The position numbers and the translations under genes were made by a program. Shown here piece after piece: positions 1 to 64,000 of a stretch of DNA of 64,000 nucleotides. The DNA is from Thiobacillus sp. SCUT-2 (GTDB lineage Bacteria > Pseudomonadota > Gammaproteobacteria > Burkholderiales > Thiobacillaceae): contig NZ_CP141769.1 of the NCBI RefSeq assembly GCF_035621355.1, forward strand, positions 1,612,001-1,676,000. Reading direction: 5' to 3'. Every line of letters begins with the position of its first letter. The stretch's first letter is position 1. The notes beneath the pieces were generated by a model. It saw only the letters and a list, made by a program, of their open reading frames with translations. It had not been told where the DNA came from and searched no databases.

Positions 1-1334
1 CGCATCCACAACTTGATGACGTCGGCGGTCACCCGCGGGTTGGCGAGCACCTGGCTGCGGGCGGCGGCCAGTTCGTCGTCGAGATCGTCGCGCTGCGGCG
101 CCTCGACCGCGGGCGGGCGGCGGGTGCGCTGCCACACGGCCAGCACGATCAGCAGCAGCACGGCGGCTCCTGCCGCCGGCGCCCACAGCGGCCATGCGGG
201 CGAAGCCTGCGGCACGGCGGGCGACGGCAGCCGCGGAATCGGCCGCGGCGCGGGCGCCGCCGGCGGCGCCGCGGACGGCTGTGCGGTCGCGGCAACCGGC
301 AGCGCATAGACATTCAGGGTGTCGCCGCGCGCCGGCTGCAGGTCGAGCGCCTCGCGCGCAAGCTGGCCGGCGCGCGCGAGTTCATCGGCACCGGCCTCGA
401 ATCCCAGGATCACGATCGCGCTCACGCGCCGCACGCGGCCTTCCGGCGTATGCGTGGTGCGCACCGTTTTCTCCAGCGGCCGCGCCTGCCCAGCGACAAC
501 GACGGTGCGCATCCGCTCCTCGGTCTGCTGCACGTCGGTGTCGTCGAGCGTGGCCGTCACCTGGACGTTGACCCGGTCCTTGCCGAGCCAGGGCGTGAGC
601 ACCGCGAGCACCCGCCGCGCCAGGTCCTGCTCGACCGCCAGCCGCCGCGACTGCACCACCTCCGGCGCGCCGCCGCCAAGCAGGACGCCGTGCGGATCGA
701 GCACCTGCACGTCGGCGCGCTTCATGCGCGGCACGCTCGCCGCGACCAGGGTCTGGATCGTCGCCACCTGGTCGGCCGAGAGCCGTGCGCCGGGGCGCAG
801 CCGCACCAGCACCGCGGCGGTCGCCGCCGGCGCGTCGCGCAGGAAAGGCGAGACCTTCGGCAAGGCGAGATGCACGCGCGCCAGCTCGATGGCGTCGAGC
901 GACTGGATCGAACGCGCGAGGTCGATCTCGAGCGCATGCTGGTAACGCTGCTGCTCTTCGAGCGACGAGGCGCCGAAGCGCGGCGCGCGCTCGACCGCAT
1001 CCTGCGCATCGGCATCCGAGCGCGGCAGCCCGCGCGCCGCGAGGCGGTAGCGGGCGACGTGCAGTTCCTCGGCCGGCACCTCGATGCTGCCGTCGCGCGC
1101 CGACAGGCGATAGGGGATGTCGAGCTGGTCGAGCGCGGCGATGACCTCGCCTCCCGCCCGGTCGGACAGGTGGGCGTAGAGGACGCGGTAGACCGGAGGA
1201 TTGAACCAGACGTAGGCCGCCGCCAGCCCGGCGAACGGCAGCAGCACCAGCAGGGCCAGCATGACGCGGCGCCAGGGGCTCGCTTCGGCGATCAGGTCGC
1301 GCAGGCCGCTCAGCCAGCCCGGCACGGGACGCAC
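1..1334 (-). CDS. fliF: Flagellar M-ring protein FliF (3' end beyond the window)
   Basis: This is the inner-membrane MS-ring protein of the flagellar basal body. The visible 444 residues hold an N-terminal membrane helix (about residues 20-40), ring-building motifs (YRVLYAHLSDRAGGEV, FGASSLEEQQRYQHALE, ARVHLALPK), a second membrane helix before the tail, and a C-terminal stretch (ANPRVTADVIKLWM) like the FliG-binding end, so only a few residues should be missing. The start is inferred as GTG at 1334, just after an in-frame stop; a second GTG at 1325 is possible. The protein is about 100 residues shorter than typical FliF. The segment between RTVVVAGQ and EKTVRTTHT, where Salmonella FliF has the roughly 90-residue beta-collar insertion, is nearly absent. 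It lies 119 bp downstream of sixA on the same strand. Confidence 0.85.
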   Translation of the reverse strand, partial: MRPVPGWLSGLRDLIAEASPWRRVMLALLVLLPFAGLAAAYVWFNPPVYRVLYAHLSDRAGGEVIAALDQLDIPYRLSARDGSIEVPAEELHVARYRLAARGLPRSDADAQDAVERAPRFGASSLEEQQRYQHALEIDLARSIQSLDAIELARVHLALPKVSPFLRDAPAATAAVLVRLRPGARLSADQVATIQTLVAASVPRMKRADVQVLDPHGVLLGGGAPEVVQSRRLAVEQDLARRVLAVLTPWLGKDRVNVQVTATLDDTDVQQTEERMRTVVVAGQARPLEKTVRTTHTPEGRVRRVSAIVILGFEAGADELARAGQLAREALDLQPARGDTLNVYALPVAATAQPSAAPPAAPAPRPIPRLPSPAVPQASPAWPLWAPAAGAAVLLLIVLAVWQRTRRPPAVEAPQRDDLDDELAAARSQVLANPRVTADVIKLWM

Positions 1335-1453
1335 CTCGTCTGTCCGGCCGGGTCCGGCCGCATCGCTTCACGCGGGATGATTTGGATACTCACGCGGCGA
1401 TTATATTGAACCGGCGCGCAAATGGCTGCATGCCGCTGCGCCGGGGAACGGCA

Positions 1454-1906
1454 CTAGAGCCAGTCCGGCGTCGCCACCGCGCGCAGCACGACCTGCAGCT
1501 GCCCGCCCCGTTCGCGGCCCTGGAACCACCAGATCGCGCCCTTCTTCACCGCGAGGTCGCCGCGCTGGCCGGCGAGCAGCTGCATCGCCACCTGCCCCAG
1601 CGTCGGCTGGTGGCCGACGACGAGCACCGGGTGCACGCCATCGGGCCAGCCGGCCGCGGCGAGCACCTCGTCCGCGCGCGCGCCCGGCGCCACCGCCGGC
1701 GACTCCGTGTAGTCGCGGCCCAGCGCCTGCGCCGTCTGCAGCGCGCGCGCCGCCGGACTGACCAGGATGCGGATGTCCTCGGGCAAGCGCGGATTGAGCC
1801 AGTCCGCCACCCGCGCCGCCAGCTTGCGGCCCTTTTCGGTGAGCTCGCGGCCGAGGTCGGGAACGCCGTCCTCCGCCTCCGCATGCCGCCACAAAATCAG
1901 ATCCAT
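1454..1906 (-). CDS. sixA: Phosphohistidine phosphatase SixA
   Basis: This is a small histidine-phosphatase-superfamily enzyme of 150 residues, the usual SixA length. SixA removes phosphate from histidine, for example on the Hpt domain of ArcB or on PTS-Ntr proteins in E. coli. The catalytic RHA motif is at residues 7-9, the second catalytic histidine is in VVGHQPTL (H99), and RxLxTA appears as ARALQTAQ. There is no signal peptide, so it should be cytosolic. It is 40 bp downstream of the CYTH-CHAD gene on the same strand and is probably cotranscribed with it. That arrangement, next to ppk1, recurs in betaproteobacteria and ties the gene loosely to phosphate metabolism. The partner histidine protein cannot be read from sequence. 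Confidence 0.88.
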   Translation of the reverse strand: MDLILWRHAEAEDGVPDLGRELTEKGRKLAARVADWLNPRLPEDIRILVSPAARALQTAQALGRDYTESPAVAPGARADEVLAAAGWPDGVHPVLVVGHQPTLGQVAMQLLAGQRGDLAVKKGAIWWFQGRERGGQLQVVLRAVATPDWL

Positions 1907-1946
1907 CCGCTTCTCCTCGCAATATCGGTCGACATGGGACGTCCTT

Positions 1947-3482
1947 CTACCACCACGGTTTCAGCGCCAGGAAGTCGCGCAGGTGTCCGGCGCCGGCGTC
2001 ATCGACCACGCCCACCTCCCGCGCGGCCAGCCAGCCCAGCGCGAAGTCGCGCATCGGTCCGGGCCCGGTCGCGTGTGCGGCCAGCAGCGCCCGCGCGATG
2101 CACACGTCGTTCGCGCAGCCCAGGCTGTCCTGCGCGTCGCGCAGCACGGCAAGATAGCGCATCTGGCGCTTCGGCCGCTCGACGAACAGCGACTGGAAGA
2201 ACTCGGCGGCGTAGCGCTGGCGCTTGATCGCGATGCGCAGCGCATGCCGTTCCGCAGGCTCCAGCGCGGCGAACCGCCGCGCGTCACGGGCGACGCGACG
2301 ATGACCGCGCCTCAGGGCAAGACGGGCCCAGTCGTCGAGTCGCGCACCTTGCGCGAAGCGCTGCGCCTCACGCGCCTCGGCCCGCCAGCCCTGCCGCTGC
2401 AGCCAGCGCTGCATCGCCAGCAGCCACGCGCCCGGCTGCGCCTCCGCGAGCGCCGCACGCATCGCCGCATGCACGGCCGCGCGCCGCGCCTCGAGCGCCG
2501 CCATCCCCGCCTGCCACGCCGCCGCGTCAGGACAATGTGGCGCGATCGCCGGCAGGGTCTCGGCGCACAGCACGTCCCAGTCGCGCGCCGGCCCCAGCGC
2601 GGTGGCGAGCGCCCGCAATCCCGCCGTCAATTCGTCCGGCAATGCGCACACGCGGCGGAACAGCCGCAGCGCCGCGCGCAGCCGCCGCAGCGCCACGCGT
2701 GCCTGATGCACATACTCGATGTCGTCAAGCGCCGTGGGCCCGGCATCGAACAGCGCCGGCAGATTCCCCTGGAACTGCGCGAGGCAGTCCTGCACGATCG
2801 CGGCGAAGCCTGCCTCCACGCTGATCTCCGCATCGAGCTCGATCGGCGCGGACTTGACCGGGGCCGCAGCCAGCCCGTGCGCCAGCCGCACGCCGCGCTC
2901 GGCCTTGCTGACGTCGAACGGCAGGCAGCCGAAGTCGCCCGCCCAGTCGAGCGCCAGCGCAAACAGCGCGTCGGCCTGCCCCGACTTCAATTCGAGCTCG
3001 ATCTCGCACAGCGGCTGGCGGCGCCCGCCCGCAACGACCTCGCCGACGTCGAGTGCGACTTCGATCTGCGCGCCGGCGCGGCTCCGCACGAGCCAGGCGG
3101 TGCGATGGAAGCGCGTCTCGAACACGGGGACGACGCACCCGCGCAGCGCCTCCGGCACGAACGCCCGCGCCTCGGCGGGGAAGCGGCCCCAGTCGAGCGT
3201 GCCGCCGGTCACGGCGATTTCGTATTCGATCCGCCGCGACAGCCCGCCGCTGCGCTCGCCCTCGGTCTTCAGCGTCTGCAGCCAGCGCCGCCCCGAACGC
3301 CGCACCCGCAGTGCGACGCCGCGGGCACTCAGGGCGAAGTCCGGGGTGTCGAAGTAGCGCGTGACGAGCTCCTGCTCAAGCGGCTCGGCGCGCCGCCGCG
3401 CCATGCGCTTCAGGAACGCGCCGACCTGCGCCGGCGGCAGCGCGAGCTTGAGTTCGACTTCCTGCGGATGCGCACCGGTCAT
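1947..3482 (-). CDS. CYTH and CHAD domain protein (inorganic triphosphatase type)
   Basis: The protein has 511 residues. The N-terminal CYTH tunnel domain (about 1-200) starts with the signature ExExK at E8-V-E10-L-K12, followed by TRYFDTPD and the LRVRRSGRRWLQTLKT strand, which bind triphosphate and metal. The C-terminal CHAD domain (about 220-500) is helical and rich in conserved His and Arg (YVHQARVALRRLRAALRLF; IAIKRQRYAAEF), the surface known to bind polyphosphate. E. coli YgiF has the same architecture and hydrolyses tripolyphosphate. The gene is divergent from ppk1 with 66 bp between the starts, so the polyP synthase and a polyP-binding protein share a control region. Enzymatic activity is inferred from the family. 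Confidence 0.85.
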   Translation of the reverse strand: MTGAHPQEVELKLALPPAQVGAFLKRMARRRAEPLEQELVTRYFDTPDFALSARGVALRVRRSGRRWLQTLKTEGERSGGLSRRIEYEIAVTGGTLDWGRFPAEARAFVPEALRGCVVPVFETRFHRTAWLVRSRAGAQIEVALDVGEVVAGGRRQPLCEIELELKSGQADALFALALDWAGDFGCLPFDVSKAERGVRLAHGLAAAPVKSAPIELDAEISVEAGFAAIVQDCLAQFQGNLPALFDAGPTALDDIEYVHQARVALRRLRAALRLFRRVCALPDELTAGLRALATALGPARDWDVLCAETLPAIAPHCPDAAAWQAGMAALEARRAAVHAAMRAALAEAQPGAWLLAMQRWLQRQGWRAEAREAQRFAQGARLDDWARLALRRGHRRVARDARRFAALEPAERHALRIAIKRQRYAAEFFQSLFVERPKRQMRYLAVLRDAQDSLGCANDVCIARALLAAHATGPGPMRDFALGWLAAREVGVVDDAGAGHLRDFLALKPWW

Positions 3483-3548
3483 TTAAGTGTCATATTGCAA
3501 ATTGGACGCCCGCTTATTATCGAGGAGACCCATACGAATACCAGAAAG

Positions 3549-5618
3549 ATGAGCCCCCCCGTCCCCGACACCCTGCTCAACCGCGAACTCGGCATCCTCG
3601 AATTCCAGCGCCGCGTGCTGGCGCAGGCCGAGGATCCCAGGGTGCCGCTGCTGGAGCGGCTCCGATTCCTCTGCATCTTCGCCTCCAACCTGGACGAGTT
3701 CTTCGAGGTGCGCGTGGCCGGCCTCAAGGAGCAGATCCGCGCCAGTTCGACCCAGCGCTCGCCCGACGGCATGACGCCGCGCCAGCAGTTCCGCGCCGTC
3801 GCCGAGACGGCGCACGCGCTGGTCGCCCGGCAGTATGCGCTGTTCAACGAGGCGATCATCCCGGCGCTCGCCGAGCAGGGCATCCACTTCATCCGCCGCA
3901 CGCGCTGGAGCGAGGCGCAGGCGGCGTGGATCCGCGACTATTTCTTCCGCGAGCTGATGCCGGTGCTGACGCCGGTGGGGCTCGACCCGTCGCATCCGTT
4001 TCCGCGCGTGCTCAACAAGAGCCTCAACTTCGCCGTCGAGCTCTCCGGCCGCGACGCCTTCGGCCGCAATTCCGGCGCCGCCGTGGTGCAGGCGCCGCGT
4101 GCGCTGCCGCGCGTCATCCGCATGCCGGAGGAGATCGCCGGCTGCGAATACGGCTTCGTCTTCCTGTCGTCGATCCTGCACGCCCACGTCGGCGAGCTCT
4201 TCACCGGCATGGCGGTGCAGGGCTGCTACCAGTTCCGCGTCACCCGCAACTCCGACCTCTTCGTCGACGACGAGGAGACCAAGAACCTGCGCCAGGCGCT
4301 GCAGGGCGAACTGCCGCAGCGCAACTTCGGCGCCGCGGTCCGGCTCGAGGTCGCCGACAACTGCTCGCCGGCCATGGCCGCCTTCCTGCTCGAGCAGTTC
4401 GAGCTCGACGCCGAGGACCTCTACCAGGAACGCGGCCCGGTGAACCTGGTGCGCCTGATGCAGGTGCCCGACTGGGTCGACCGCCCCGACCTCAAGTTCG
4501 CGCCCTTCCTTCCGTCGCTGCCCGCACGGCTGGCCAAGGACGAGGACATCTTCGCGCAGATCCGCAAGGGCGACATCCTGCTGCACCACCCCTTCGAATC
4601 CTTCCAGCCGGTGATCGATTTCATCGAGCAGGCCGCCGCCGACCCCCACGTCGTCGCCATCCGCCAGACCGTCTACCGCACGGGCACCGACTCGCAGCTG
4701 ATGCAGGCGCTGATCCGCGCCGCGCAGTCGGGCAAGGAAGTCACCGTCGTGGTCGAGCTGCTGGCGCGCTTCGACGAGGAGGCCAACATCAACTGGGCGG
4801 CGAAGCTGGAGGAGGTCGGCGCGCATGTCGTCTACGGCGTCGTCGGCCACAAGACCCACGCCAAGCTCGCGCTGGTGATCCGCCGCGAGGAAGGCGCGCT
4901 CAAGCGCTATGCGCATCTGGGCACCGGCAACTACCACGCCCGCACCGCACGCCTCTACACCGACTTCGGCCTGCTGACCTGCGACGACGCCGTCACCGCC
5001 GACGTCGGCAGCCTGTTCACCCAGATCACCGGCCTCGGCAAGGCCGGCAAGCTGAAGCGCCTGTGGCAATCGCCCTTCACGCTGCACAGCGAAGTCGTCG
5101 CCGCGATCAAGCACGAGGCCGAGCTCGCCGCCGCCGGCAAGCCCGCCGCGATCATCGCCAAGATGAACGCGCTGCTCGAGCCGCAGGTCATCGCCGCGCT
5201 CTACGCCGCCAGCCAGGCCGGCGTGAAGATCGACCTCGTCGTGCGCGGCGTCTGCGCGTTGAGGCCCGGCATTCCCGGGCTCTCCGAGCACATCCGCGTG
5301 CGCTCGGTGGTCGGCCGCTTCCTCGAGCACACGCGCATCTTCTACTTCAGGAACGGCGGCGACGAAAAGGTCTACCTCTCGTCCGCAGACTGGATGGACC
5401 GCAACTTCTTCCGCCGCATCGAGACCGGCTTCCCGATCCTCAACCCCAAACTCAGGAAGCGCGTCATCGCCGAAGGCCTCAAGCCCTACCTGCGCGACAA
5501 CGTCCAGGCCTGGGAGATGCAGCCAGACGGCAGTTATCGCCGGCGCGCCAAGCGCGGCGCCAAGGCCTACTGCGCGCAGAGCGAACTGCTGGCGCTGCTG
5601 GGCAAGCCGAAGAAATAG
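3549..5618 (+). CDS. ppk1: Polyphosphate kinase 1
   Basis: This enzyme reversibly transfers the gamma phosphate of ATP to long-chain inorganic polyphosphate. It has 689 residues, the normal PPK1 size. All four parts are visible: the N-terminal helical domain (LNRELGILEF, ASNLDEFFEVRVAGL), the head domain, and two phospholipase-D-like catalytic domains with the autophosphorylated histidine region (GHKTHAKLALVIRR), YAHLGTGNYH, and the second histidine/arginine region near YLSSADWMDRN. The open frame continues upstream, but ATG 3549 is chosen because homology begins four residues later; the preceding GAGGAG is at about 3522. It is transcribed away from the CYTH-CHAD gene. Together with the exopolyphosphatase at 28-30 kb it forms the polyP cycle. 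Confidence 0.95.
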   Translation: MSPPVPDTLLNRELGILEFQRRVLAQAEDPRVPLLERLRFLCIFASNLDEFFEVRVAGLKEQIRASSTQRSPDGMTPRQQFRAVAETAHALVARQYALFNEAIIPALAEQGIHFIRRTRWSEAQAAWIRDYFFRELMPVLTPVGLDPSHPFPRVLNKSLNFAVELSGRDAFGRNSGAAVVQAPRALPRVIRMPEEIAGCEYGFVFLSSILHAHVGELFTGMAVQGCYQFRVTRNSDLFVDDEETKNLRQALQGELPQRNFGAAVRLEVADNCSPAMAAFLLEQFELDAEDLYQERGPVNLVRLMQVPDWVDRPDLKFAPFLPSLPARLAKDEDIFAQIRKGDILLHHPFESFQPVIDFIEQAAADPHVVAIRQTVYRTGTDSQLMQALIRAAQSGKEVTVVVELLARFDEEANINWAAKLEEVGAHVVYGVVGHKTHAKLALVIRREEGALKRYAHLGTGNYHARTARLYTDFGLLTCDDAVTADVGSLFTQITGLGKAGKLKRLWQSPFTLHSEVVAAIKHEAELAAAGKPAAIIAKMNALLEPQVIAALYAASQAGVKIDLVVRGVCALRPGIPGLSEHIRVRSVVGRFLEHTRIFYFRNGGDEKVYLSSADWMDRNFFRRIETGFPILNPKLRKRVIAEGLKPYLRDNVQAWEMQPDGSYRRRAKRGAKAYCAQSELLALLGKPKK

Positions 5619-5663
5619 GCGCCCGGCGGCGCGGACCGGGCGCGGTGCGAATCGGACGGCGGC

Positions 5664-6623
5664 TCAGTTGCCGCCCGGGTCCCCCACGCCTCGGCGCGTG
5701 CCCTGCCCATCGTCTTTCCGCCGTTCCGTGTTGCCGGAAGGCTGGCCGTTCTTTCGTGCGTCGGCGCCGCCCGGCCGCTGCCCGTCGTCCGCCTTGCGCC
5801 CACGCCCCTGCGACGGCGGACGGCCCGTGGTCGCGCCGCGGTCGGGCAACTGCTCCGCCCCCCGTCCGGGAGGCTGCCCACGGTCATCCCGGTCGGCCGG
5901 CTGCTGCGGGCGGCCTTGCGGCATCTCGCGCACGCGCTCCGGCGGGGCCGCCGGCCTCGGCAAGGGCTGCGGCACGGCGGAAGGCGGCCCCGAGCGGTCG
6001 CGTTCGCGGCCGTAATCCGGCGGCGTCCCGCGCTCCTGCACCCGTCCGTCCGCCGGCGGCGTCTGGCGCTCGCGGCCGTAGGCGGGCGACTGCGGGCGTT
6101 CGGGCTCACGGCCAGACGCCGGCGGCAGCGGCCGCGGCGCGTTGTCGTAGCGCGGCTGCGGAAGGGCTTGCGGTTCGCGCCCGGTGCGGCCGGCGTCGCG
6201 CGGCCTCACGACGCCCTGATACGAGAACCGGCTGCGCTCCTGCACCGGCAGCGGACGCGCCCGACGGTCGTCGTCGACGTAGAGCGGCACGTCGTTGACG
6301 TAGACGATGCGCGACAGCCGGTAGCCGTCGCGCACGTCGTCGTCGTGGCCGAAGCGCGGCGGCAGCGAGCGGGCCCACCCCGACTGGCGGAAATGGCTGC
6401 GCAGGTGCGGCGGGACCGGATGCGCGCGGCGATCGTCGTCGACATACCAGGGCTCGCCGTCGATGTAGACGATCTGGACGTAGAAGTAGCCGCCGTAGGC
6501 GTCGGTATCGCGATAGACCGGGTAGCCCGGCCCGTATGCCCCCTCGTCGCCCCAGTCCGGGCCTACGGCGCAGCCGGCCAGCGTCGCGAGCCCGGCGGCA
6601 ATCAAGACGTGACGCAGATTCAT
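5664..6623 (-). CDS. Proline/arginine-rich lipoprotein of unknown function
   Basis: The protein has 319 residues with a lipoprotein signal (MNLRHVLIAAGLATLAGC; lipobox LAGC, Cys18), so it should be anchored in the outer membrane or periplasm. The mature protein has two tandem units of about 60 residues, each built on IVY(I/V)-D/N-x-x-P-x-YVDDDRRA-x-P. A long low-complexity tail, rich in Pro, Arg, Gly and Gln with repeats such as YGRER, runs to the end. The tail looks disordered and basic and could contact cell wall or polyanions, which is inference only. I do not recognise the family. It converges on ppk1, leaving 45 bp. AGGAGACCTGC just upstream of the ATG supplies a ribosome site. Confidence 0.7.
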   Translation of the reverse strand: MNLRHVLIAAGLATLAGCAVGPDWGDEGAYGPGYPVYRDTDAYGGYFYVQIVYIDGEPWYVDDDRRAHPVPPHLRSHFRQSGWARSLPPRFGHDDDVRDGYRLSRIVYVNDVPLYVDDDRRARPLPVQERSRFSYQGVVRPRDAGRTGREPQALPQPRYDNAPRPLPPASGREPERPQSPAYGRERQTPPADGRVQERGTPPDYGRERDRSGPPSAVPQPLPRPAAPPERVREMPQGRPQQPADRDDRGQPPGRGAEQLPDRGATTGRPPSQGRGRKADDGQRPGGADARKNGQPSGNTERRKDDGQGTRRGVGDPGGN

Positions 6624-6696
6624 GCAGGTCTCCTGTCGGCAGATGTCCTTGACTGCCCAATCCTGCGTGCAAATCCGCGCCCTGCCAAGTCCGCGG

Positions 6697-6714
6697 CGTC
6701 AACGAAACGTCACG
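6697..6714 (+). promoter_or_regulatory. Possible Pho-box-like direct repeat
   Basis: CGTCAAC-GAAA-CGTCACG is a 7-bp direct repeat with an 11-bp period and an A-rich spacer, the geometry of one PhoB box (CTGTCAT-N4-CTGTCAT). The match is mostly to the GTCA cores. It lies about 45 bp before the metallophosphoesterase start. The call rests on geometry and on the likely phosphate-stress role of the downstream pair. Confidence 0.3.
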
Positions 6715-6757
6715 CGCCTGCCATACGCGCTTCACATGCGCGTGGCTTCATGGCGCC

Positions 6758-7657
6758 ATGCTGAATCGCGTCACCACCCTTTTCCGCGAACGCACGGCCA
6801 GCCCGCCGCAGCCGGCAACCGGCTGTGTGGCGCCGGTCGCCGGCGTGCCCGACGAGCCGCTCCCCGCGACCGCTCCGCGCCACTACCGCACGCTGTGGAT
6901 TTCCGACGTGCACCTCGGCACGGCCGGCTGCCAGGCCCGCTACCTGCTCGACTTCCTGAAGCACAACGAATCGGACACGCTGTACCTGGTCGGCGACATC
7001 ATCGACGGCTGGCAGCTGCGCCACGGCTGGTACTGGCCGCAGTCGCACAACGACGTGGTGCAGAAGCTGCTCCGCAAGGCGCGCAAGGGCACGCGGGTGA
7101 TCTACGTGCCGGGCAACCACGACTCCATGGCGCGCCAGTTCATGGGGCTGGCCTTCGGCGACATCGAGGTGGCCGACGAAGTGATCCACGTCACCGCCGA
7201 CGGCCGGCGCTTCCTCGTCACCCACGGCGACCTGTTCGACGGCGTGATGCAGCACGCGCGCTGGCTCGCCTACCTGGGCGACACCGGCTACACGCTGATC
7301 CTGGCCCTCAACCGCTGGTTCAACGGCATGCGCACGCGCATGGGCTACCCGTACTGGTCGCTGTCGCAGTATCTGAAGCACAAGGTCAAGAACGCGGTCA
7401 GCTTCATTACCGCCTTCGAGAAGGTGATGGCCGACGAGGCGCGCCGGCGCGGCTGCGACGGCGTCATCTGCGGCCACATCCACAAGGCGGAGATCCGCCC
7501 CATCGACGAGCTGCTGTACTGCAACGACGGCGACTGGGTGGAGAGCCTGACCGCGCTCGCCGAGCACGCCGACGGCCGCCTCGAAGTGATCCACTGGACC
7601 GCCTGCCTGTCGGAACCAGCCGCCCACCGCAAGACCCGCACACTGGAGACCGCATGA
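6758..7657 (+). CDS. LpxH-like metallophosphoesterase, possible PlcP phospholipase
   Basis: This is a calcineurin-type phosphoesterase of 299 residues. The metal-binding blocks are all present: D50-x-H52, GD(80)IID, GNHD (119-122), VTHGDLFD and GHIHKAE. There is no signal peptide, and an extra 40-residue N-terminus precedes the domain. Annotation pipelines tend to call this family UDP-2,3-diacylglucosamine diphosphatase. The subgroup followed directly by a GT4 glycosyltransferase includes PlcP, a manganese-dependent phospholipase C that strips head groups from phospholipids under phosphate limitation. The next gene overlaps by ATGA, so the two are translationally coupled, which favours the PlcP reading over lipid A synthesis. 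Which substrate applies is not decidable from sequence. Confidence 0.8.
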   Translation: MLNRVTTLFRERTASPPQPATGCVAPVAGVPDEPLPATAPRHYRTLWISDVHLGTAGCQARYLLDFLKHNESDTLYLVGDIIDGWQLRHGWYWPQSHNDVVQKLLRKARKGTRVIYVPGNHDSMARQFMGLAFGDIEVADEVIHVTADGRRFLVTHGDLFDGVMQHARWLAYLGDTGYTLILALNRWFNGMRTRMGYPYWSLSQYLKHKVKNAVSFITAFEKVMADEARRRGCDGVICGHIHKAEIRPIDELLYCNDGDWVESLTALAEHADGRLEVIHWTACLSEPAAHRKTRTLETA

Positions 7658-8679
7658 AAGTGATGATCGTGACCGACGCCTGGTCGCCCCAGGTCAACGG
7701 CGTCGTCCGCACCCTGCGCACCACGCGCCGCGAACTCGAGGCGATGGGCCACGCGGTCGACATCCTGTCGCCGCAGGAATTCCGCACCCTGCCCTGCCCC
7801 ACCTATCCCGACATCCGCCTCTCGATCCTCGCCGGCGCGGCGGTGCGCCGGCGCATCCGCGATTACGCGCCGGATGCGCTGCACATCGCCACCGAGGGGC
7901 CGCTCGGCTTGGCCGCGCGCCGCCATGCGCTGCGCACCGGGATGCCGTTCACCACCGCCTACCACACCCGTTTCCCCGAATACGTCAGGGCACGGACCGG
8001 CATCCCGCTGGCCTGGACCTATCGCTTCCTGCGCTGGTTCCACGCCCCCGCGCGGGCCGTCATGGCGCCCACGCCGACGGTCAAGGCCGACCTCGAGGCG
8101 TTCGGCTTCGACAACGTCGTGCTGTGGACCCGCGGCGTCGACCTCGACGTGTTCCGCATGCAGCCGTCGCATCGGCTCGACACCGCGCGACCGATCTTCC
8201 TCTACGTCGGCCGCGTCGCCGTCGAGAAGAACGTCGAGGCCTTCCTGGAGCTCGACCTGCCCGGCTCGAAATGGGTGGTCGGCGACGGCCCGGCGCTGGC
8301 CGGCCTGCGCGCCCGCTTTCCCGACGCGCACTACCTCGGCGTGCTGCAGCAGCCGGAACTGGCCGAGGTCTACGCCGCCGCCGACGTGTTCGTCTTCCCG
8401 AGCCGCACCGACACCTTCGGGCTGGTGCTGCTCGAGGCCATGGCCTGCGGCCTGCCCGTCGCCGCCTACCCGGTCACCGGCCCCCTCGACGTCCTCGGCG
8501 ATTCCGCCGCCGGCGCGATGCGCGATGACCTGCGCGAGGCCTGCCTGGCCGCGCTCGACATCGACCGCGGCACCGCGCGCGCCCACGCCGAGCAGTTCTC
8601 CTGGCGCGCCGCCACCGAGCAATTCGTCGCGCACCTGCATCCGGTGGCTGCGCCGGAAGCCGCCCCGGCGGCCGCGTAA
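7654..8679 (+). CDS. GT4-family glycosyltransferase, possible Agt glycolipid synthase
   Basis: This is a GT-B fold glycosyltransferase of 341 residues. The N-terminal Rossmann half begins [20 protein letters not shown]. The C-terminal nucleotide-sugar half contains [16 protein letters not shown] and the retaining-GT4 E-x7-E region ([19 protein letters not shown]). It starts at ATG 7654, overlapping the metallophosphoesterase stop by four bases. Proteins with this N-terminus that follow PlcP in other bacteria transfer glucose or glucuronate to diacylglycerol to make phosphorus-free membrane lipids. That role fits well but is inferred. The last 20 residues are an Ala/Pro-rich tail. An htpG promoter follows within 25 bp. 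Confidence 0.85.
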
Positions 8680-8701
8680 CGCCATCTTCCCCGGGGCGGG
8701 G

Positions 8702-8729
8702 CTTGAAACCCTCCGCCCCGCCCCCATCT
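8702..8729 (+). promoter_or_regulatory. Sigma32 heat-shock promoter of htpG
   Basis: CTTGAAA (8702-8708), a 13-bp spacer and CCCCATCT (8722-8729) match the RpoH consensus CTTGAAA-N11..16-CCCCATNT at essentially every conserved base. The predicted transcript start is about 30 bp before the htpG ATG, which has a GGGAG ribosome site at 8755. Confidence 0.85.
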
Positions 8730-8767
8730 CCCCGCCACCTTTGTGCGTAGTCATGGGAGATCAAGGC

Positions 8768-10666
<1,899 letters not shown>

Positions 10667-10679
10667 AGGTAACAGGCCG

Positions 10680-10706
10680 TTCGTGTTGAGCTTGTCGAAA
10701 CACGAA
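10680..10706. repeat. REP-like palindrome with TTGTCGA loop
   Basis: TTCGTGTT (10680-10687), an 11-base loop containing GCTTGTCGA, then AACACGAA (10699-10706) form a perfect 8-bp stem. Elements with the GAGC(T/C)TGTCGAA core are widespread intergenic repeats in beta- and gammaproteobacteria. There is no T-tract, so it is not a classical terminator, although it sits 14 bp after the htpG stop and marks where the base composition changes. Confidence 0.6.
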
Positions 10707-10941
10707 TGACCGCATGTGTTGGATCAAGCGCGACTGAGCAATCAGCCGCGCTTATTTGGTTGCTTAGGCCCAGTCGCAAAGTTGCGCGCTCACCCGAATG
10801 CTGCAATCCTAAGTCCTATCCAACATGCACTCGGTTGTGCGCAGGGGTAAAAGGGAGATAGGTGTGCTTGCCTAGGCAAACGTCATCACCTCAATAAAAT
10901 GAGCCGGTAGAAATTTCTACTGCGGAATTTGAGGCACCAAC
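10707..10941. other. Intergenic stretch at the left edge of the low-GC segment
   Basis: About 235 bp without a convincing gene. GC falls here from the surrounding high level to roughly half. The AT-rich stretch AATAAAATGAGCCGGTAG at 10893-10910 precedes the next gene. No integrase, attachment repeat or tRNA fragment is visible. Confidence 0.5.
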
Positions 10942-11577
10942 ATGAATTGGCTCGCTGATTTTCTTCAACCAACTACTGCAACAATTATCTGGGCATACAT
11001 GCTTTATCGATTAGGCTTGTTTGCTGTAGGCAAGTTCGAGTCAGCCATTGGGAAAGCTGTCGATCGTTTGAGAAAGTTCGGATCCGCAGAGTTTGACCCC
11101 AGTCCCCAGCAGCCGGGTTCAGATGAGGGCCTCCTTCTAACAGCGAACACCCCACCAGCCGAGCTGCCACCACCGAACTCTCTTGTCGGGCGTTTCGAAA
11201 CATCTATTCGTGAGTGGCTGCAGAAGGTTCCTCCAGCTGAACATGAGGCGCAACTTGTTCGCTCACTCAGTGGATGGCAAATCGGCTGGCATTTTGAAAC
11301 AGTAAATTTTTCAATCCTCGGCAGCCAATTGGCAGTTCTACAGGCCGTAAATACACAAGCACTAAACCTCACTCAGGTTCGGGGTTTTTACGACCAATCT
11401 GCGCGAACCTTCCCCGACTATTACCGGAATTACGCGTTCGAGCCATGGCTCGCATGGCTTGCAGACGCCGCAAAGGGGGTGTCGGTAGAAGGCGATGTTG
11501 TTTCAATAACCGAGGACGGTCGCGAATTTCTCAAGTACATCATCGGACGCGGTTATTCACTTACTCGATTTGGCTAG
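10942..11577 (+). CDS. Hypothetical membrane-anchored protein, accessory
   Basis: The protein has 211 residues and I do not recognise it. One N-terminal hydrophobic helix (about residues 12-30, TTATIIWAYMLYRLGLF) is followed by a charged linker, a Pro-rich stretch (about 50-75), and a folded C-terminal part. The last 60 residues (FYDQSARTFPDYYRNY, then VSVEGDVVSITEDGREFLKY) read like a winged-helix-type module with its wing strand. Base composition and codon use differ from neighbours (many AAT, TTT and ATA codons), indicating transfer. It is 60 bp upstream of the nuclease-like gene in the same direction. A joint defence role is speculation. Confidence 0.65.
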   Translation: MNWLADFLQPTTATIIWAYMLYRLGLFAVGKFESAIGKAVDRLRKFGSAEFDPSPQQPGSDEGLLLTANTPPAELPPPNSLVGRFETSIREWLQKVPPAEHEAQLVRSLSGWQIGWHFETVNFSILGSQLAVLQAVNTQALNLTQVRGFYDQSARTFPDYYRNYAFEPWLAWLADAAKGVSVEGDVVSITEDGREFLKYIIGRGYSLTRFG

Positions 11578-11636
11578 TTGCGAGTAACAAATGAGGCCAG
11601 TTCAGCCTGGCCCCTTTAACCCTTGCTTTAGCGCTG

Positions 11637-12896
11637 ATGATGAAAGAGAAACGGTCTTATCCAGTACCAACTCACTCGATCCCGTGGTTGCAGCTCTCTG
11701 CCCACGTTGCGGATCTTATCGAACTACAGTCATTCTTCGAATCTCGAGGGATATCGACTAATAACACTCGAATAGATCGGTACAAGAAATACCTTGAGCA
11801 AGCCACGTCTGGTAACCCAATCAACGAAGCCCATATTTTTAAAAACATTTCCGATACTCGATTTCAAAGTGACCTTGATTGGAAGCTCTATGTTCTGAGA
11901 GAGGTCCACGAACTGATGTGGATCCTAAAGGGTCTCAAGGTGCATATTCCAAAGGGCGTGGACGATAAACTCAGAAAAATTATTGGTGGAAGCGACTTTG
12001 CTGCCTTAGATACCCACACAGAGTCGCGAAATACCCAGTTCGAGCTAAGAATAGCGAGCTACTTCTGTCAAGCTGGATGCGAAGTCGACCTGTCAACCGG
12101 CACCGATGTAATTGCAACAACCGCGAAACACGCGTTCTATTTAGAGTGCAAGAGAATTGCTAGTTCGAATAATTTTCGACAAAACCTGATAAAAGCCCGG
12201 AATCAATTGATCGAGCGAATGCCGCGCAGGCATGACAACAAAAAGACATACGGTTTCATCGCAGCAGATGTGACGAAAGTTGCATTTGCTCACAATGGCC
12301 TTACCTTTGGTCTGACCAATGATCATGCAAGAGACGTTGTCCAGGACAAGCTGATAAAGATCGGTGACTCAACGATGGACATGCCGATGTTTAGCGGCTG
12401 TCGTAACTTGCTTTACTGCTGGCTGCAGATTCATATTCCATCACTGATAACGCATCCACCGACAACGGCAACGAGATTCTCATCGTACGGAATTCCAACT
12501 TCAAACCTAGATCGACGGTCCCGACAGGCACTCGGAATATTTGAAGCGATTATTACCACGTTAGGGAATCGTCCTGACGCCAGAGAGATCCCCCCAGAAA
12601 AACTGATTCGGAGAACGACGGTATCTCTTCCAGCTGGAGCCATCTTCTGGTTTGAAGAGCAGTTGTTGGAAGCGTTCTTAGAAGGCAGCGACAACTACAG
12701 CAAGACTAGTGACGAAGTGATCGCAGGGCTTACTTTTGACGGAGTCGAACACGAATTCACATTAATGGATTTCGAAATGCTGGCTGCGGACATGCCAATA
12801 TCCGAGCGTCAACGACTCGCTTCCAGTCCGGACAGCACACGCCTGGAACTCATCATGAAAATGTATATACAACGATACCCATTTGAGAACGCCTAA
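11637..12896 (+). CDS. Putative PD-(D/E)XK nuclease-domain protein, accessory
   Basis: The protein has 419 residues with no recognised full-length family. Residues 125-175 carry a restriction-endonuclease-fold signature: E136 in NTQFELRIASYF, D157 in STGTDVIA and E170-C-K172 in AFYLECKR, with the usual strand-hydrophobic context and spacing. It is followed by a helix rich in Lys, Arg and Gln (NLIKARNQLIERM). The N-terminal 120 residues are helical and could be a specificity or partner domain; the C-terminal half is unknown. GC is about half, against about two thirds nearby. The start could be ATG 11637 or the next ATG at 11640. DNA or RNA cleavage is an inference from the motif; the mobile-looking context fits a defence gene. 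Confidence 0.7.
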   Translation: MMKEKRSYPVPTHSIPWLQLSAHVADLIELQSFFESRGISTNNTRIDRYKKYLEQATSGNPINEAHIFKNISDTRFQSDLDWKLYVLREVHELMWILKGLKVHIPKGVDDKLRKIIGGSDFAALDTHTESRNTQFELRIASYFCQAGCEVDLSTGTDVIATTAKHAFYLECKRIASSNNFRQNLIKARNQLIERMPRRHDNKKTYGFIAADVTKVAFAHNGLTFGLTNDHARDVVQDKLIKIGDSTMDMPMFSGCRNLLYCWLQIHIPSLITHPPTTATRFSSYGIPTSNLDRRSRQALGIFEAIITTLGNRPDAREIPPEKLIRRTTVSLPAGAIFWFEEQLLEAFLEGSDNYSKTSDEVIAGLTFDGVEHEFTLMDFEMLAADMPISERQRLASSPDSTRLELIMKMYIQRYPFENA

Positions 12897-12945
12897 GATC
12901 TCGGCGAAATCTTGAGCGGACGAAATTAACAGATTAGATAAATCG

Positions 12946-12964
12946 AAAGGGTCAGGCTCGAATA
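12946..12964. repeat. Dispersed repeat copy 1 (AAAGGGTCAGGCTCGAATA)
   Basis: A 19-bp motif lying 50 bp after the nuclease-like gene. A near-identical copy lies after the next gene (13667-13686) and a diverged one after the methyltransferase gene (14601-14623). Similar GGGGTCAG(G/A)CTCGAAT sequences flank REP-associated transposase genes in other proteobacteria (general knowledge, unsearched). Confidence 0.6.
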
Positions 12965-13036
12965 TCTCTAGTCACCTTACTAACTAGCGACATGCATGCC
13001 TAGCTCCCTACACTTCCTTTTTGTCTCCCAAAACAC

Positions 13037-13633
13037 ATGACTGCGCGGCCCGATATTAGCGACTCGCTCATTCACTTCACTCGCGGTGCGGACTGGGGTG
13101 AGGCGCTCGCCAAACTCATTGAGATCTCGAACTCTGGCGTCATCCTTGGAGGAAATGGTTTCATCAAAGGCGGATACCGATGCGTTTGCCTAACAGAGGC
13201 ACCACTCCCTGCAGTTGCTGACCAGCTATTGAACGATGGTTCTTTCACAAGGTACTCCCCGTTCGGAATTCTATTGCCCAAGAAACACATATTCGACCAT
13301 GGCGGTCGGCCGGTGATCTACCAGACGGACGACGAGTTTGAACAGCTCCGGGAAGCCGCGCGCTGGCGTCATGTCCGCTACGAGCCAACCGCTGAACCGC
13401 CTATAGACTTCACGTGGGAAAGGGAGTGGCGCGTGCAGTGCGCCGCCCTCCCTATCTCGCCTGCTGAAGCAGTGCTAGTTCTGCCTGACTCTGAGTGGCT
13501 AAACCACTTCCAGGCTGCTTGGAACGCAGACCAAGAAATTGAATTGGAGTCTTACACTACAATTCTTGACCACTTAGTCCTGGAGCAAATGAAGCAGCCT
13601 TTCCCATGGCGAGTTGTTTGCCTCACGCAATGA
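13037..13633 (+). CDS. Hypothetical protein, possibly AbiGi-like, accessory
   Basis: The protein has 198 residues. The N-terminus SDSLIHFTRGADWG, then CVCLTEAPL, YSPFGILLPK and a late IDFTWEREWRV motif follow the layout of a family found in defence islands. The layout resembles AbiGi-type abortive-infection proteins, and the H-F-T / E-x-E-W motifs are also reminiscent of ADP-ribosyltransferase-like folds. Both are distant pattern impressions, not established homology. There is no signal peptide or membrane segment. GC is low as in the two preceding genes, all on the same strand. A GCCTAACCAAAC string after the stop and a repeat copy at 13667 mark the boundary. Confidence 0.65.
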   Translation: MTARPDISDSLIHFTRGADWGEALAKLIEISNSGVILGGNGFIKGGYRCVCLTEAPLPAVADQLLNDGSFTRYSPFGILLPKKHIFDHGGRPVIYQTDDEFEQLREAARWRHVRYEPTAEPPIDFTWEREWRVQCAALPISPAEAVLVLPDSEWLNHFQAAWNADQEIELESYTTILDHLVLEQMKQPFPWRVVCLTQ

Positions 13634-13666
13634 CGCCTAACCAAACTAGGATTAAAAGAAATAATT

Positions 13667-13686
13667 AAAGGGACCAGGCTCGAATA
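13667..13686. repeat. Dispersed repeat copy 2 (AAAGGGACCAGGCTCGAATA)
   Basis: A 20-bp motif differing from copy 1 by one inserted base and otherwise identical. It lies 33 bp after the AbiGi-like gene in the same orientation. Copies 1 and 2 bracket that gene exactly, as if it arrived as a unit. Confidence 0.6.
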
Positions 13687-13821
13687 CTCGACCAGCGTCG
13701 AGGTCTTGCATTAACACATCCGCCCACCTGAAAACCGCGGGGCAAGAAAACTGTGCGGCACGTCCTGCAATGCAACGCTAATGCGGCCGGGTGAACCATC
13801 ACGCTGAGGAGGCTATCCACC

Positions 13822-14568
13822 GTGGACATCCCTCGAATATTCAACGTCACCGAAAGCGCGCACCGCATCCACAACCCGTTCACGCCCGAAAAGCTCGCCA
13901 CGCTCGGCGCGGCGCTGCGTCTGGAAACGGGGACCCGGGTGCTCGACCTCGGCAGCGGTTCGGGCGAGATGCTGTGCACCTGGGCACGCGATCACGGCGT
14001 CGTCGGCACCGGCATCGACCTGAGCCAGCTGTTCACCGAACAGGCGAAACGCCGGGCTGAAGAACTCGGTGTCGCCGACCAGGTCGCGTTCATCCACGGC
14101 GATGCGACGGGCTACGTCTCCGACCAGAAGGCCGGGGTGGCTGCCTGTGTCGGCGCCTCGTGGATCGGTGGAGGTGTCGCGGGCACGATCGCGCTTCTGG
14201 CGCAGAGCCTTGGCCCGGGAGGGATCATCCTCATCGGCGAGCCCTACTGGCGGCAGATGCCGCCGACGGAAGACGTTGCCAGGGGGTGCCTTGCCGGCTC
14301 GATCTCCGACTTCCTCGGGCTTCCGGAACTGCTCGCGTCTTTCGGCGGCCTCGGCTACGACGTGGTGGAAATGGTTCTGGCAGACCAGGACAGCTGGGAC
14401 CGGTACGAGGCGGCCAAGTGGCTGACCATGCGCCGATGGCTCGAAGCCAACCCCGACGACGAATTGGCGAAAGAGGTGCGAGCCCAGCTGACGTCGGAGC
14501 CCGCGCGCTATGCCGCCTACACGCGTGAATACCTGGGCTGGGGCGCGTTCGCGCTGATGGCGCGGTGA
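13822..14568 (+). CDS. Class I SAM-dependent methyltransferase
   Basis: The protein has 248 residues. The SAM-binding glycine loop is VLDLGSGSGE (about 40-49), followed by the acidic residue in GTGIDLSQLF and an aspartate in FIHGDATGY. The fold is Rossmann-like. The GTG start at 13822 is supported by GAGGAGG at 13806-13812. High GC returns here, so this gene belongs to the chromosome rather than to the accessory segment. The acceptor substrate is not predictable; similar proteins are annotated as small-molecule or ubiE-like methyltransferases. It is a single gene with no clear operon partner. Confidence 0.8.
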   Translation: MDIPRIFNVTESAHRIHNPFTPEKLATLGAALRLETGTRVLDLGSGSGEMLCTWARDHGVVGTGIDLSQLFTEQAKRRAEELGVADQVAFIHGDATGYVSDQKAGVAACVGASWIGGGVAGTIALLAQSLGPGGIILIGEPYWRQMPPTEDVARGCLAGSISDFLGLPELLASFGGLGYDVVEMVLADQDSWDRYEAAKWLTMRRWLEANPDDELAKEVRAQLTSEPARYAAYTREYLGWGAFALMAR

Positions 14569-14985
14569 TGTGGGATGACTCGGCGCCCTGAGCCGCGCCA
14601 ATTAAAGGGGTCAGCTTTGCGAACGACGCGGCCGCCAGCACATGGAACCACGTGTCTTCGCCGGCAATACGCTCATGCTCGAGGCGGTCGAACGGAATCT
14701 GCTCGACCGACCAGGCGCGAGGCGCAACGGAGGCTGCGTGTGAATCCGGCATATCAACTCGCCGCCTGTTGTTCCTGATCCGACTCGTTTCGGCGGCTGC
14801 GGTTCACGGGCACGGACCGAACGCCTGTTTCCGCATGAACGTGCGCGGAGCAGCGCAACTGCGGCCGGGCCTTTGCTGCACGTCTTGCCTTAGGGCGTGG
14901 ACTTGAAGCCGCACGCTCGGATTTTTCTCGAATTCCGTATACGATATTCCGCTCCCAATATCCCAGACCAAGCGAGGCACGAATC
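14569..14985. other. Gene-free stretch with a degenerate repeat and possible gene remnant
   Basis: About 417 bp. It contains ATTAAAGGGGTCAGCTTTGCGAA (14601-14623), a diverged third copy of the dispersed repeat. On the minus strand, 14625-14750 could be a decayed coding remnant (reading FDRLEHERIAGEDTWFHV) truncated at the repeat. A plausible promoter region for the dioxygenase gene is the AT-richer 14920-14970. No intact gene is seen. Confidence 0.45.
14601..14623. repeat. Dispersed repeat copy 3 (diverged)
   Basis: ATTAAAGGGG-TCAG-CTTTGCGAA shares the AAAGGGGTCAG core and the CGAA end with copies 1 and 2. It lies 33 bp after the methyltransferase stop, the same distance as copy 2 from its upstream gene. 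Confidence 0.45.
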
Positions 14986-15876
14986 ATGAAACAGTGGCAC
15001 GCGAGATATCCCAAACGGTTCGATCTGGCCTCGGATGACGACTATCTGAAGTGGCGGGACGAGAAGCTGGCAGCCTACCCGGGGAACGTCGGCGACCTCG
15101 TCGTCGAACTGGGCGACATGACCGCCATCCAGCCCGCCGAGCGGACCAAGATCCTGGAAACCGTGGAACGGGCCAACATGTGCGTCTTCACGGCGGGGGC
15201 CGCCGAACTGGACATGGCCTCCCTGCTGGCTCTGGGACGGCAGCTCGGCGTTACACGCACCGACAAGTCCGCCCGTCATCCGCAGTCCGACGAGTTGACC
15301 GATTCGGGCATCCTGAACCACGCGATCCCCTTCTCCACCCGGCACTGCAACTGGCATACCGACGCGACGTATTACGGCTCTGACAATCCGATCGAGGCGC
15401 TGTTTCTCCTGTGCAAGCGCCCCGCGCTGGAAGGCGGGAGCAACAAGGTGCTGGATCACGAGATGCTTTACATCCATCTCCGGGACAAGGCGCCCGACGC
15501 CCTCGATGTCCTGATGAACAGGGATTGCTTCAACTACCGGAATCCGGCGACGGGTGAGGTCGACGCGCAGCGGGGCGGAAAAGTCTTCTGGACCAATGCC
15601 GACGGCCATTTGTGCCACCGGTTCTCCTTCCGCAAGACGGACATGGCCTGGTCCGGCGAGCGCGACGTCGCCGCCGCCAGGGACGTTCTGGAATCCCTGA
15701 TCTCGAACGAGTCGGCGCATGTCATCGAGGGCCGCCTCGAATCGGGGATGGGCCTGATTTCGAACAACGTCCTGCATACGCGCGAGCGGCTCGTCGACAG
15801 CGACGACGCGGCGAAGAAGCGGCTGCTCTTCCGCGCGCGTTTCCACGACCGGGTCAACCCCGGCTATCCGGGCTGA
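14986..15876 (+). CDS. TauD/TfdA-family Fe(II)/2-oxoglutarate dioxygenase
   Basis: The protein has 296 residues. The iron facial triad is visible as H-x-D in NWHTDATYYG (about 120-123) and the distal histidine in NNVLHTRERLV; the 2-oxoglutarate arginine is in RLLFRARFHDR. The family hydroxylates small molecules, releasing sulfite from taurine or cleaving aryloxyacetates such as 2,4-D. Length and spacing match. Substrate specificity cannot be read. It has no signal peptide and is a single gene; the preceding 400 bp are non-coding, so it probably has its own promoter. Confidence 0.85.
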   Translation: MKQWHARYPKRFDLASDDDYLKWRDEKLAAYPGNVGDLVVELGDMTAIQPAERTKILETVERANMCVFTAGAAELDMASLLALGRQLGVTRTDKSARHPQSDELTDSGILNHAIPFSTRHCNWHTDATYYGSDNPIEALFLLCKRPALEGGSNKVLDHEMLYIHLRDKAPDALDVLMNRDCFNYRNPATGEVDAQRGGKVFWTNADGHLCHRFSFRKTDMAWSGERDVAAARDVLESLISNESAHVIEGRLESGMGLISNNVLHTRERLVDSDDAAKKRLLFRARFHDRVNPGYPG

Positions 15877-15902
15877 GCAGGCGGCGGCGCGGCGCCCCTC
15901 CG

Positions 15903-15934
15903 CTTAAGGAAGCGTTAAGCATCGCGCGCGATGC
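15903..15934. promoter_or_regulatory. PmrA/QseB-like direct repeat overlapping a 16-bp palindrome
   Basis: CTTAAG-GAAGC-GTTAAG (15903-15919) is a half-site repeat with 5-bp spacing like the PmrA/QseB box (YTTAAK-N5-YTTAAK), matching at 11 of 12 positions. It runs into GCATCGCGCGCGATGC (15919-15934), a perfect palindrome. The site lies between the dioxygenase stop and the cytochrome b561 start, 100 bp upstream of the latter; b561 genes are known targets of this regulator family. Confidence 0.45.
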
Positions 15935-16021
15935 TGCCGTCAGCCGCCTCCCGGTCTTGCCCGAAGGCGGACGACGAGCCGTCCGCGCTGGGCCGGCCCC
16001 GACTGTCGAAAGGATAGGAAC

Positions 16022-16570
16022 ATGAACCTCGAACCCGCTGCGCAGCGCTACGGCGCCTTCATGATCGGCATTCACTGGCTGATGCTGCTGTTGTTCGTTG
16101 GCGTGTACGGCGCGATCGAACTGCACGAGATATTCGCAAAAGGCAGCGACGCGCGGGAACTCATGAAGACGTGGCACTTCATGCTCGGCCTGCTGGTGTT
16201 CATGCTGGTCTGGGTGAGGCTGACGGCCCGCCTCTCGCGGCCTGCGCCCGCCATCCAGCCCCGCCCCCCGGCGCTCCAGGAGCGCGCCGCGAAGCTGCTG
16301 CATCTGGCGCTGTACGCATTCATGATCGGCATGCCGCTCGCTGGATGGCTCACGCTCAGCGCCGCGGGAAAGCCGATCCCGTTCTTCGGCCTCGAACTGC
16401 CGGCCCTGGTCGGTGAAAACAAGGCGCTTGCCAAGCAGCTCGAGGAACTGCACGAAACCGTCGGAACGATAGGCTATTTCCTGATCGGCCTGCACGCGGC
16501 CGCCGCGCTGTACCATCATTACATCGCACGCGACAATACGCTGACCCGCATGCTACCGAGACGCGCCTAG
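16022..16570 (+). CDS. Cytochrome b561 (prokaryotic CybB type)
   Basis: This is an inner-membrane diheme b-type cytochrome of 182 residues with four membrane helices. Haem-ligand histidines sit at GIHWLML (helix 1), MKTWHFMLGLL (helix 2), LLHLALYAFM (helix 3) and LIGLHAAAALYHHYI (helix 4). Members shuttle electrons from ubiquinol, and E. coli CybB acts as a superoxide:quinone oxidoreductase. It is not adjacent to a yceI gene here, unlike the second b561 at 48.7 kb. AAAGGATAGGAAC before the ATG gives a ribosome site. Control by a two-component regulator is suggested by the upstream repeat. Confidence 0.88.
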   Translation: MNLEPAAQRYGAFMIGIHWLMLLLFVGVYGAIELHEIFAKGSDARELMKTWHFMLGLLVFMLVWVRLTARLSRPAPAIQPRPPALQERAAKLLHLALYAFMIGMPLAGWLTLSAAGKPIPFFGLELPALVGENKALAKQLEELHETVGTIGYFLIGLHAAAALYHHYIARDNTLTRMLPRRA

Positions 16571-16702
16571 GCTGTCGTCACCGGTTGCTTCGCGTATAGT
16601 TTCCGGGTGCCGCCGGATGATCGGGCCGGCAATTACGCCGCGCTATTCCGGCGTCCCTGCCCTTCGGAACCGCAACCGCTCACACGACACACGCTTCGCC
16701 GC

Positions 16703-17083
16703 ATGAGAACGCTCTATTCCCTGATCGAATCCCCCTTCCACCCCGACCTCGGCGCGCTGTACCAGAAGCTCGGCATCACGGCCGAGCGCTTCACCTCGGC
16801 GCGCAACCTGCACCGGGCGCTGCAGAAGCAGGTGCCCGACTTCTTCGTCGGCGAGTTCATCTACGGCTGGGGCAACAACTACGCCGGCGCGAACGTCTCG
16901 AACCTGGACGTGACGATCCGCACGCTGCAATCCCGGGCGCCGAAGGCGAAGATCATCGTGCTCATGCATCCGCGCGAAGCGGACCACATCGGCAAGCTGC
17001 TGGAACTGTTTCCCGTCCACGCCGTGCTGACCTACCCCGTGAGCGAGCAGGCGATGCAGGCTGCCCTGCAGGACGAAGCCTAA
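16703..17083 (+). CDS. Conserved hypothetical protein
   Basis: The protein has 126 residues, soluble, with no signal or membrane segment. It reads as an alpha/beta fold: MRTLYSLIESPFHP, DFFVGEFIYGWGNNYAG, then KIIVLMHPREADHIGKLL and HAVLTYPVSEQAM. The alternation of hydrophobic strands and helices in the second half resembles a receiver-like or Rossmann half-domain without a phosphoacceptor. I do not recognise the family. The ATG at 16703 was chosen over upstream in-frame starts because coding-like sequence begins here; TATAGT at 16595-16600 could be its -10 box. Confidence 0.65.
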   Translation: MRTLYSLIESPFHPDLGALYQKLGITAERFTSARNLHRALQKQVPDFFVGEFIYGWGNNYAGANVSNLDVTIRTLQSRAPKAKIIVLMHPREADHIGKLLELFPVHAVLTYPVSEQAMQAALQDEA

Positions 17084-17103
17084 GCCCGGTCGAGCGCCGG
17101 GCG

Positions 17104-17301
17104 TCAGCGCCCCGCGGCTCCGGACGCGCCACCGGACGCGTCGGCCGGGTTGATCGGCACGGCCAGGTCGCCCGGGAACTTGCGTCCGTCCAGCGCGACG
17201 AATGCGCCATCCGGGGCCAGCCAGCCGTACACCAGCCAGGGCGCGTTGCTCTTCAGCACCTGCCCTCCCGAGAAGGCAATGTAATGGGTCGGAGATTTCA
17301 T
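17104..17301 (-). CDS. Small hypothetical protein
   Basis: The protein has 65 residues: MKSPTHYIAFSGGQVLK, then WLVYGWLAPDGAFVALDGRKFPGDLAV, with a Gly/Ala-rich end. AAAGGTG sits 6 bp before the ATG. Alternating hydrophobics suggest a small beta protein. No family is recognised. Its existence rests on the ribosome site, codon bias and the AT-rich promoter-like region upstream (17360-17450). Confidence 0.5.
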   Translation of the reverse strand: MKSPTHYIAFSGGQVLKSNAPWLVYGWLAPDGAFVALDGRKFPGDLAVPINPADASGGASGAAGR

Positions 17302-17528
17302 GTTTCACCTTTTTTCCGGCGCGCAGAAGCGACTGGCGCGGGCGGGACAGCGGGTGCGCCCGGTTTATAAAACATTCATGCCAAGGGTATCTTTTGGCGA
17401 AACATGAAACAAACGAAATTTATCTGCCTTTCGTATCGAATATGGCGATATCTGTAGCCGGAGGCCCGGCGCGCGGTCACGCGCCGTCGTGCGGGCCGCG
17501 CGGATGCGCCGCGATCATCCCCTGAGCG

Positions 17529-18032
17529 ATGCACGCCCGAGGTTTCCCGCCCATCGCCGATGCGCACGCGCGCATCCTGATCCTCGGCAGCCTGCCGGGC
17601 CAGGTCTCGCTGCGGCAGCGGCAGTACTACGCGCAGCCGCACAACGCCTTCTGGCGGATCATGGGCGCCCTGTTCGGCGCCGGCCCCGAGCTGCCCTACC
17701 CGGAACGCACGCAACGTCTGCTGGGACACGGCATCGCGCTGTGGGACGTTTGCGCCGCCGCGCAGCGGCCCGGCAGCCTCGATGCCGCCATCGTCCACGC
17801 GAGCGTGGTGCCGAACGACCTCGCCGCCTTTCTCGCCAGCCATCCGCACATCGCGCTGATCGGCTTCAACGGCGGCAAGGCAGCCGAGCTCTACCGCCAC
17901 CTGGTGCTGCCCGGCCTGCCGCAAACGCTGCGTGCGATCCCCTGCGCGACCCTGCCCTCGACCAGCCCGGCGCATGCCGCGATGCCGTTCGAGGAAAAGC
18001 GGGCGCGCTGGGCGGCGGCGCTGCGGGCATGA
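17529..18032 (+). CDS. Family-6 uracil/hypoxanthine-DNA glycosylase
   Basis: The protein has 167 residues of the uracil-DNA-glycosylase superfamily. The first motif ILGSLPGQVSLRQRQYYAQP with HNAFWRIM, and the late LPSTSPAHA motif, are those of the family-6 enzymes, which excise deaminated adenine (hypoxanthine) rather than uracil. The catalytic Asn/His-Asn region HNAFW is intact. It acts in base-excision repair in the cytosol. Often annotated Mug-like or DNA-deoxyinosine glycosylase. It is a single gene on the plus strand. Confidence 0.82.
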   Translation: MHARGFPPIADAHARILILGSLPGQVSLRQRQYYAQPHNAFWRIMGALFGAGPELPYPERTQRLLGHGIALWDVCAAAQRPGSLDAAIVHASVVPNDLAAFLASHPHIALIGFNGGKAAELYRHLVLPGLPQTLRAIPCATLPSTSPAHAAMPFEEKRARWAAALRA

Positions 18033-18166
18033 CCCTGCAGCCGGCTCACCCGCTTGCCGGCCCGCCGCGACGATGCCTGCGCGCCTCCCGCAAAACCAAG
18101 GATAATCGCGCTGCCCGCGACCGCCGTTACGCAGTCTCCACGGGCAAACCACAACGCGGTTGAACC

Positions 18167-19303
18167 ATGAATGCTGCCCTGCTGATCCTTGTCGTGTCGT
18201 GTTGCGTGGCGCTCGCCATGAGCGGCATCCTGTTCATCATCGCGCGCACCTACCCGAAGAGCGTGCAGGGGCTGGACCAGTGGACGCTGGCGACGCTGGC
18301 AATGGCCGCGAGCCTCGGCCTCTTCGTCGCACGCGACCTCGTTCCGGACGCGTTCAGCATCGTGCTCGCCAACGTGCTGGTGCTGGGCGGCTTCATGCTG
18401 ATGAACGCCGGCACGCAGGCGTTCTGCGGCGTGAAGGCGGGTGCCCGCACGGGATGGCGAGTGCTGTTCGTCGCCGTCTATGCCGCGCTGTTCGTCTGGC
18501 TCACCTACGTGCAGCCGGATATCCGCCTGCGGGTGGCGGCGCACAGCGCGTTCACGCTCGTCGTGATCCTGGACCAGCTCGGCCTGGCGCTCAAGGCGCT
18601 GCCGCGTACTGCGGGCCGCACCCTGCTGGTGCTCGCGCTGGCGATCCTGGCCGGCGTGCGGATCGTGCGCCTCGGCGGGCTGGTGCTGGGCATCGACCAC
18701 CCGACGGGGCCGTTCGACGCGTCGATGCCGAACCTGTTCTTCGTGGCGCTCCCCGCCGTCATGCTCCCGCTCGCCACGATCAGCCTGATCATGCTCGCCA
18801 CGGAAAAGCTGCGCCGGGACCTGGAATTCAGCAGCCGCTACGACGACCTGACCCAGTGCCTCAACAAGAAGGCGGCGATGCAGGAACTGCATCGCGAGAT
18901 CGCGCGGGCGCGCCGCTTCGGCAGCCGGCTCGCGGTCATGCTGGTCGACCTCGACCACTTCAAGGCGATCAACGACAGCCGCGGCCATCTCGAAGGCGAC
19001 CGCGTGCTGGTCGAGTTCGCGCGGACCGCGAAGACGCTCCTGCGCGAAGCGGACCTGCTCACCCGCTTCGGCGGCGACGAATTCCTCGTGGTGCTGCCCG
19101 GCACCGACCAGCAGCAGGCCGCGCGCGTCGCGCAGCGGTTTCACGAGGCGGCCCGCGACAGCGCGCCGGTCGGCTGGACGGTCAGCATCGGCATCGCCGA
19201 ATGGCACGACGCGGACGACACCGTTGCCGACCTGTTGACGCGGGCGGACAACGCCCTATATAAATCGAAGGCGCTTGGCCGCAACCAGACGCAGGCCGGC
19301 TGA
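18167..19303 (+). CDS. Membrane-bound diguanylate cyclase
   Basis: The protein has 378 residues. The N-terminal 210 residues form about six membrane helices of an unnamed sensor; the C-terminal GGDEF domain (about 215-375) carries LVDLDHFKAIND and RFGGDEFLVVLP. The inhibitory RxxD site (READ) lies five residues before GGDEF, so the enzyme should make c-di-GMP and be product-inhibited. A short gap separates it from the downstream methyltransferase gene; no SD-dependent coupling is evident. Confidence 0.9.
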   Translation: MNAALLILVVSCCVALAMSGILFIIARTYPKSVQGLDQWTLATLAMAASLGLFVARDLVPDAFSIVLANVLVLGGFMLMNAGTQAFCGVKAGARTGWRVLFVAVYAALFVWLTYVQPDIRLRVAAHSAFTLVVILDQLGLALKALPRTAGRTLLVLALAILAGVRIVRLGGLVLGIDHPTGPFDASMPNLFFVALPAVMLPLATISLIMLATEKLRRDLEFSSRYDDLTQCLNKKAAMQELHREIARARRFGSRLAVMLVDLDHFKAINDSRGHLEGDRVLVEFARTAKTLLREADLLTRFGGDEFLVVLPGTDQQQAARVAQRFHEAARDSAPVGWTVSIGIAEWHDADDTVADLLTRADNALYKSKALGRNQTQAG

Positions 19304-19369
19304 GCCCGCCGGCGACGGCCGTTCGCCTTCCCCGTATCCGCGCCTGCAGGCGCCTTTCCAGGCATCGTC

Positions 19370-20020
19370 ATGACTTCCACGCAAACCACCCGACTCGACG
19401 CGGCGCATTTCGACGCCAAGGCCCGCCAATGGGACGACAACCCGGTGTTCCGCGAGCGCGGACTCAAGATCGCCGAGGCCATCCGCGCGAGCGTGCCGCT
19501 TTCGCCGCGCATGCGCGCCCTCGACTACGGCTGCGGCACGGGCCTGCTGTCGTTCCCGCTCAAGGACGAACTCGGCGCGATCCTGCTGGCGGACAGTTCG
19601 GCCGGCATGCTCGAGGTCGTGGCCGAGAAGATCGCCGCGCAGGGCGCGACGAACATGACGCCGGCCAAGCTCGACCTGCTTGCCGACCCGCCGCCGGCCG
19701 GGCGCTTCGATCTGGTCTACACGTCGATGACGCTGCACCACGTGCCCGACACCGACCGCATCCTGCGCGTCTTCCACGACCTGCTGCAGCCGGGCGGCTA
19801 CCTGTGCATCGCCGACCTCGACCGGGAGGACGGCAGCTTCCACGGGATCGAGGTCGACGTGCACCACGGCTTCGACCGCGCGGACCTGGCCCGGCGCGCG
19901 GCCGGCGCGGGCTTCGCCGAGGTCGGCTTCCAGACCGTTTTCAGCATCGCCAAGGAACATGCCGGCGGCACGCGCGATTACCCGGTGTTCCTGATGACCG
20001 CGCGGCGGGAAGGCGCATGA
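19370..20020 (+). CDS. Class I SAM-dependent methyltransferase
   Basis: The protein has 216 residues. The N-terminal helix HFDAKARQWDDNPVF, then the SAM loop ALDYGCGTGLLSF, acidic ADSSAGMLEV and the motif-IV-like LVYTSMTLHHV are typical of small-molecule methyltransferases. Close relatives are found as solitary genes of unknown substrate. No metal or SET-type features are present. It lies between two diguanylate cyclase genes, probably by chance. Confidence 0.82.
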   Translation: MTSTQTTRLDAAHFDAKARQWDDNPVFRERGLKIAEAIRASVPLSPRMRALDYGCGTGLLSFPLKDELGAILLADSSAGMLEVVAEKIAAQGATNMTPAKLDLLADPPPAGRFDLVYTSMTLHHVPDTDRILRVFHDLLQPGGYLCIADLDREDGSFHGIEVDVHHGFDRADLARRAAGAGFAEVGFQTVFSIAKEHAGGTRDYPVFLMTARREGA

Positions 20021-20141
20021 ATGCCATGAATACCATTGTTGATGGAATGGTCTTGGATGCACGCCCATAAACGGAATTTCTGGCCAGACGTAGTATATTT
20101 CGTCCACTCTTTATGGCCGTCCCCTGCGCAAGACCGCATCG

Positions 20142-21212
20142 ATGACCTCACCGGCGCACCTCCGATACCTGGATCTGATCACCCATAGCGTGTGGGCGGC
20201 GCTCGCCCTGCACGTCGCATTCGGCGTCTTCTTCGCGCTGACCGGTTTCCGCGACCTCGCCCTCTTCAACGCCGGCAGCGTGGCGCTGTATGCCCTGCTC
20301 GCGTTCCAGCTTCGCCGGGGCCGCTTCACCGTGACGCTGCTGCTGACGACGGTCGAGGTGATCCTGCACGCCCGCCTCGCGCTGTCGGCACTGGGCTTCG
20401 AGAGCGGCTTCCAGTACTACGTGTTCGCGCTGATTCCGGCGGCCTTCTTCCATCCGCACTGGCGCCTGCCGGCCAAGCTGGTCTACCTGGCCGGCATCGC
20501 CGCAGCCTACGCCACGCTTGACCTGTCTCCCGTCACGCAAGCGGGCGCGGCGCCCCTGAGCCCGGATACCCTGCTCTGGGTGCGCACGTTCAACACCTTC
20601 GCCGCGTTCGGCTTCGTCGCCTACGTGACCGGCTTCTATTCATCGGTGGCGCGGCAGGCGGAGAACGAGCTGGCGCAGCTCGCCACGCTGGACCCGCTGA
20701 CCGGCCTCTACAACCGGCGCCACATGCTGGGCATGGTCGAACTGGAACTGGCGCGGCTGGAGCGCAGCGGCAAGCCCGCCACCCTGCTCATGGCGGACAT
20801 CGACAATTTCAAGGGCATCAACGACCAGCATGGCCACGAGTGCGGCGACCTCGCGCTGAAGCAGATCGCGCGTTGCCTGCGCACCGTCATGCGCCGCCAG
20901 GACCACATCGCGCGCTGGGGCGGCGAGGAGTTCCTGCTGCTGCTTCCGGAGACCGATCTCGAGGGCGCACGCGTGCTCGCCGACAAGCTGCGCGCGCGCC
21001 TCGCCGGCAAGCCGCTGAACTGGAACGACGCGAGCCTGACCTTCACCCTGACGGCCGCGATCGCCCAGCTGCAGCCCGGGGACGACTTCCTCGCGGCGCT
21101 GTCGGCGGTCGACGGCGGCCTGCTCCAGGGCAAGCGGGAAGGCAAGGATTGCGTGGTGACGGTGAGCGCCCTCGGCGAGCCGACGGGACCGCAGGTCGCC
21201 CGCGCCGCCTGA
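20142..21212 (+). CDS. Membrane-bound diguanylate cyclase
   Basis: The protein has 356 residues with about six N-terminal membrane helices (residues 15-175) followed by a GGDEF domain (about 185-345). The active-site loop is RWGGEEFLLLLP with MADIDNFKGIND. An I-site RRQD lies five residues before GGEEF. The C-terminal half of the domain is somewhat diverged (SAVDGGLLQGKREGKD in place of the usual ADxALYxAKxxGRN), which may lower activity. It probably has its own promoter; TATATTT lies at 20093-20099. Confidence 0.85.
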   Translation: MTSPAHLRYLDLITHSVWAALALHVAFGVFFALTGFRDLALFNAGSVALYALLAFQLRRGRFTVTLLLTTVEVILHARLALSALGFESGFQYYVFALIPAAFFHPHWRLPAKLVYLAGIAAAYATLDLSPVTQAGAAPLSPDTLLWVRTFNTFAAFGFVAYVTGFYSSVARQAENELAQLATLDPLTGLYNRRHMLGMVELELARLERSGKPATLLMADIDNFKGINDQHGHECGDLALKQIARCLRTVMRRQDHIARWGGEEFLLLLPETDLEGARVLADKLRARLAGKPLNWNDASLTFTLTAAIAQLQPGDDFLAALSAVDGGLLQGKREGKDCVVTVSALGEPTGPQVARAA

Positions 21213-21322
21213 CCGCCCGGGCGCGTCACGCCCGCCGCCGGAGGGGCCGACGCACTTGCCCGTGTCGCCGCGACGGCGTCTAATCCGGGAAAGCCCCGCG
21301 ACGGGGCGAAGAGGATTTCCGG

Positions 21323-21739
21323 ATGAGTTTCGAGTACATGTTTTTCGACGAGGCGCTGCGTGACCGCTTCGTGCAGTTCGCGTCGGCGCGCGGCGTCGCC
21401 AGCACGGTGCGGCCCGACGTGATCACGGGGTTCGTCGTCGAGTTGCCGGACGGCCTGGACGACACCGAGCAGGACGTCTTCGAGGCCGAGTACGACGCGC
21501 TGATGGACGAGCAGATGCGGCTCGCCGAAGGGGATGCGGAACTGGTCAGCCACGCGGTCGCCGGCGTCACCGTCACGCTCAGCGACGGGACGACGCGCGC
21601 CATCCGCATTCCGCCTCCGATCGCGCGGCGCCTGTTCGAGCATTTCACGGCCGAGGAGGTGCACGAGATCGCCACCGCCATCGCCCTCAGCGTCGAGCAC
21701 CCGATCGACGGTCCGCTTTGCCGCAAGCCTCCCCGATAG
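21323..21739 (+). CDS. Conserved hypothetical protein
   Basis: The protein has 138 acidic residues and no membrane segment. It begins MSFEYMFFDEALRDRFV and contains GVTVTLSDGTTRAIRIPPPIARRL and an HFTAEEVHEIATAIALSVEHP end. It reads as a small alpha+beta protein, and homologues seem restricted to betaproteobacteria (impression, unsearched). GAGGAT 8 bp before the ATG is the likely ribosome site. It converges on the GGDEF/EAL gene. Function unknown. Confidence 0.65.
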   Translation: MSFEYMFFDEALRDRFVQFASARGVASTVRPDVITGFVVELPDGLDDTEQDVFEAEYDALMDEQMRLAEGDAELVSHAVAGVTVTLSDGTTRAIRIPPPIARRLFEHFTAEEVHEIATAIALSVEHPIDGPLCRKPPR

Positions 21740-21785
21740 GCGCCGAACCGCTCGCCGCCGGGATCGCCCCGTCGGCGCGTGCGGC

Positions 21786-24269
21786 TCACGGTGCCGACGC
21801 GGAACGCACCCGGCCGGCAGTGCGCGCCGCCTGGTCCTCGGCGGCGGGACTGAGCAGGGCCTCGGGCTTGTGGATGCCGTACCCCTGCGCGAAATCGACG
21901 CCGAGCTCCTCGAGCTTCGCCAGGATGGCGCCGTTCTCGACGAATTCGGCAATGATGCGGATGCCCATGACATGGCCGATCCGGTTGATGGACTCGACCA
22001 TGGCGAAATCGACGGGGTCGAGCGCCATGTCCTTGACGAAGGCACCGTCGATCTTCAGGTAGTCGACGTCCAGGTTCTTCAGGTAGGAATAGGACGACAT
22101 CCCGCTGCCGAAGTCGTCGAGCGCGAAGGTGCATCCACGCGCCTTCAGCACCGCGATGAATTCGCGCGCTCGGCCGATGTTCGCGATCGCTGCCGTTTCG
22201 GTGACCTCGAAGCAGACCCGCTCGGCCGGCACGCCGGTGCGGACCAGCTCGTCCACCACGAACTGCAGGAAATTGCCGTCGCCGAGCGATTGCCCCGACA
22301 GGTTGATCGAGAAGCACTGGCGCTGCCTGCTCGGCGTCAGCGGATGGGCCGCCAGCCACTCGAGCGCGTTCGTCACCACCCAGCGGTCGATCTTCGCCAT
22401 GAGGTGGTAGCGCTCCGCCGCGGGGATGAAGGCCATCGGCGGAACGATCGAGCCGTTCTCGTCCCGCATGCGCAGCAGGATCTCCGCATGCGCCGTGCCT
22501 TCGCCGCCCGCGACGGCGACGATGTTCTGCCGATAGAGCAGCAGGCGATTCTCCTGCATGGCCTTGTGGATGCGCGCGACCCATTGCATCTCGCCGTAGC
22601 GCTCGCCGCCCCCTTTGTCTCCCCGGAACACCTCGACGCGGCTGCGCCCTTCGTCCTTGGCCACGTAGCACGCCGCATCCGCCGCGCTCAGGACCGCCGC
22701 CGAATTCTCGCTCGAGTCGTTGATCTCCACGAGACCGATACTGACGCCGATGGGGAAGATCTTGTCCTTCCACACGAAGCGGAAGTCCGCGACGCTCTGG
22801 CACAGGGATTCGGCGATCTGCTCGCCGCGCTCGAGGTCGCAGCCTTCCAGCAGCACGCCGAACTCGTCGCCGCCCAGGCGCGCGAGGGTGTCGCTGTTGC
22901 GCACCTTGTGGCCCAGCAGGTTCCCCAGCTGCGCGAGCAGCTGGTCTCCCGCGACGTGGCCGCAGGTGTCGTTGACCACCTTGAACTGGTCGAGGTCGAG
23001 GTAAAGCAGCACATGCCGCTTGCCTTCCCGCTGGGCGCTTTCCAGCGCGGCGTCGAGCCTGTGCTCGAATTCGCGCCGGTTGGCGAGCCCCGTCAGCGAG
23101 TCGTGGCTCGCCTGGTGGGAGAGCTGATGCGCGAGCTTGCGCGCCTGGCTCACGTCCTGGCACACCATCACCGCCCCGATCACGTCCCCCGCGTCGTTGC
23201 GCATGGGGGCCGCGGAGGCCTCGATCGCGACCACGGTGCCATCCCTGCGCCGCAGGGCGGCGGGGCCGCGTACCCCTTCCACGCTGTTGTTGGCGAGGCA
23301 GTCCGGTACCGGATTGCGCGCGGCCTGCCCGCTTTCCTCGTGCACCAGGTGAATCACGTCCTCGAGCGGCAGGCCGCGTGCCGCCAGGTTGGCCCAGCCG
23401 GTCAGGCGTTCGGCGACCGGGTTCAGGTACTGAACCTCGGTGGCCGAGTTGGTGGTGATGACGGCATCGGTGATGGACTGCAGGGTGACCTCGGCCCGCT
23501 CCTTCTCCCCGAACAGCTCGGCTTCCGAGCGGGTCGCCCGCTCCAGCGCGCGGCGCAGGTCCGCCTGCTGCTGCTCGATGGAATCGAGCGCGCGGTTGAT
23601 GAACTTGGCCAGAAAGCCGAATTCGTCGCCGCGCGTCTCGTCGAAGCGCACCTCGCGGCTGCCGCCGGAGAAGCGCTTCGCGGTCGCGACCATGCCGAAG
23701 AAGGGCCGGGACAGCATGCGCTGCAGGATCTGCTGCAGGATCAGGCCGAACGCCAGCACCAGCAGGCCGATCGAGATCAGGACGTTCTTGCGGTACTCCG
23801 AAATCGTCTTCGTCCGGCTCGGAAACAGCACGGTGAGCTGCATCGCCCCATCCGTCGATACGCCCTGCCGGCCGTGAATCCGCAGCGACTCGGATACCGC
23901 TTCCTGATCGCCGTTCCGGCGGCCGATCCGCACCACGTCGGCGCCCACCCTGAGCTCGAGCGCTTCGAAATGAAGACCGGCGCCGAGCGTGCCGACGACC
24001 CGCTCCAGTTCGGCACGGGAGCGGCCCGGCTCCGCCAGCGCGAGGCCCCCCTCCTCGATGCGCTCGGTCAGCGCGAGGGCCAGCAGGCGCGCTTCGCTGA
24101 GATTGCGCGCGCCGAGATCGCTCTCCCGCCCCTTCAGCACGACCACCGCGATGAGCAGTCCGACCAGCACCATGCCCCAGAACACGATGCCGGTAATCTT
24201 CGCCGGCAGGCGGGACGCGAGAATCTCGGTGTCGCCGCCGCTGCCGTCCGTCACCGGCACCCGGCCCAT
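21786..24269 (-). CDS. HAMP-PAS-GGDEF-EAL membrane protein
   Basis: The protein has about 827 residues. Two membrane helices (about 25-45 and 165-185) enclose a periplasmic sensor; then come HAMP, PAS (SITDAVITTNSATEVQYLN), GGDEF and EAL domains. GGDEF is intact (RLGGDEFGVLL, I-site RNSD). The EAL domain has EIL in place of EAL but keeps the metal and catalytic residues (SINLSGQS, FEVTETAAI, DDFGSG, YLKIDG, AEFVENG), so phosphodiesterase activity is plausible. Start ATG 24269 overlaps the upstream small membrane gene by 19 bp; no strong SD is visible, suggesting coupled translation. Confidence 0.88.
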   Translation of the reverse strand: MGRVPVTDGSGGDTEILASRLPAKITGIVFWGMVLVGLLIAVVVLKGRESDLGARNLSEARLLALALTERIEEGGLALAEPGRSRAELERVVGTLGAGLHFEALELRVGADVVRIGRRNGDQEAVSESLRIHGRQGVSTDGAMQLTVLFPSRTKTISEYRKNVLISIGLLVLAFGLILQQILQRMLSRPFFGMVATAKRFSGGSREVRFDETRGDEFGFLAKFINRALDSIEQQQADLRRALERATRSEAELFGEKERAEVTLQSITDAVITTNSATEVQYLNPVAERLTGWANLAARGLPLEDVIHLVHEESGQAARNPVPDCLANNSVEGVRGPAALRRRDGTVVAIEASAAPMRNDAGDVIGAVMVCQDVSQARKLAHQLSHQASHDSLTGLANRREFEHRLDAALESAQREGKRHVLLYLDLDQFKVVNDTCGHVAGDQLLAQLGNLLGHKVRNSDTLARLGGDEFGVLLEGCDLERGEQIAESLCQSVADFRFVWKDKIFPIGVSIGLVEINDSSENSAAVLSAADAACYVAKDEGRSRVEVFRGDKGGGERYGEMQWVARIHKAMQENRLLLYRQNIVAVAGGEGTAHAEILLRMRDENGSIVPPMAFIPAAERYHLMAKIDRWVVTNALEWLAAHPLTPSRQRQCFSINLSGQSLGDGNFLQFVVDELVRTGVPAERVCFEVTETAAIANIGRAREFIAVLKARGCTFALDDFGSGMSSYSYLKNLDVDYLKIDGAFVKDMALDPVDFAMVESINRIGHVMGIRIIAEFVENGAILAKLEELGVDFAQGYGIHKPEALLSPAAEDQAARTAGRVRSASAP

Positions 24270-24637
24270 TTGACGCCGATCAGCACGGGACAGACGCCGC
24301 TCACGCCGGCGCCGAAGATCGCAAAGCCCATGAACCAGGGGAAGAACCACAGCCGGTCGTAGAAGAACGCGTAGGTGACGAGCAGCATCAGGGCGACGAT
24401 CAGCCGCCAGGCTCGCTCCGCCTCGAATCCCAGCCGGACGGTGCTCCGGAAGGGCGCCAGGTCGCACTCCGACTGGATGCGTCCCCGCAGCCTGTTCAGC
24501 AGCACGGGCAGGCGCAAGTTGCTGAGGCCCTCGAAGAACAGCATGGCGATGATGAAATACATCAGGTAGGGCAGCTCGAAATACAGCGCCACCAGCAGCA
24601 GCGCGCCGAGCATCAGCCGGTAAAGTCGATCACTCAT
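24251..24637 (-). CDS. Small membrane protein, DUF2892-like
   Basis: The protein has 128 residues. The first membrane hairpin is MSDRLYRLMLGALLLVALYF and YLMYFIIAMLFFEGLS. After a charged middle come two more helices (LIVALMLLVTYAFFY; FPWFMGFAIFGAGVSG) and the ending CPVLIGVKWAGC. The CP-x3-GxKxxGC end resembles the rhodanese-associated YgaP/DUF2892 membrane family. GAGAGAGAC precedes ATG 24637. It is the first gene of a two-gene unit with the GGDEF/EAL protein, whose start it overlaps. Function unknown. Confidence 0.7.
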   Translation of the reverse strand: MSDRLYRLMLGALLLVALYFELPYLMYFIIAMLFFEGLSNLRLPVLLNRLRGRIQSECDLAPFRSTVRLGFEAERAWRLIVALMLLVTYAFFYDRLWFFPWFMGFAIFGAGVSGVCPVLIGVKWAGCR

Positions 24638-24861
24638 GTCTCTCTCCGCGTCACATTTGTTGTTTGTTGTGGGCGCCCGCGTCGCTCGCGGCACGGGTGC
24701 CATGCCGTGCCCCGGCCTTGACGCATGCATGGCGGGAACACGGGTATATTTCGGCCATTTTGCGCAATTCTGAAGCGGGCGGGCGTTCGCCGCCCGATGC
24801 GGGGTCCACGCCGTGTCCGCTACAATGCGGGCTTCTCGTCCTGCACCGCCGGAGGGCCATC

Positions 24862-25137
24862 ATGACCGGGATCATCGTCGACGCCGCCCCCGGCGCCCGC
24901 CGCCTCGCCGCGCTGGGCGTCGACCGCTGGCCCCTGTGGGAGACGGGCGTGGCGGAATTTCCCTGGACCTACGCGGAGACGGAAACCAGCTACATCCTGG
25001 AGGGCCGGGTGGTGGTGACGCCGCAGGGCGGCGAGCCCGTCGCGCTGGCCGCCGGCCAGCTGGCGACCTTCCCCGCCGGCCTCGCCTGTACCTGGAAGGT
25101 GATCGAGCCCCTGCGCAAGCGCTACCGCTTCGGCTGA
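24862..25137 (+). CDS. Cupin-fold protein (DUF861 type)
   Basis: The protein has 91 residues forming a single small beta-barrel. WPLWETGVAEFPWTY, then ETSYILEGRVVVTP and LATFPAGLACTWKV match the cupin_3/EutQ-like pattern. The metal-binding histidines of classical cupins are replaced (Ser-Tyr-Ile in place of H-x-H), as is normal for this subfamily. GGAGGG lies 5 bp before the ATG. It is followed 25 bp later by the glutathione transferase gene, probably one operon. Function unknown, perhaps a small-molecule binder. Confidence 0.75.
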   Translation: MTGIIVDAAPGARRLAALGVDRWPLWETGVAEFPWTYAETETSYILEGRVVVTPQGGEPVALAAGQLATFPAGLACTWKVIEPLRKRYRFG

Positions 25138-25162
25138 ACCGCCCGCCCCGCAGGCCTCCGCC

Positions 25163-25954
25163 ATGACGCGCCCGATCCTCTATCACATCCCCGTCTGCCC
25201 GTTCAGCCAGCGCCTGGAAATCCTGCTGGAGCTGAAGGGGCTGCGCGACGCGGTCGACTTCCGCGTGATCGACATCACCGTCCCGCGTCCCGACTGGCTC
25301 CTGCAGAGGACGCGCGGCACCACCGCGCTGCCCGTCCTGGAAACGGCCGACGGACACATCGTCAAGGAAAGCCTCGTCATCATGCAGTACTTCGAGGACG
25401 TCATGCCGGCGCCGGCCATCGTGCAGCGCGACCCGTGGCGGCATGCGGTGGAGAACATGCTGACGCGGCTCGAAGGCGACTTCTGCACCCAGGGCTATGC
25501 GTGGGTGATGAACCAGGACCTCGAGCGCCGCGACGCGCTGCGCGAAGGCATGCTGGCGCAGTACGCGCTGCTCGACGATTTTCTGCTGGCGCATGCGCCG
25601 GAGGGCCCCTTCCTCTTCGAGGACTTCGGCTGGGCGGAGGCCGTGTTCACGCCGTTCTTCCAGCGCTTCTGGTTCCTCGAATACTACGAGGGCTTCACGC
25701 TCCCCGATGCGCCACGCTACGCGCGCGTGCGCCGCTGGATCGACGCCTGCCTTGCGCATCCGGCGGCCCGGCAGGTGACGAAGGAACAGATCGTCAAGCT
25801 CTACTACGACTACGCCAAGGGCGCCGGCAACGGTGCACTGCCGCCCGGGCGCAGCCGCTCCTCGTTCGCCTTCGTTCCCGACTGGCGCGCCCGCCCCTGG
25901 CCGCCGCGCGACAAGTACGCCCACAGCGCGAGCGACGCTGAACTGGGCCTCTGA
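25163..25954 (+). CDS. Glutathione S-transferase family protein
   Basis: The protein has 263 residues. The N-terminal thioredoxin-like half begins LYHIPVCPFSQRLEILLELKG; CPFSQR supplies a cysteine nucleophile, as in omega- and beta-class enzymes that reduce or conjugate with glutathione. The conserved cis-proline is in TALPVLE, and ES of VKESLVIMQY binds gamma-glutamate. The helical C-terminal half ends in a Pro/Arg-rich tail longer than usual. Probably cotranscribed with the cupin gene. Substrate unknown. Confidence 0.87.
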   Translation: MTRPILYHIPVCPFSQRLEILLELKGLRDAVDFRVIDITVPRPDWLLQRTRGTTALPVLETADGHIVKESLVIMQYFEDVMPAPAIVQRDPWRHAVENMLTRLEGDFCTQGYAWVMNQDLERRDALREGMLAQYALLDDFLLAHAPEGPFLFEDFGWAEAVFTPFFQRFWFLEYYEGFTLPDAPRYARVRRWIDACLAHPAARQVTKEQIVKLYYDYAKGAGNGALPPGRSRSSFAFVPDWRARPWPPRDKYAHSASDAELGL

Positions 25955-25969
25955 GCGCGCCCTGCGTTT

Positions 25970-27010
25970 TCAGCGGCGCCCTGCCGTTCCCTCGATGCGA
26001 ACGCGCCCCGGCGCGTCGAGGCCACCTTCGATCTCGACCGCGACCGGAAGAAAGCGGCCGAGCAGTTCTGCCTGGGTGAGAAGATGCCTGCTGATGCGGC
26101 TGACGGACAGCTCCGAGCGTCCAGGCACGAAGGCAAGCGGCAGCAGCAGCTGATCGGCCAGCCAGGCGTCGATCGCGCCGCCGGAGTCGATGTCGGCGCG
26201 CAGCTCGGCGACGGCTTCGTCGGCCACCTGTTCCGCCGGCTTGTGCCGCGCACCGAGCGCCGAGGCGCAGCAGCGCCCGCCTTCGAATTCCGCCTGCAGC
26301 ACGATGAAGGTACCGGGCGAGGCCGCGGCCACCTCGTCCACCGCGATCTCGACCGGCACCGCGAGGTCCAGCAGCCGCTCGAGCGCCCGCTCGCGCTGCC
26401 GTTCGGCGATGGAGCGGTCGAGGCGGCCCACGGCGGACAGGCCGCGGACGCGCAACAGCCGCCCGCGCCGGGTGAAGCGCAGCGGCACGCGCGGCCGCGC
26501 CGGCGCGATGTCCGCATGCAGCACGCCGCCGCCGCGCGGATAGAAGCCGGCACGCCCGAGGCGGCAGGCGATGTGGTAGCCGGCCTCGGCCAGCGCCGGC
26601 AGCCATTGCCATTGCAGGTAGTGGAAGCACGGGCTCCAGGGCACGTGGGTGCCGCCGGTGAGGACGAGGCGCGAAGGACCGTCGGCGAAGCTGAGCGGCA
26701 GGCAGAGCGTCTGCAGCAGCAGGCTGGCCGAGCCCGCGGTGCCGATGTCGAAGTCGTAGCGGCCGCTTTGCAGGCCGGCGGGCTCGAAGCGCAGCGTCTG
26801 CGCGTCGAGCGCCGCGCCCTCGACCCGGGCCCCGCTGATGCGCGCCGCGGCCTCGACCGCCTTGAGGTGCTGCGGCCGCAACCCCGGCTGCGGCCGGTTG
26901 GCGCGGATGCGGGTGAGCTGAATGGACTTGCCGGTGATGACCGAAAGCGCAAGCGCGCTGCGCAGGATCTGGCCGCCGCCTTCGCCGAACGATGCGTCGA
27001 TCTCCACCAT
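25970..27010 (-). CDS. rtcA: RNA 3'-terminal phosphate cyclase
   Basis: The protein has 346 residues. RtcA adenylylates an RNA 3'-phosphate and converts it to a 2',3'-cyclic phosphate. The signature GEGGGQILRSALALSVITG opens the protein; RPGL-type RPQPGLRPQHLKAV, then GRAGFYPRGGG and the catalytic histidine in SRHLLTQAELL (about H304) are present. In E. coli it is in an operon with rtcB under the sigma54 activator RtcR; neither is visible within this window. It converges on the glutathione transferase gene and lies 86 bp downstream of cfa. Confidence 0.92.
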   Translation of the reverse strand: MVEIDASFGEGGGQILRSALALSVITGKSIQLTRIRANRPQPGLRPQHLKAVEAAARISGARVEGAALDAQTLRFEPAGLQSGRYDFDIGTAGSASLLLQTLCLPLSFADGPSRLVLTGGTHVPWSPCFHYLQWQWLPALAEAGYHIACRLGRAGFYPRGGGVLHADIAPARPRVPLRFTRRGRLLRVRGLSAVGRLDRSIAERQRERALERLLDLAVPVEIAVDEVAAASPGTFIVLQAEFEGGRCCASALGARHKPAEQVADEAVAELRADIDSGGAIDAWLADQLLLPLAFVPGRSELSVSRISRHLLTQAELLGRFLPVAVEIEGGLDAPGRVRIEGTAGRR

Positions 27011-27096
27011 GGCTACCCTGACAAGCCGGGCGAACGCGCCCTCCCGTTCATGCTAGCCGACGCGCGGCCGCCCCGCCCGGCCGCACCCGGCGCAGG

Positions 27097-28269
27097 CTAG
27101 CGCACGGAGCGGTAGACCGCGCTCCGCTCGCGCTTGCTGAGCACCAGCTGCCAGAGCTGCCCCTGGCGGGCCCGGAAGAAACCGGCGCAGCTCAGCAGGT
27201 AGTACTTCCACATGCGGTAGAAGCGCTTGCCGTAGCGGGCCTCGAGGAAGGGCCAGGCGGTCTGGAAGTTCTCCCACCAGGCCATCAGCGTGCGGTCGTA
27301 GTCCTGGCCGAAGTTGTGCCAGTCCTCGATCAGGAAGCGATTCTCGACCGCCGCGGCGATCTCCCGTGCCGACGGCAGCTTGCCGTTGGGGAAGATGTAC
27401 TTGTCGATCCAGGCGTCGGTCTTGGGCGACGTCACGGCGTTGCCGATGGTGTGCAGCAGGAACAGTCCGTCGTCCTTGAGCACGCGGTCGACGGTGTCGA
27501 AATAGACGGCGTAGTTCTTGGGGCCGACGTGCTCGAACATGCCGACCGACACGACCTTGTCGAAGCGCGCGTCGAGGTCGCGGTAGTCCATCAGCTCGAT
27601 CGACACCGGCAGCCCCGCGCAGCGCTCCTGGGCGAGCTTCTGCTGCTCCTTCGAGACGGTGATGCCGACCACCTCGACGCGGTAGTGCTCGGCCGCGAAG
27701 CGCGCCAGCCCGCCCCAGCCGCAGCCGATCTCCAGCAGGCGCTCGCCCGGCCGCAGCTCGAGCTTGCGGCAGATCATGTCGAGCTTTTTCTGCTGCGCGT
27801 CGCGCAGCCCGGCGGCATCGTCCCAGTAGGCGCAGGAATAGCTCATGGTGGGGTCGAGCATGGACTCGAACACGTCGTTGCCGATGTCGTAGTGCTGCTC
27901 CCCCACCTGGAAGGCACGCCGGCTGGACTGCAGGTTGAACAGGCTGTGGCGCAGTATCTCGCCCAGCAGACGTGCCCGCGCCCAGCCGCCGATGCGTTCG
28001 TCGGCATCGACGGCGAGCAGGCGATGGAAGAATTCGTCCAGTCGTTCGCACTCCCAGAGGCCGTCCATGTAGGCTTCGCCCAGTCCGAGCGAGCCCTGGG
28101 TCAGGATGCGCCGATAGACCTCGTCGTCGAACACCTGGATGTCCCAGGGCGCGTCGCCGTTGATCGTGATGCCGGCCTCGGCCGCCAGGTCGCGGATGAC
28201 CGCGGGTGCCTCCTGCTCGGCGGGGCTGCGCCCCACGGGCTCCAAAGCCAGGCTGTCTTCCGTTTCCAT
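27097..28269 (-). CDS. cfa: Cyclopropane-fatty-acyl-phospholipid synthase
   Basis: This is a membrane-associated SAM-dependent enzyme that adds methylene to cis double bonds of phospholipid acyl chains, usually at stationary phase. It has 390 residues. The N-terminal lipid-binding domain (GSLGLGEAYMDGLWEC) precedes the catalytic domain with EQHYDIGND, the SAM loop LLEIGCGWGGLARFA, the SVGMFEHVG motif with catalytic residues, and IDKYIFPNG. The start at ATG 28269 has GGGGGA 8 bp upstream; a longer in-frame reading of 22 residues is less likely. The 200-bp AT-rich leader holds two dyads. Confidence 0.93.
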   Translation of the reverse strand: METEDSLALEPVGRSPAEQEAPAVIRDLAAEAGITINGDAPWDIQVFDDEVYRRILTQGSLGLGEAYMDGLWECERLDEFFHRLLAVDADERIGGWARARLLGEILRHSLFNLQSSRRAFQVGEQHYDIGNDVFESMLDPTMSYSCAYWDDAAGLRDAQQKKLDMICRKLELRPGERLLEIGCGWGGLARFAAEHYRVEVVGITVSKEQQKLAQERCAGLPVSIELMDYRDLDARFDKVVSVGMFEHVGPKNYAVYFDTVDRVLKDDGLFLLHTIGNAVTSPKTDAWIDKYIFPNGKLPSAREIAAAVENRFLIEDWHNFGQDYDRTLMAWWENFQTAWPFLEARYGKRFYRMWKYYLLSCAGFFRARQGQLWQLVLSKRERSAVYRSVR

Positions 28270-28313
28270 CGAGACGATCCCCCTTCCATGAAGTCGCGAA
28301 AGGGCCAGAATAT

Positions 28314-28404
28314 GTATTTGAAATACTTTTAACAAACGAAGTTTTCAGGTCTTTGCCATCGTACTTATCGATAGTTGTATATAGATTCGATCTGGAAATC
28401 GAAT
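28314..28404. promoter_or_regulatory. Two dyads in the cfa leader
   Basis: GTATTT-G-AAATAC (28314-28326) and ATTCGAT-N6-ATCGAAT (28385-28404) are perfect inverted repeats in an AT-rich block upstream of cfa, in a high-GC genome. Their arms are too AT-rich for terminators, so operators or a promoter region are more likely. No regulator is assigned. Confidence 0.4.
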
Positions 28405-28475
28405 AGGGATGCGCAGCGGCGGCGGCCCGACCGGAAAACGCGAGGCGACGTCCTGCGGTGGCGGGGCGGCCGGAC

Positions 28476-29960
28476 TCAGGCGCCGGCGTGGTCGATCGCG
28501 TATTTCACGCCGACCGCCTGCCAGTGGGCCGCTTCCTCCTCCAGTGCACGCTGGGTGAGCGGATGGGCCTGCAGCCACCCGGCAGGCAGGGCAAGGCAGA
28601 CGCGCTTGCTGCCGGCCTCGACGTGCAGTTCCGGCAGGCGCGGCTCGGCGCGGCTGCGGCAGAGGATCACCGCCTGGCGCAGCAGCCACACGAGCAGGCG
28701 ATCGTGTTCCGAGACGGTGCCGCCGGCGAAGGCCGGCAGCTTGGCGAGTGCGCCGCGCTGCGCCCGGGCGAGCAAGGCCAGCCGCGCCTGCTCGGTGCGC
28801 GAGAAGCCGGGCATGTCGGCGTTTTCCAGGATGTAGCCGGAATGGCGGTGATAGCCGCCGTGCGAGACCATGAGCCCGATCTCGTGCAGGCGCGCGGCCC
28901 AGCCGAGCAGGCGTGCGTCGTGCTCGTCGCCGCCGGCCGCCTGCAGCAGCGCCAGCGCGACGCGACTGACGCGCGCGGCCTGCTGGCCATCGATGTGGTA
29001 GCGGCGCGTGAATTCGTCGACCGTCGCCTCGCGCATGTCGTGCTGGTGGAAGCGCCCCAGCAGGTCGTAGAGGATGCCCTCGCGCATGGCGGTGTCGGCG
29101 ACGTCCATCTGCTCGATGGCGAGTTCGGCGAACACACCCGCCATGATGGCGAAGCCGCCGGCGATGACCGGGCGGCGCTCGCGCGACAGGCCCGGCAGGT
29201 CGAGCGCGTCGACGTGGCCGGTCTTGAGCATCTGGCTGCGCAGGCGGGCAAGGCCGTCGGCGGTGATGCCGCGCGCCGACCAGCCGCACTGCTCGAGGAT
29301 TTCGCGCAGCGCGCGCGCGGTGCCGGAGGACCCCACCGCCTGCTGCCAGTTGTCGCGCGAGAATTCCCGCGCGATGCGCTCGACCTCGACGCGCGCCGCC
29401 GTTTCGGCCGCCTTCAGCGCGGCCTTCTCGATCCGGCCTTCCGGGAAATAGTGCTGCGAGTAGTGCACGCAGCCCATGTGCAGGCTCTCGCGCTCGTGCG
29501 GCTTGAGGCCGTGGCCGATGATGAACTCGGTGGAACCGCCGCCGATGTCGACGACCAGCCGGCGATCCGGCGAAGCCGGCAGGGAGTGCGCGACGCCGAG
29601 GTAGATCAGCCGCGCTTCCTCGCGCCCGGCGACGATCTCGATAGGATGGCCGAGTGCGGCCTCGGCCTTGCGAATGAAGGCGTCGGCGTTCTTGGCGACG
29701 CGCAGCGCCGAGGTGCCGACGCAGCGGACCGCCTCCGGCGCGAGGCCGCGCAGGCGCTCGCCGAAGCGCTGCAGGCAGGCGAGCGCGCGCTCCTGGGCGG
29801 CGTCGTCGAGGCGCTTGTCGACCCCGAGCCCGCCGGCCAGCCGCACCGTTTCCTTCAGGCTGTCGAGCGGATAGAGCTGGTCGCCGGCGACCCGCGCCAC
29901 TTCGAGGCGGAAGGAGTTGGAGCCGAGGTCGACGGCGGCGAGCGTGTCGTACGTTTTCAT
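28476..29960 (-). CDS. ppx: Exopolyphosphatase / pppGpp phosphatase
   Basis: The protein has 494 residues of the Ppx/GppA family, which removes terminal phosphates from polyphosphate and in some cases hydrolyses pppGpp. The ASKHA ATPase motifs are present: AAVDLGSNSFRLEVAR (phosphate 1), the catalytic glutamate in EEARLIYLGV, and DIGGGSTEFIIGHG (phosphate 2). The C-terminal HD-like helical domain (RLHEIGLMVSHGGYHRHS) is complete. ATG 29960 overlaps the preceding SpmAB stop by ATGA. It is the last gene of a four-gene overlapping operon. Partner of ppk1 at 3.5 kb. Confidence 0.92.
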   Translation of the reverse strand: MKTYDTLAAVDLGSNSFRLEVARVAGDQLYPLDSLKETVRLAGGLGVDKRLDDAAQERALACLQRFGERLRGLAPEAVRCVGTSALRVAKNADAFIRKAEAALGHPIEIVAGREEARLIYLGVAHSLPASPDRRLVVDIGGGSTEFIIGHGLKPHERESLHMGCVHYSQHYFPEGRIEKAALKAAETAARVEVERIAREFSRDNWQQAVGSSGTARALREILEQCGWSARGITADGLARLRSQMLKTGHVDALDLPGLSRERRPVIAGGFAIMAGVFAELAIEQMDVADTAMREGILYDLLGRFHQHDMREATVDEFTRRYHIDGQQAARVSRVALALLQAAGGDEHDARLLGWAARLHEIGLMVSHGGYHRHSGYILENADMPGFSRTEQARLALLARAQRGALAKLPAFAGGTVSEHDRLLVWLLRQAVILCRSRAEPRLPELHVEAGSKRVCLALPAGWLQAHPLTQRALEEEAAHWQAVGVKYAIDHAGA

Positions 29961-31195
29961 GCGGCTTGGCCAAAGAAGAGATAGGCCATGGCGATCGCGG
30001 CGAGGATGCCGGCGAGATCGGCGGCAAGGCCGCACGCGACCGCGTGGCGCACGCGCTTGATGCCGACCGCGCCGAAGTAGACGGCCAGCACGTAGAACGT
30101 CGTCTCGGTGCTGCCCTGCACGATCGAGGCGAGCCGCCCCGCGAACGAGTCGGCGCCGTGCGCCTGCATGGTGTCGATCATCATCGCGCGCGCGCCGCTG
30201 CCCGAGAAGGGCTTCATCAGCGCGGTCGGCAGCGCGTCCACCCAGCGCGCGTCGAAGCCCATCGCCTGCACGGCGCCGCGGATGCCGTCCATCAGCAGGT
30301 CGAGCGCGCCGCTCGCGCGGAACACGCCGATCGCCACCAGCATCGCGACCAGATAGGGAATGATCGTGACCGCGGTCTGGAAGCCTTCCTTGGCACCCTC
30401 GACGAAGGCCTCGTACGCATTGACCCGGCGCCACGCCGCCATCAGCAGGAACAGCACGATGATGCCGGTCAGCAGCACGTTGCTGAGGATGGACGACTGC
30501 CGCGCCATCTCGGCCGCGTCGAGGTGGGAGAAGTAGGCGACCAGGCCGCCGATCAGCGCAGTGGCGCCGCCGAGATAGGCGAGCGTCACGCGGTTCCACA
30601 GGTGCAGGCGCTGGAACAGGCCGGTGACCAGCAACCCGGTCAGCGTGCCGACGTAGGTCGTGATCAGCAGCGGCACGAAGACGTCGGTGGGGTCCGCGGC
30701 GCCGAGCTGCGCCCGGAAGGTGAAGATGGTGACCGGCAGCAGGGTGACCGAGGCGGTGTTGATGACGAGGAAGAGGATCTGCGCGTCGCTCGCCGTGTCG
30801 GACGAGGGATTGAGCTTCTGCAGTTCCCGCATCGCCTTGATGCCGAGCGGCGTCGCCGCGTTGTCGAGGCCCAGCATGTTGGCCCCCATGTTCATCGTCA
30901 TCGCGCCGAGCGCCGGATGGTTGGGCGGGACGTCGGGAAACAGGCGGCGGAACAGCGGCGCAAGCCCGCGGGTCAGCACGTCCAGCATGCCGGCGCGCTC
31001 GCCGACCTTCATCACGCCGAGCCACAGCGCCATCACGCCGGTGAGGCCCAGCGCAATCTCGAACGCCGTCCTGCTGCTGTCGAACAGCGCCTTGACCAGC
31101 GCCGCGAACACCGCGGCGTCGCCGAACGCGACGAGCTTGAACAGCGCGATCAGGAAGGCGACCAGGAAGAAGCCGACCCAGAGCGCGTTGAGCAT
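29957..31195 (-). CDS. SpmA-SpmB fusion, nucleoside-recognition membrane protein
   Basis: The protein has 412 residues with about eleven membrane helices. The first half (about 1-200) matches SpmA: NMGANMLGLDNAATPLG and LFLVINTASVTLLP. The second half (about 225-405) matches SpmB: TIIPYLVAMLVAIGVFRASG, ALMKPFSGSGARAMMID and GSTETTFYVLAVYFG. These halves are separate genes in Bacillus, where they affect spore core dehydration; fused forms occur in non-sporulating bacteria with unknown transport roles. It starts 6 bp after the CobD-like gene and overlaps ppx. Confidence 0.85.
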   Translation of the reverse strand: MLNALWVGFFLVAFLIALFKLVAFGDAAVFAALVKALFDSSRTAFEIALGLTGVMALWLGVMKVGERAGMLDVLTRGLAPLFRRLFPDVPPNHPALGAMTMNMGANMLGLDNAATPLGIKAMRELQKLNPSSDTASDAQILFLVINTASVTLLPVTIFTFRAQLGAADPTDVFVPLLITTYVGTLTGLLVTGLFQRLHLWNRVTLAYLGGATALIGGLVAYFSHLDAAEMARQSSILSNVLLTGIIVLFLLMAAWRRVNAYEAFVEGAKEGFQTAVTIIPYLVAMLVAIGVFRASGALDLLMDGIRGAVQAMGFDARWVDALPTALMKPFSGSGARAMMIDTMQAHGADSFAGRLASIVQGSTETTFYVLAVYFGAVGIKRVRHAVACGLAADLAGILAAIAMAYLFFGQAA

Positions 31196-31201
31196 GCGGC
31201 C

Positions 31202-32119
31202 TTAGGCGACCCAGCCGGCGATGACGACCAGCAGCCCGGCGACCAGCCAGATCACCAGGCCGCGCCAGATCATGCTCACCGCGCTGTCGATGCAGTCGGC
31301 GTCGGGGGCTTGCCCGGTGCCGAGTTCGGGGCGCCAGACGCTCTCGCCGCCGACCGTGACGCTCTGCCCCAGCTTGATCCCCATGGCGCCGGCACCGGCC
31401 GCCAGCACCACGCCCTCCTCGTCTTCCGGCCAGTTCGCCGCCTGGGTGCGCCAGCAGTAGGTGGCATCCTCGAAGTTGCCGGCGATCGCGTAGGTCAGCG
31501 CGGTCAGGCGCGCGGGCACCCAGTTGATGAGGTGGAAGATGCGCTGCGCGCAGAGGCCGAAGCGGCCGCGCGAGTCGACCCAGCGCCGCGTGAGGATCGA
31601 GGCGGCGCGGAACAGCACCGCGCCGACCGGGCCGAGCGGCAGCAGGAGCACGAACCAGAACAGCACGCCGAACATCTGGCGGTGGCTGGCCGCCATCAGC
31701 TGCTCGATGGCGACGCGCGCGATCTCGTCGGCACTGAACTGGCCGGCATCGCCGCCGCGCCAGGATTCGAGCTGCGCACGGGCCGCGTCGAGGTCGCCCG
31801 TCCGCACGAACTGCGCGATGCGCTCGGCGTCGTCGGCGAAATACTTGAAGCCGAGCGTCAGGTACAGCACGGCCACGTTCCACGCCCAGCCGAGCAGCGG
31901 GCTGATCGCGTTGAGCAGGAAGAACACCAGTCCGACCGCGACCAGCACCGGCGCCACTGCCAGCATCCACGCGATCGCGCCGTGGCTGAACTCGCCGGCG
32001 TTCAGCTTGCCTTCGAGCCAGTGGATGAACGCCGCGTAGCGCCGGTAGTGCGGCAGCGGCTGCCGCAACGGGCGGACATGCTCGAGCACGATCGCGGCGA
32101 GGACCGAGAAGAACGCCAT
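31202..32119 (-). CDS. CobD/CbiB-like membrane protein
   Basis: The protein has 305 residues with four or five membrane helices. It resembles adenosylcobinamide-phosphate synthase CbiB: VLEHVRPLRQPLPHYRRYAAF, then DLDAARAQL, HLINWVPARLTALTYAIAG, CWRTQAANWPEDEEGVVLAAGAGAMGI with ELGTGQAPDADCI. No other cobalamin genes are nearby. Betaproteobacterial members in this context lie next to Ppx rather than Cob genes, so the role may differ from B12 synthesis. Its ATG overlaps the preceding stop by one base (TGATG). Confidence 0.75.
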   Translation of the reverse strand: MAFFSVLAAIVLEHVRPLRQPLPHYRRYAAFIHWLEGKLNAGEFSHGAIAWMLAVAPVLVAVGLVFFLLNAISPLLGWAWNVAVLYLTLGFKYFADDAERIAQFVRTGDLDAARAQLESWRGGDAGQFSADEIARVAIEQLMAASHRQMFGVLFWFVLLLPLGPVGAVLFRAASILTRRWVDSRGRFGLCAQRIFHLINWVPARLTALTYAIAGNFEDATYCWRTQAANWPEDEEGVVLAAGAGAMGIKLGQSVTVGGESVWRPELGTGQAPDADCIDSAVSMIWRGLVIWLVAGLLVVIAGWVA

Positions 32120-32646
32120 CAGCGGTTCATTTCCAGCGTGAACACGCCGATGCGGCCGACCTGGCCGGCGGGCCGGTAGAGTTCGACCGTCGGCATGACG
32201 AGATCCTTGCCGAGCGGCTTCAGCGTGTCGGCCAGCGCCTGGTAGGCCTTGGACGGCGCCAGCAGCACCGCCGCCTGCACCCGCGCCGCGTAGACCGGGC
32301 GCCGCTCGATGCGGCCTTCCTTGAGCCCCGGCGGGACCGGTGCGCCGTCGGCGAGGACGTAGCCAAGCTGGGCGCGCACCGTGCCATGGCTGGCACGCGG
32401 GTCGGTCAGGATCACGCTGATGGTGTCGCCGGCGGCCACGCGGGCCTCGGTGAACTTGTCGAGCACCGCGCGCTGCGACTTGCGCATGTTGCTGATCGGC
32501 CCCTCGTAGTCGAGATACGCGTAGCGGTAGGGTCCGGCCACGGTTTCGCTCACTTCGACCGTGTTGAACCCGCCCCACCACCAGAACACGGCCAGGATCG
32601 GGAAGACGAACGCCAGCAGAAACGCCGGCCACTGTTTCTTGAACAC
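32119..32646 (-). CDS. Membrane-anchored GyrI/SOUL-like effector-binding protein
   Basis: The protein has about 175 residues. One N-terminal membrane helix (FKKQWPAFLLAFVFPILAVF) is followed by an extracytoplasmic or cytoplasmic domain that begins AGPYRYAYLDYEGPISNM and ends VGRIGVFTLEMNR, resembling the GyrI-like small-molecule-binding fold. GTG 32646 is preferred because AAGGGGG lies 7 bp before it; ATG 32667 has no such site. First gene of the operon leading to ppx, divergent from the PAS/GGDEF/EAL gene. Function unknown. Confidence 0.65.
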   Translation of the reverse strand: MFKKQWPAFLLAFVFPILAVFWWWGGFNTVEVSETVAGPYRYAYLDYEGPISNMRKSQRAVLDKFTEARVAAGDTISVILTDPRASHGTVRAQLGYVLADGAPVPPGLKEGRIERRPVYAARVQAAVLLAPSKAYQALADTLKPLGKDLVMPTVELYRPAGQVGRIGVFTLEMNR

Positions 32647-32868
32647 GGAAAAACCCCCTTCATCCAACGCGAGAAGATACCACAGGCCCGCCCGGCGCCC
32701 CAGGCGCAGGGCGCCGCGGCGGGCGTCGCTTCAAGTTTTGCTGCGGAATGGCCGTATAAAGGACGCATTCGCCGCCGAGTCCGCCCCACATGTCCGCTTT
32801 GACCGGTTTTTCCTGCCCGTTGCGAGACCGCCGCCCGTTCGGGGACGGCATGCCCGCGCCCGCAAGCC

Positions 32869-35800
32869 ATGACCAGCGCTGACGGCTTCGACCTCCCCCG
32901 CTCCTCCGAATCGGACGCCCGCGGCGACCGGGTGGCGCGGCAACACCTCGCCCTGCTCGAGGCCAGCGTCGCCCGGCTCAACGACATCGTCCTCATTACC
33001 GAGGCCGATCCCTGCGACGAGCCCGGCCCGCGCATCGTGTTCGTCAACGACGCCTTCGAGCGGATCACGGGCTATCGGCGCGAGGAGGTCCTCGGGCGTT
33101 CGCCGCGCTTCCTGCAGGGTCCGCTGACCGACCGGCGCGAGCTCGACCGCATCCGGGCCGCGATCGCGAAGCACGAGCCGGTTCACAGCGAACTCATCAA
33201 CTACACCAAGGCCGGCACGCCGGTCTGGCTCGAGCTCGACATCGTCCCGGTCGCCGACGCCGGCGGCCGCACCACGCACTTCGTGGCGGTGCAGCGCGAC
33301 ATCACCGAGCGCAAGCGCGTCATCCAGGCGCTCCACGCCAGCGAGGAGCGCTTCAAGAGCGTGGCCCGCGTCACCTCGGACACGATCTGGGACTGGGACC
33401 TGGCAACCGATCGCCTCTGGTGGAGCGAGGGCCTGCAGGGCACCTTCGGCCACGCGCCCGCGGACCTGCCGCCCGACAGCCGCGGCTGGACCGAGCAGCT
33501 TCACCCCGACGACCGCGAACGCGTGCTGCAGAACGTCCGCCATGCGATCGACGGCGGCGGCGAGAGCTGGGCGTCCGAATATCGCTTCCGCCGCAAGGAT
33601 GGCCGCTATGCCTACGTGCTCGACCGCGGTTCGGTGATCCGCGACGAGACCGGACGCGCGATCCGCATGGTGGGGGGGATGACCGATCTCACCAGCCGCA
33701 ACGAGGCCGAGCTCGAGCTCGCGCGCCTCAACCGTGCGCTGCGCGTGCGCAGCGCCTGCGACGAGGCGGTGGTTCATGCCACCGACGAGCAGGCCCTGCT
33801 GAACGACATCTGCCGCATCGCCGTCAACGTCGGCGGCTACCGCATGGCGTGGGTCGGCTACGTGCAGGACGACGACGCCCAGTCGGTCCGGCCCGTGGCC
33901 CACGCCGGCAGGGGCGCCGGCGAGTACCTCGAGGGGATCCAACTCAGCCGCTTGCCCGCCACGCCGGCCGGCCGCGGCCCGGTCGGGCGCGCGCTGCGCA
34001 GCCACGAGGTGATCGTGATCGAGGATCTGGAACGCGAGCCCGGCTTCGAGCCCTGGCTGGATGCCGCACTGCGCCAGGGCTACCGCAGCCTGGTGACGCT
34101 GCCGCTGCACGACGCCGAGCGGACCTACGGCGTCTTCGCCCTGTTCGCGCCCGACGTGAGCCACATCAGCCCCGACGAGGTGCGCCTGCTGCAGGAACTC
34201 ACCGACGACCTCGCCTACGCCATCGCGACGCTGCGCGCCCGCCTCGAGCAGGACCGCATCCAGGCCGCCGTGCTGAAGATCGCCGCCGGCGTTTCCGTGG
34301 CGTCCGGAAGTGCCTTCTTCGAGGAACTGGTCGGCAGGATGACCGAGGCGCTCGGTGCCGATGCCGGCTTCATCGCGCGCATCCAGCCCGGGGAGCCCCC
34401 CTCGGCGCGTACCGAGGTCGCCTACGTCGAAGGCCGCCTGATCCCCAATTTCGAATATCCGCTGGCCGGGACGCCCTGCGCGCATCTTGCCGAGTCGCGC
34501 AGCTACGTGATTCCCGCGCAGGCCGGCGAGCGCTTCCCGTGCACGGCCGGGCTCTGCACGCGCGGCGCGCAAGCCTACGTCGGGCACCGCCTCGACAATT
34601 CGGCCGGCGAACCGATCGGCCAGCTGTTCGTCCTGTTCAGTCACCCCCTCAGGGACACGGCCTTCATCACGTCGACGCTGCAGATCTTCGCCACCCGGGT
34701 CGCATCCGAGCTCGAACGCCAGACCACCGACGCCCGCCTCCGGCAGCAGGCATCGCTGCTCGACAAGGCGCAGGACGCGATCATGGTGCGCGACCTCGAC
34801 CACGTCGTCCGTTACTGGAACAAGGGCGCCGAGCGTTTGTACGGCTGGACCCACGACGAAGTGCTTGGCCGCTCGACCGAGGCGCTGCTGTACAGCGATC
34901 CCGCGGCCTTCCGCGAGAACACCGTCAAGGTGCTCGAGCACGGCGAGTGGAGCGGCGAGATCACCCAGCACCGCAAGGACGGGAGCACGCTCATCGTCGA
35001 GGCGCACTGGACCCTGCTGCGCGACGACCAGCAGCGGCCGGAAGCGATCCTCGCGATCAACACCGACATCACCGAGCGCAAGGCCGCCGAGCGCGAAATC
35101 CAGTATCTCGCGTTCTACGACCACCTCACCGGCCTGCCCAACCGCCAGCTGCTGCGCGACCGCCTGCAGCACGCCCTCGCGGTCGAGGCGCGCAGCCAGC
35201 AGGTCGGTGCCTTGCTCTTCATCGACGTCGACAATTTCAAGACGCTCAACGACACCCTGGGCCACGCCATCGGCGATCTCTTCCTGCAGCAGCTCGCCGG
35301 CCGCCTGCAGGCCTGCCTGCGCAAGGGCGACACGCTGGCGCGCCTGGGCGGCGACGAATTCGTCATCGTGCTGGAGAACCTGGCGGCCGCGCCGCGCGAC
35401 GCCGCCACGCTCGCGACCGCGGTCGGGGAAAAGATCCTCGCGGGCTTCGCGACGCCTTTCCAGCTGGCCGACTACGTCCACCACTGCACGGCCAGCATCG
35501 GCATCACGCTCTTCAACGACCAGCCGGCCACGCAGGACGAACTGCTGCAGCGCGCCGACCTGGCGATGTACCAGGCCAAGGCGCAGGGCCGCAACACCCT
35601 CCGCTTCTTCGACCCCGCGATGCAGGCCGTGGTCGCCGCGCGCGCGGAGCTCGAGGCGGAGCTGCGCGGCGCGCTGGCCCGGCATGCCTTCGAGCTCCAT
35701 TACCAGGCGCAGGTCGACAGCCTGGGCCGCCTGTGCGGCGCCGAGGCGCTGCTGCGCTGGCATCACCCCGAACGCGGCTGGATCCCGCCCATCTCCTTCA

Positions 35801-36477
35801 TTCCCCTCGCCGAGGAGACCGGGCTGATCCTGCCGATCGGCCTCGGCGTGCTCGAATCGGCCTGCATGCAGCTCGTCGCGTGGGCGACGCTGCCGCACAT
35901 GGCCGGCCTCAGCGTGGCGGTGAACGTGAGCGCGCGCCAGTTCCGCCAGGCGGATTTCGTCGACCAGGTGCTGCAGGTGATCGACCGCACCGGCGCCAAC
36001 CCGCACCGCCTGAAGCTGGAGCTGACCGAGAGCCTGCTGGTCGACAACATGGAGGAAACCATCGTCAAGATGCGCGCGCTGAAGGCGCGCGGCATCGGCT
36101 TCTCGCTCGACGACTTCGGTACCGGTTATTCCTCGCTCGCGTACCTGAAGCAGCTGCCGCTCGACGAAATCAAGATCGACCAATCGTTCGTCCGCGACGT
36201 CCTCACCGATCCCAACGACGCCTCGATCGCGCACAGCATTCTGGCCCTCGGCCAGGGGCTGAACCTCGCCGTGGTCGCCGAAGGCGTCGAAACCGCGGAG
36301 CAGCATGCCTTCCTCGCCAAGCACGGCTGCGATGCCTATCAGGGCTATCTGTTCAACAAGCCTCAACCGGCGTCCATCTTCGAGGCGTGGGCGCGCAGCC
36401 ACCAGGGCTGCGCCGCAGCCGCCCGGCATCCGGCTTCCATCGCCCCGCCTGCCGCCACGAGGAGCGTGTCGCCATGA
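32869..36477 (+). CDS. PAS/LOV-like, GAF, GGDEF, EAL multisensor protein
   Basis: The protein has 1202 residues without membrane helices. Order: LOV-like PAS (about 30-145), PAS (145-275), GAF (285-450), GAF (460-620), PAS (625-740), GGDEF (745-905), EAL (910-1180). GGDEF (LARLGGDEFVIVL; I-site RKGD) and EAL (EALLRWHH, NVSARQF, LELTESLL, DDFGTG, KIDQSF, EGVET) are both intact, so it may make or degrade c-di-GMP. The first PAS has the LOV motif GRSPRFLQ (residues 76-83) where photoreceptors have GRNCRFLQ, so the photoactive cysteine is proline here. The next gene overlaps by ATGA. Confidence 0.9.
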   Translation: MTSADGFDLPRSSESDARGDRVARQHLALLEASVARLNDIVLITEADPCDEPGPRIVFVNDAFERITGYRREEVLGRSPRFLQGPLTDRRELDRIRAAIAKHEPVHSELINYTKAGTPVWLELDIVPVADAGGRTTHFVAVQRDITERKRVIQALHASEERFKSVARVTSDTIWDWDLATDRLWWSEGLQGTFGHAPADLPPDSRGWTEQLHPDDRERVLQNVRHAIDGGGESWASEYRFRRKDGRYAYVLDRGSVIRDETGRAIRMVGGMTDLTSRNEAELELARLNRALRVRSACDEAVVHATDEQALLNDICRIAVNVGGYRMAWVGYVQDDDAQSVRPVAHAGRGAGEYLEGIQLSRLPATPAGRGPVGRALRSHEVIVIEDLEREPGFEPWLDAALRQGYRSLVTLPLHDAERTYGVFALFAPDVSHISPDEVRLLQELTDDLAYAIATLRARLEQDRIQAAVLKIAAGVSVASGSAFFEELVGRMTEALGADAGFIARIQPGEPPSARTEVAYVEGRLIPNFEYPLAGTPCAHLAESRSYVIPAQAGERFPCTAGLCTRGAQAYVGHRLDNSAGEPIGQLFVLFSHPLRDTAFITSTLQIFATRVASELERQTTDARLRQQASLLDKAQDAIMVRDLDHVVRYWNKGAERLYGWTHDEVLGRSTEALLYSDPAAFRENTVKVLEHGEWSGEITQHRKDGSTLIVEAHWTLLRDDQQRPEAILAINTDITERKAAEREIQYLAFYDHLTGLPNRQLLRDRLQHALAVEARSQQVGALLFIDVDNFKTLNDTLGHAIGDLFLQQLAGRLQACLRKGDTLARLGGDEFVIVLENLAAAPRDAATLATAVGEKILAGFATPFQLADYVHHCTASIGITLFNDQPATQDELLQRADLAMYQAKAQGRNTLRFFDPAMQAVVAARAELEAELRGALARHAFELHYQAQVDSLGRLCGAEALLRWHHPERGWIPPISFIPLAEETGLILPIGLGVLESACMQLVAWATLPHMAGLSVAVNVSARQFRQADFVDQVLQVIDRTGANPHRLKLELTESLLVDNMEETIVKMRALKARGIGFSLDDFGTGYSSLAYLKQLPLDEIKIDQSFVRDVLTDPNDASIAHSILALGQGLNLAVVAEGVETAEQHAFLAKHGCDAYQGYLFNKPQPASIFEAWARSHQGCAAAARHPASIAPPAATRSVSP

Positions 36478-37421
36478 TTCGCCGGTTGTTCGCGCTGCTC
36501 CTCGTCTGCCTGCTGCCGGCCGCCCATGCGTCCGACGTCGTCACCGTGCCGATGAAGGCCGTGCGTGTCGGCGCGCACAGCTACTTCGTGCAGGGGCTGC
36601 CCGGTGCGGCATCCAGCGAGAACCAGGGCTTCATGTCCAACGCCGGCTTCGTCGTCACGCGCGACGGCGTCGTCGTCTTCGACGCACTCGCGTCGCCGCC
36701 GCTGGCAGAAAAAATGCTCGGCCTGATCCGCGCCGTCACCCGCCAGCCGATCCGGCGCGTGATCGTCAGCCATTACCACGCCGACCATTTCTACGGCCTG
36801 CAGGTGTTCAAGGCGCAGGGCGCCGAAATCTGGGCCCATCGCGCCGCCGAAGGGGCGACGCGGACCGAAGAGGCGGCGGCTCGACTGGCCCAGCGGAAGG
36901 AGGCCCTGTTCCCCTGGGTCGACGACCAGACCCGCCTGCTCGAGGCCGATCATTTCATCGACGGCGACACCGACTTCGAGATGGGCGGCCTGCACTTCGC
37001 GCTGCGCCATGTCGGGCCGGCCCATTCGCGCGAGGACCTGGCGATGCTGGTGCGCGAAGATGGCGTCCTCTACGCCGGCGACATCGTGTTCCGCGGCCGC
37101 GTGCCCTTCGTCGGCGACGCCGACAGCCGCGCGTGGATCGCCGCGCTCGACAAGCTGATCGCCTTCCGCCCGAAGGTGCTGGTCCCCGGCCACGGCGCCG
37201 CCTCGCGCACGCCGGCCGCCGATCTCGCCTTCACCCGCACCTACCTGAGCGACCTGCGCACCTGGATGGGCGAGGCCGCCCGCAACCTGGTTCCGTTCGA
37301 CGAGGCCTACGCGAAGACCGACTGGTCGAAATACCGCGGCCTTCCCGCGTTCGACGAAGCCAACCGGGTGAATGCCTACAACCAGTATCTGCGCCTGGAG
37401 GCGGAAGGAACCGGCGACTAG
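36474..37421 (+). CDS. Exported metallo-beta-lactamase-fold hydrolase
   Basis: The protein has 315 residues. A signal peptide (MIRRLFALLLVCLLPAAHAS) directs it to the periplasm. The zinc motif is H100-Y-H102-A-D104-H105, with GPAHSRED, an aspartate in YAGDIVF and PGHGA completing two zinc sites. Relatives include SoxH-like and quinoprotein-associated hydrolases; specific substrates are unknown. It is translationally coupled to the PAS/GGDEF/EAL gene through ATGA, an odd partnership that may simply reflect cotranscription. Confidence 0.85.
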   Translation: MIRRLFALLLVCLLPAAHASDVVTVPMKAVRVGAHSYFVQGLPGAASSENQGFMSNAGFVVTRDGVVVFDALASPPLAEKMLGLIRAVTRQPIRRVIVSHYHADHFYGLQVFKAQGAEIWAHRAAEGATRTEEAAARLAQRKEALFPWVDDQTRLLEADHFIDGDTDFEMGGLHFALRHVGPAHSREDLAMLVREDGVLYAGDIVFRGRVPFVGDADSRAWIAALDKLIAFRPKVLVPGHGAASRTPAADLAFTRTYLSDLRTWMGEAARNLVPFDEAYAKTDWSKYRGLPAFDEANRVNAYNQYLRLEAEGTGD

Positions 37422-37494
37422 ACTCCGCACCGGCCGCGCCGCATGCGTGCGGCGCCCCTGCCGACCGACTCCCGCAACGCCTCCAGACACCTTC

Positions 37495-39099
37495 ATGCTC
37501 TGCCCGCCCGAAGAACTCCTGCAGAAGAACCAGGCCCTGTCGACGACCTGGCAGCGCTACCAGGCGCTTCCGAGCTTCGAAAGCTTCGTCGAGCTCGCCG
37601 TGTCCATCAACAGCTTCACCGAATTCCTGATCGACAAGGGCGTCACCGCGCTGCACCATGCCAGCCACCAGCTGGAGCAGGTCACGCTGGCGCTGTTCAA
37701 CAAGGACGTCGGCCACCCGCTGCCGCAGGCCGCGCTCGACGACCTGAACGAGCGCCTGCGTGCGCTGACGCGCATGACCCACGCGCATGCCTCGGCCACC
37801 GCCGGGCTCGTCGAGCGCGAGCAGGATCTGCATCACGCCGCGTCCCAGGCGGTGCGGCTCGGGCAGATCTGGGTGATCACCGACGCGCCGGCCGCATGGA
37901 ACAGCCTGCAGACCCAGCTCGGGTATTTCGGCCTGGCGGCCGGGTTCATTCCATGGGAAACCGCGATACCGGACAGCGCGGACGTGTCGCCGCTGCTGCT
38001 GCTCGACATGGGCACGCTGCACGAGAGCGCATGGCGCCCGCGCATCCAGGCCTTGCGGCAGCGCTTCCAGATGGGGCAGCTGATCGGGCTCGGCGTGCGC
38101 TCCGATTTCGAGCAGCTGCACGAGGTGCTCGGCGGTGGCTGCGACAGCTGCCTGCTGGAAGGCACGCCGCCGCACGCGATCATCGAACGCATCATGGAGC
38201 TGAACGAGCGCCACGAGCAGGAGGCGTTTCGCGTGCTGATCGTGGAGGATTCCAAGACGGCGAGCCATCTGATCCGGCGCACGCTGGCGGAGAACCAGAT
38301 CGTCTCGGAGATCGTCAACGATCCGCGCCAGACGCTGACCGCGCTGAAGCAGTTCAACCCCGACCTGATCCTGATGGACATGTACATGCCGAACTGCACC
38401 GGCGTCGAGGTTGCGCGCATCATCCGCCAGCACAACGAATTCCTCAGCATGCCGATCGTCTACCTGTCGGGCGAAACCAACGTCGCGCTGCAGGTCGACG
38501 CCATGCGACTCGGCGGCGACCATTTCCTCACCAAGCCGTTCAACCCGGTGTTCCTGAACACGATCGTGCGGAGCAAGATCGAGCGCTACCGCGCGCTGCG
38601 CCGCAGCATGTACCACGACAGCCTGACCGGCCTGCTCAACCATTCGAGCGGCAAGAACACGCTCGACATGATGCTTTCGGGCATCGCGCACGAGGGCGGC
38701 TTCCTGTCGGTGGTCATGATGGACATCGACCACTTCAAGCAGGTCAACGACAGCTACGGCCACCCCGTCGGCGACCAGGTCATCCGCAGCCTCTCCTGGC
38801 TCCTGAAGCAGCGCCTGCGCCGGCACGACATCCTGTGCCGCTACGGCGGCGAGGAATTCCTCGTCGGCCTGCCCCACACCGACGCCGAGGAGGCGTTCGC
38901 CATCATGGACCGGGTGCGCCAGGATTTCGCGAAGATCCGCCATCCCTATCGCGACACGCACTTCCACGCGACGAGCAGCGCGGGCATCGCCACCTATCCC
39001 CTCCACCAGACCGGCGACGCGCTGATCAAGGCTGCCGACGCGGCGCTCTACCGCGCCAAGCACGGCGGGCGCAACCGCATCCAGGTCGACGCCGACTAG
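37495..39099 (+). CDS. PleD-like response regulator diguanylate cyclase
   Basis: The protein has 534 residues. An N-terminal helical segment (about 1-130) and a degenerate receiver-like region (125-240) precede a true receiver (about 245-365: VLIVEDSKTASHLIRR, phosphoacceptor in DLILMDMYMPNCTG, YLSGE, LTKPF). The C-terminal GGDEF domain (370-530) has RYGGEEFLVGLPHTD and an RRHD I-site. Such enzymes dimerise on phosphorylation and make c-di-GMP. Its kinase is not in the window. It stands 73 bp after the beta-lactamase-fold gene and may be in the same transcript. Confidence 0.9.
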   Translation: MLCPPEELLQKNQALSTTWQRYQALPSFESFVELAVSINSFTEFLIDKGVTALHHASHQLEQVTLALFNKDVGHPLPQAALDDLNERLRALTRMTHAHASATAGLVEREQDLHHAASQAVRLGQIWVITDAPAAWNSLQTQLGYFGLAAGFIPWETAIPDSADVSPLLLLDMGTLHESAWRPRIQALRQRFQMGQLIGLGVRSDFEQLHEVLGGGCDSCLLEGTPPHAIIERIMELNERHEQEAFRVLIVEDSKTASHLIRRTLAENQIVSEIVNDPRQTLTALKQFNPDLILMDMYMPNCTGVEVARIIRQHNEFLSMPIVYLSGETNVALQVDAMRLGGDHFLTKPFNPVFLNTIVRSKIERYRALRRSMYHDSLTGLLNHSSGKNTLDMMLSGIAHEGGFLSVVMMDIDHFKQVNDSYGHPVGDQVIRSLSWLLKQRLRRHDILCRYGGEEFLVGLPHTDAEEAFAIMDRVRQDFAKIRHPYRDTHFHATSSAGIATYPLHQTGDALIKAADAALYRAKHGGRNRIQVDAD

Positions 39100-39120
39100 C
39101 GGCGTCCCCCTTGCGCGGCC

Positions 39121-39870
39121 TCAGCCGAAGATCAGCTTGAGGCCGATCAGGATCGTCACGGTCTCGAATGCGCGCTTGATCCAGAGATTGCCCTTGCGGA
39201 GGGCGAGGTGGCTGCCCAGGTAGCCGCCGAGGATCGAGCCCGCGAGGAGTGCGGGCATCCAGCCCCACGCCACGGTCCCGAGCACCCCGAGCACCAGCGC
39301 CCCGGTTCCGTTCCATACCAGGCCGCACAGGATCAGGGTGTAGGCGACGGCCCGGGTGTAGTCGAGGCCGAACCAGCGGATCAGCCAGACCGTGAGGAAG
39401 AGGCCCGTTCCGCTGGTGATCGAGCCGTTCAGGAAGCCGACCGCGAACAGCCCCGCCATGCCGCCCCACAGGCCGGCGCCGTGCCAGTTGCGCGGCGCGT
39501 GCTCCATGCCGAGCCGGGGCTTGAGCACCGAATAGAGCCCGAGGCCCAGCGTCAGCGCGCCCAGCGCCAGCGTGGCGGCGCGTTCGGGAATCTGCAGGAT
39601 CGTCGCCGCGCCGAGCACGACGCCGGGCAGGCCTGCCCCCAGGATGATCAGCGACATGCGGCGCTCGAGATGCGACGCCTTCAGATGCCGGAGCGTCGCA
39701 CCCAGGCCCAGCGCCACGCTCGCCACCTTGTGCGTGGCGAGCGCGATGCCGAACGGCAGCCCCAGGAAAATCAGCATCGGGAACTGGATCAGGCCGGCGC
39801 CGCCGCCCGAGAGCGCCGAGAAGAAGTTGGCCGCCAGCGAGGCGGCGAACAGGACCAGCTGGTCGAACAC
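39121..39870 (-). CDS. TSUP (TauE/SafE) family permease
   Basis: The protein has 249 residues with seven or eight membrane helices. FFSALSGGGAGLIQFPML is the family glycine motif and the second repeat is GFLNGSITSGTGLFLTVWLI. The family exports or imports sulfite, sulfoacetate or other small anions. The start is inferred as GTG 39870, 8 bp after the DUF190 gene, with AGCAGG upstream. Part of a three-gene unit with DUF190 and crcB, where anion movement is the common theme. Substrate not known. Confidence 0.82.
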   Translation of the reverse strand: MFDQLVLFAASLAANFFSALSGGGAGLIQFPMLIFLGLPFGIALATHKVASVALGLGATLRHLKASHLERRMSLIILGAGLPGVVLGAATILQIPERAATLALGALTLGLGLYSVLKPRLGMEHAPRNWHGAGLWGGMAGLFAVGFLNGSITSGTGLFLTVWLIRWFGLDYTRAVAYTLILCGLVWNGTGALVLGVLGTVAWGWMPALLAGSILGGYLGSHLALRKGNLWIKRAFETVTILIGLKLIFG

Positions 39871-39878
39871 GCCTGCTG

Positions 39879-40190
39879 TCAGCGCGTGACGCCGAGTTCG
39901 GCCGGCATTTTCGCGTAGACGAGCTTGAGGCCGGCCTCGCCCAGCGTCTTCAGCAGGCGGTCCGCCATCGCCTCCTCGACGAAGAACTCGACCGCAACCG
40001 GAAGTTCGCCCGCCAGTTCGAAGAAGCCGGCGTCGTGGCGGCCGTGGCGGCCAAATCCCGCCAGTGCCGCATAGGCCGACCCGCCCGCGATGCCGAGCCC
40101 CTGCGCCGCGTCGAGCAGCCATTCATAGGTGAGCCTGCCGTGATGCCGGCTGGCCTCCGAAACGAACACCCGCAGGCAGACGACGTTCAT
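39879..40190 (-). CDS. DUF190 family protein
   Basis: The protein has 103 residues. [23 protein letters not shown] and a [15 protein letters not shown] motif fit the small PII-like DUF190 proteins that accompany CrcB fluoride channels. The PII-like fold suggests ligand-dependent regulation. Its ATG overlaps the crcB stop (ATGA), so both are made in concert. Confidence 0.85.
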
Positions 40191-40561
40191 TTGAAGAACC
40201 TCATGGTGTAGAAGCCCAGGCCCGTCGCCAGGAAGGAGCCGGCCATGTGGGTCAGAGCGATCAGGCCGCCGGTCAGCCAGAGGCCGCGCATCAGCGTGGT
40301 GACGACCTCGGCCGAAAAAGTGGAGAACGTGGTCAGCCCGCCGAGCAGGCCGGTGATCAGGAACAGCCGCGCTTCCGGCGGCAGGCCGGGATGCTCGCCG
40401 AACCACGCGATCGACACGCCGATCACGTAGCCACCGATCAGGTTGGCAGCCAGGGTGCCGAGCGGCATCGCCGGAAAGGCCGGGTTCAGCCACAGCCCCA
40501 GGCCCCAGCGCAGCCACGCGCCGATGGCCGCCCCCAGGCCAATGGCGAGGAAGGCGATCAT
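40187..40561 (-). CDS. crcB: Fluoride-specific ion channel CrcB (Fluc)
   Basis: The protein has 124 residues with four membrane helices, the subunit size of dimeric Fluc channels that expel fluoride. The pore motif [13 protein letters not shown] (about 72-84) and the polar helix [14 protein letters not shown] (with the conserved Asn) are intact. TAGAAT on the minus strand, about 20-40 bp upstream, may be the -10 box. No crcB-motif riboswitch is visible in the 63-bp leader. Confidence 0.93.
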
Positions 40562-40624
40562 GCAAGGCAGTGGGCGACGGTCAACATGCGCGCATTCTAG
40601 CCGACCGCGCCGCCGCCCGGGCGC

Positions 40625-41083
40625 TTACATCGCGTCCCGGATGATCCCGGTCAGCAGGGTCTCCACGTCGCCGAGCACCTTGTCCAGCGCCGGGTTGCCG
40701 GTCGGCGCGGGCTTGCGATACGAGATGTAGACGTTCTTGTCGTTCGGCAGCGTGTAGACGGAAATGATGTAGGGGCACATCACCATCGCGCGCGCATCGG
40801 CTTCCATCATCTCGCGCGAAAGCTTCGCGCTGCAGAATTCGAACTGCTCGCCATTGACGTAGACCTGCCGGGTCATGCCGAGGTCCTTGCCGGTGCGCTC
40901 GAGCATTTCGGCGATCTTGTTGGTGTGGTTGATCTTCAGGCCCTGGCCTTCGATGGATGCGGCGACCTGGTCGCGCACGTCCTGGAATTCGCCCTGCGCC
41001 TTGAATATCACGGCGAAGTCGTCCGCCGCGACGGCGGACAAGGGCAGGCACAGCAGGGCACACATCGCGAAAAAACGTCTCAT
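40625..41083 (-). CDS. Periplasmic DUF302 family protein
   Basis: The protein has 152 residues. A signal peptide (MRRFFAMCALLCLPLSAVAA) precedes DDFAVIFKAQGEFQDVRDQV and the late motif MCPYIISVYTLPNDKNVYISYRKP, as in DUF302 proteins. Members are widespread and of unknown activity, sometimes linked to sulfur-oxidising bacteria. It is a single gene between crcB and the ModE-type regulator, which is divergent. Confidence 0.78.
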   Translation of the reverse strand: MRRFFAMCALLCLPLSAVAADDFAVIFKAQGEFQDVRDQVAASIEGQGLKINHTNKIAEMLERTGKDLGMTRQVYVNGEQFEFCSAKLSREMMEADARAMVMCPYIISVYTLPNDKNVYISYRKPAPTGNPALDKVLGDVETLLTGIIRDAM

Positions 41084-41162
41084 GGCGCGCTCCCAAAACC
41101 GAATGCATCAATTGTCGGCCTCGCGCGCCCGATCCGCAATGGTCGTTTGCTACACTCGCCGG

Positions 41163-41515
41163 ATGAACGCGCAACTCAAGGCAGACGGCCGTTTCTGGCT
41201 CACCCTCGACGGCAGGAATTTCCTCGGACGCGGTCGCGTCGAGCTGTTGCAGCACATCCGCGAAACCGGCTCGATCTCGAAGGCGGCGAAGGCGATGAAG
41301 ATGAGCTACAAGGCGGCCTGGGATGCCGTCGACGCAATGAACGTCGCGTGGGGCGTGCCGCTCGTCGCGAGCGGCCCGGCCGGCAGCCGGCTGACGCCCG
41401 ATGCCGAAGCGCTCGTCGCGGCGTTCCGGAAGGCCGAGGCCCGGCACGCCGCGTTCCTGGAGAAGCTTGCGCGGGAGCTGCCCGGCCGCACCGGCCGAGA
41501 CGCGCCGGCAACGCG

Positions 41516-41519
<4 letters not shown>
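41163..41519 (+). CDS. ModE N-terminal-type molybdate/winged-helix regulator
   Basis: The protein has 118 residues. The winged helix-turn-helix FLGRGRVELLQHIRETGSIS, then AAKAMKMSYKAAWDAVDAMN and RLTPDAEAL is the ModE/LysR-like DNA-binding domain. The C-terminal TOBE molybdate-binding domains of E. coli ModE are absent, so it either senses nothing directly or pairs with another protein. Its likely targets are molybdenum genes; a ModE-like box lies between mobB and moaA at 51.8 kb. The last four bases overlap the convergent sigma54 activator gene. Confidence 0.82.
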
Positions 41520-42876
<1,357 letters not shown>

Positions 42877-42880
<4 letters not shown>

Positions 42881-44388
42881 TGCGCTCCCTTTTCTCCGGC
42901 GGCTGCGTGCGGGCCGCCCGTTTCCTCGTGCGGCAGCCGGATGCAGAACGTGGCTCCCTCCCCGGGCGCGCTGCGGACGGCGATGCAGCCACCATGCTCG
43001 TCGATGATCTCGTACACCACGAACAGCCCCAGCCCCATGCCGTGTCCGACTTCCTTGGTGGTGAAGAAGGGGTCGAATATGCGCGACAGGATGTCCGGCG
43101 CGATGCCCGGTCCGTTGTCGGCGACGGTGATCTCGACCGCCTCGCCCTCCATGTCGCAGCCCACGCCCAGCGCCGTCCCCGGCGGCGGACCGCTGACCCG
43201 CCGGACCTCCGCGGAAATGAGGATCTGGCCGTCCGGCCCGAGCCCCTCCAGGGCGTTGCGGATGAGGTTGACGAACACCTGCTGCAGGCGCTGGGCGTCG
43301 GCCTGCACGCTCAGGTCATCGGGAATGGTGAGGCGCACGACCGACTTCGCCGATACCTCGCCGCGCACGAAGCCGACGGTCTGCGCGACCAGCGGCTTGA
43401 GCAGGACCGGCGCCTTGCGGAACGCCCGTTCACGCGAGAAGTCCAGCAGCGAGCGGACGATGTTCCGCGCGCGTTCGGTCTGCTGGTCGATCTGGGCCAG
43501 GTACATCTTCTGCGTGGCGACGTCGCTCTCACCGACTTCCTCCTGCAGGATCTGGCAGGACGTCGAGATGTTGGAGAGCGGGTTGTTCAGCTCGTGGGCC
43601 ACGCCGGACAGCATGGTGCCGAGCGACGCCAGGCGCTCCGAGCGCATGAGCGACTTCTGCCGCATGTCGAGCTCCTTCAGCATGTGGTTGAAGGCGGCGA
43701 TGATCGACAGGATCTCGCGGTCGTTCGACGGCGCCGACAGCGTCTCGCGGCGACTGGCGCTGATCGCCGCCACGCTCGCCTCCATTTCCTTCAGCGGCTG
43801 GACCACCCGCAGCGACAGGGCCCGGCCGATGACGACGATGAGGACGGCCATGGCCACGATGACGCCGAGCAGCAGGGTGCGGAACGAAGCCAGCGTCGTC
43901 TGGATCTGGCGCCGCTCCGACCGCGCCACGTCTTCCGCGATCGCGACCACCTCCTGTCCCAGGCCGCGCACCCGCGGCTCGAGCACGGCGGCCGGCTGCG
44001 CGGCGACGGCATACGCGGACATCTGGCCCTGATAGGCGTCGAGCAGCGCGCCGAGCTGGTCCAGGCGCGCGGGCGGAACGATCGCCGTGAAGTCGGCCCG
44101 GTTGGCCGTCAACAATGCCTGGGCGAGCTTGAGGTATGCGCCGTTTTCCTCCAGGTCCGCGGCCTGGTGGTGGAGGAAATAGTTGCGCTCGAAGCGGCGG
44201 ATCTCCAGCGCCGTATTGAACAGGTCGGTGGCGCGCTGCCCCAGCACGACCCGCGCCTCGAGCGTGCGCAGTTCCCCGACAAAAAACAGCGAGGCGACGA
44301 GAATGATCGCCGCCACCGCGTAGTAGCCAAGGGTGATCTTTCCGCGCAGGGAATGGCGCAGCAGCGCGCCCCGAAGCGAAGGCATCAT
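42877..44388 (-). CDS. Membrane sensor histidine kinase (NtrB/DctB-like)
   Basis: The protein has 503 residues. TM1 is about 20-40 and TM2 about 170-190, enclosing a periplasmic four-helix-type sensor of about 130 residues; then HAMP, HisKA with the phosphorylated histidine in SGVAHELNNPLSNIS, and HATPase_c (N-box NLIRNALEGLG, DNGPGIAP, TTKEVGHGMGLGL). The start ATG 44388 has GGGAGGGAG upstream. Partner of the sigma54 activator. The signal is unknown; the four-helix sensor is like chemoreceptor-type or redox sensors. Confidence 0.92.
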
Positions 44389-44428
44389 GGAACTCCCTCC
44401 CCACCGTGTCGCAGACGGCTCAAGTATA

Positions 44429-44443
44429 GTTGCAAGATGCAAC
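44429..44443. promoter_or_regulatory. Dyad operator A, GTTGC-N5-GCAAC
   Basis: GTTGC-AAGAT-GCAAC, with arms extending to a 6-bp perfect inverted repeat (GTTGCA-AGA-TGCAAC). It lies 41 bp upstream of the kinase start. Its arms and spacing are identical to operator B. The location suits autoregulation by the response regulator. Confidence 0.6.
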
Positions 44444-44532
44444 GATATCCATGCATGTGTAACACTCATGAAACATACGGACATTTATTCTTCTATTACA
44501 AACAGTTAACCAATAATACGAACACCACACCT

Positions 44533-44547
44533 GTTGCACCACGCAAC
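44533..44547. promoter_or_regulatory. Dyad operator B, GTTGC-N5-GCAAC
   Basis: GTTGC-ACCAC-GCAAC, extended by T/A at the ends. The centre is 104 bp (about ten helical turns) from operator A and about 100 bp upstream of the predicted sigma54 start, the normal enhancer distance for NtrC-type activators. Confidence 0.65.
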
Positions 44548-44612
44548 ATTACAATGTGAGGCTCGCCAGAAAGAATCAAACATTATCTTTACATAACAGT
44601 ACGTTATGTATC

Positions 44613-44628
44613 TGGCACGCATTATGCG
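44613..44628 (+). promoter_or_regulatory. Sigma54 (-24/-12) promoter
   Basis: TGGCAC-GCATT-ATGCG matches the RpoN consensus TGGCAC-N5-TTGCW with the essential GG and GC dinucleotides at exact spacing. Transcription would start near 44639, 27 bp before the 61-residue protein's ATG. Confidence 0.75.
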
Positions 44629-44665
44629 TATCAAGGGGCAATCCCACCCAAGAGATGAGCCCACC

Positions 44666-44851
44666 ATGAACGTCATTCGCAAAATCCTCAACGGCCTGTC
44701 CTTCGCCAACGTCAACAACCTCGGTGAATTCCGCGCCGTGATGCGCCGGATCGAGCAGCCGCAGGGCGCGATGCAGGATGCGACCCGCAAGGCGTCCACC
44801 GACGCAATGGCCGCCGCAACGGAGTTCCACCACGCGCAGGGCGCGCTGTAA
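44666..44851 (+). CDS. 61-residue protein under sigma54 control
   Basis: This small soluble protein reads MNVIRKILNGLSFANVNN at its start, then EFRAVMRRIEQPQG and an Ala-rich helical end. Two amphipathic helices are likely, with no membrane helix or signal. I do not recognise it. It is placed directly behind the sigma54 promoter, 45 bp upstream of the DUF599 gene, so it is probably the first gene of that operon. AGAGATGAG is the possible ribosome site. Confidence 0.65.
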   Translation: MNVIRKILNGLSFANVNNLGEFRAVMRRIEQPQGAMQDATRKASTDAMAAATEFHHAQGAL

Positions 44852-44896
44852 GTGCGCCTTGCAGGCGCTGTGCTGGATTGCTGAGAGACCGAGAGG

Positions 44897-45643
44897 ATGG
44901 AATTGCTTACCGAGTTTGAAACCGATGTCGTCGCGTTCATCATCAGCGCTGCCTGCGTCGCGCTGTATTACGTGTTCCTCAACATGAAGGTCCGGGACAA
45001 CCCGACCTACAGCATCCACGGCGTGAACGCCCTGGCACGCAGGCTGTGGGTCGAGCACATCATGCGCAGCAATTCCGCCAAGGACATCATGGCCGTGCAG
45101 ACGCTGCGCAACTTCATCATGGCCCCCTCCCTCATGGCCTCCACGGCGGGGCTGCTGATCATCGGCACGCTGACCCTGTCCGGCCAGGCGGAAAACATCT
45201 CGCACAGCTGGCATGTGCTCAGCATCGGCGGATCGCATGCGACCCAGCTGTGGATCCTGAAGGTCATGCTGCTGCTGGTCGATTTCATCGTCGCCTTCTT
45301 CGCCTTCGCCATGTCCGTGCGCCTTGCCAATCACGTGCTCTTCATGGTGAACGTCCCTGAGCACGGCACCCATCACGCGCTTTCCCCCCGTGCGGTCGCC
45401 CACCGCCTGAACCGGGCCGGCAACATGTTCGCGATCGGCATGCGGGCCTTCTTCTTCGCCATCCCGCTGGTGTTCTGGCTGTTCGGCCCCTACTTCCTGC
45501 TGATTTCGTCGATCGGACTGGTGCTTGCCCTGCACCGGCTCGACCGCAGCGAATGCGAAGAAGTCCGCATGTCGGGCGGAGAACCGGCTGCGGCAGCCCA
45601 GGGCGCGCCCGTGCTCTCGATGCACGCCAAGCACGCCAAGTAA
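44897..45643 (+). CDS. DUF599 family membrane protein
   Basis: The protein has 248 residues with about four membrane helices (VVAFIISAACVALYYVFL; MAPSLMASTAGLLIIGTLTL; KVMLLLVDFIVAFFAFAMSV; FFFAIPLVFWLFGPYFLLIS). The YSIHGVNALARRLWVEHIM and TLRNFIMAPSLMAS motifs identify DUF599. The cytoplasmic C-terminus ends in a His/Lys-rich AKHAK. Function in bacteria is unknown. It follows the small protein and is the main product of the sigma54 operon. AGAGAGGATG provides the ribosome site. Confidence 0.82.
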   Translation: MELLTEFETDVVAFIISAACVALYYVFLNMKVRDNPTYSIHGVNALARRLWVEHIMRSNSAKDIMAVQTLRNFIMAPSLMASTAGLLIIGTLTLSGQAENISHSWHVLSIGGSHATQLWILKVMLLLVDFIVAFFAFAMSVRLANHVLFMVNVPEHGTHHALSPRAVAHRLNRAGNMFAIGMRAFFFAIPLVFWLFGPYFLLISSIGLVLALHRLDRSECEEVRMSGGEPAAAAQGAPVLSMHAKHAK

Positions 45644-45699
45644 TCCGATTTGCGTCGCGCGGGGCATGCGTTCGGCAGCCCCGCTCGACGCCGCCCCGA

Positions 45700-47673
45700 T
45701 CAGGGGCGCGTCCTGTAGAAGGTCAGCGGCACGCCGCTTTTCGCGACGGCCGGCTTCAATTTCCCCATCACGTGCATTTCGCAGCGCTTGCAGTCGAAGC
45801 GCAGCGTGAGCTTCTCGCTGCCGTTGACGAGCGCGAGCGGCGCCGCGCGCACCGTCCCCTGCACGCCGGTGACGCCCTTTGCCTGCTTCGGGCACAGGCT
45901 CAACGAGTAGCGCACGCAGTGCTTCGTGATCATCAGCGACGCCTCGCCGGTCTCCTCGTGGCTCTCGTACGCGGCGGCGATCATCTTGACGCCGTGCTTG
46001 GCGTAGAAGTCGCGCGCCCTGTGGTTGTACACGTTGGCGAGGTAGCTGAGGCTGTCTTCCGGATAGGCCGCCGGCGGATCGACCGGCTGCGCCCGCGGCG
46101 GCCGTGCATAGGCCCGGGCCCTGGCCGTCTCCAGCGCGGCGACGGCGTCGCGCCGCAAGGCGTTGACGAAGGAAGCCGGCAGGAACCAGGGCTGGGCAAG
46201 GTCGAGCCCGATGTCCATCGCCTCGAAGACGGTCGTGCCGAGCTTGCCGAGATGGTCGCGCAGCGTCGCCTCGGCACGGGCGGCGTCCTTCGCCGCTTCC
46301 TTGCCGTGCGCCGCCGTCACGGTCGCGCTGACACCATCCGCGTCGGTCAGGGTCAGCGCGAAGCCGTCCGCGGTCTCGGCCAGCCGCAGCCACACGCCGA
46401 TGCGGCGCTCGGCCGACGGTTTCTCCAGCATGCGCAGCCAGGCCATGTCGCGGTTGCGGTTGACCTGGGTTCCCACACGTAGATCCTTGAAGCTCGCCAG
46501 CGGATCCCTGGGGAACACGCGCCACCTGCCCTCGCCGGTTCTTTCGGCGCGGTTGATCGCCAGTCCCGCGAGTTCCTTCTGCAGCGTGTAGTAGCAGAGA
46601 CCGTCGCCGTTGTTGAGCGCGGCCTCGGGCGAATCGGTTTCGAGCTCGACCCATTTGTCGCCGAGCCTCGTCACGTGGCCGATCGGCAGCCCGGGGTTCT
46701 TCGGCGTGTCGAAGGCGCCGATGTCGATCTTGCGGCCACCGACGAAGTAGTCGGTGAACTCGCGGTTGAAGTTCTGGTTGGGGTCGGGGGTGAAGGCAAA
46801 CGTGGTACGACCGCTGGAGCTGCGGGCGAACTCCGGGCGGCGCTCGATCAGCCCGTCGAGCAGCCTGCGGTAGTGGGCGGTGATGTTCTTCACGTAGCCC
46901 ATGTCCTTGTAGCGCCCCTCGATCTTGAAGCTGCGGATGCCGGCGTCGACGAGCGCCTCCAGATTGGCGCTCTGGTTGTTGTCCTTCATCGACAGCACGT
47001 GCTTGTCGTGCGCGACGATGCGCCCCTCCAGGTCGGTGACCTGGTACGGCAGGCGGCAGGCCTGCGAGCAGTCGCCGCGGTTGGCGCTGCGTCCGGTGTG
47101 GGCGTGGCTGATGTAGCACTGCCCGCTGTAGGCGACGCACAGCGCGCCGTGGACGAAGAATTCGAGCACGGTCTCGGGCCGCAGGGCGGCGCGGATCGCG
47201 GCGATCTGCGCGAGGTCAAGCTCGCGCGCCAGCACGATCTGGGAGAGGCCCGCGTCCTGCAGGAAGCGGGCCTTCTCCGGTGTCCTGATGTCGCACTGGG
47301 TGCTGGCATGCAGCTGGATCGGCGGCAGGTCGAGCTCCAGCAGCCCCATGTCCTGGATGATCAGCGCATCGACGCCGGCCTCGTACAGCTGCCAGATCTG
47401 CCGGCGCGCAGGCTCCAGTTCGTCGTCGGCGAGGATGGTGTTGAGCGTCGCGAAAATGCGCGCGTTGAAGCGGTGCGCGTGCGCGACCAGCCGCGCGATG
47501 TCGGCGATGTCGTTGGCCGCCGCGGCGCGCGCGCCGAACGACGGCCCGCCGATGTACACCGCGTCGGCGCCGTGGTTGACGGCTTCGATGCCGATGTCGG
47601 CGTCGCGCGCGGGCGCGAGCAGTTCGAGATGATGGGGTTCCAAGGAAGGCGTTTCCGACCAGCAAAACGCCAT
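45700..47673 (-). CDS. rlhA: 23S rRNA C2501 hydroxylase RlhA (U32 peptidase family)
   Basis: The protein has 657 residues, close to E. coli RlhA (653). The U32 domain has ELLAPARDADIGIEAVNHGADAVYIGG, the cysteine cluster CSQACRLPY and the further cysteines CVRYSLSLCP and FDCKRCEMHV, which may hold an iron-sulfur cluster as in TrhP/RlhA. It hydroxylates cytidine in ribosomal RNA, using prephenate-dependent chemistry. It converges on the DUF599 gene and is 11 bp upstream of nothing obvious; yceI begins further upstream on the same strand. Confidence 0.88.
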   Translation of the reverse strand: MAFCWSETPSLEPHHLELLAPARDADIGIEAVNHGADAVYIGGPSFGARAAAANDIADIARLVAHAHRFNARIFATLNTILADDELEPARRQIWQLYEAGVDALIIQDMGLLELDLPPIQLHASTQCDIRTPEKARFLQDAGLSQIVLARELDLAQIAAIRAALRPETVLEFFVHGALCVAYSGQCYISHAHTGRSANRGDCSQACRLPYQVTDLEGRIVAHDKHVLSMKDNNQSANLEALVDAGIRSFKIEGRYKDMGYVKNITAHYRRLLDGLIERRPEFARSSSGRTTFAFTPDPNQNFNREFTDYFVGGRKIDIGAFDTPKNPGLPIGHVTRLGDKWVELETDSPEAALNNGDGLCYYTLQKELAGLAINRAERTGEGRWRVFPRDPLASFKDLRVGTQVNRNRDMAWLRMLEKPSAERRIGVWLRLAETADGFALTLTDADGVSATVTAAHGKEAAKDAARAEATLRDHLGKLGTTVFEAMDIGLDLAQPWFLPASFVNALRRDAVAALETARARAYARPPRAQPVDPPAAYPEDSLSYLANVYNHRARDFYAKHGVKMIAAAYESHEETGEASLMITKHCVRYSLSLCPKQAKGVTGVQGTVRAAPLALVNGSEKLTLRFDCKRCEMHVMGKLKPAVAKSGVPLTFYRTRP

Positions 47674-47683
47674 TTTAGTCCGT

Positions 47684-48283
47684 TTACCGCATCGGGTCGC
47701 GGCTCGCCACCTGCAGGTAGGAATGCGCCCTGACTGCCTTGAATGCCAGATGCAGCGTGATGTCGTTGCTGACCAGCAAGGGGTACTTGCCCATGTTGAA
47801 ATCCGAGCGCCGGATCGTGACCGTCGCCTGGGCGCCGCAGGCTTCGGCCTGCACCGCCGGATCCTGCATGCACTGGAACCGGCTGACGGCCAGGGTCACG
47901 GGCCGCGTCACGCCCTTGATCGTGAGATCCCCGGCCAGGCTCGAGCGGTCGCCGTTCAGGGTCATCTTCGTCGACCTGAACGTGATCACCGGGTAGTTGG
48001 CGGTGTCGAAGAAATCGGCCGCCTGCATCTGCGCATCCAGCAGCGGCTGGCCGGTGTTGACCGAGGTGGCGTCGATGGTGACCTCCGCCCGGCCCGATCC
48101 TTCGGCGCGGTCGAACACGACCGTTCCGCTGACCCGTTCGAAACGGTTCGTCTGCGTCGCGCCCCCGAGGTAGCGATAACTGAATTCCGAAGCCGTGCGG
48201 CTCCCGTCGATGACGTAGGTTTCTGGCGCGGCTTGGGCAGCGGCACACGCAAGCAGCGCGGTGGACATGACAAAACGCTTCAT
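47684..48283 (-). CDS. YceI-family periplasmic lipid-binding protein
   Basis: The protein has 199 residues. The signal peptide MKRFVMSTALLACAAAQA is followed by the lipocalin-like strand pattern TYVIDGSRTASEFSYRYLGG, then VTIDATSVNTGQPLLDAQMQ and GDLTIKGVTRPVTLAV, characteristic of YceI. It binds polyisoprenoids such as ubiquinone in the periplasm. Start ATG 48283 has AAGGAG 8 bp before. A cytochrome b561 gene lies upstream on the same strand, as in many proteobacteria, although a hairpin and 424 bp separate them. Confidence 0.9.
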   Translation of the reverse strand: MKRFVMSTALLACAAAQAAPETYVIDGSRTASEFSYRYLGGATQTNRFERVSGTVVFDRAEGSGRAEVTIDATSVNTGQPLLDAQMQAADFFDTANYPVITFRSTKMTLNGDRSSLAGDLTIKGVTRPVTLAVSRFQCMQDPAVQAEACGAQATVTIRRSDFNMGKYPLLVSNDITLHLAFKAVRAHSYLQVASRDPMR

Positions 48284-48706
48284 CCGATGCTCCTTTCGGC
48301 GAACACCCTGATTCATTCGTCTGGCCGCGGTGCGGCCTGGCCACCTCCTCCTTCCCGCTGGTCGTATTTTTTCCGGGAAGCAGGATCACGCGTTGCAACC
48401 GCCGTGCCGGCGGCGCAGTGCAAACAAAACCCTGTAAAAACATAGCGTTGCAATTGTCGTGCGGGCACGATGATTGCCTCTCCAGCGGGACGCGCTGATG
48501 GAAACCCGACACGCTGCGGAAAAACGGAACGCCCCCAGGTGGGGCAGACGCCCGCGGCCGCCTCCGGAGACGGGGGCAAACCGAGGCGAGGCGGGGCAGC
48601 CGGTCGGGGCCGGGATGGCCGCGCCGTGCTTGAAAGCCCTGCGGGCGCACGGCGGGTGCGCCCGCAGGGGTCAGGGCAGCCCGTCAGGCCGCCGGAATTC
48701 GGGCAG
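48284..48706. other. Intergenic region between cytochrome b561 and yceI
   Basis: About 420 bp without a gene. It contains the 9-bp direct repeat GCGTTGCAA at 48390-48398 and 48445-48453 near the yceI promoter, and the hairpin at 48637-48669. Nothing else is seen. Confidence 0.5.
48637..48669 (-). terminator. Hairpin after cytochrome b561
   Basis: CCCTGCGGGCGCAC (48637-48650), loop GGCGG, then GTGCGCCCGCAGGG (48656-48669) form a perfect 14-bp GC-rich stem 37 bp after the cytochrome b561 stop. On the minus strand it is followed by CTTTC, a weak T-tract, so partial termination is likely. Confidence 0.6.
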
Positions 48707-49243
48707 TCAGCCGCGCAGGCTCATGCGCTGCAGGAAAGGCTGGCGCTCGATGAAGTGATGCTTGAGCGCGCCGGCGACGTGGAGGACGACCAGAGCCAGC
48801 ATCGTGTAGTTCAGCGCCTCGTGCAGCTCGCCCAGTTGCTCGCCCAGCGCCTTGTCCTTGCCGATCAGGTCGGGCAGCGGCAGCACGCCGAACCACACGG
48901 TCTGCACGCCTTTCGCCGAGCTCATCAGCCAGCCGGACACCGGGATCACGAGGATCAGCACATACAGCAGGCCGTGCGTGACGGCGCTCAGGCGACGCTC
49001 CCAGCCGGTGATGGCCGCGGGCAACGGCGGCGCCTCGTGCGTGAGCCGCCAGACCAGGCGCAGGGCGGCCAGCATCGCGACCGTGACGCCGATCCATTTG
49101 TGATAGCTGACGAGCTTGAGCTTGGTGGGCGACAGCGGCAGGTCGGCCATGTAGAGACCCAGCGGAAACGCCACGAAGATCAGCAGGGCCACCAGCCAGT
49201 GCAGGACGATGGCGGGGGTCGAGTAGCGCGGGACAGCAGTCAT
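48707..49243 (-). CDS. Cytochrome b561 (second copy)
   Basis: The protein has 178 residues with four membrane helices and haem-ligand histidines in IVLHWLVALLIF, KLVSYHKWIGV, LSAVTHGLLYV and LALVVLHVAGALKHHFI. Start ATG 49243 is chosen because the family begins RYSTPAIVLHW; the open frame extends upstream another 59 residues without signal. Together with YceI it may reduce periplasmic quinone. It lies 145 bp after the moa operon start region on the same strand. Confidence 0.88.
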   Translation of the reverse strand: MTAVPRYSTPAIVLHWLVALLIFVAFPLGLYMADLPLSPTKLKLVSYHKWIGVTVAMLAALRLVWRLTHEAPPLPAAITGWERRLSAVTHGLLYVLILVIPVSGWLMSSAKGVQTVWFGVLPLPDLIGKDKALGEQLGELHEALNYTMLALVVLHVAGALKHHFIERQPFLQRMSLRG

Positions 49244-49388
49244 GTCGTCTGGTTTCCTTTTCGATTGGCGTGTCACGGGATGGCAGCCCGGCGCATCCGC
49301 CGGGCGCGCAAGAAGCGACGCGGCCATCATACCCGGGCTCGCCCGCGCCCCGCGCCACACCCCCGGATTGTTCGGCGCGGAAGGCCGC

Positions 49389-49844
49389 TCAGGGCTCGCC
49401 CCAGCGCGCGGCCGCCGCATCGTCGCTGGCCCGCGCCTCCACCCAGCGCTCGCCCTGCGGCGTTTCTTCCTTCTTCCAGAACGGGGCGCGCGTCTTCAGC
49501 GCGTCCATCAGGTACTCGCACGCGGCAAAGGCGTCGCCGCGATGGCTGCTCGCCACGGCCACCAGCACGATGGGATCGCCCGGCAGCAGCCGCCCCACGC
49601 GGTGGATCAGCGTCACGTCGAGCAGCGCCCAGCGCGCGCGCGCCTCGTCGAGCAGCGCGTTCAGCGCCTTCTCGGTCATCCCGGGATAATGCTCGAGCGT
49701 CATCGCGGTGACGCCGGCCCCGTCGTTCATGTCGCGCGCCAGGCCGACGAAGCTGGCGATGGCGCCAATGTCGGTACGACCTTGCCGCATCGCGTCGACC
49801 TCGGCGCCGAGGTCGAAAACCGCCGTCTGGACACGGATCTTCAT
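49389..49844 (-). CDS. moaE: Molybdopterin synthase catalytic subunit MoaE
   Basis: The protein has 151 residues. MoaE combines with thiocarboxylated MoaD to insert two sulfurs into cyclic pyranopterin monophosphate. IASFVGLARDMNDG, LEHYPGMTEKAL, IHRVGRLLPGD and the catalytic lysine region APFWKKEETPQG are present. Last gene of the mobB-moeA-moaD-moaE operon, 4 bp after moaD. Confidence 0.93.
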   Translation of the reverse strand: MKIRVQTAVFDLGAEVDAMRQGRTDIGAIASFVGLARDMNDGAGVTAMTLEHYPGMTEKALNALLDEARARWALLDVTLIHRVGRLLPGDPIVLVAVASSHRGDAFAACEYLMDALKTRAPFWKKEETPQGERWVEARASDDAAAARWGEP

Positions 49845-49848
49845 CGCG

Positions 49849-50100
49849 TCAGCCTCCGGTCACCGGCGGGAAGATCGCGACCTCGGCGTGGTCGGGCACG
49901 GCGGCGTCGAGGGCGACGAGATCCTGATTCACCGCGACGCGGAACGGCCGACCCGTTCCGAGTTCCTCCTCCCAGACACCGCCGCGCGCGCGCAGCGCGG
50001 CGACCAGGTCCGCAACCGTGCGTCCGGACCAGTCGAGCGTCTCCTCCGCGAGACCGAGGCGCTCGCGCAGGCGGGCGAAATACAGGACGCGCAGGCTCAT
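49849..50100 (-). CDS. moaD: Molybdopterin synthase sulfur carrier MoaD
   Basis: The protein has 83 residues with a ubiquitin-like fold. It opens MSLRVLYFARLRERLGL and ends FPPVTGG; the C-terminal Gly-Gly receives sulfur as a thiocarboxylate. Start ATG 50100 overlaps the moeA stop (ATGA). Confidence 0.92.
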   Translation of the reverse strand: MSLRVLYFARLRERLGLAEETLDWSGRTVADLVAALRARGGVWEEELGTGRPFRVAVNQDLVALDAAVPDHAEVAIFPPVTGG

Positions 50101-51290
50101 GCCAGCAGCTCCGCGAAGGGAATGAAGCGTACCCAGTCGCCGGGGCGCACCGTGCCGCCGATCTCGACGTCGACGAGGCCGTCTGCCCAGGCGCACGAAG
50201 TCAGCACGCCCGAGCTCTGGTTCGGAAACAGCGCCAGCCTGCCGTTCGGCTGCAGCCGCGCGCGCAGGAACTCGCGCCGCGTGCCCGGCTTCGGCCATGC
50301 AAAGTCCGCCTGCGCGGCGAATGCACGGTACAGCACGTCCGCCGCGCCCATGCGCTTCAGCAGGAAGGGGCGCACGAACAGGCCGAAGGTGACGAAGGCC
50401 GACACGGGATTGCCGGGCAGGCCGATGAAGTCCGTGTCGCCGACGCGCCCGTAGACCAGCGGCTTGCCCGGCTTCATGGCGACCTTCCACATTTCCACGC
50501 GGCCGAGCTTTTCCACCGCCGCCTTGACGTAGTCGGCCTCGCCGACCGAGACGCCGCCGCTGGTGATGACCACGTCGGCGACGCTGGCCGCGCCCTCGAG
50601 CGCCGCTTCGGTCGCCTCCAGCGTGTCCGGCACGATGCCGAGGTCGATCAGTTCGCAGCCGAGCGCGTTGACGAGGCCGGTCAGCGTATAGCGGTTGGAG
50701 TTGTAGATCTGTCCCGGCTGCAGCGGCGTTCCCGGCGTCACCAGCTCGTCCCCGGTGAAGAAGCACGCGACCTTGAGCCTGCGGAACACCGGCAGCTCGG
50801 CCAGGCCGACCGAGGCCGCAAGGCCCATCTCGGCGGCGCCGAGGCGCGTTCCGGCCGCGAGAACCTGCGTGCCCCGCTCGATGTCTTCGCCGGCGCGGCG
50901 GATGTTCTCGCCGGGATGCGGCTGGGCGTGGATGACCACCCCGTCGTCCGCTTCTGCGCAATATTCCTGCATCAGTACCGCATCGGCCCCCGGGGGAACG
51001 GGGGCACCGGTGAAGATGCGCGCCGCCGTGCCCGCGGCGAGCGGCTCGCCGACGGCGCCGGCGAGAATGCGCTGCGAGACCGGCAGCCGGACGCCGGCCG
51101 CGGGCACGTCGGCGACGCGCACGGCGTAGCCGTCCATCGCGCTGTTGTCCGCCGGCGGCACGGTGATCGCGGACGTCTGCGGCGCGGCGAGGACGCGGCC
51201 CAGCGCCTGCGCGACCGGCACGTTCTCGGTGGCGGTCACGCCGTGTGCACGTTCGAGCAGGGCGTCAAGCAGTTCGGTGGCTGTAAGCAT
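50097..51290 (-). CDS. moeA: Molybdopterin molybdenumtransferase MoeA
   Basis: The protein has 397 residues. MoeA inserts molybdate into adenylylated molybdopterin. Signature PPADNSAMDGYAVR, RIFTGAPVPPGADAV, NSNRYTLTGLV, TSGGVSVGEADYV and the C-terminal LPGNPVSAFVTF. It overlaps mobB upstream by 26 bp and moaD downstream. Confidence 0.94.
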   Translation of the reverse strand: MLTATELLDALLERAHGVTATENVPVAQALGRVLAAPQTSAITVPPADNSAMDGYAVRVADVPAAGVRLPVSQRILAGAVGEPLAAGTAARIFTGAPVPPGADAVLMQEYCAEADDGVVIHAQPHPGENIRRAGEDIERGTQVLAAGTRLGAAEMGLAASVGLAELPVFRRLKVACFFTGDELVTPGTPLQPGQIYNSNRYTLTGLVNALGCELIDLGIVPDTLEATEAALEGAASVADVVITSGGVSVGEADYVKAAVEKLGRVEMWKVAMKPGKPLVYGRVGDTDFIGLPGNPVSAFVTFGLFVRPFLLKRMGAADVLYRAFAAQADFAWPKPGTRREFLRARLQPNGRLALFPNQSSGVLTSCAWADGLVDVEIGGTVRPGDWVRFIPFAELLA

Positions 51291-51765
51291 GTTCGAGGAT
51301 GAAATCGCTGAGTGGGGAAATCGCATCGAGGTCGATGCGCGGAAAACCGTCGGGCGGCGGGACGTCGGACGCCACCGCCAGGATGTGCGGATCGCCGGGA
51401 TACAGCCAGGGCTTGCCGGTCGCGGCGCGGTGCACCTCGAGCCTGGGGATCGGCTCGCGCTTGTAGCCCTCGACCAGCACCAGATCGCACGGCGGCAGCT
51501 GGGCCAGCAGCGCGTCCAGCCGCGGTGGCGTGTCACGATGCTCGGTCAGCACTGCGGTCCGGTGATCCGAGGCCAGCAGCACGGCCGCCGCGCCGGCCTC
51601 GCGCGCGCGCCAGCTGTCCTTGCCGGGGCGATCGATGTCGAAGTCGTGGTGGGTGTGCTTGATCACCGCGACGCTGAGGCCGCACGCGCGAAGTTGCGGC
51701 AGCACGCGCTCGATCAGCGTCGTCTTGCCGCTGCCGCTGTAGCCGGCGATCCCGAACACCCTCAT
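51265..51765 (-). CDS. mobB: Molybdopterin-guanine dinucleotide adapter MobB
   Basis: The protein has 166 residues, a P-loop GTPase-type protein. Walker A is GYSGSGKTTLIERVL (8-22), with IKHTHHDFDIDRPGKDSWR and LVLVEGYKREPIPRLEV. It assists MobA in attaching GMP to the cofactor. First gene of the minus-strand operon, divergent from moaA across a 71-bp region containing a ModE-like box. Confidence 0.93.
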   Translation of the reverse strand: MRVFGIAGYSGSGKTTLIERVLPQLRACGLSVAVIKHTHHDFDIDRPGKDSWRAREAGAAAVLLASDHRTAVLTEHRDTPPRLDALLAQLPPCDLVLVEGYKREPIPRLEVHRAATGKPWLYPGDPHILAVASDVPPPDGFPRIDLDAISPLSDFILEHAYSHRTA

Positions 51766-51793
51766 GTCTGCATTGCCAGTTCGACCGAATGTG

Positions 51794-51815
51794 GTTATAT
51801 TTTTTCATATATAAC
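51794..51815. promoter_or_regulatory. ModE-box-like operator
   Basis: GTTATAT-TTTTTCAT-ATATAAC is a perfect 7-bp inverted repeat with an 8-bp spacer. The E. coli modA operator has the same architecture (GTTATAT-N8-ACATAAC). It sits in the mobB-moaA divergent region. Confidence 0.7.
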
Positions 51816-51836
51816 TCGTTCCTGCCAAGCGCCATC

Positions 51837-52838
51837 ATGAACGCAGCCGTACCGTCCGCCTCGCATGGCCTGGTCGACCAGTTCGGCCGCCGCATCGACT
51901 ACGTGCGGCTGTCGGTGACCGACCGCTGCGACCTGCGCTGCAGCTACTGCATGCCGGAAGGCTTCAAGGGTTTCGAGGAACCCGCGCACTGGCTCGACTT
52001 CGACGAAATCGAGCGGCTGATCGGCGCTTTCGCGCGCCTGGGCGTGCGCCGCGTCCGCCTCACCGGCGGCGAGCCGCTGCTGCGGCGCAACATTGCGGAA
52101 CTGGCCGCGCGCATCGCCGCCCTGCCCGGCATCGAGGATCTCTCGCTCTCGACCAACGCCACCCAGCTCGACCGCCACGCGCATGCGCTGAAGGCCGCCG
52201 GCGTGACACGGCTCAATGTCAGCCTCGATTCGCTGCAGCAGGCACGCGTGGAGCGCATCAATGGCCGCGACGTGCTGGCCAAGGTCATGGCCGGGCTGGC
52301 CGCCGCCGAGGGCGCCGGCTTCGCGCCGATCAAGCTGAACATGGTCGCGCTCGCCGGCACCAACGACGACGAGATCGACGAAATGGTCGCCTTCTGCATG
52401 GCGCGCGGCTTCGTCCTGCGCCTGATCGAGACAATGCCGATGGGCGACACCGGCCGCAACGCCGAATACCTCGACCTGCAGCCGGTGAAGGAACGCCTGC
52501 GCGCGCAGTTCGGGCTGGTCGAAACGACCCTGCCCGGCGCCGGCCCCGCGCGCTACCTCGGCACGCCCGACGGCCGCTTCAACGTCGGCTTCATCACCCC
52601 GATCTCGCAGCATTTCTGCGCCACCTGCAACCGCGTGCGGGTAGCGGTCGACGGCACGGCGTACATGTGCCTCGGACAGGACGAGCGGTTCGAATTCCGC
52701 CCGCTGCTGCGCAGCGGCTGCAGCGACGCCGAACTCGACGCCGCGATCCTCGATGCGATCAACCTCAAGCCCGAGCGTCACGAGTTCCGCGAAGCGCCGG
52801 CCAAGATCCTGCGCTTCATGTCGATGACCGGCGGCTGA
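51837..52838 (+). CDS. moaA: GTP 3',8-cyclase MoaA
   Basis: This is a radical SAM enzyme that makes the first molybdopterin intermediate from GTP. It has 333 residues. The N-terminal iron-sulfur motif is C31-DLR-C35-SY-C38, with VRLTGGEPLLRR for SAM. The C-terminal cluster uses FCATCNRVRV and MCLG. The protein ends MSMTGG, the conserved Gly-Gly needed for the catalytic arginines. ATG 51837 is preferred to an upstream ATG at 51789 because homology starts at residue 12. Confidence 0.95.
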   Translation: MNAAVPSASHGLVDQFGRRIDYVRLSVTDRCDLRCSYCMPEGFKGFEEPAHWLDFDEIERLIGAFARLGVRRVRLTGGEPLLRRNIAELAARIAALPGIEDLSLSTNATQLDRHAHALKAAGVTRLNVSLDSLQQARVERINGRDVLAKVMAGLAAAEGAGFAPIKLNMVALAGTNDDEIDEMVAFCMARGFVLRLIETMPMGDTGRNAEYLDLQPVKERLRAQFGLVETTLPGAGPARYLGTPDGRFNVGFITPISQHFCATCNRVRVAVDGTAYMCLGQDERFEFRPLLRSGCSDAELDAAILDAINLKPERHEFREAPAKILRFMSMTGG

Positions 52839-52842
52839 GCCG

Positions 52843-53997
52843 CTATGCGCCGACGGTGCGGAAACCCGCGAACGGGTCGCGCCGGTCGGGCAGGTAGAAA
52901 TTGCGGAAGCCCGGGCGCCGCAGCGCCGCATCGGTCACCGGCCCACCGCCGCGCAGCTCACCATGGGTGTGGAACCACGGCTGCGAATAGTCGCGGTACG
53001 GGTCGGGACTGAAGCCCGGATAGGGCGCGAACGGCTCGCGCAGCCACTCCCACGCCATGCCCCAGCGGAAATCCGGGTGCCCCGCGGCGCGCAGCCACTC
53101 CCCCGCCGCCGGCAGGCGCCGGCCCTGCCATGCCGCGTAGGCCTCGGCCTCGTGGCGATTCACGTGCAGCATCGGAAGGCTTGCGTCGAGCGCATCCCAG
53201 CGGTCGAAGCGGCGCACCTGCCAGCCGCCGGCGTGCGGCCTCCAGTAGAGCGGATGCCCGGCCGCGGCGGCACATCGCCAGGCCCAGCCCTCCTCGCTCC
53301 ACAGCGCGCGCGCCGCGTAGGCGCCGGCCTCGACGAACGCCCCAAAATCAGTCTCGGTGACCGGCCGCGCGTCGATGTCGAACGCGGCGACCGGCACCAT
53401 ATGGCGCCATTTCTCGTTGTCGAAGATAAAGCCGGCGTCGGCGCCGCTGCCGAGCGCGACCGCGCCATCCGCGAATGCCAGCCGCTGCGCGGCCCCCGCG
53501 ACGCGCGGGCACGGCGCCGCCGGCACCGGGTAGCCCAGATTCTGGAACGCCATCCACCACGCCTCGATGTGCATCAGCTCGTGATACAGGCTCAGCTCGG
53601 CGAAATACGCGGCAGCGTTGTCGAACGCCCCATGCAGCCGCGCGGCCACGGCGTCGGCGACCTGCCCGGCGTAGGCGTCGACCTCGGCGGGTGCCAGCAG
53701 CGGCAGGTCCCAGCGGGTGTCGTGCGGCACGGCGGAGGAATCGTAGAGGCGGTCGGATTCGGCGACGAAGCTCGGCGTGCGGCTGCCGTCGGTGCGCTCG
53801 CGCAGGCACCAGCGCTCCTGGAACCAGACGATGTGGCCGTATTCCCACAGCGGCGGGTTCAGATGCGCCGCGCGCGGCCCGAGCCAGCCGCCCTCGGGCA
53901 GGCAGTCGATCAGCGCGCGCAGGCGGCCGCGCGCCTCGCCGAGGCGCGCGAGCAACTGGTCCGCGGTGCAGGCGCTGATGGGACGATCGGGATTCAT
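52843..53997 (-). CDS. EgtB/SenA-type formylglycine-fold iron enzyme
   Basis: The protein has 384 residues. The N-terminal DinB-like half carries the iron site, with LYHELMHIEAWW supplying H-x3-H-x-E and a further histidine near the N-terminus. The C-terminal FGE-sulfatase half has WEYGHIVWFQERWC, MLHVNRHEAEAYAAW, MAWEWLREPFAPYPGF and RNFYLPDRRDPFAGFR. EgtB joins hercynine to gamma-glutamylcysteine or cysteine; SenA joins it to a selenosugar. Divergent from selD-egtD by 63 bp. It converges on moaA with only 4 bp between the stops. Confidence 0.82.
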   Translation of the reverse strand: MNPDRPISACTADQLLARLGEARGRLRALIDCLPEGGWLGPRAAHLNPPLWEYGHIVWFQERWCLRERTDGSRTPSFVAESDRLYDSSAVPHDTRWDLPLLAPAEVDAYAGQVADAVAARLHGAFDNAAAYFAELSLYHELMHIEAWWMAFQNLGYPVPAAPCPRVAGAAQRLAFADGAVALGSGADAGFIFDNEKWRHMVPVAAFDIDARPVTETDFGAFVEAGAYAARALWSEEGWAWRCAAAAGHPLYWRPHAGGWQVRRFDRWDALDASLPMLHVNRHEAEAYAAWQGRRLPAAGEWLRAAGHPDFRWGMAWEWLREPFAPYPGFSPDPYRDYSQPWFHTHGELRGGGPVTDAALRRPGFRNFYLPDRRDPFAGFRTVGA

Positions 53998-54060
53998 GTT
54001 GTATAAAGCACTGTAGCCCACGCACGTCCGGGCGCCCAATTCAACGAGACCCGCCAGACC

Positions 54061-55134
54061 ATGAACGACCTCCATCCCCCCGCCGAACCCATCCGCCTGA
54101 CCGCGTTCTCCCACGGCGGCGGCTGCGGCTGCAAGATCGCGCCCGCGGTGCTGCAGGACATCCTCGCCGACACGCCCTTCTACTCGCATCTGGGAGCGGC
54201 CTATCCCGATCTGCTCGTCGGTATCGAGCACGGCGACGACGCCGCCGTCTACAAGCTCAACGACGGGCAGGCGATCGTGGCGACGACCGATTTCTTCATG
54301 CCCATCGTCGACGACCCCTTCGACTTCGGCCGCATCGCCGCGACCAACGCCCTCTCCGACGTCTACGCGATGGGCGGCAAGCCGCTGTTCGCGCTCGCCA
54401 TCGTCGGCATGCCGATCGGCAAGCTGCCGAACGACGTGATCCGCCAGATCCTCGCCGGCGGCGAATCGGTGTGCCGCGCCGCCGGCATCCCGATTGCCGG
54501 CGGCCACTCGATCGACGCCCCGGAGCCGATCTACGGGCTCGTCGGCATCGGCGTCGTCGATCCGCGCAAGGTCAAGCAGAACGCCGGCGGCCAGGCCGGC
54601 GACTGCCTCATCCTCGGCAAGCCGCTCGGCGTCGGCATCTACAGCGCCGCGCTGAAGAAAGGCCTGCTGAGCGCCGAGCAGTACGCGGCGATGATCGCCG
54701 CCACCACGCAGCTCAACACCGCCGGTGCGGATCTGGCCGACACGGCCGGCGTCCACGCGATGACCGACATCACCGGCTTCGGCCTGCTCGGGCATCTGCT
54801 GGAGATCACGCGCGCCTCCAAGGTGTCGGCTCGCGTCGAAATGAGCCTGATGCCCGTGTTGCCGGGCGCGGCCGCGCTCGCCCAGGCCGGCCACGTCACC
54901 GGCGCGAGCCAGCGCAACTGGGCGAGCTACGGCGGCGAAGTACAGTTCGCCGACGGCGTCGCCGACTGGCAGCGAGCCCTGCTGACCGACCCGCAGACCA
55001 GCGGTGGCCTGCTGGTGAGCTGCGCACCGGACGCGAAGTCCGCCGTGCTCGACGTGTTCCGCCGCCACGGTTTCGCCGACGCGGCCGAAATCGGCCGCCT
55101 GCAGCCGGGCCGCCACGTGGCGGTCGCCGCCTGA
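54061..55134 (+). CDS. selD: Selenide, water dikinase (SelD/SenC)
   Basis: The protein has 357 residues. It makes selenophosphate from selenide and ATP. The catalytic loop is GGGCGCK (residues 19-25): Cys22 and Lys25 align with E. coli Cys17 and Lys20. ATP-binding segments DDAAVYKL, TTDFFMPIVDDPFDFGRIAA and GGHSIDAPEPIYGL are intact. Its stop abuts the egtD start with no gap (TGA-GTG), so selenophosphate and hercynine synthesis are coupled. This context makes SenC-like function in selenoneine synthesis likely, while a role in tRNA selenation remains possible. Confidence 0.93.
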   Translation: MNDLHPPAEPIRLTAFSHGGGCGCKIAPAVLQDILADTPFYSHLGAAYPDLLVGIEHGDDAAVYKLNDGQAIVATTDFFMPIVDDPFDFGRIAATNALSDVYAMGGKPLFALAIVGMPIGKLPNDVIRQILAGGESVCRAAGIPIAGGHSIDAPEPIYGLVGIGVVDPRKVKQNAGGQAGDCLILGKPLGVGIYSAALKKGLLSAEQYAAMIAATTQLNTAGADLADTAGVHAMTDITGFGLLGHLLEITRASKVSARVEMSLMPVLPGAAALAQAGHVTGASQRNWASYGGEVQFADGVADWQRALLTDPQTSGGLLVSCAPDAKSAVLDVFRRHGFADAAEIGRLQPGRHVAVAA

Positions 55135-56076
55135 GTGGCGTTCACCTTCCAGGACTTTCCCAACGCGCGCGACGACCTGCGCGCGGACGTCCTCGCAGGG
55201 CTCGCCGCCCACCCCAGGACCATTCCGCCGAAATACTTCTACGACGACGCGGGCTGCCGCCTCTTCGAGGCGATCTGCACGCAGCCGGAATACGCCCTCT
55301 GCCGCACCGAGCAGGCGCTGATGCACGCCCGCCTGGCGGACATCGCCGCGGCGATCGGCGAGATCGAATGCATCGTCGAGCCCGGCGCCGGCGACTGCAG
55401 CAAGGTGCGCCTGCTGCTCGACGCACTGCGGCCGACCCGCGTCGTGCTCATCGACATCGCCGGCGCCCCGCTTGCCGCGGCGGCGCAGGCGCTGGCGAGC
55501 GACTATCCGGCGGTGGACGTGAACGCGCTGGCGATGGACTTTCTGCGTGACCTCGAATCCGCCGGGCCCTGGCTGTCGGCAGGCGAGCGGCTGGTCTACT
55601 ACCCCGGCTCGAGCATCGGCAATTTTCCGCCTGCGGCGGCCAGCGACCTGCTCACGCGCTTCCGCCACCTCGCCGGTCCCGCGGGCCGCCTGCTGATCGG
55701 CTTCGACCTCAAGAAGGATCCGGCCCTGCTGCACGCCGCCTACAACGATGCCGCCGGCGTCACCGCCGCGTTCAACCTCAATCTGCTCACGCGGCTCAAC
55801 CGCGAACTCGACGCCGACTTCGACCCCGCAAGCTTCCGCCATTACGCGTTCTACAACCCCGTCGCGGGCCGCGTCGAGATGCACCTCGTCAGCCTCCGCC
55901 CGCAGGACGTGAACGTCGCGGGGACGCGGTTCCACTTCGCGGAGGGCGAGACGCTCCACACCGAGCACTCGTACAAGTACCGCAGCGACGAGTTCGCGGC
56001 GCTCGCCCGCGCCGCCGGCTGGCAGCCGGCCGGCGAATGGCTCCAGGACGGCTTCGCCGTCCAGCTCTACCGCTAG
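55135..56076 (+). CDS. egtD: L-histidine N-alpha-methyltransferase EgtD
   Basis: The protein has 313 residues. EgtD makes hercynine (trimethyl-histidine) from histidine and SAM. Start GTG 55135 directly follows the selD stop. Motifs: PPKYFYDDAGCRLFEAICTQPEYALCRTEQ, the SAM region VEPGAGDCSKVRLLLDA, LVYYPGSSIGNFPP, and FAEGETLHTEHSYKY. Length and motif order match the family. Its stop overlaps the convergent HD-GYP gene by four bases. Confidence 0.92.
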   Translation: MAFTFQDFPNARDDLRADVLAGLAAHPRTIPPKYFYDDAGCRLFEAICTQPEYALCRTEQALMHARLADIAAAIGEIECIVEPGAGDCSKVRLLLDALRPTRVVLIDIAGAPLAAAAQALASDYPAVDVNALAMDFLRDLESAGPWLSAGERLVYYPGSSIGNFPPAAASDLLTRFRHLAGPAGRLLIGFDLKKDPALLHAAYNDAAGVTAAFNLNLLTRLNRELDADFDPASFRHYAFYNPVAGRVEMHLVSLRPQDVNVAGTRFHFAEGETLHTEHSYKYRSDEFAALARAAGWQPAGEWLQDGFAVQLYR

Positions 56077-57443
56077 AAGCCGAGCTCCGGCAACGCCTGC
56101 TTCAGCGCGTCGAGGCAGGTTCCGTCGACGGCAGCCCCGCGTTCCTTCTCCATCATCGCGATCGCGTCGTCGACCGGGATCGGCCCGCGGTACGGGCGCT
56201 CGGCCGTGATCGCATCGAAGATGTCGGCCACCGTGATGATGCGCGTTTCGAAGGGAATCGCGTCGGCGGCGAGGCCGCGTGGATAGCCCTTGCCGTCGAG
56301 CCGCTCGTGGTGGGCCGCGGCGACGAAGGCCAGCTCGGAAAAGATGTCGAGCCGCGCCAGGATCTGCTCGGAATAGGCGGCATGCGCCTTGACCTGCTCC
56401 CACTCGTCCGGCTCCAGCCGCCCCGGCTTGTCGAGCACGCCGTTGCTGACGCCGAGCTTGCCGATATCGTGCAGCAGCGCACCGCGCCGCAGCCAGCGCA
56501 CCCGGCCCCGCGGCAGGCCGAGCCGCGTGGCGACCGCTTCAGTGTAGGCGGCCACGCGCGTGCTGTGGCCGTAGGTGTAGTGGCTCTTCGCGTCGACGAC
56601 CTGCGCGAAGGCCTCGGCAATGGTGTCGAGGCGATCCTCGTCGATACGGACCGCCTTCGACGCCGGCTCGATCGCCGCGATGCGCTGCTGCAGGCCGGCA
56701 TCGCCGAGCCCCTCCCAGAAGCCCGGCAGGCGCTCGGCGGCGAGGAAGGCGTCGACGACCGCCGGATCGAACCACGATCCGGCGCGCCCGCGCACCTCCC
56801 GTATCGCGTGCTCCCGGCCGGCAGCCGAATGGAACACCTCGGCGACCTGCGCCAGGAGCGCGATGCGCGATGCGAGCGGAATGGCCGCGCCGGCCAGTCG
56901 CGCCGGCTTGCCGTGGCCGCTCCAGTGCTCGTCCAGGCAGCGGATGCCGGCGGCCACCTGCTCGTCGAAGCCGAGCTGCAGCGAGATGTTGGCGCCGCGC
57001 TCGCAGCGCGTGGTGATGAGCTCGGTGGCGAACTCCTCGCCGTTCTGCGCGAGATTGAGGATCCGGCTGACGCGCTCGTGCAGCGAGCGGCCGACGCCGA
57101 CATGGGACAGCACGAAGCGCCCGAGACGCAGCATGCTGTCGGTGTCGACCTGCTTGAAGTCACGCTTCACCCGGCGGTCGTCGGTGCCGTATAGCTCGAA
57201 CAGCCGCGCAGCGTTGCTGCTGCAGCCGGCATCCTTCAGCAGCAGCGTGTAGTAAAGGTGCGACAAGGCCTCGCTGTCCATGCCCAGTTGCTGCCCGACC
57301 TGCATGCCGATCCAGCAGCAGCGCAGGCCGTGGCCCGCCGGCAGGCCTTCGGTGAGGTCGAGCGCGTAACTCAGCGCGCCGATGATCGCGGACAGCGACA
57401 GTTCGCGCTGGTCCGTGGCGGAGGTCATGTCGAGCGGACTCAT
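56073..57443 (-). CDS. HD-GYP c-di-GMP phosphodiesterase
   Basis: The protein has 456 residues. The N-terminal half resembles a degenerate HD domain (TLLLKDAGCSSNAARL where HD became KD). The C-terminal HD-GYP domain is complete: HSTRVAAYTEAVA, LHDIGKLGV, HHERLDGKGYPRGL and RPYRGPIP. It hydrolyses c-di-GMP to GMP. ATG 57443 has AAGG before it; ATG 57428 is an alternative start. Two-domain arrangement of this kind is frequent in betaproteobacteria. Confidence 0.88.
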   Translation of the reverse strand: MSPLDMTSATDQRELSLSAIIGALSYALDLTEGLPAGHGLRCCWIGMQVGQQLGMDSEALSHLYYTLLLKDAGCSSNAARLFELYGTDDRRVKRDFKQVDTDSMLRLGRFVLSHVGVGRSLHERVSRILNLAQNGEEFATELITTRCERGANISLQLGFDEQVAAGIRCLDEHWSGHGKPARLAGAAIPLASRIALLAQVAEVFHSAAGREHAIREVRGRAGSWFDPAVVDAFLAAERLPGFWEGLGDAGLQQRIAAIEPASKAVRIDEDRLDTIAEAFAQVVDAKSHYTYGHSTRVAAYTEAVATRLGLPRGRVRWLRRGALLHDIGKLGVSNGVLDKPGRLEPDEWEQVKAHAAYSEQILARLDIFSELAFVAAAHHERLDGKGYPRGLAADAIPFETRIITVADIFDAITAERPYRGPIPVDDAIAMMEKERGAAVDGTCLDALKQALPELGF

Positions 57444-57604
57444 GGCAGCCTTTCTGCAAGCGTCTACCCGGCTTATCGGCACGCCGCGGCGCCACTCAAC
57501 CGTGCGCACATCGTGGTCTTTTCCCTGCCACGGCATGCCGGCTTCCGGCTTAACCCTGCTGCCGCACGGGTCGCGCCGGGCCGCCGAGCCCGTAGAATTT
57601 CCGC

Positions 57605-59071
57605 ATGGCCACCCTTGAATCGCTCGCCTTCGACAACGGTTTCGCCCGCCTGCCCGAGACCTACTACTCACGCGTCTGCCCGACACCGGTCCCGGACCCC
57701 TACCTCGTCTGCTACAGCCCGGAGGCGCTGGCGCTGCTCGATCTCGACGCCGCCGAGATCAAGCGGCGGGAGACGATCGAAACACTCGCCGGCAACCGCC
57801 TGCTGCCGGGCATGGAGGCGCTCGCCGCGCTCTACGCCGGCCACCAGTTCGGCCACTACGTGCCGCAGCTCGGCGACGGCCGCGCGATCCTGCTGGGCGA
57901 AGTGAAGAATGCCGCGGGCGAAGGCTGGGAGATGCAGCTCAAGGGCGCCGGCCGCACGCCCTACTCCCGCGGCGGCGACGGCCGCGCCGTGCTGCGCTCG
58001 AGCATCCGCGAATTCCTCTGCTCGGAAGCGATGCACGCGCTCGGCATCCCCACCACGCGCGCGCTCGCCATCGTCGGCAGCGACCATCCGGTCTACCGCG
58101 AGGACGAGGAAACCGCGGCGCTCGTCACGCGACTGGCGCCGAGCTTCGTGCGCTTCGGGTCCTTTGAAGTTTTTTATTACCGCAACCAGGTCGAGTCGAT
58201 CAAACACCTGGCCGACTACGTCATCGCGCGCTACTACCCGGAGCTGAAGGATCTTGCCGACCCCTACCCCGAATTCCTGCGCCAGGTGAGCCTGCGCACG
58301 GCCGACCTGATGGCGCAGTGGCAGGCGGTCGGCTTCTCGCACGGCGTGATGAACACCGACAACATGTCGATCCTCGGCCTCACGCTCGACTACGGCCCGT
58401 TCGGCTTCCTCGACGCCTTCGACCCCGGCTTCGTCTGCAACCATTCCGACACCGGCGGCCGCTACGCCTTCGACCAGCAGCCCGACGTCGCCGCGTGGAA
58501 CCTGACCAAGCTCGCGCAGGCGCTGGTGCCGCTGATGTCGGTCGAGGCCGCCTCGCAGGCGATCGGCGAGTATCCGCAGGCCTTCGGCCGCGCCTACCTC
58601 GAACGCATGGCCGCGAAGTTCGGCCTCGCGCCCGGCGAAGACACCGTGTCCTTGATCATGGACGCGCTGCAGCTGCTGGCGCAGAACCGCGTCGACTACA
58701 CGATCCTCATGCGCCGGCTGTGCGCGTTCGACAGCACCACGGGAGCCATCAACGCGCCGCTGCGCGACCTGTTCCTCGACCGCACGGCGTTCGACGCCTG
58801 GGCCGCCCGCTACGCCGCCGCGCTGCGTCAGCAGGGCTCGGGCGACGCCGAACGCGGCGCGGCCATGCGCCGCCTCAACCCGAAGTACATCCTGCGCAAC
58901 CATCTGGCGGAGATCGCCATCCGGCAGGCGGCCGATCACCGCGACTACAGCGAAGTCGACCGCCTGCACCGCCTGCTCGCGCGGCCGTTCGACGAGCAGC
59001 CGGCGTTCGAATCCTACGCCGCCGAGCCGCCCGACTGGGCGAGGAAGATTGAGGTAAGCTGCTCTTCGTGA
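57605..59071 (+). CDS. selO: Protein adenylyltransferase SelO
   Basis: The protein has 488 residues, a pseudokinase-fold enzyme that transfers AMP to Ser/Thr/Tyr of proteins in redox stress. GDGRAILLGEV, QLKGAGRTPYSRGGDGRAV, SHGVMNTDNMSILGLTLDYGPFGFLD (split across the catalytic and metal sites) and WNLTKLAQAL are present. The C-terminus EVSCSS has Cys where animal SelO has selenocysteine. The stop overlaps the following GTG (GTGA). Near selD by position only. Confidence 0.93.
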   Translation: MATLESLAFDNGFARLPETYYSRVCPTPVPDPYLVCYSPEALALLDLDAAEIKRRETIETLAGNRLLPGMEALAALYAGHQFGHYVPQLGDGRAILLGEVKNAAGEGWEMQLKGAGRTPYSRGGDGRAVLRSSIREFLCSEAMHALGIPTTRALAIVGSDHPVYREDEETAALVTRLAPSFVRFGSFEVFYYRNQVESIKHLADYVIARYYPELKDLADPYPEFLRQVSLRTADLMAQWQAVGFSHGVMNTDNMSILGLTLDYGPFGFLDAFDPGFVCNHSDTGGRYAFDQQPDVAAWNLTKLAQALVPLMSVEAASQAIGEYPQAFGRAYLERMAAKFGLAPGEDTVSLIMDALQLLAQNRVDYTILMRRLCAFDSTTGAINAPLRDLFLDRTAFDAWAARYAAALRQQGSGDAERGAAMRRLNPKYILRNHLAEIAIRQAADHRDYSEVDRLHRLLARPFDEQPAFESYAAEPPDWARKIEVSCSS

Positions 59072-59790
59072 ACCGTGCCGCTGCCCCGATCGCCTGCATG
59101 CTGACCTGCGCGCTGCTCGCCGCGTGCAGCGGCCCGCCGATCGAGCGCCGCGACGGCAGCAGCAGCGCGCGCAGCTTCAGTCTCAAGGAACTCGCCAAGC
59201 GCGACATCGACAGCGTCGTCGAGATCCAGCAGCAGGCCCTCGTCGCCACGCTGCGCACGCTCACCCTCAAGCTCTACCGCCGCAATCCCGCCGAATGGCG
59301 CAAGTCCGGCTTCGCCAGCGCCGATGCCGCAACCGAGGCGCTCTTCACGCCCCTGCTCGACTGGCCGCAGTCGCGCGACAAGGACCTCGACTGGCGCGCC
59401 AGCCTGCGCGACGCCTGGCGCGAGGATTACACCGGCGACCGCGTCCACGCGCTGATGCAGGGCCTGCTCGTCATGCAGATGGCGGCGTTCGGCCATCGCA
59501 CCGAGTTCTACGCGCTCTCGGAGATCGACGCGCAGAAGCTCTACAACGCCGCCCGCAACACCGAGGCGATCGCCTGGAAGCTCGCCAACGCCAGACGGCC
59601 GGGCGGCGAGCCGCTGCTGTTGTCGAACGGCATCGACGCCGGCGGCACGCCCAATCTCAGCTTCGAGCGCGAGTTCGGCAAGCTGATCGGCATCGGGGAT
59701 GCCCTCGCGCGCGTCGTCGAGGACAAGGACAACCGCGCGATCCGCTTCGGCGTCGTCAACGTCGCCAGCATGATGTTCCTGCCGATCTGA
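59068..59790 (+). CDS. Hypothetical lipoprotein
   Basis: The protein has 240 residues. The GTG start overlaps the selO stop. The lipoprotein signal ends LLAAC (Cys21 or so); the mature protein has FSLKELAKRDIDSVVEIQQQ, then WRASLRDAWREDYTGDRVHALMQGL and GHRTEFYALSEIDAQKLYNA. It is mostly helical. Homologues are known in betaproteobacteria without a function (impression). Translational coupling to selO suggests a shared stress-related transcript. Confidence 0.75.
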   Translation: MNRAAAPIACMLTCALLAACSGPPIERRDGSSSARSFSLKELAKRDIDSVVEIQQQALVATLRTLTLKLYRRNPAEWRKSGFASADAATEALFTPLLDWPQSRDKDLDWRASLRDAWREDYTGDRVHALMQGLLVMQMAAFGHRTEFYALSEIDAQKLYNAARNTEAIAWKLANARRPGGEPLLLSNGIDAGGTPNLSFEREFGKLIGIGDALARVVEDKDNRAIRFGVVNVASMMFLPI

Positions 59791-60476
59791 CCATAACCGC
59801 CGACGCCTACGCCTATTGCGCCGGCCTCACGCGCGACCAGTGGGCGTGGGAATTCCTGCGCCGCAACCCCGACTACCGGCGCGACTACGCAGCCTTCATC
59901 ACGATCTGGCGCGCGCTCGAAGCCGACTACGGCGCGCCGCCGAATCGCGATTTTTCCAAATGGAAGCTCGACCCACGCGCCTACGGCCCGCTGCCCGGCG
60001 ACGCCGAACTCGCCGCGCCCGCGGGCGCGCTGTGCACCGTCGACGACGACCGCGTGTTGCTCGAGTGCTGGATGGGCGCGAAATGGGGCTTCTACAAGTT
60101 CCCGCTCGACCCGGATCACGTCGCCCCTTCCCCGGACGAACTGTCGTGGCGCCCGCCACCGCAGGTCGACGGCGAGGTCGAAGCCGCCTACCGCGTCGAC
60201 CTCACGTTCGACCTCTCCCTGCCCCTGCCGCCGCAGCTCGAAGCCGCAAAATTCCGCCTCGTCAGCCGCGCCGCCGAGCTGCGGCGGCAGGGCCTGGCAG
60301 CGCCAAAGACCGTGGCAAACCAGCGCGCGCGCTGGATTGCGATGCTGCGGCTGCTCGATGGCAATGCAGCGTCGGATGTCGAGAGTGCAATACTGCTGGA
60401 TGAAGCGCGGGCACTGGTGGCAGGCGGCTATCGCGAGATGTTGCGGCTGGCGGACCTGGACTCGGGCACGAAATGA
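59787..60476 (+). CDS. DUF6499/DUF2285-like regulator-type protein
   Basis: The protein has about 229 residues. The N-terminus AYAYCAGLTRDQWAWEFLRRNPDYRRDYAAF matches in shorter blocks (AYAYCAGL, QWAWEFLRRNPDYR) the domain found at the N-terminus of integrative-element-linked transcriptional regulators. The C-terminal helical portion (LRLLDGNAASDVESAIL) resembles DUF2285. No ATG is available in frame; CTG 59787, overlapping the lipoprotein stop as CTGA, is the most plausible start. Such genes usually lie in mobile elements, so this copy may be a relic. Confidence 0.6.
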   Translation: MTITADAYAYCAGLTRDQWAWEFLRRNPDYRRDYAAFITIWRALEADYGAPPNRDFSKWKLDPRAYGPLPGDAELAAPAGALCTVDDDRVLLECWMGAKWGFYKFPLDPDHVAPSPDELSWRPPPQVDGEVEAAYRVDLTFDLSLPLPPQLEAAKFRLVSRAAELRRQGLAAPKTVANQRARWIAMLRLLDGNAASDVESAILLDEARALVAGGYREMLRLADLDSGTK

Positions 60477-60577
60477 AAGGCTGCGCCGATTTCAAACAGA
60501 GGCACGCCAGCTTTTTCATGATGTAATACAAAAATCGACGTGAGCGGCATAACTCAAATATCACACCACGTTCCGCT

Positions 60578-61126
60578 ATGGCCTCACCTTCCTTACACGA
60601 GATTGCTAGTGCTATTGCTGCAGTAGTGAGCGCAATCGGCGGAGCTTTTGCCGCAGTAGCGGCTTTCCGCTCAGCTGACGCTGCTCGTGATGCTGCGCGT
60701 TCGGCAGACGATGCAAACCGCCGCGCAATTCTTAGAGAGGTTTCGGCTGTTGCTGCTTCGATATTGGGAGCAGTACTTGGAGTTAAGTCGCGAGCTGCTG
60801 AATTAATCAGCGAATATCAATCTGCGGAAATATTCTCGGGTTCAAGGGAACACTCTGGCCTGCGAGAACTTCAAAAAAACACTCGAGAGCTTCAAGAGAA
60901 AGCAGAGTCTTTTGTTGCAGACGCGGGGCTTTTCGCAAATGGCGCAACGCAACTCGCGGCATCACCTGCTGAAGATATTGACCGCGTGCTAGTTCGTTTA
61001 AGTGGAAACCTGCAACTAATCCAGACGATCCGTGATGAACTCGATCGGAAACATGCGGCGATTTCTAGTCAGAACTCGCAGCATCGGAAAGTTGCCCTTC
61101 AATCGATGGCGCCGCGTAATGCTTAA
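60578..61126 (+). CDS. Low-GC hypothetical coiled-coil membrane protein
   Basis: The protein has 182 residues. One N-terminal hydrophobic helix (ASAIAAVVSAIGGAFAAVAAF) is followed by an Ala/Asp/Arg-rich heptad-like coil (DAARDAARSADDANRRAI) and further helices (LQKNTRELQEKAESF; LQLIQTIRDELDRKH). GC content is clearly lower than in flanking genes and codons differ, so it is probably acquired. The preceding 100 bp are also AT-rich. Function unknown; similar anchors occur in phage or defence-related proteins (weak analogy). Confidence 0.55.
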   Translation: MASPSLHEIASAIAAVVSAIGGAFAAVAAFRSADAARDAARSADDANRRAILREVSAVAASILGAVLGVKSRAAELISEYQSAEIFSGSREHSGLRELQKNTRELQEKAESFVADAGLFANGATQLAASPAEDIDRVLVRLSGNLQLIQTIRDELDRKHAAISSQNSQHRKVALQSMAPRNA

Positions 61127-61165
61127 TGCTGAAAGAGGCAGACGCTTCCGCGCTACCAACAAAAC

Positions 61166-61192
61166 AAAACCGGGGCACACAGCCCCGGTTTT
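61166..61192 (-). terminator. Rho-independent terminator of sodB
   Basis: AAAACCGGGGC (61166-61176), loop ACACA, then GCCCCGGTTTT (61182-61192) form a perfect 11-bp stem with T-tracts on both strands. It lies 39 bp after the sodB stop and could also stop transcription from the left. Confidence 0.9.
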
Positions 61193-61230
61193 CATTTCGC
61201 CTCGGAAGCGCAGGGCTTCCTCAAAGCACC

Positions 61231-61815
61231 TCAGGCGAAATTCGCTTCCGCAAACTTCCAGTTCACCAGGTTGTTGAGGAAGGTCTCGACGAACTTGGGG
61301 CGCAGGTTGCGGTAGTCGATGTAGTAGGCGTGCTCCCACACGTCGACGCACAGCAGGGCCTTGTCGCCGGTGGTCAGCGGGGTGCCGGCGGCGCCCATGT
61401 TGACGATGTCGACGGAGCCGTCGGCCTTCTTCACGAGCCAGGTCCAGCCGGACCCGAAGTTGCCCACGGCGCTGGTCTGGAAGGCCTTCTTGAATTCGTC
61501 GAGCGAGCCCCACTTCTTGTTGATGGCGTCGGCCAGGGCGCCGGAGGGCGCACCGCCGCCGTTGGGGGTCAGGCAGTTCCAGAAGAAGGTGTGGTTCCAC
61601 ACCTGCGCGGCGTTGTTGTAGACGCCGCCGGCCGGCGCGCTCTTGACGATGTCCTCGAGCGATTTGTTCTCGAAGGCGGTGCCCTTGATCAGGTTGTTGA
61701 GGTTGGTCACGTAGGCCTGGTGGTGCTTGGCGTAGTGGTATTCGAAGGTCTCCTTGGACATGTGCGGCTGGAGCGCATCCATGGCGAAGGGCAGTGCGGG
61801 CAAGGTGTGTTCCAT
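61231..61815 (-). CDS. sodB: Iron superoxide dismutase
   Basis: The protein has 194 residues (E. coli SodB 193). It dismutates superoxide in the cytosol. Metal ligands: His27 in FEYHYAKHHQAYV, His in WNHTFFW (about 74), Asp in DVWEHAYYIDY (about 157) and His two residues further on. GNFGSGWTWL is the family signature. ATG 61815 has AGGAGAGAG upstream. Single-gene unit bounded by the terminator and preceded by tRNA-Pro. Confidence 0.95.
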   Translation of the reverse strand: MEHTLPALPFAMDALQPHMSKETFEYHYAKHHQAYVTNLNNLIKGTAFENKSLEDIVKSAPAGGVYNNAAQVWNHTFFWNCLTPNGGGAPSGALADAINKKWGSLDEFKKAFQTSAVGNFGSGWTWLVKKADGSVDIVNMGAAGTPLTTGDKALLCVDVWEHAYYIDYRNLRPKFVETFLNNLVNWKFAEANFA

Positions 61816-61948
61816 AACTCTCTCCTGATATGAACAAACGATAAATATAGTGCCTGTACCGGATATTGCAGATGTCGCAACGGCAACAGGGTTTCTGTCG
61901 CTGCAAAGAAAAAGGGCCGGCATAACCGACCCTGATTCTTTGATTTGT

Positions 61949-62025
61949 TGGTCGGGGCGAGAAGATTCGAACTTCCGACCCCCTGCACCCCATGCAGGTG
62001 CGCTACCAGGCTGCGCTACGCCCCG
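61949..62025 (-). tRNA. tRNA-Pro (anticodon GGG)
   Basis: A 77-base cloverleaf on the minus strand. The acceptor stem CGGGGCG pairs with CGCCCCG, followed by A and an encoded CCA. The anticodon arm CCTGC-ATGGGGT-GCAGG places GGG in the loop, and the T arm contains GTTCGAAT. Decodes proline CCC and CCU. Confidence 0.95.
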
Positions 62026-62106
62026 ACGAAGCCCAAGATTCTAACAGAGGAGCCACGCCCGGCGGAAGCCCTTCGGTGCCTGTTCGCGCTATTTTTCGTC
62101 TGCGCG

Positions 62107-62499
62107 CTAACCGAGTATTTTCAGGATCGCGGCGATTTCCGCGCGCAGCTTGCCGACGTCGAGCGCGCTCGCAGGGGTGGCTGCCGGGGCAGCCTCCTCG
62201 GAAGCGGGTGCCGATTCGGCGTCGTGCTCGAGGCGCTGGCGCGCGCCGCTGATCGTGAAGCCCTCCTCGTACAGCAATTCGCGGATGCGGCGGATCAGCA
62301 GGACTTCATGGTGCTGGTAGTAGCGGCGGTTGCCGCGCCGCTTGACCGGGCGCAGCTGGGTGAATTCCTGCTCCCAGTAGCGCAGCACGTGCGGCTTGAC
62401 CGCGCAGAGCTCGGAGACCTCACCGATGGTGAAGTAGCGCTTGGCCGGAATCGGCGGCAGTTCACTCCGCGCTGGGCGTTCCAACTTGGGCGCCTTCAA
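62107..62499 (-). CDS. MerR-family transcriptional regulator
   Basis: The protein has 130 residues. The helix-turn-helix and wing [18 protein letters not shown], then [24 protein letters not shown], are typical of MerR proteins; the short C-terminal tail is a coiled coil without metal-binding cysteines. It follows ihfA (overlap about 38 bp) as in most betaproteobacteria; its targets are unknown. The short coil suggests redox or constitutive DNA binding rather than metal sensing. Confidence 0.87.
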
Positions 62500-62773
62500 C
62501 CTGGGACTTGAGCTTCTGGCTCGCGTGGAACGTGACCACGCGGCGCGCGGAGATCGGCATTTCCTCGCCGGTCTTGGGATTTCGGCCCGGGCGTTGGGGC
62601 TTTTCGCGGCACTGGAAGTTGCCGAAGCCGGACAGCTTGACGATGTCGCCCTTTTCGAGCGCCAAGCGGATTTCGTCGAAGAACGACTCGACGACGTCCT
62701 TCGCCTCGCGCTTGTTCAAACCTACTTTTTCGAACAGCAGTTCGGCCAGATCAGCTTTGGTCAGGGTGCTCAT
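62462..62773 (-). CDS. ihfA: Integration host factor subunit alpha
   Basis: The protein has 103 residues, a histone-like DNA-bending protein that pairs with Ihf[34 protein letters not shown] and the beta-arm [20 protein letters not shown] are conserved. Directly after pheT on the same strand, the standard pheST-ihfA arrangement. It could also help sigma54 promoter looping (general knowledge). Confidence 0.94.
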
Positions 62774-62838
62774 GGTCGTATTGGCAGGAATGGCTTATGG
62801 GAACTGCGTCATGCACGCGCCCTATATAGGGTTATTGC

Positions 62839-64000
62839 TCAGGCACGCAGACTGGCATTGCACTGACGAAGCGCGGCATCGACCAGTTTCTGCACTGCAT
62901 CTTCCACTTCCTGATCCGTCAATGTGCGTTCAGTATCTTGCATAACTACCCGGATTGCAAGGCTTTTTTGGTTTTCCGGCACGCCCTTTCCGCGGTATTC
63001 GTCGAACACGTCGATGGTGCGCACCCAGCTTGCCGCGGCCTCGCGCAGGACGTCGACCAGCTCGCCCGCCGGCGTGTGCGCATCCAGCACGAACGCGAGG
63101 TCGCGCCGCACTTGCGGGAAGCGCGACAGCCCGCCATGGCGCGGCAGCGCACGGCGGGTGACGGCCTCGCTGTCGAGCTCGAACAGCACCGGCGCCGCCG
63201 GCAGGTCGAATGCCTGCACCAGACGCGGGTGCAGCGTGCCGACCCAGCCGACGGCGCGGCCGCCCGCGCACACCTCGGCGCATTGGCCCGGATGCAGCGC
63301 GGGATGAGCGCCGCGACGCACGTCGAGCGCACGGCCGAACAGGCGTTCGAGATCGCCCTTCACGTCGAAGAAATCGACGCGGCGCGCCTTCGTGCCCCAC
63401 TGCTCCGGCGCGGCGTCGCCGTAGGCCAGGCCGCCGAGCTTCAGCGGCTGCGCGTCGAGCGATGCGTAGACGCGGCCCAGCTCGAAGACGCGCACGCGAT
63501 CCTGCTGGCGATTCAGGTTGTGGCGCAGCGTCTCGATCAACCCGCCCCACAGCGTGGTGCGCATCGCGGAGAGCTGGCTGGCGATCGGGTTGGCGAGCGG
63601 CAGCGGGCATGCCGCGGGGTCGAGCGCGGTCTCCCACGCCGGGTCGACGAAGCTGTAGGTGACGACTTCCTGATAGTCGAGATCGACCAGCGTCTGCCGC
63701 AGCGCATCCTCCGCGACCACCTTCTCGTCCTGCGGCAGCATGCGCGACGGCGCCGCCGGCGGCTGCGCGGGGATGTTGTCGTAGCCGAACAGGCGCACCG
63801 CCTCCTCGATCAGGTCCTCCTCGATCGCGAGGTCAAAGCGGAAGCTCGGCGGGGTGACGATCAGATTGTCGTCGCGGCGCTCGACTGCCGCGCCCAGCGC
63901 CGCCAGGCCCGCCGCCACCTGGCCGGCGTCGAGCTCGACGCCGGCGACGCGCGTGAGGCGCGCCAGGCGCAGGGTGATCGGCTCGCGCTTCGGCAGGTCG
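62839..64000 (-). CDS. pheT: Phenylalanyl-tRNA synthetase beta subunit (5' end beyond the window)
   Basis: This is the C-terminal portion, about 387 residues, of the 790-residue beta chain. The B5 domain end (PPSFRFDLAIEEDLIEEAVRLFGYDNIP, in family blocks), the B6-B7 pseudo-catalytic domain (ELGRVY, LGGLAYG, DFFDVKGDLERL) and the anticodon-binding ferredoxin-like domain (FPQVRRDLAFVLD to QNTERTLTDQEVEDAV-like end) are seen. It aminoacylates tRNA-Phe with PheS. Followed by ihfA 65 bp later. Confidence 0.95.
   Translation of the reverse strand, partial: DLPKREPITLRLARLTRVAGVELDAGQVAAGLAALGAAVERRDDNLIVTPPSFRFDLAIEEDLIEEAVRLFGYDNIPAQPPAAPSRMLPQDEKVVAEDALRQTLVDLDYQEVVTYSFVDPAWETALDPAACPLPLANPIASQLSAMRTTLWGGLIETLRHNLNRQQDRVRVFELGRVYASLDAQPLKLGGLAYGDAAPEQWGTKARRVDFFDVKGDLERLFGRALDVRRGAHPALHPGQCAEVCAGGRAVGWVGTLHPRLVQAFDLPAAPVLFELDSEAVTRRALPRHGGLSRFPQVRRDLAFVLDAHTPAGELVDVLREAAASWVRTIDVFDEYRGKGVPENQKSLAIRVVMQDTERTLTDQEVEDAVQKLVDAALRQCNASLRA

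What the first reader, a model, noticed from the sequence alone, without database searches (positions are those of the whole stretch)
52843..56076. selD-egtD fused in translation next to an EgtB/SenA-like enzyme: likely selenoneine locus without an adjacent SenB
Seen: selD stop directly abuts the egtD start (TGA-GTG) and an EgtB-type gene is divergent by 63 bp. EgtD makes hercynine; SelD makes selenophosphate. Known: selenoneine synthesis uses SenA (EgtB-like), SenB (selenosugar synthase) and SenC (SelD-like). No SenB-like glycosyltransferase is in the cluster, and the GT4 protein at 7.7 kb looks unrelated. Either SenB is elsewhere, or selenium enters by another route.
Basis: partly seen in the sequence, partly recalled or inferred. 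Interest (0 to 1): 0.8.

Follow-up and report, generated by a model that had tools for sequence, protein, structure and literature searches.

The report
Selenoneine locus with distant senB
A Thiobacillus-like bacterium probably makes the selenium antioxidant selenoneine with known enzymes, but one of the genes, senB, lies almost a million bases from the others, so this is a known pathway with a scattered gene layout.

Summary
In detail: senA-like 52843-53997(-), 63 bp, selD 54061-55134(+), whose TGA abuts the GTG of egtD 55135-56076(+). It is coupling, not fusion. The "missing" SenB is in the same genome, 965 kb away (C1:699142-700101, minus; TIGR04348 443 bits, cut-off 300), with the published SenB residues kept. 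So the genome encodes EgtD, SelD, SenB and SenA. The EgtB-like protein fits SenA: nearest solved structure by sequence and by predicted fold is Variovorax SenA, and it passes a signature that the four EgtB/OvsA proteins scanned fail. Trees could not separate SenA from EgtB ancestry. A relative, G001, keeps senB, selD, senA and egtD within 6 kb, and the window SelD is kin to SelDs of senB-selD pairs rather than to mnmH-linked SelDs. It is the only SelD found, so it must also serve SelA and MnmH. No metabolite was measured. Known pathway, scattered layout. The odder lead: 25 of 117 family genomes have SenB but no SenA-type match.

The parts
52843..53997 (-). senA-like gene, 384 aa, inferred selenoneine synthase SenA
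   Evidence: NF041186 SenA 441 bits (cut-off 420), TIGR04373 86 (71), EgtB model 244 (360, not reached); best PDB matches Variovorax SenA by sequence and predicted fold
53998..54060 (.). 63-bp gap between the divergent senA and selD starts
   Evidence: sequence; divergent arrangement in 39 of 39 adjacent pairs
54061..55134 (+). selD, selenide water dikinase (acts as SenC), 357 aa
   Evidence: NF002098 529 bits (cut-off 299), TIGR00476 435 (125); only SelD match in the genome
55135..56076 (+). egtD, histidine N-alpha-methyltransferase, 313 aa, GTG start abutting the selD TGA
   Evidence: TIGR03438 371 bits (cut-off 291); only EgtD match in the genome; junction

Best explanation
The locus holds three of the four genes of a selenoneine pathway; the fourth, senB, stands alone at C1:699142-700101 of the same chromosome, outside the window. 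Inferred steps: EgtD trimethylates histidine to hercynine; SelD makes selenophosphate; SenB joins its selenium to a UDP-sugar; SenA, a non-haem iron enzyme, couples the selenosugar to hercynine, and the selenoxide breaks down to selenoneine. Shown here: the genes, families, catalytic residues and layout. Inferred: every reaction in this organism. The single SelD must also feed selenocysteine (SelA) and tRNA selenation (MnmH). Its kinship suggests that it once stood in a senB-selD pair and now travels with senA and egtD; the direction of that move is inferred.
For: SenB in the genome, 443 bits, cut-off 300; residues N17, T20, R150, K153, E226 kept. SenA: profile and signature with controls, phmmer 245 bits to SenA against 168 OvsA, 156 EgtB-I, 107 EgtB-II, VIA Z 49.0/47.9/46.6 for SenA entries against 42.8 for the best OvsA and EgtB. 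Iron His 55/139/143 and pocket Y337/N366/F367. 0 of 22 OvsA-specific and 0 of 57 EgtB-II-specific columns in the window protein. G001: senB, selD, senA, egtD within 6 kb. SelD tree. 49 of 51 genomes with this SenA type hold SenB. No EgtC over cut-off in 117 genomes. In G052, G062 and G106 a separate EgtB-like gene pairs with egtD while selD stays with senA.
Against: AU tests reject no tested ancestry: with SenA p 0.247, EgtB-II 0.366, EgtB-I 0.258, OvsA 0.053; the window clade has a long stem (0.94) and an open backbone. The SenA model is not specific: it gives OvsA 424 bits. The signature is also passed by L147, whose genome shows no SenB. Only 5 of 7 SenA-specific columns are kept. Co-occurrence is weak evidence: SenB is in 52 of 56 genomes of the genus with or without SenA. 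SelD is also explained by SelA and MnmH. No product measured.
Confidence: 0.85

Rival explanations
1. Ergothioneine locus: the EgtB-like enzyme is an EgtB that uses a sulfur donor on hercynine, and selD is a neighbour for other reasons.
For: Same fold and iron site; the pocket Y/N/F also occurs in EgtB-II; tree tests do not exclude kinship with EgtB; SelD is needed anyway for SelA and MnmH.
Against: EgtB model 244 bits, cut-off 360, while a true EgtB-II of the genus scores 580; 0 of 57 EgtB-II-specific columns; no EgtC over cut-off; H/R/Y/R at positions recalled as thiol-donor contacts, against R/R/D/R in the one EgtB-I and H/R/F/[A,E,D] in four EgtB-II; divergent selD in 39 of 51 genomes; G001 cluster with senB.
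Confidence: 0.1
2. The SenA is real but gets selenium from something other than the distant SenB.
For: senB is 965 kb away; two genomes with this SenA type show no SenB (G084, G099; draft genomes), and four Methylomirabilota with SenA-type genes show none.
Against: 49 of 51 genomes hold an apparently intact SenB type; key residues kept in 21 of 21 SenBs compared; G001 keeps the genes together.
Confidence: 0.03
3. Ovoselenol pathway: the enzyme is an OvsA acting on histidine.
For: OvsA is the next best PDB match by sequence and OvsAs occur in the family (G107 514 bits to 8u41; G019 and G023 join it in the tree).
Against: 0 of 22 OvsA-specific columns in 13 of 13 window-clade proteins; pocket Y/N/F, not M/Q/A; egtD alongside; AU p 0.053.
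Confidence: 0.01

Closest known systems
sen cluster of Variovorax paradoxus (SenA, SenB, SenC; selenoneine)
   Same: Same four activities are encoded (SenA, SenB, SelD/SenC, EgtD); SenA and SenB key residues kept
   Different: senB is not in the cluster; egtD is coupled to selD; SenA belongs to its own long-stemmed clade; one SelD serves three selenium uses
OvsA/ovoselenol pathway
   Same: Selenoxide synthase fold and the same H/R/Y/R residues
   Different: OvsA pocket is M/Q/A; window is Y/N/F
EgtB-EgtD ergothioneine pathway
   Same: EgtD and an EgtB-fold enzyme on hercynine
   Different: EgtB model not reached, no EgtC over cut-off, selD and a SenB in the genome

Membership tests
SenA, selenoneine synthase | Score over curated SenA model NF041186 | tested here: met
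   441 bits, cut-off 420; but OvsA also reaches 424, so weak alone
SenA, selenoneine synthase | TIGR04373 signature | tested here: met
   86 bits, cut-off 71; 6 of 6 SenA-type controls pass, 4 of 4 EgtB/OvsA controls fail
SenA, selenoneine synthase | Three-His iron site and hercynine-type pocket | tested here: met
   H55/H139/H143; Y337/N366/F367
SenA, selenoneine synthase | Same clade as tested SenA, apart from EgtB | tested here: inconclusive
   95 in the quick tree, open in the careful tree, AU tests undecided
SenA, selenoneine synthase | Couples a selenosugar to hercynine | not testable with these tools
   needs enzyme assay
SenB, selenosugar synthase | TIGR04348 over cut-off and N20/T23/K158/E231 equivalents | tested here: met
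   443 bits; N17/T20/K153/E226; motif EGGANV instead of EGGAHV
sen gene cluster | senA, senB and senC (selD) clustered | tested here: not met
   senB 964,757 bp from senA
EgtB, ergothioneine sulfoxide synthase | Score over TIGR03440 | tested here: not met
   244 bits, cut-off 360
OvsA, ovoselenol selenoxide synthase | Histidine-type pocket M/Q/A and OvsA-specific columns | tested here: not met
   Y/N/F; 0 of 22 columns

The most novel reading that the evidence does not exclude
SenB and its selenosugar are a selenium hub in these bacteria rather than an adjunct of SenA. Of 117 family genomes, 25 have SenB but no SenA-type match at E 1e-60 and no EgtD; they include senB-selD pairs, overlapping in the one-contig genome G046, and SenB keeps its key residues in 5 of 5 such genomes compared. 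At E 1e-5, 8 of the 25 show a full-length OvoA-type protein (4 of 4 scanned pass the OvoA model) and 16 only partial matches or none. The detached senB of the window's genome would then feed selenoneine and at least one further, undescribed selenosugar-derived product.
Probability: 0.33. Interest if true: 0.75.

Novelty: new member of a known kind. Interest (0 to 1): 0.38.

Why it matters
It shows that looking only for the three-gene cluster can misread a genus of sulfur oxidisers, since senB was found near this SenA type in 1 of 51 genomes (many are drafts with short contigs). It gives a direct genetic test, and it points to genomes with SenB but no known SenB-using enzyme, where further selenium metabolites may be sought.

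Tried and rejected
Phylogeny as the decider between SenA and EgtB: 87 rows (82 of 104 loci; 22 near-copies and fragments dropped first) and 50 rows, four AU tests on groups named after seeing the first tree; undecided. NF041186 as sole proof: rejected after it also passed OvsA. A SelD-EgtD read-through fusion: rejected, TAG stops and frame changes in relatives. The GT4 frame near 7.7 kb as SenB: rejected (25 bits). SenA-specific columns: only 7, and other SenA-type proteins without a known product score as high, so they were not used as proof. My script's gene caller did not list senA in the window, whose frame is open beyond it. EgtB-I residue numbers were recalled and first read one position off, then shifted by one so that the three His match. 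Papers: 'selenoneine' with 'Thiobacillus' gave one paper, seen in the listing only, on polysulfides; 'TIGR04348' gave one; 'selenoneine synthase' with 'hercynine' none. The founding papers (Kayrouz 2022 and 2024) are not held, so I cannot say whether they already list Thiobacillus. Families absent from the VIA list are not thereby excluded.

Full report
What is there. The reported features stand at the stated coordinates. On the minus strand, 52843-53997 encodes a 384-aa EgtB-like protein; 63 bp away on the plus strand lie selD (54061-55134) and, directly after its TGA, egtD (55135-56076, GTG start). SelD and EgtD pass their curated models (529 bits against 299; 371 against 291). Over 21 loci the selD stop is TGA in 18 and TAG in 3, and in 2 egtD is in another frame with overlapping TAGTG: coupling, not fusion.

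SenB is in the genome. The window is C1:1612001-1676000 of a 3,010,981-base single-contig genome, 99.9% complete. A search with TIGR04348 finds one match over the cut-off, C1:699166-700095 minus, 443 bits against 300; the ORF is 319 aa, C1:699142-700101. It is 964,757 bases from senA between model matches. The only four distinct PDB sequences it matches are SenB-type glycosyltransferases. Residues equal to N20, T23, K158 and E231 of Variovorax SenB (PMC10891094: passages, section 10) are N17, T20, K153 and E226; the motif reads EGGANV, not EGGAHV. The GT4 frame near 7.7 kb reaches 25 bits.

The EgtB-like protein is best read as SenA. It passes the SenA model (441, cut-off 420) and the TIGR04373 signature (86, cut-off 71) and misses the EgtB model (244, cut-off 360). 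Controls show that the SenA model is not specific (OvsA 424). The signature does better: 6 of 6 SenA-type proteins scanned pass (Variovorax SenA 94, G001 78, L138 89, L147 93, L016 80, L151 95), 4 of 4 others fail (OvsA 45 and 58, EgtB-I 45, EgtB-II 31). L147 is a caution: it passes, yet its genome shows no SenB. By phmmer the best chains are Variovorax SenA, 245 bits, then OvsA 168, EgtB-I 156, EgtB-II 107. The predicted structure (mean pLDDT 92) is nearest to SenA by Foldseek and VIA (Z 49.0, 47.9, 46.6; best OvsA and EgtB 42.8). The three His of the iron site are kept. PDB 8ux5 is titled an OvsA variant M401Y/Q430N/A431F, hercynine-binding with selenoneine-making activity; the aligned residues of the window enzyme are Y337/N366/F367. 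This excludes an OvsA-type pocket, not EgtB, since EgtB-II also has Y/N/F. At four positions that I recall as thiol-donor contacts of EgtB-I, the window has H/R/Y/R, like OvsA (H/R/Y/R) and SenA (H/R/F/R), against R/R/D/R in the one EgtB-I and H/R/F/[A,E,D] in four EgtB-II.

What speaks against. Trees do not settle the ancestry. In a quick tree of 87 rows the window clade (24 rows, 100) falls in a 45-row clade with Variovorax SenA (95). In a careful tree of 50 of those rows the window clade is solid (100/100) but has a stem of 0.94 and the backbone is open. AU tests reject no union: with SenA p 0.247, EgtB-II 0.366, EgtB-I 0.258, OvsA 0.053. The SenA assignment rests on profile, fold, residues and context.

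Context in the family. Of 117 genomes, matches at the thresholds used were: SenA model 63, SenB 86, EgtD 59, SelD 101, SelA 37, MnmH 102; EgtC 0 over cut-off, 12 weak. By score and length I sorted 51 genomes as having the window's SenA type (a 263-bit fragment in G085 was kept; a 300-bit fragment in G098 beside a SelD fusion was left out). Of the 51, 49 hold SenB, 50 EgtD, 45 SelD; selD is within 700 bp of senA in 39, egtD within 1.6 kb in 45, senB within 10 kb in one, G001 (many are drafts). In 32 of the 39 no other SelD or SelD fusion was found. In G001 (L064) senB and selD overlap, then come a nitronate-monooxygenase-type gene, senA on the other strand and egtD, all within 6 kb. G096 has selD-egtD without senA beside it and another SenA-type gene elsewhere. 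In G052, G062 and G106 an EgtB-like gene pairs with egtD while selD stays with senA; the G052 protein is EgtB-II (528 bits to 8qf6), the G106 one joins it in the tree, G062 was sorted by score only. Caution: SenB is in 52 of 56 genomes of the genus, with or without SenA.

Named relatives. A scan of named genomes kept the best 80 loci; the nearest are mostly Thiobacillus or Hydrogenophilales. Of the 29 of the window type (L094-L122; several are the same genomes as above) one, L115, has senB in the stretch held; of the other 51, 40 do. For the 39 loci whose stretch shows no senB, 32 of the genomes hold SenB; the seven without are L106, L114, L133, L147, L152, L160 and L166, the last four Methylomirabilota. 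L115 and 3 of 3 controls hold it.

History of selD. In a careful tree of 51 SelDs the window SelD groups with 17 others from loci of the window type (95/88; one of them, L080, has egtD but no senA beside it). These join three senB-linked SelDs (G001, G046, G107) and two unlinked ones (100/99), apart from 16 mnmH-linked SelDs and one unlinked (98/88). G064 holds one of each kind. The SenB tree leaves open whether the lone Thiobacillus SenBs are nearest to those of senB-selD pairs. So SelD's kinship is shown; that it left a senB-selD pair is inferred. It is the only SelD found in the window's genome, so SelA and MnmH, both present, depend on it too.

Mechanism. Shown: genes, residues, layout. 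Inferred from the published pathway (PMC10702425, part 1 of 3; PMC9814287, whole text): EgtD makes hercynine, SelD selenophosphate, SenB a selenosugar, SenA the selenoxide that yields selenoneine. Coupling selD to egtD would tie the supply of selenophosphate to that of hercynine; that is my inference.

Verdict. A known pathway, complete in this genome, with senB detached; new in layout only. The more open question lies in relatives: 25 of 117 genomes hold SenB with no SenA-type match at 1e-60 and no EgtD. At 1e-5, 8 of the 25 show a full-length OvoA-type protein (4 of 4 scanned pass the OvoA model), G004 a broken partial match, and 16 only partial matches or none.

Noticed in passing
L073:8574-10588 (G046, one contig); also G047, G048, G049, G051: senB directly followed by selD (4-bp overlap by my gene caller in L073, behind an lnt-type gene) in genomes with no SenA, OvsA or EgtD at the thresholds used; product unknown.
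   Followed up: partly
L147, L152, L160, L166: Four Methylomirabilota loci pair egtD with a SenA-type gene, but no SenB was found in their genomes; L147 scores 526 bits to the SenA model.
   Followed up: partly
NCBIfam NF041186 (SenA): The curated SenA equivalog passes a solved OvsA (424 bits, cut-off 420), so annotation by it may mislabel OvsA as SenA.
   Followed up: yes
L075:6074-7411 (G107), L081, L082: OvsA-type enzymes in the family (514 bits to 8u41 for G107; the other two join it in the tree); all three genomes hold SenB, next to selD in G107.
   Followed up: partly
window 53998-54060: A TATATA-like block lies right at the senA start in many of the 17 gaps printed (window and 16 relatives); perhaps part of a two-way promoter. 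Not tested.
   Followed up: no
L063:7335-10932 (own genome): The lone senB stands between a YcaO gene and a SpoU-type methylase gene; YcaO was found beside senB in 13 and the methylase in 17 of 20 short senB loci from other genomes.
   Followed up: partly
G013:C30, G020:C10, G033:C96, G105:C27 and others: 14 SelD-type matches of 243-299 bits class, 13 of them in frames of 758-791 aa, several beside senA, senB or egtD: SelD joined to another domain; domain not tested.
   Followed up: no
window 49389-52838: Genes that look like moaE, moaD, moeA, mobB and moaA (named by eye from the translations) lie directly beside senA; a similar order is seen in L069.
   Followed up: no
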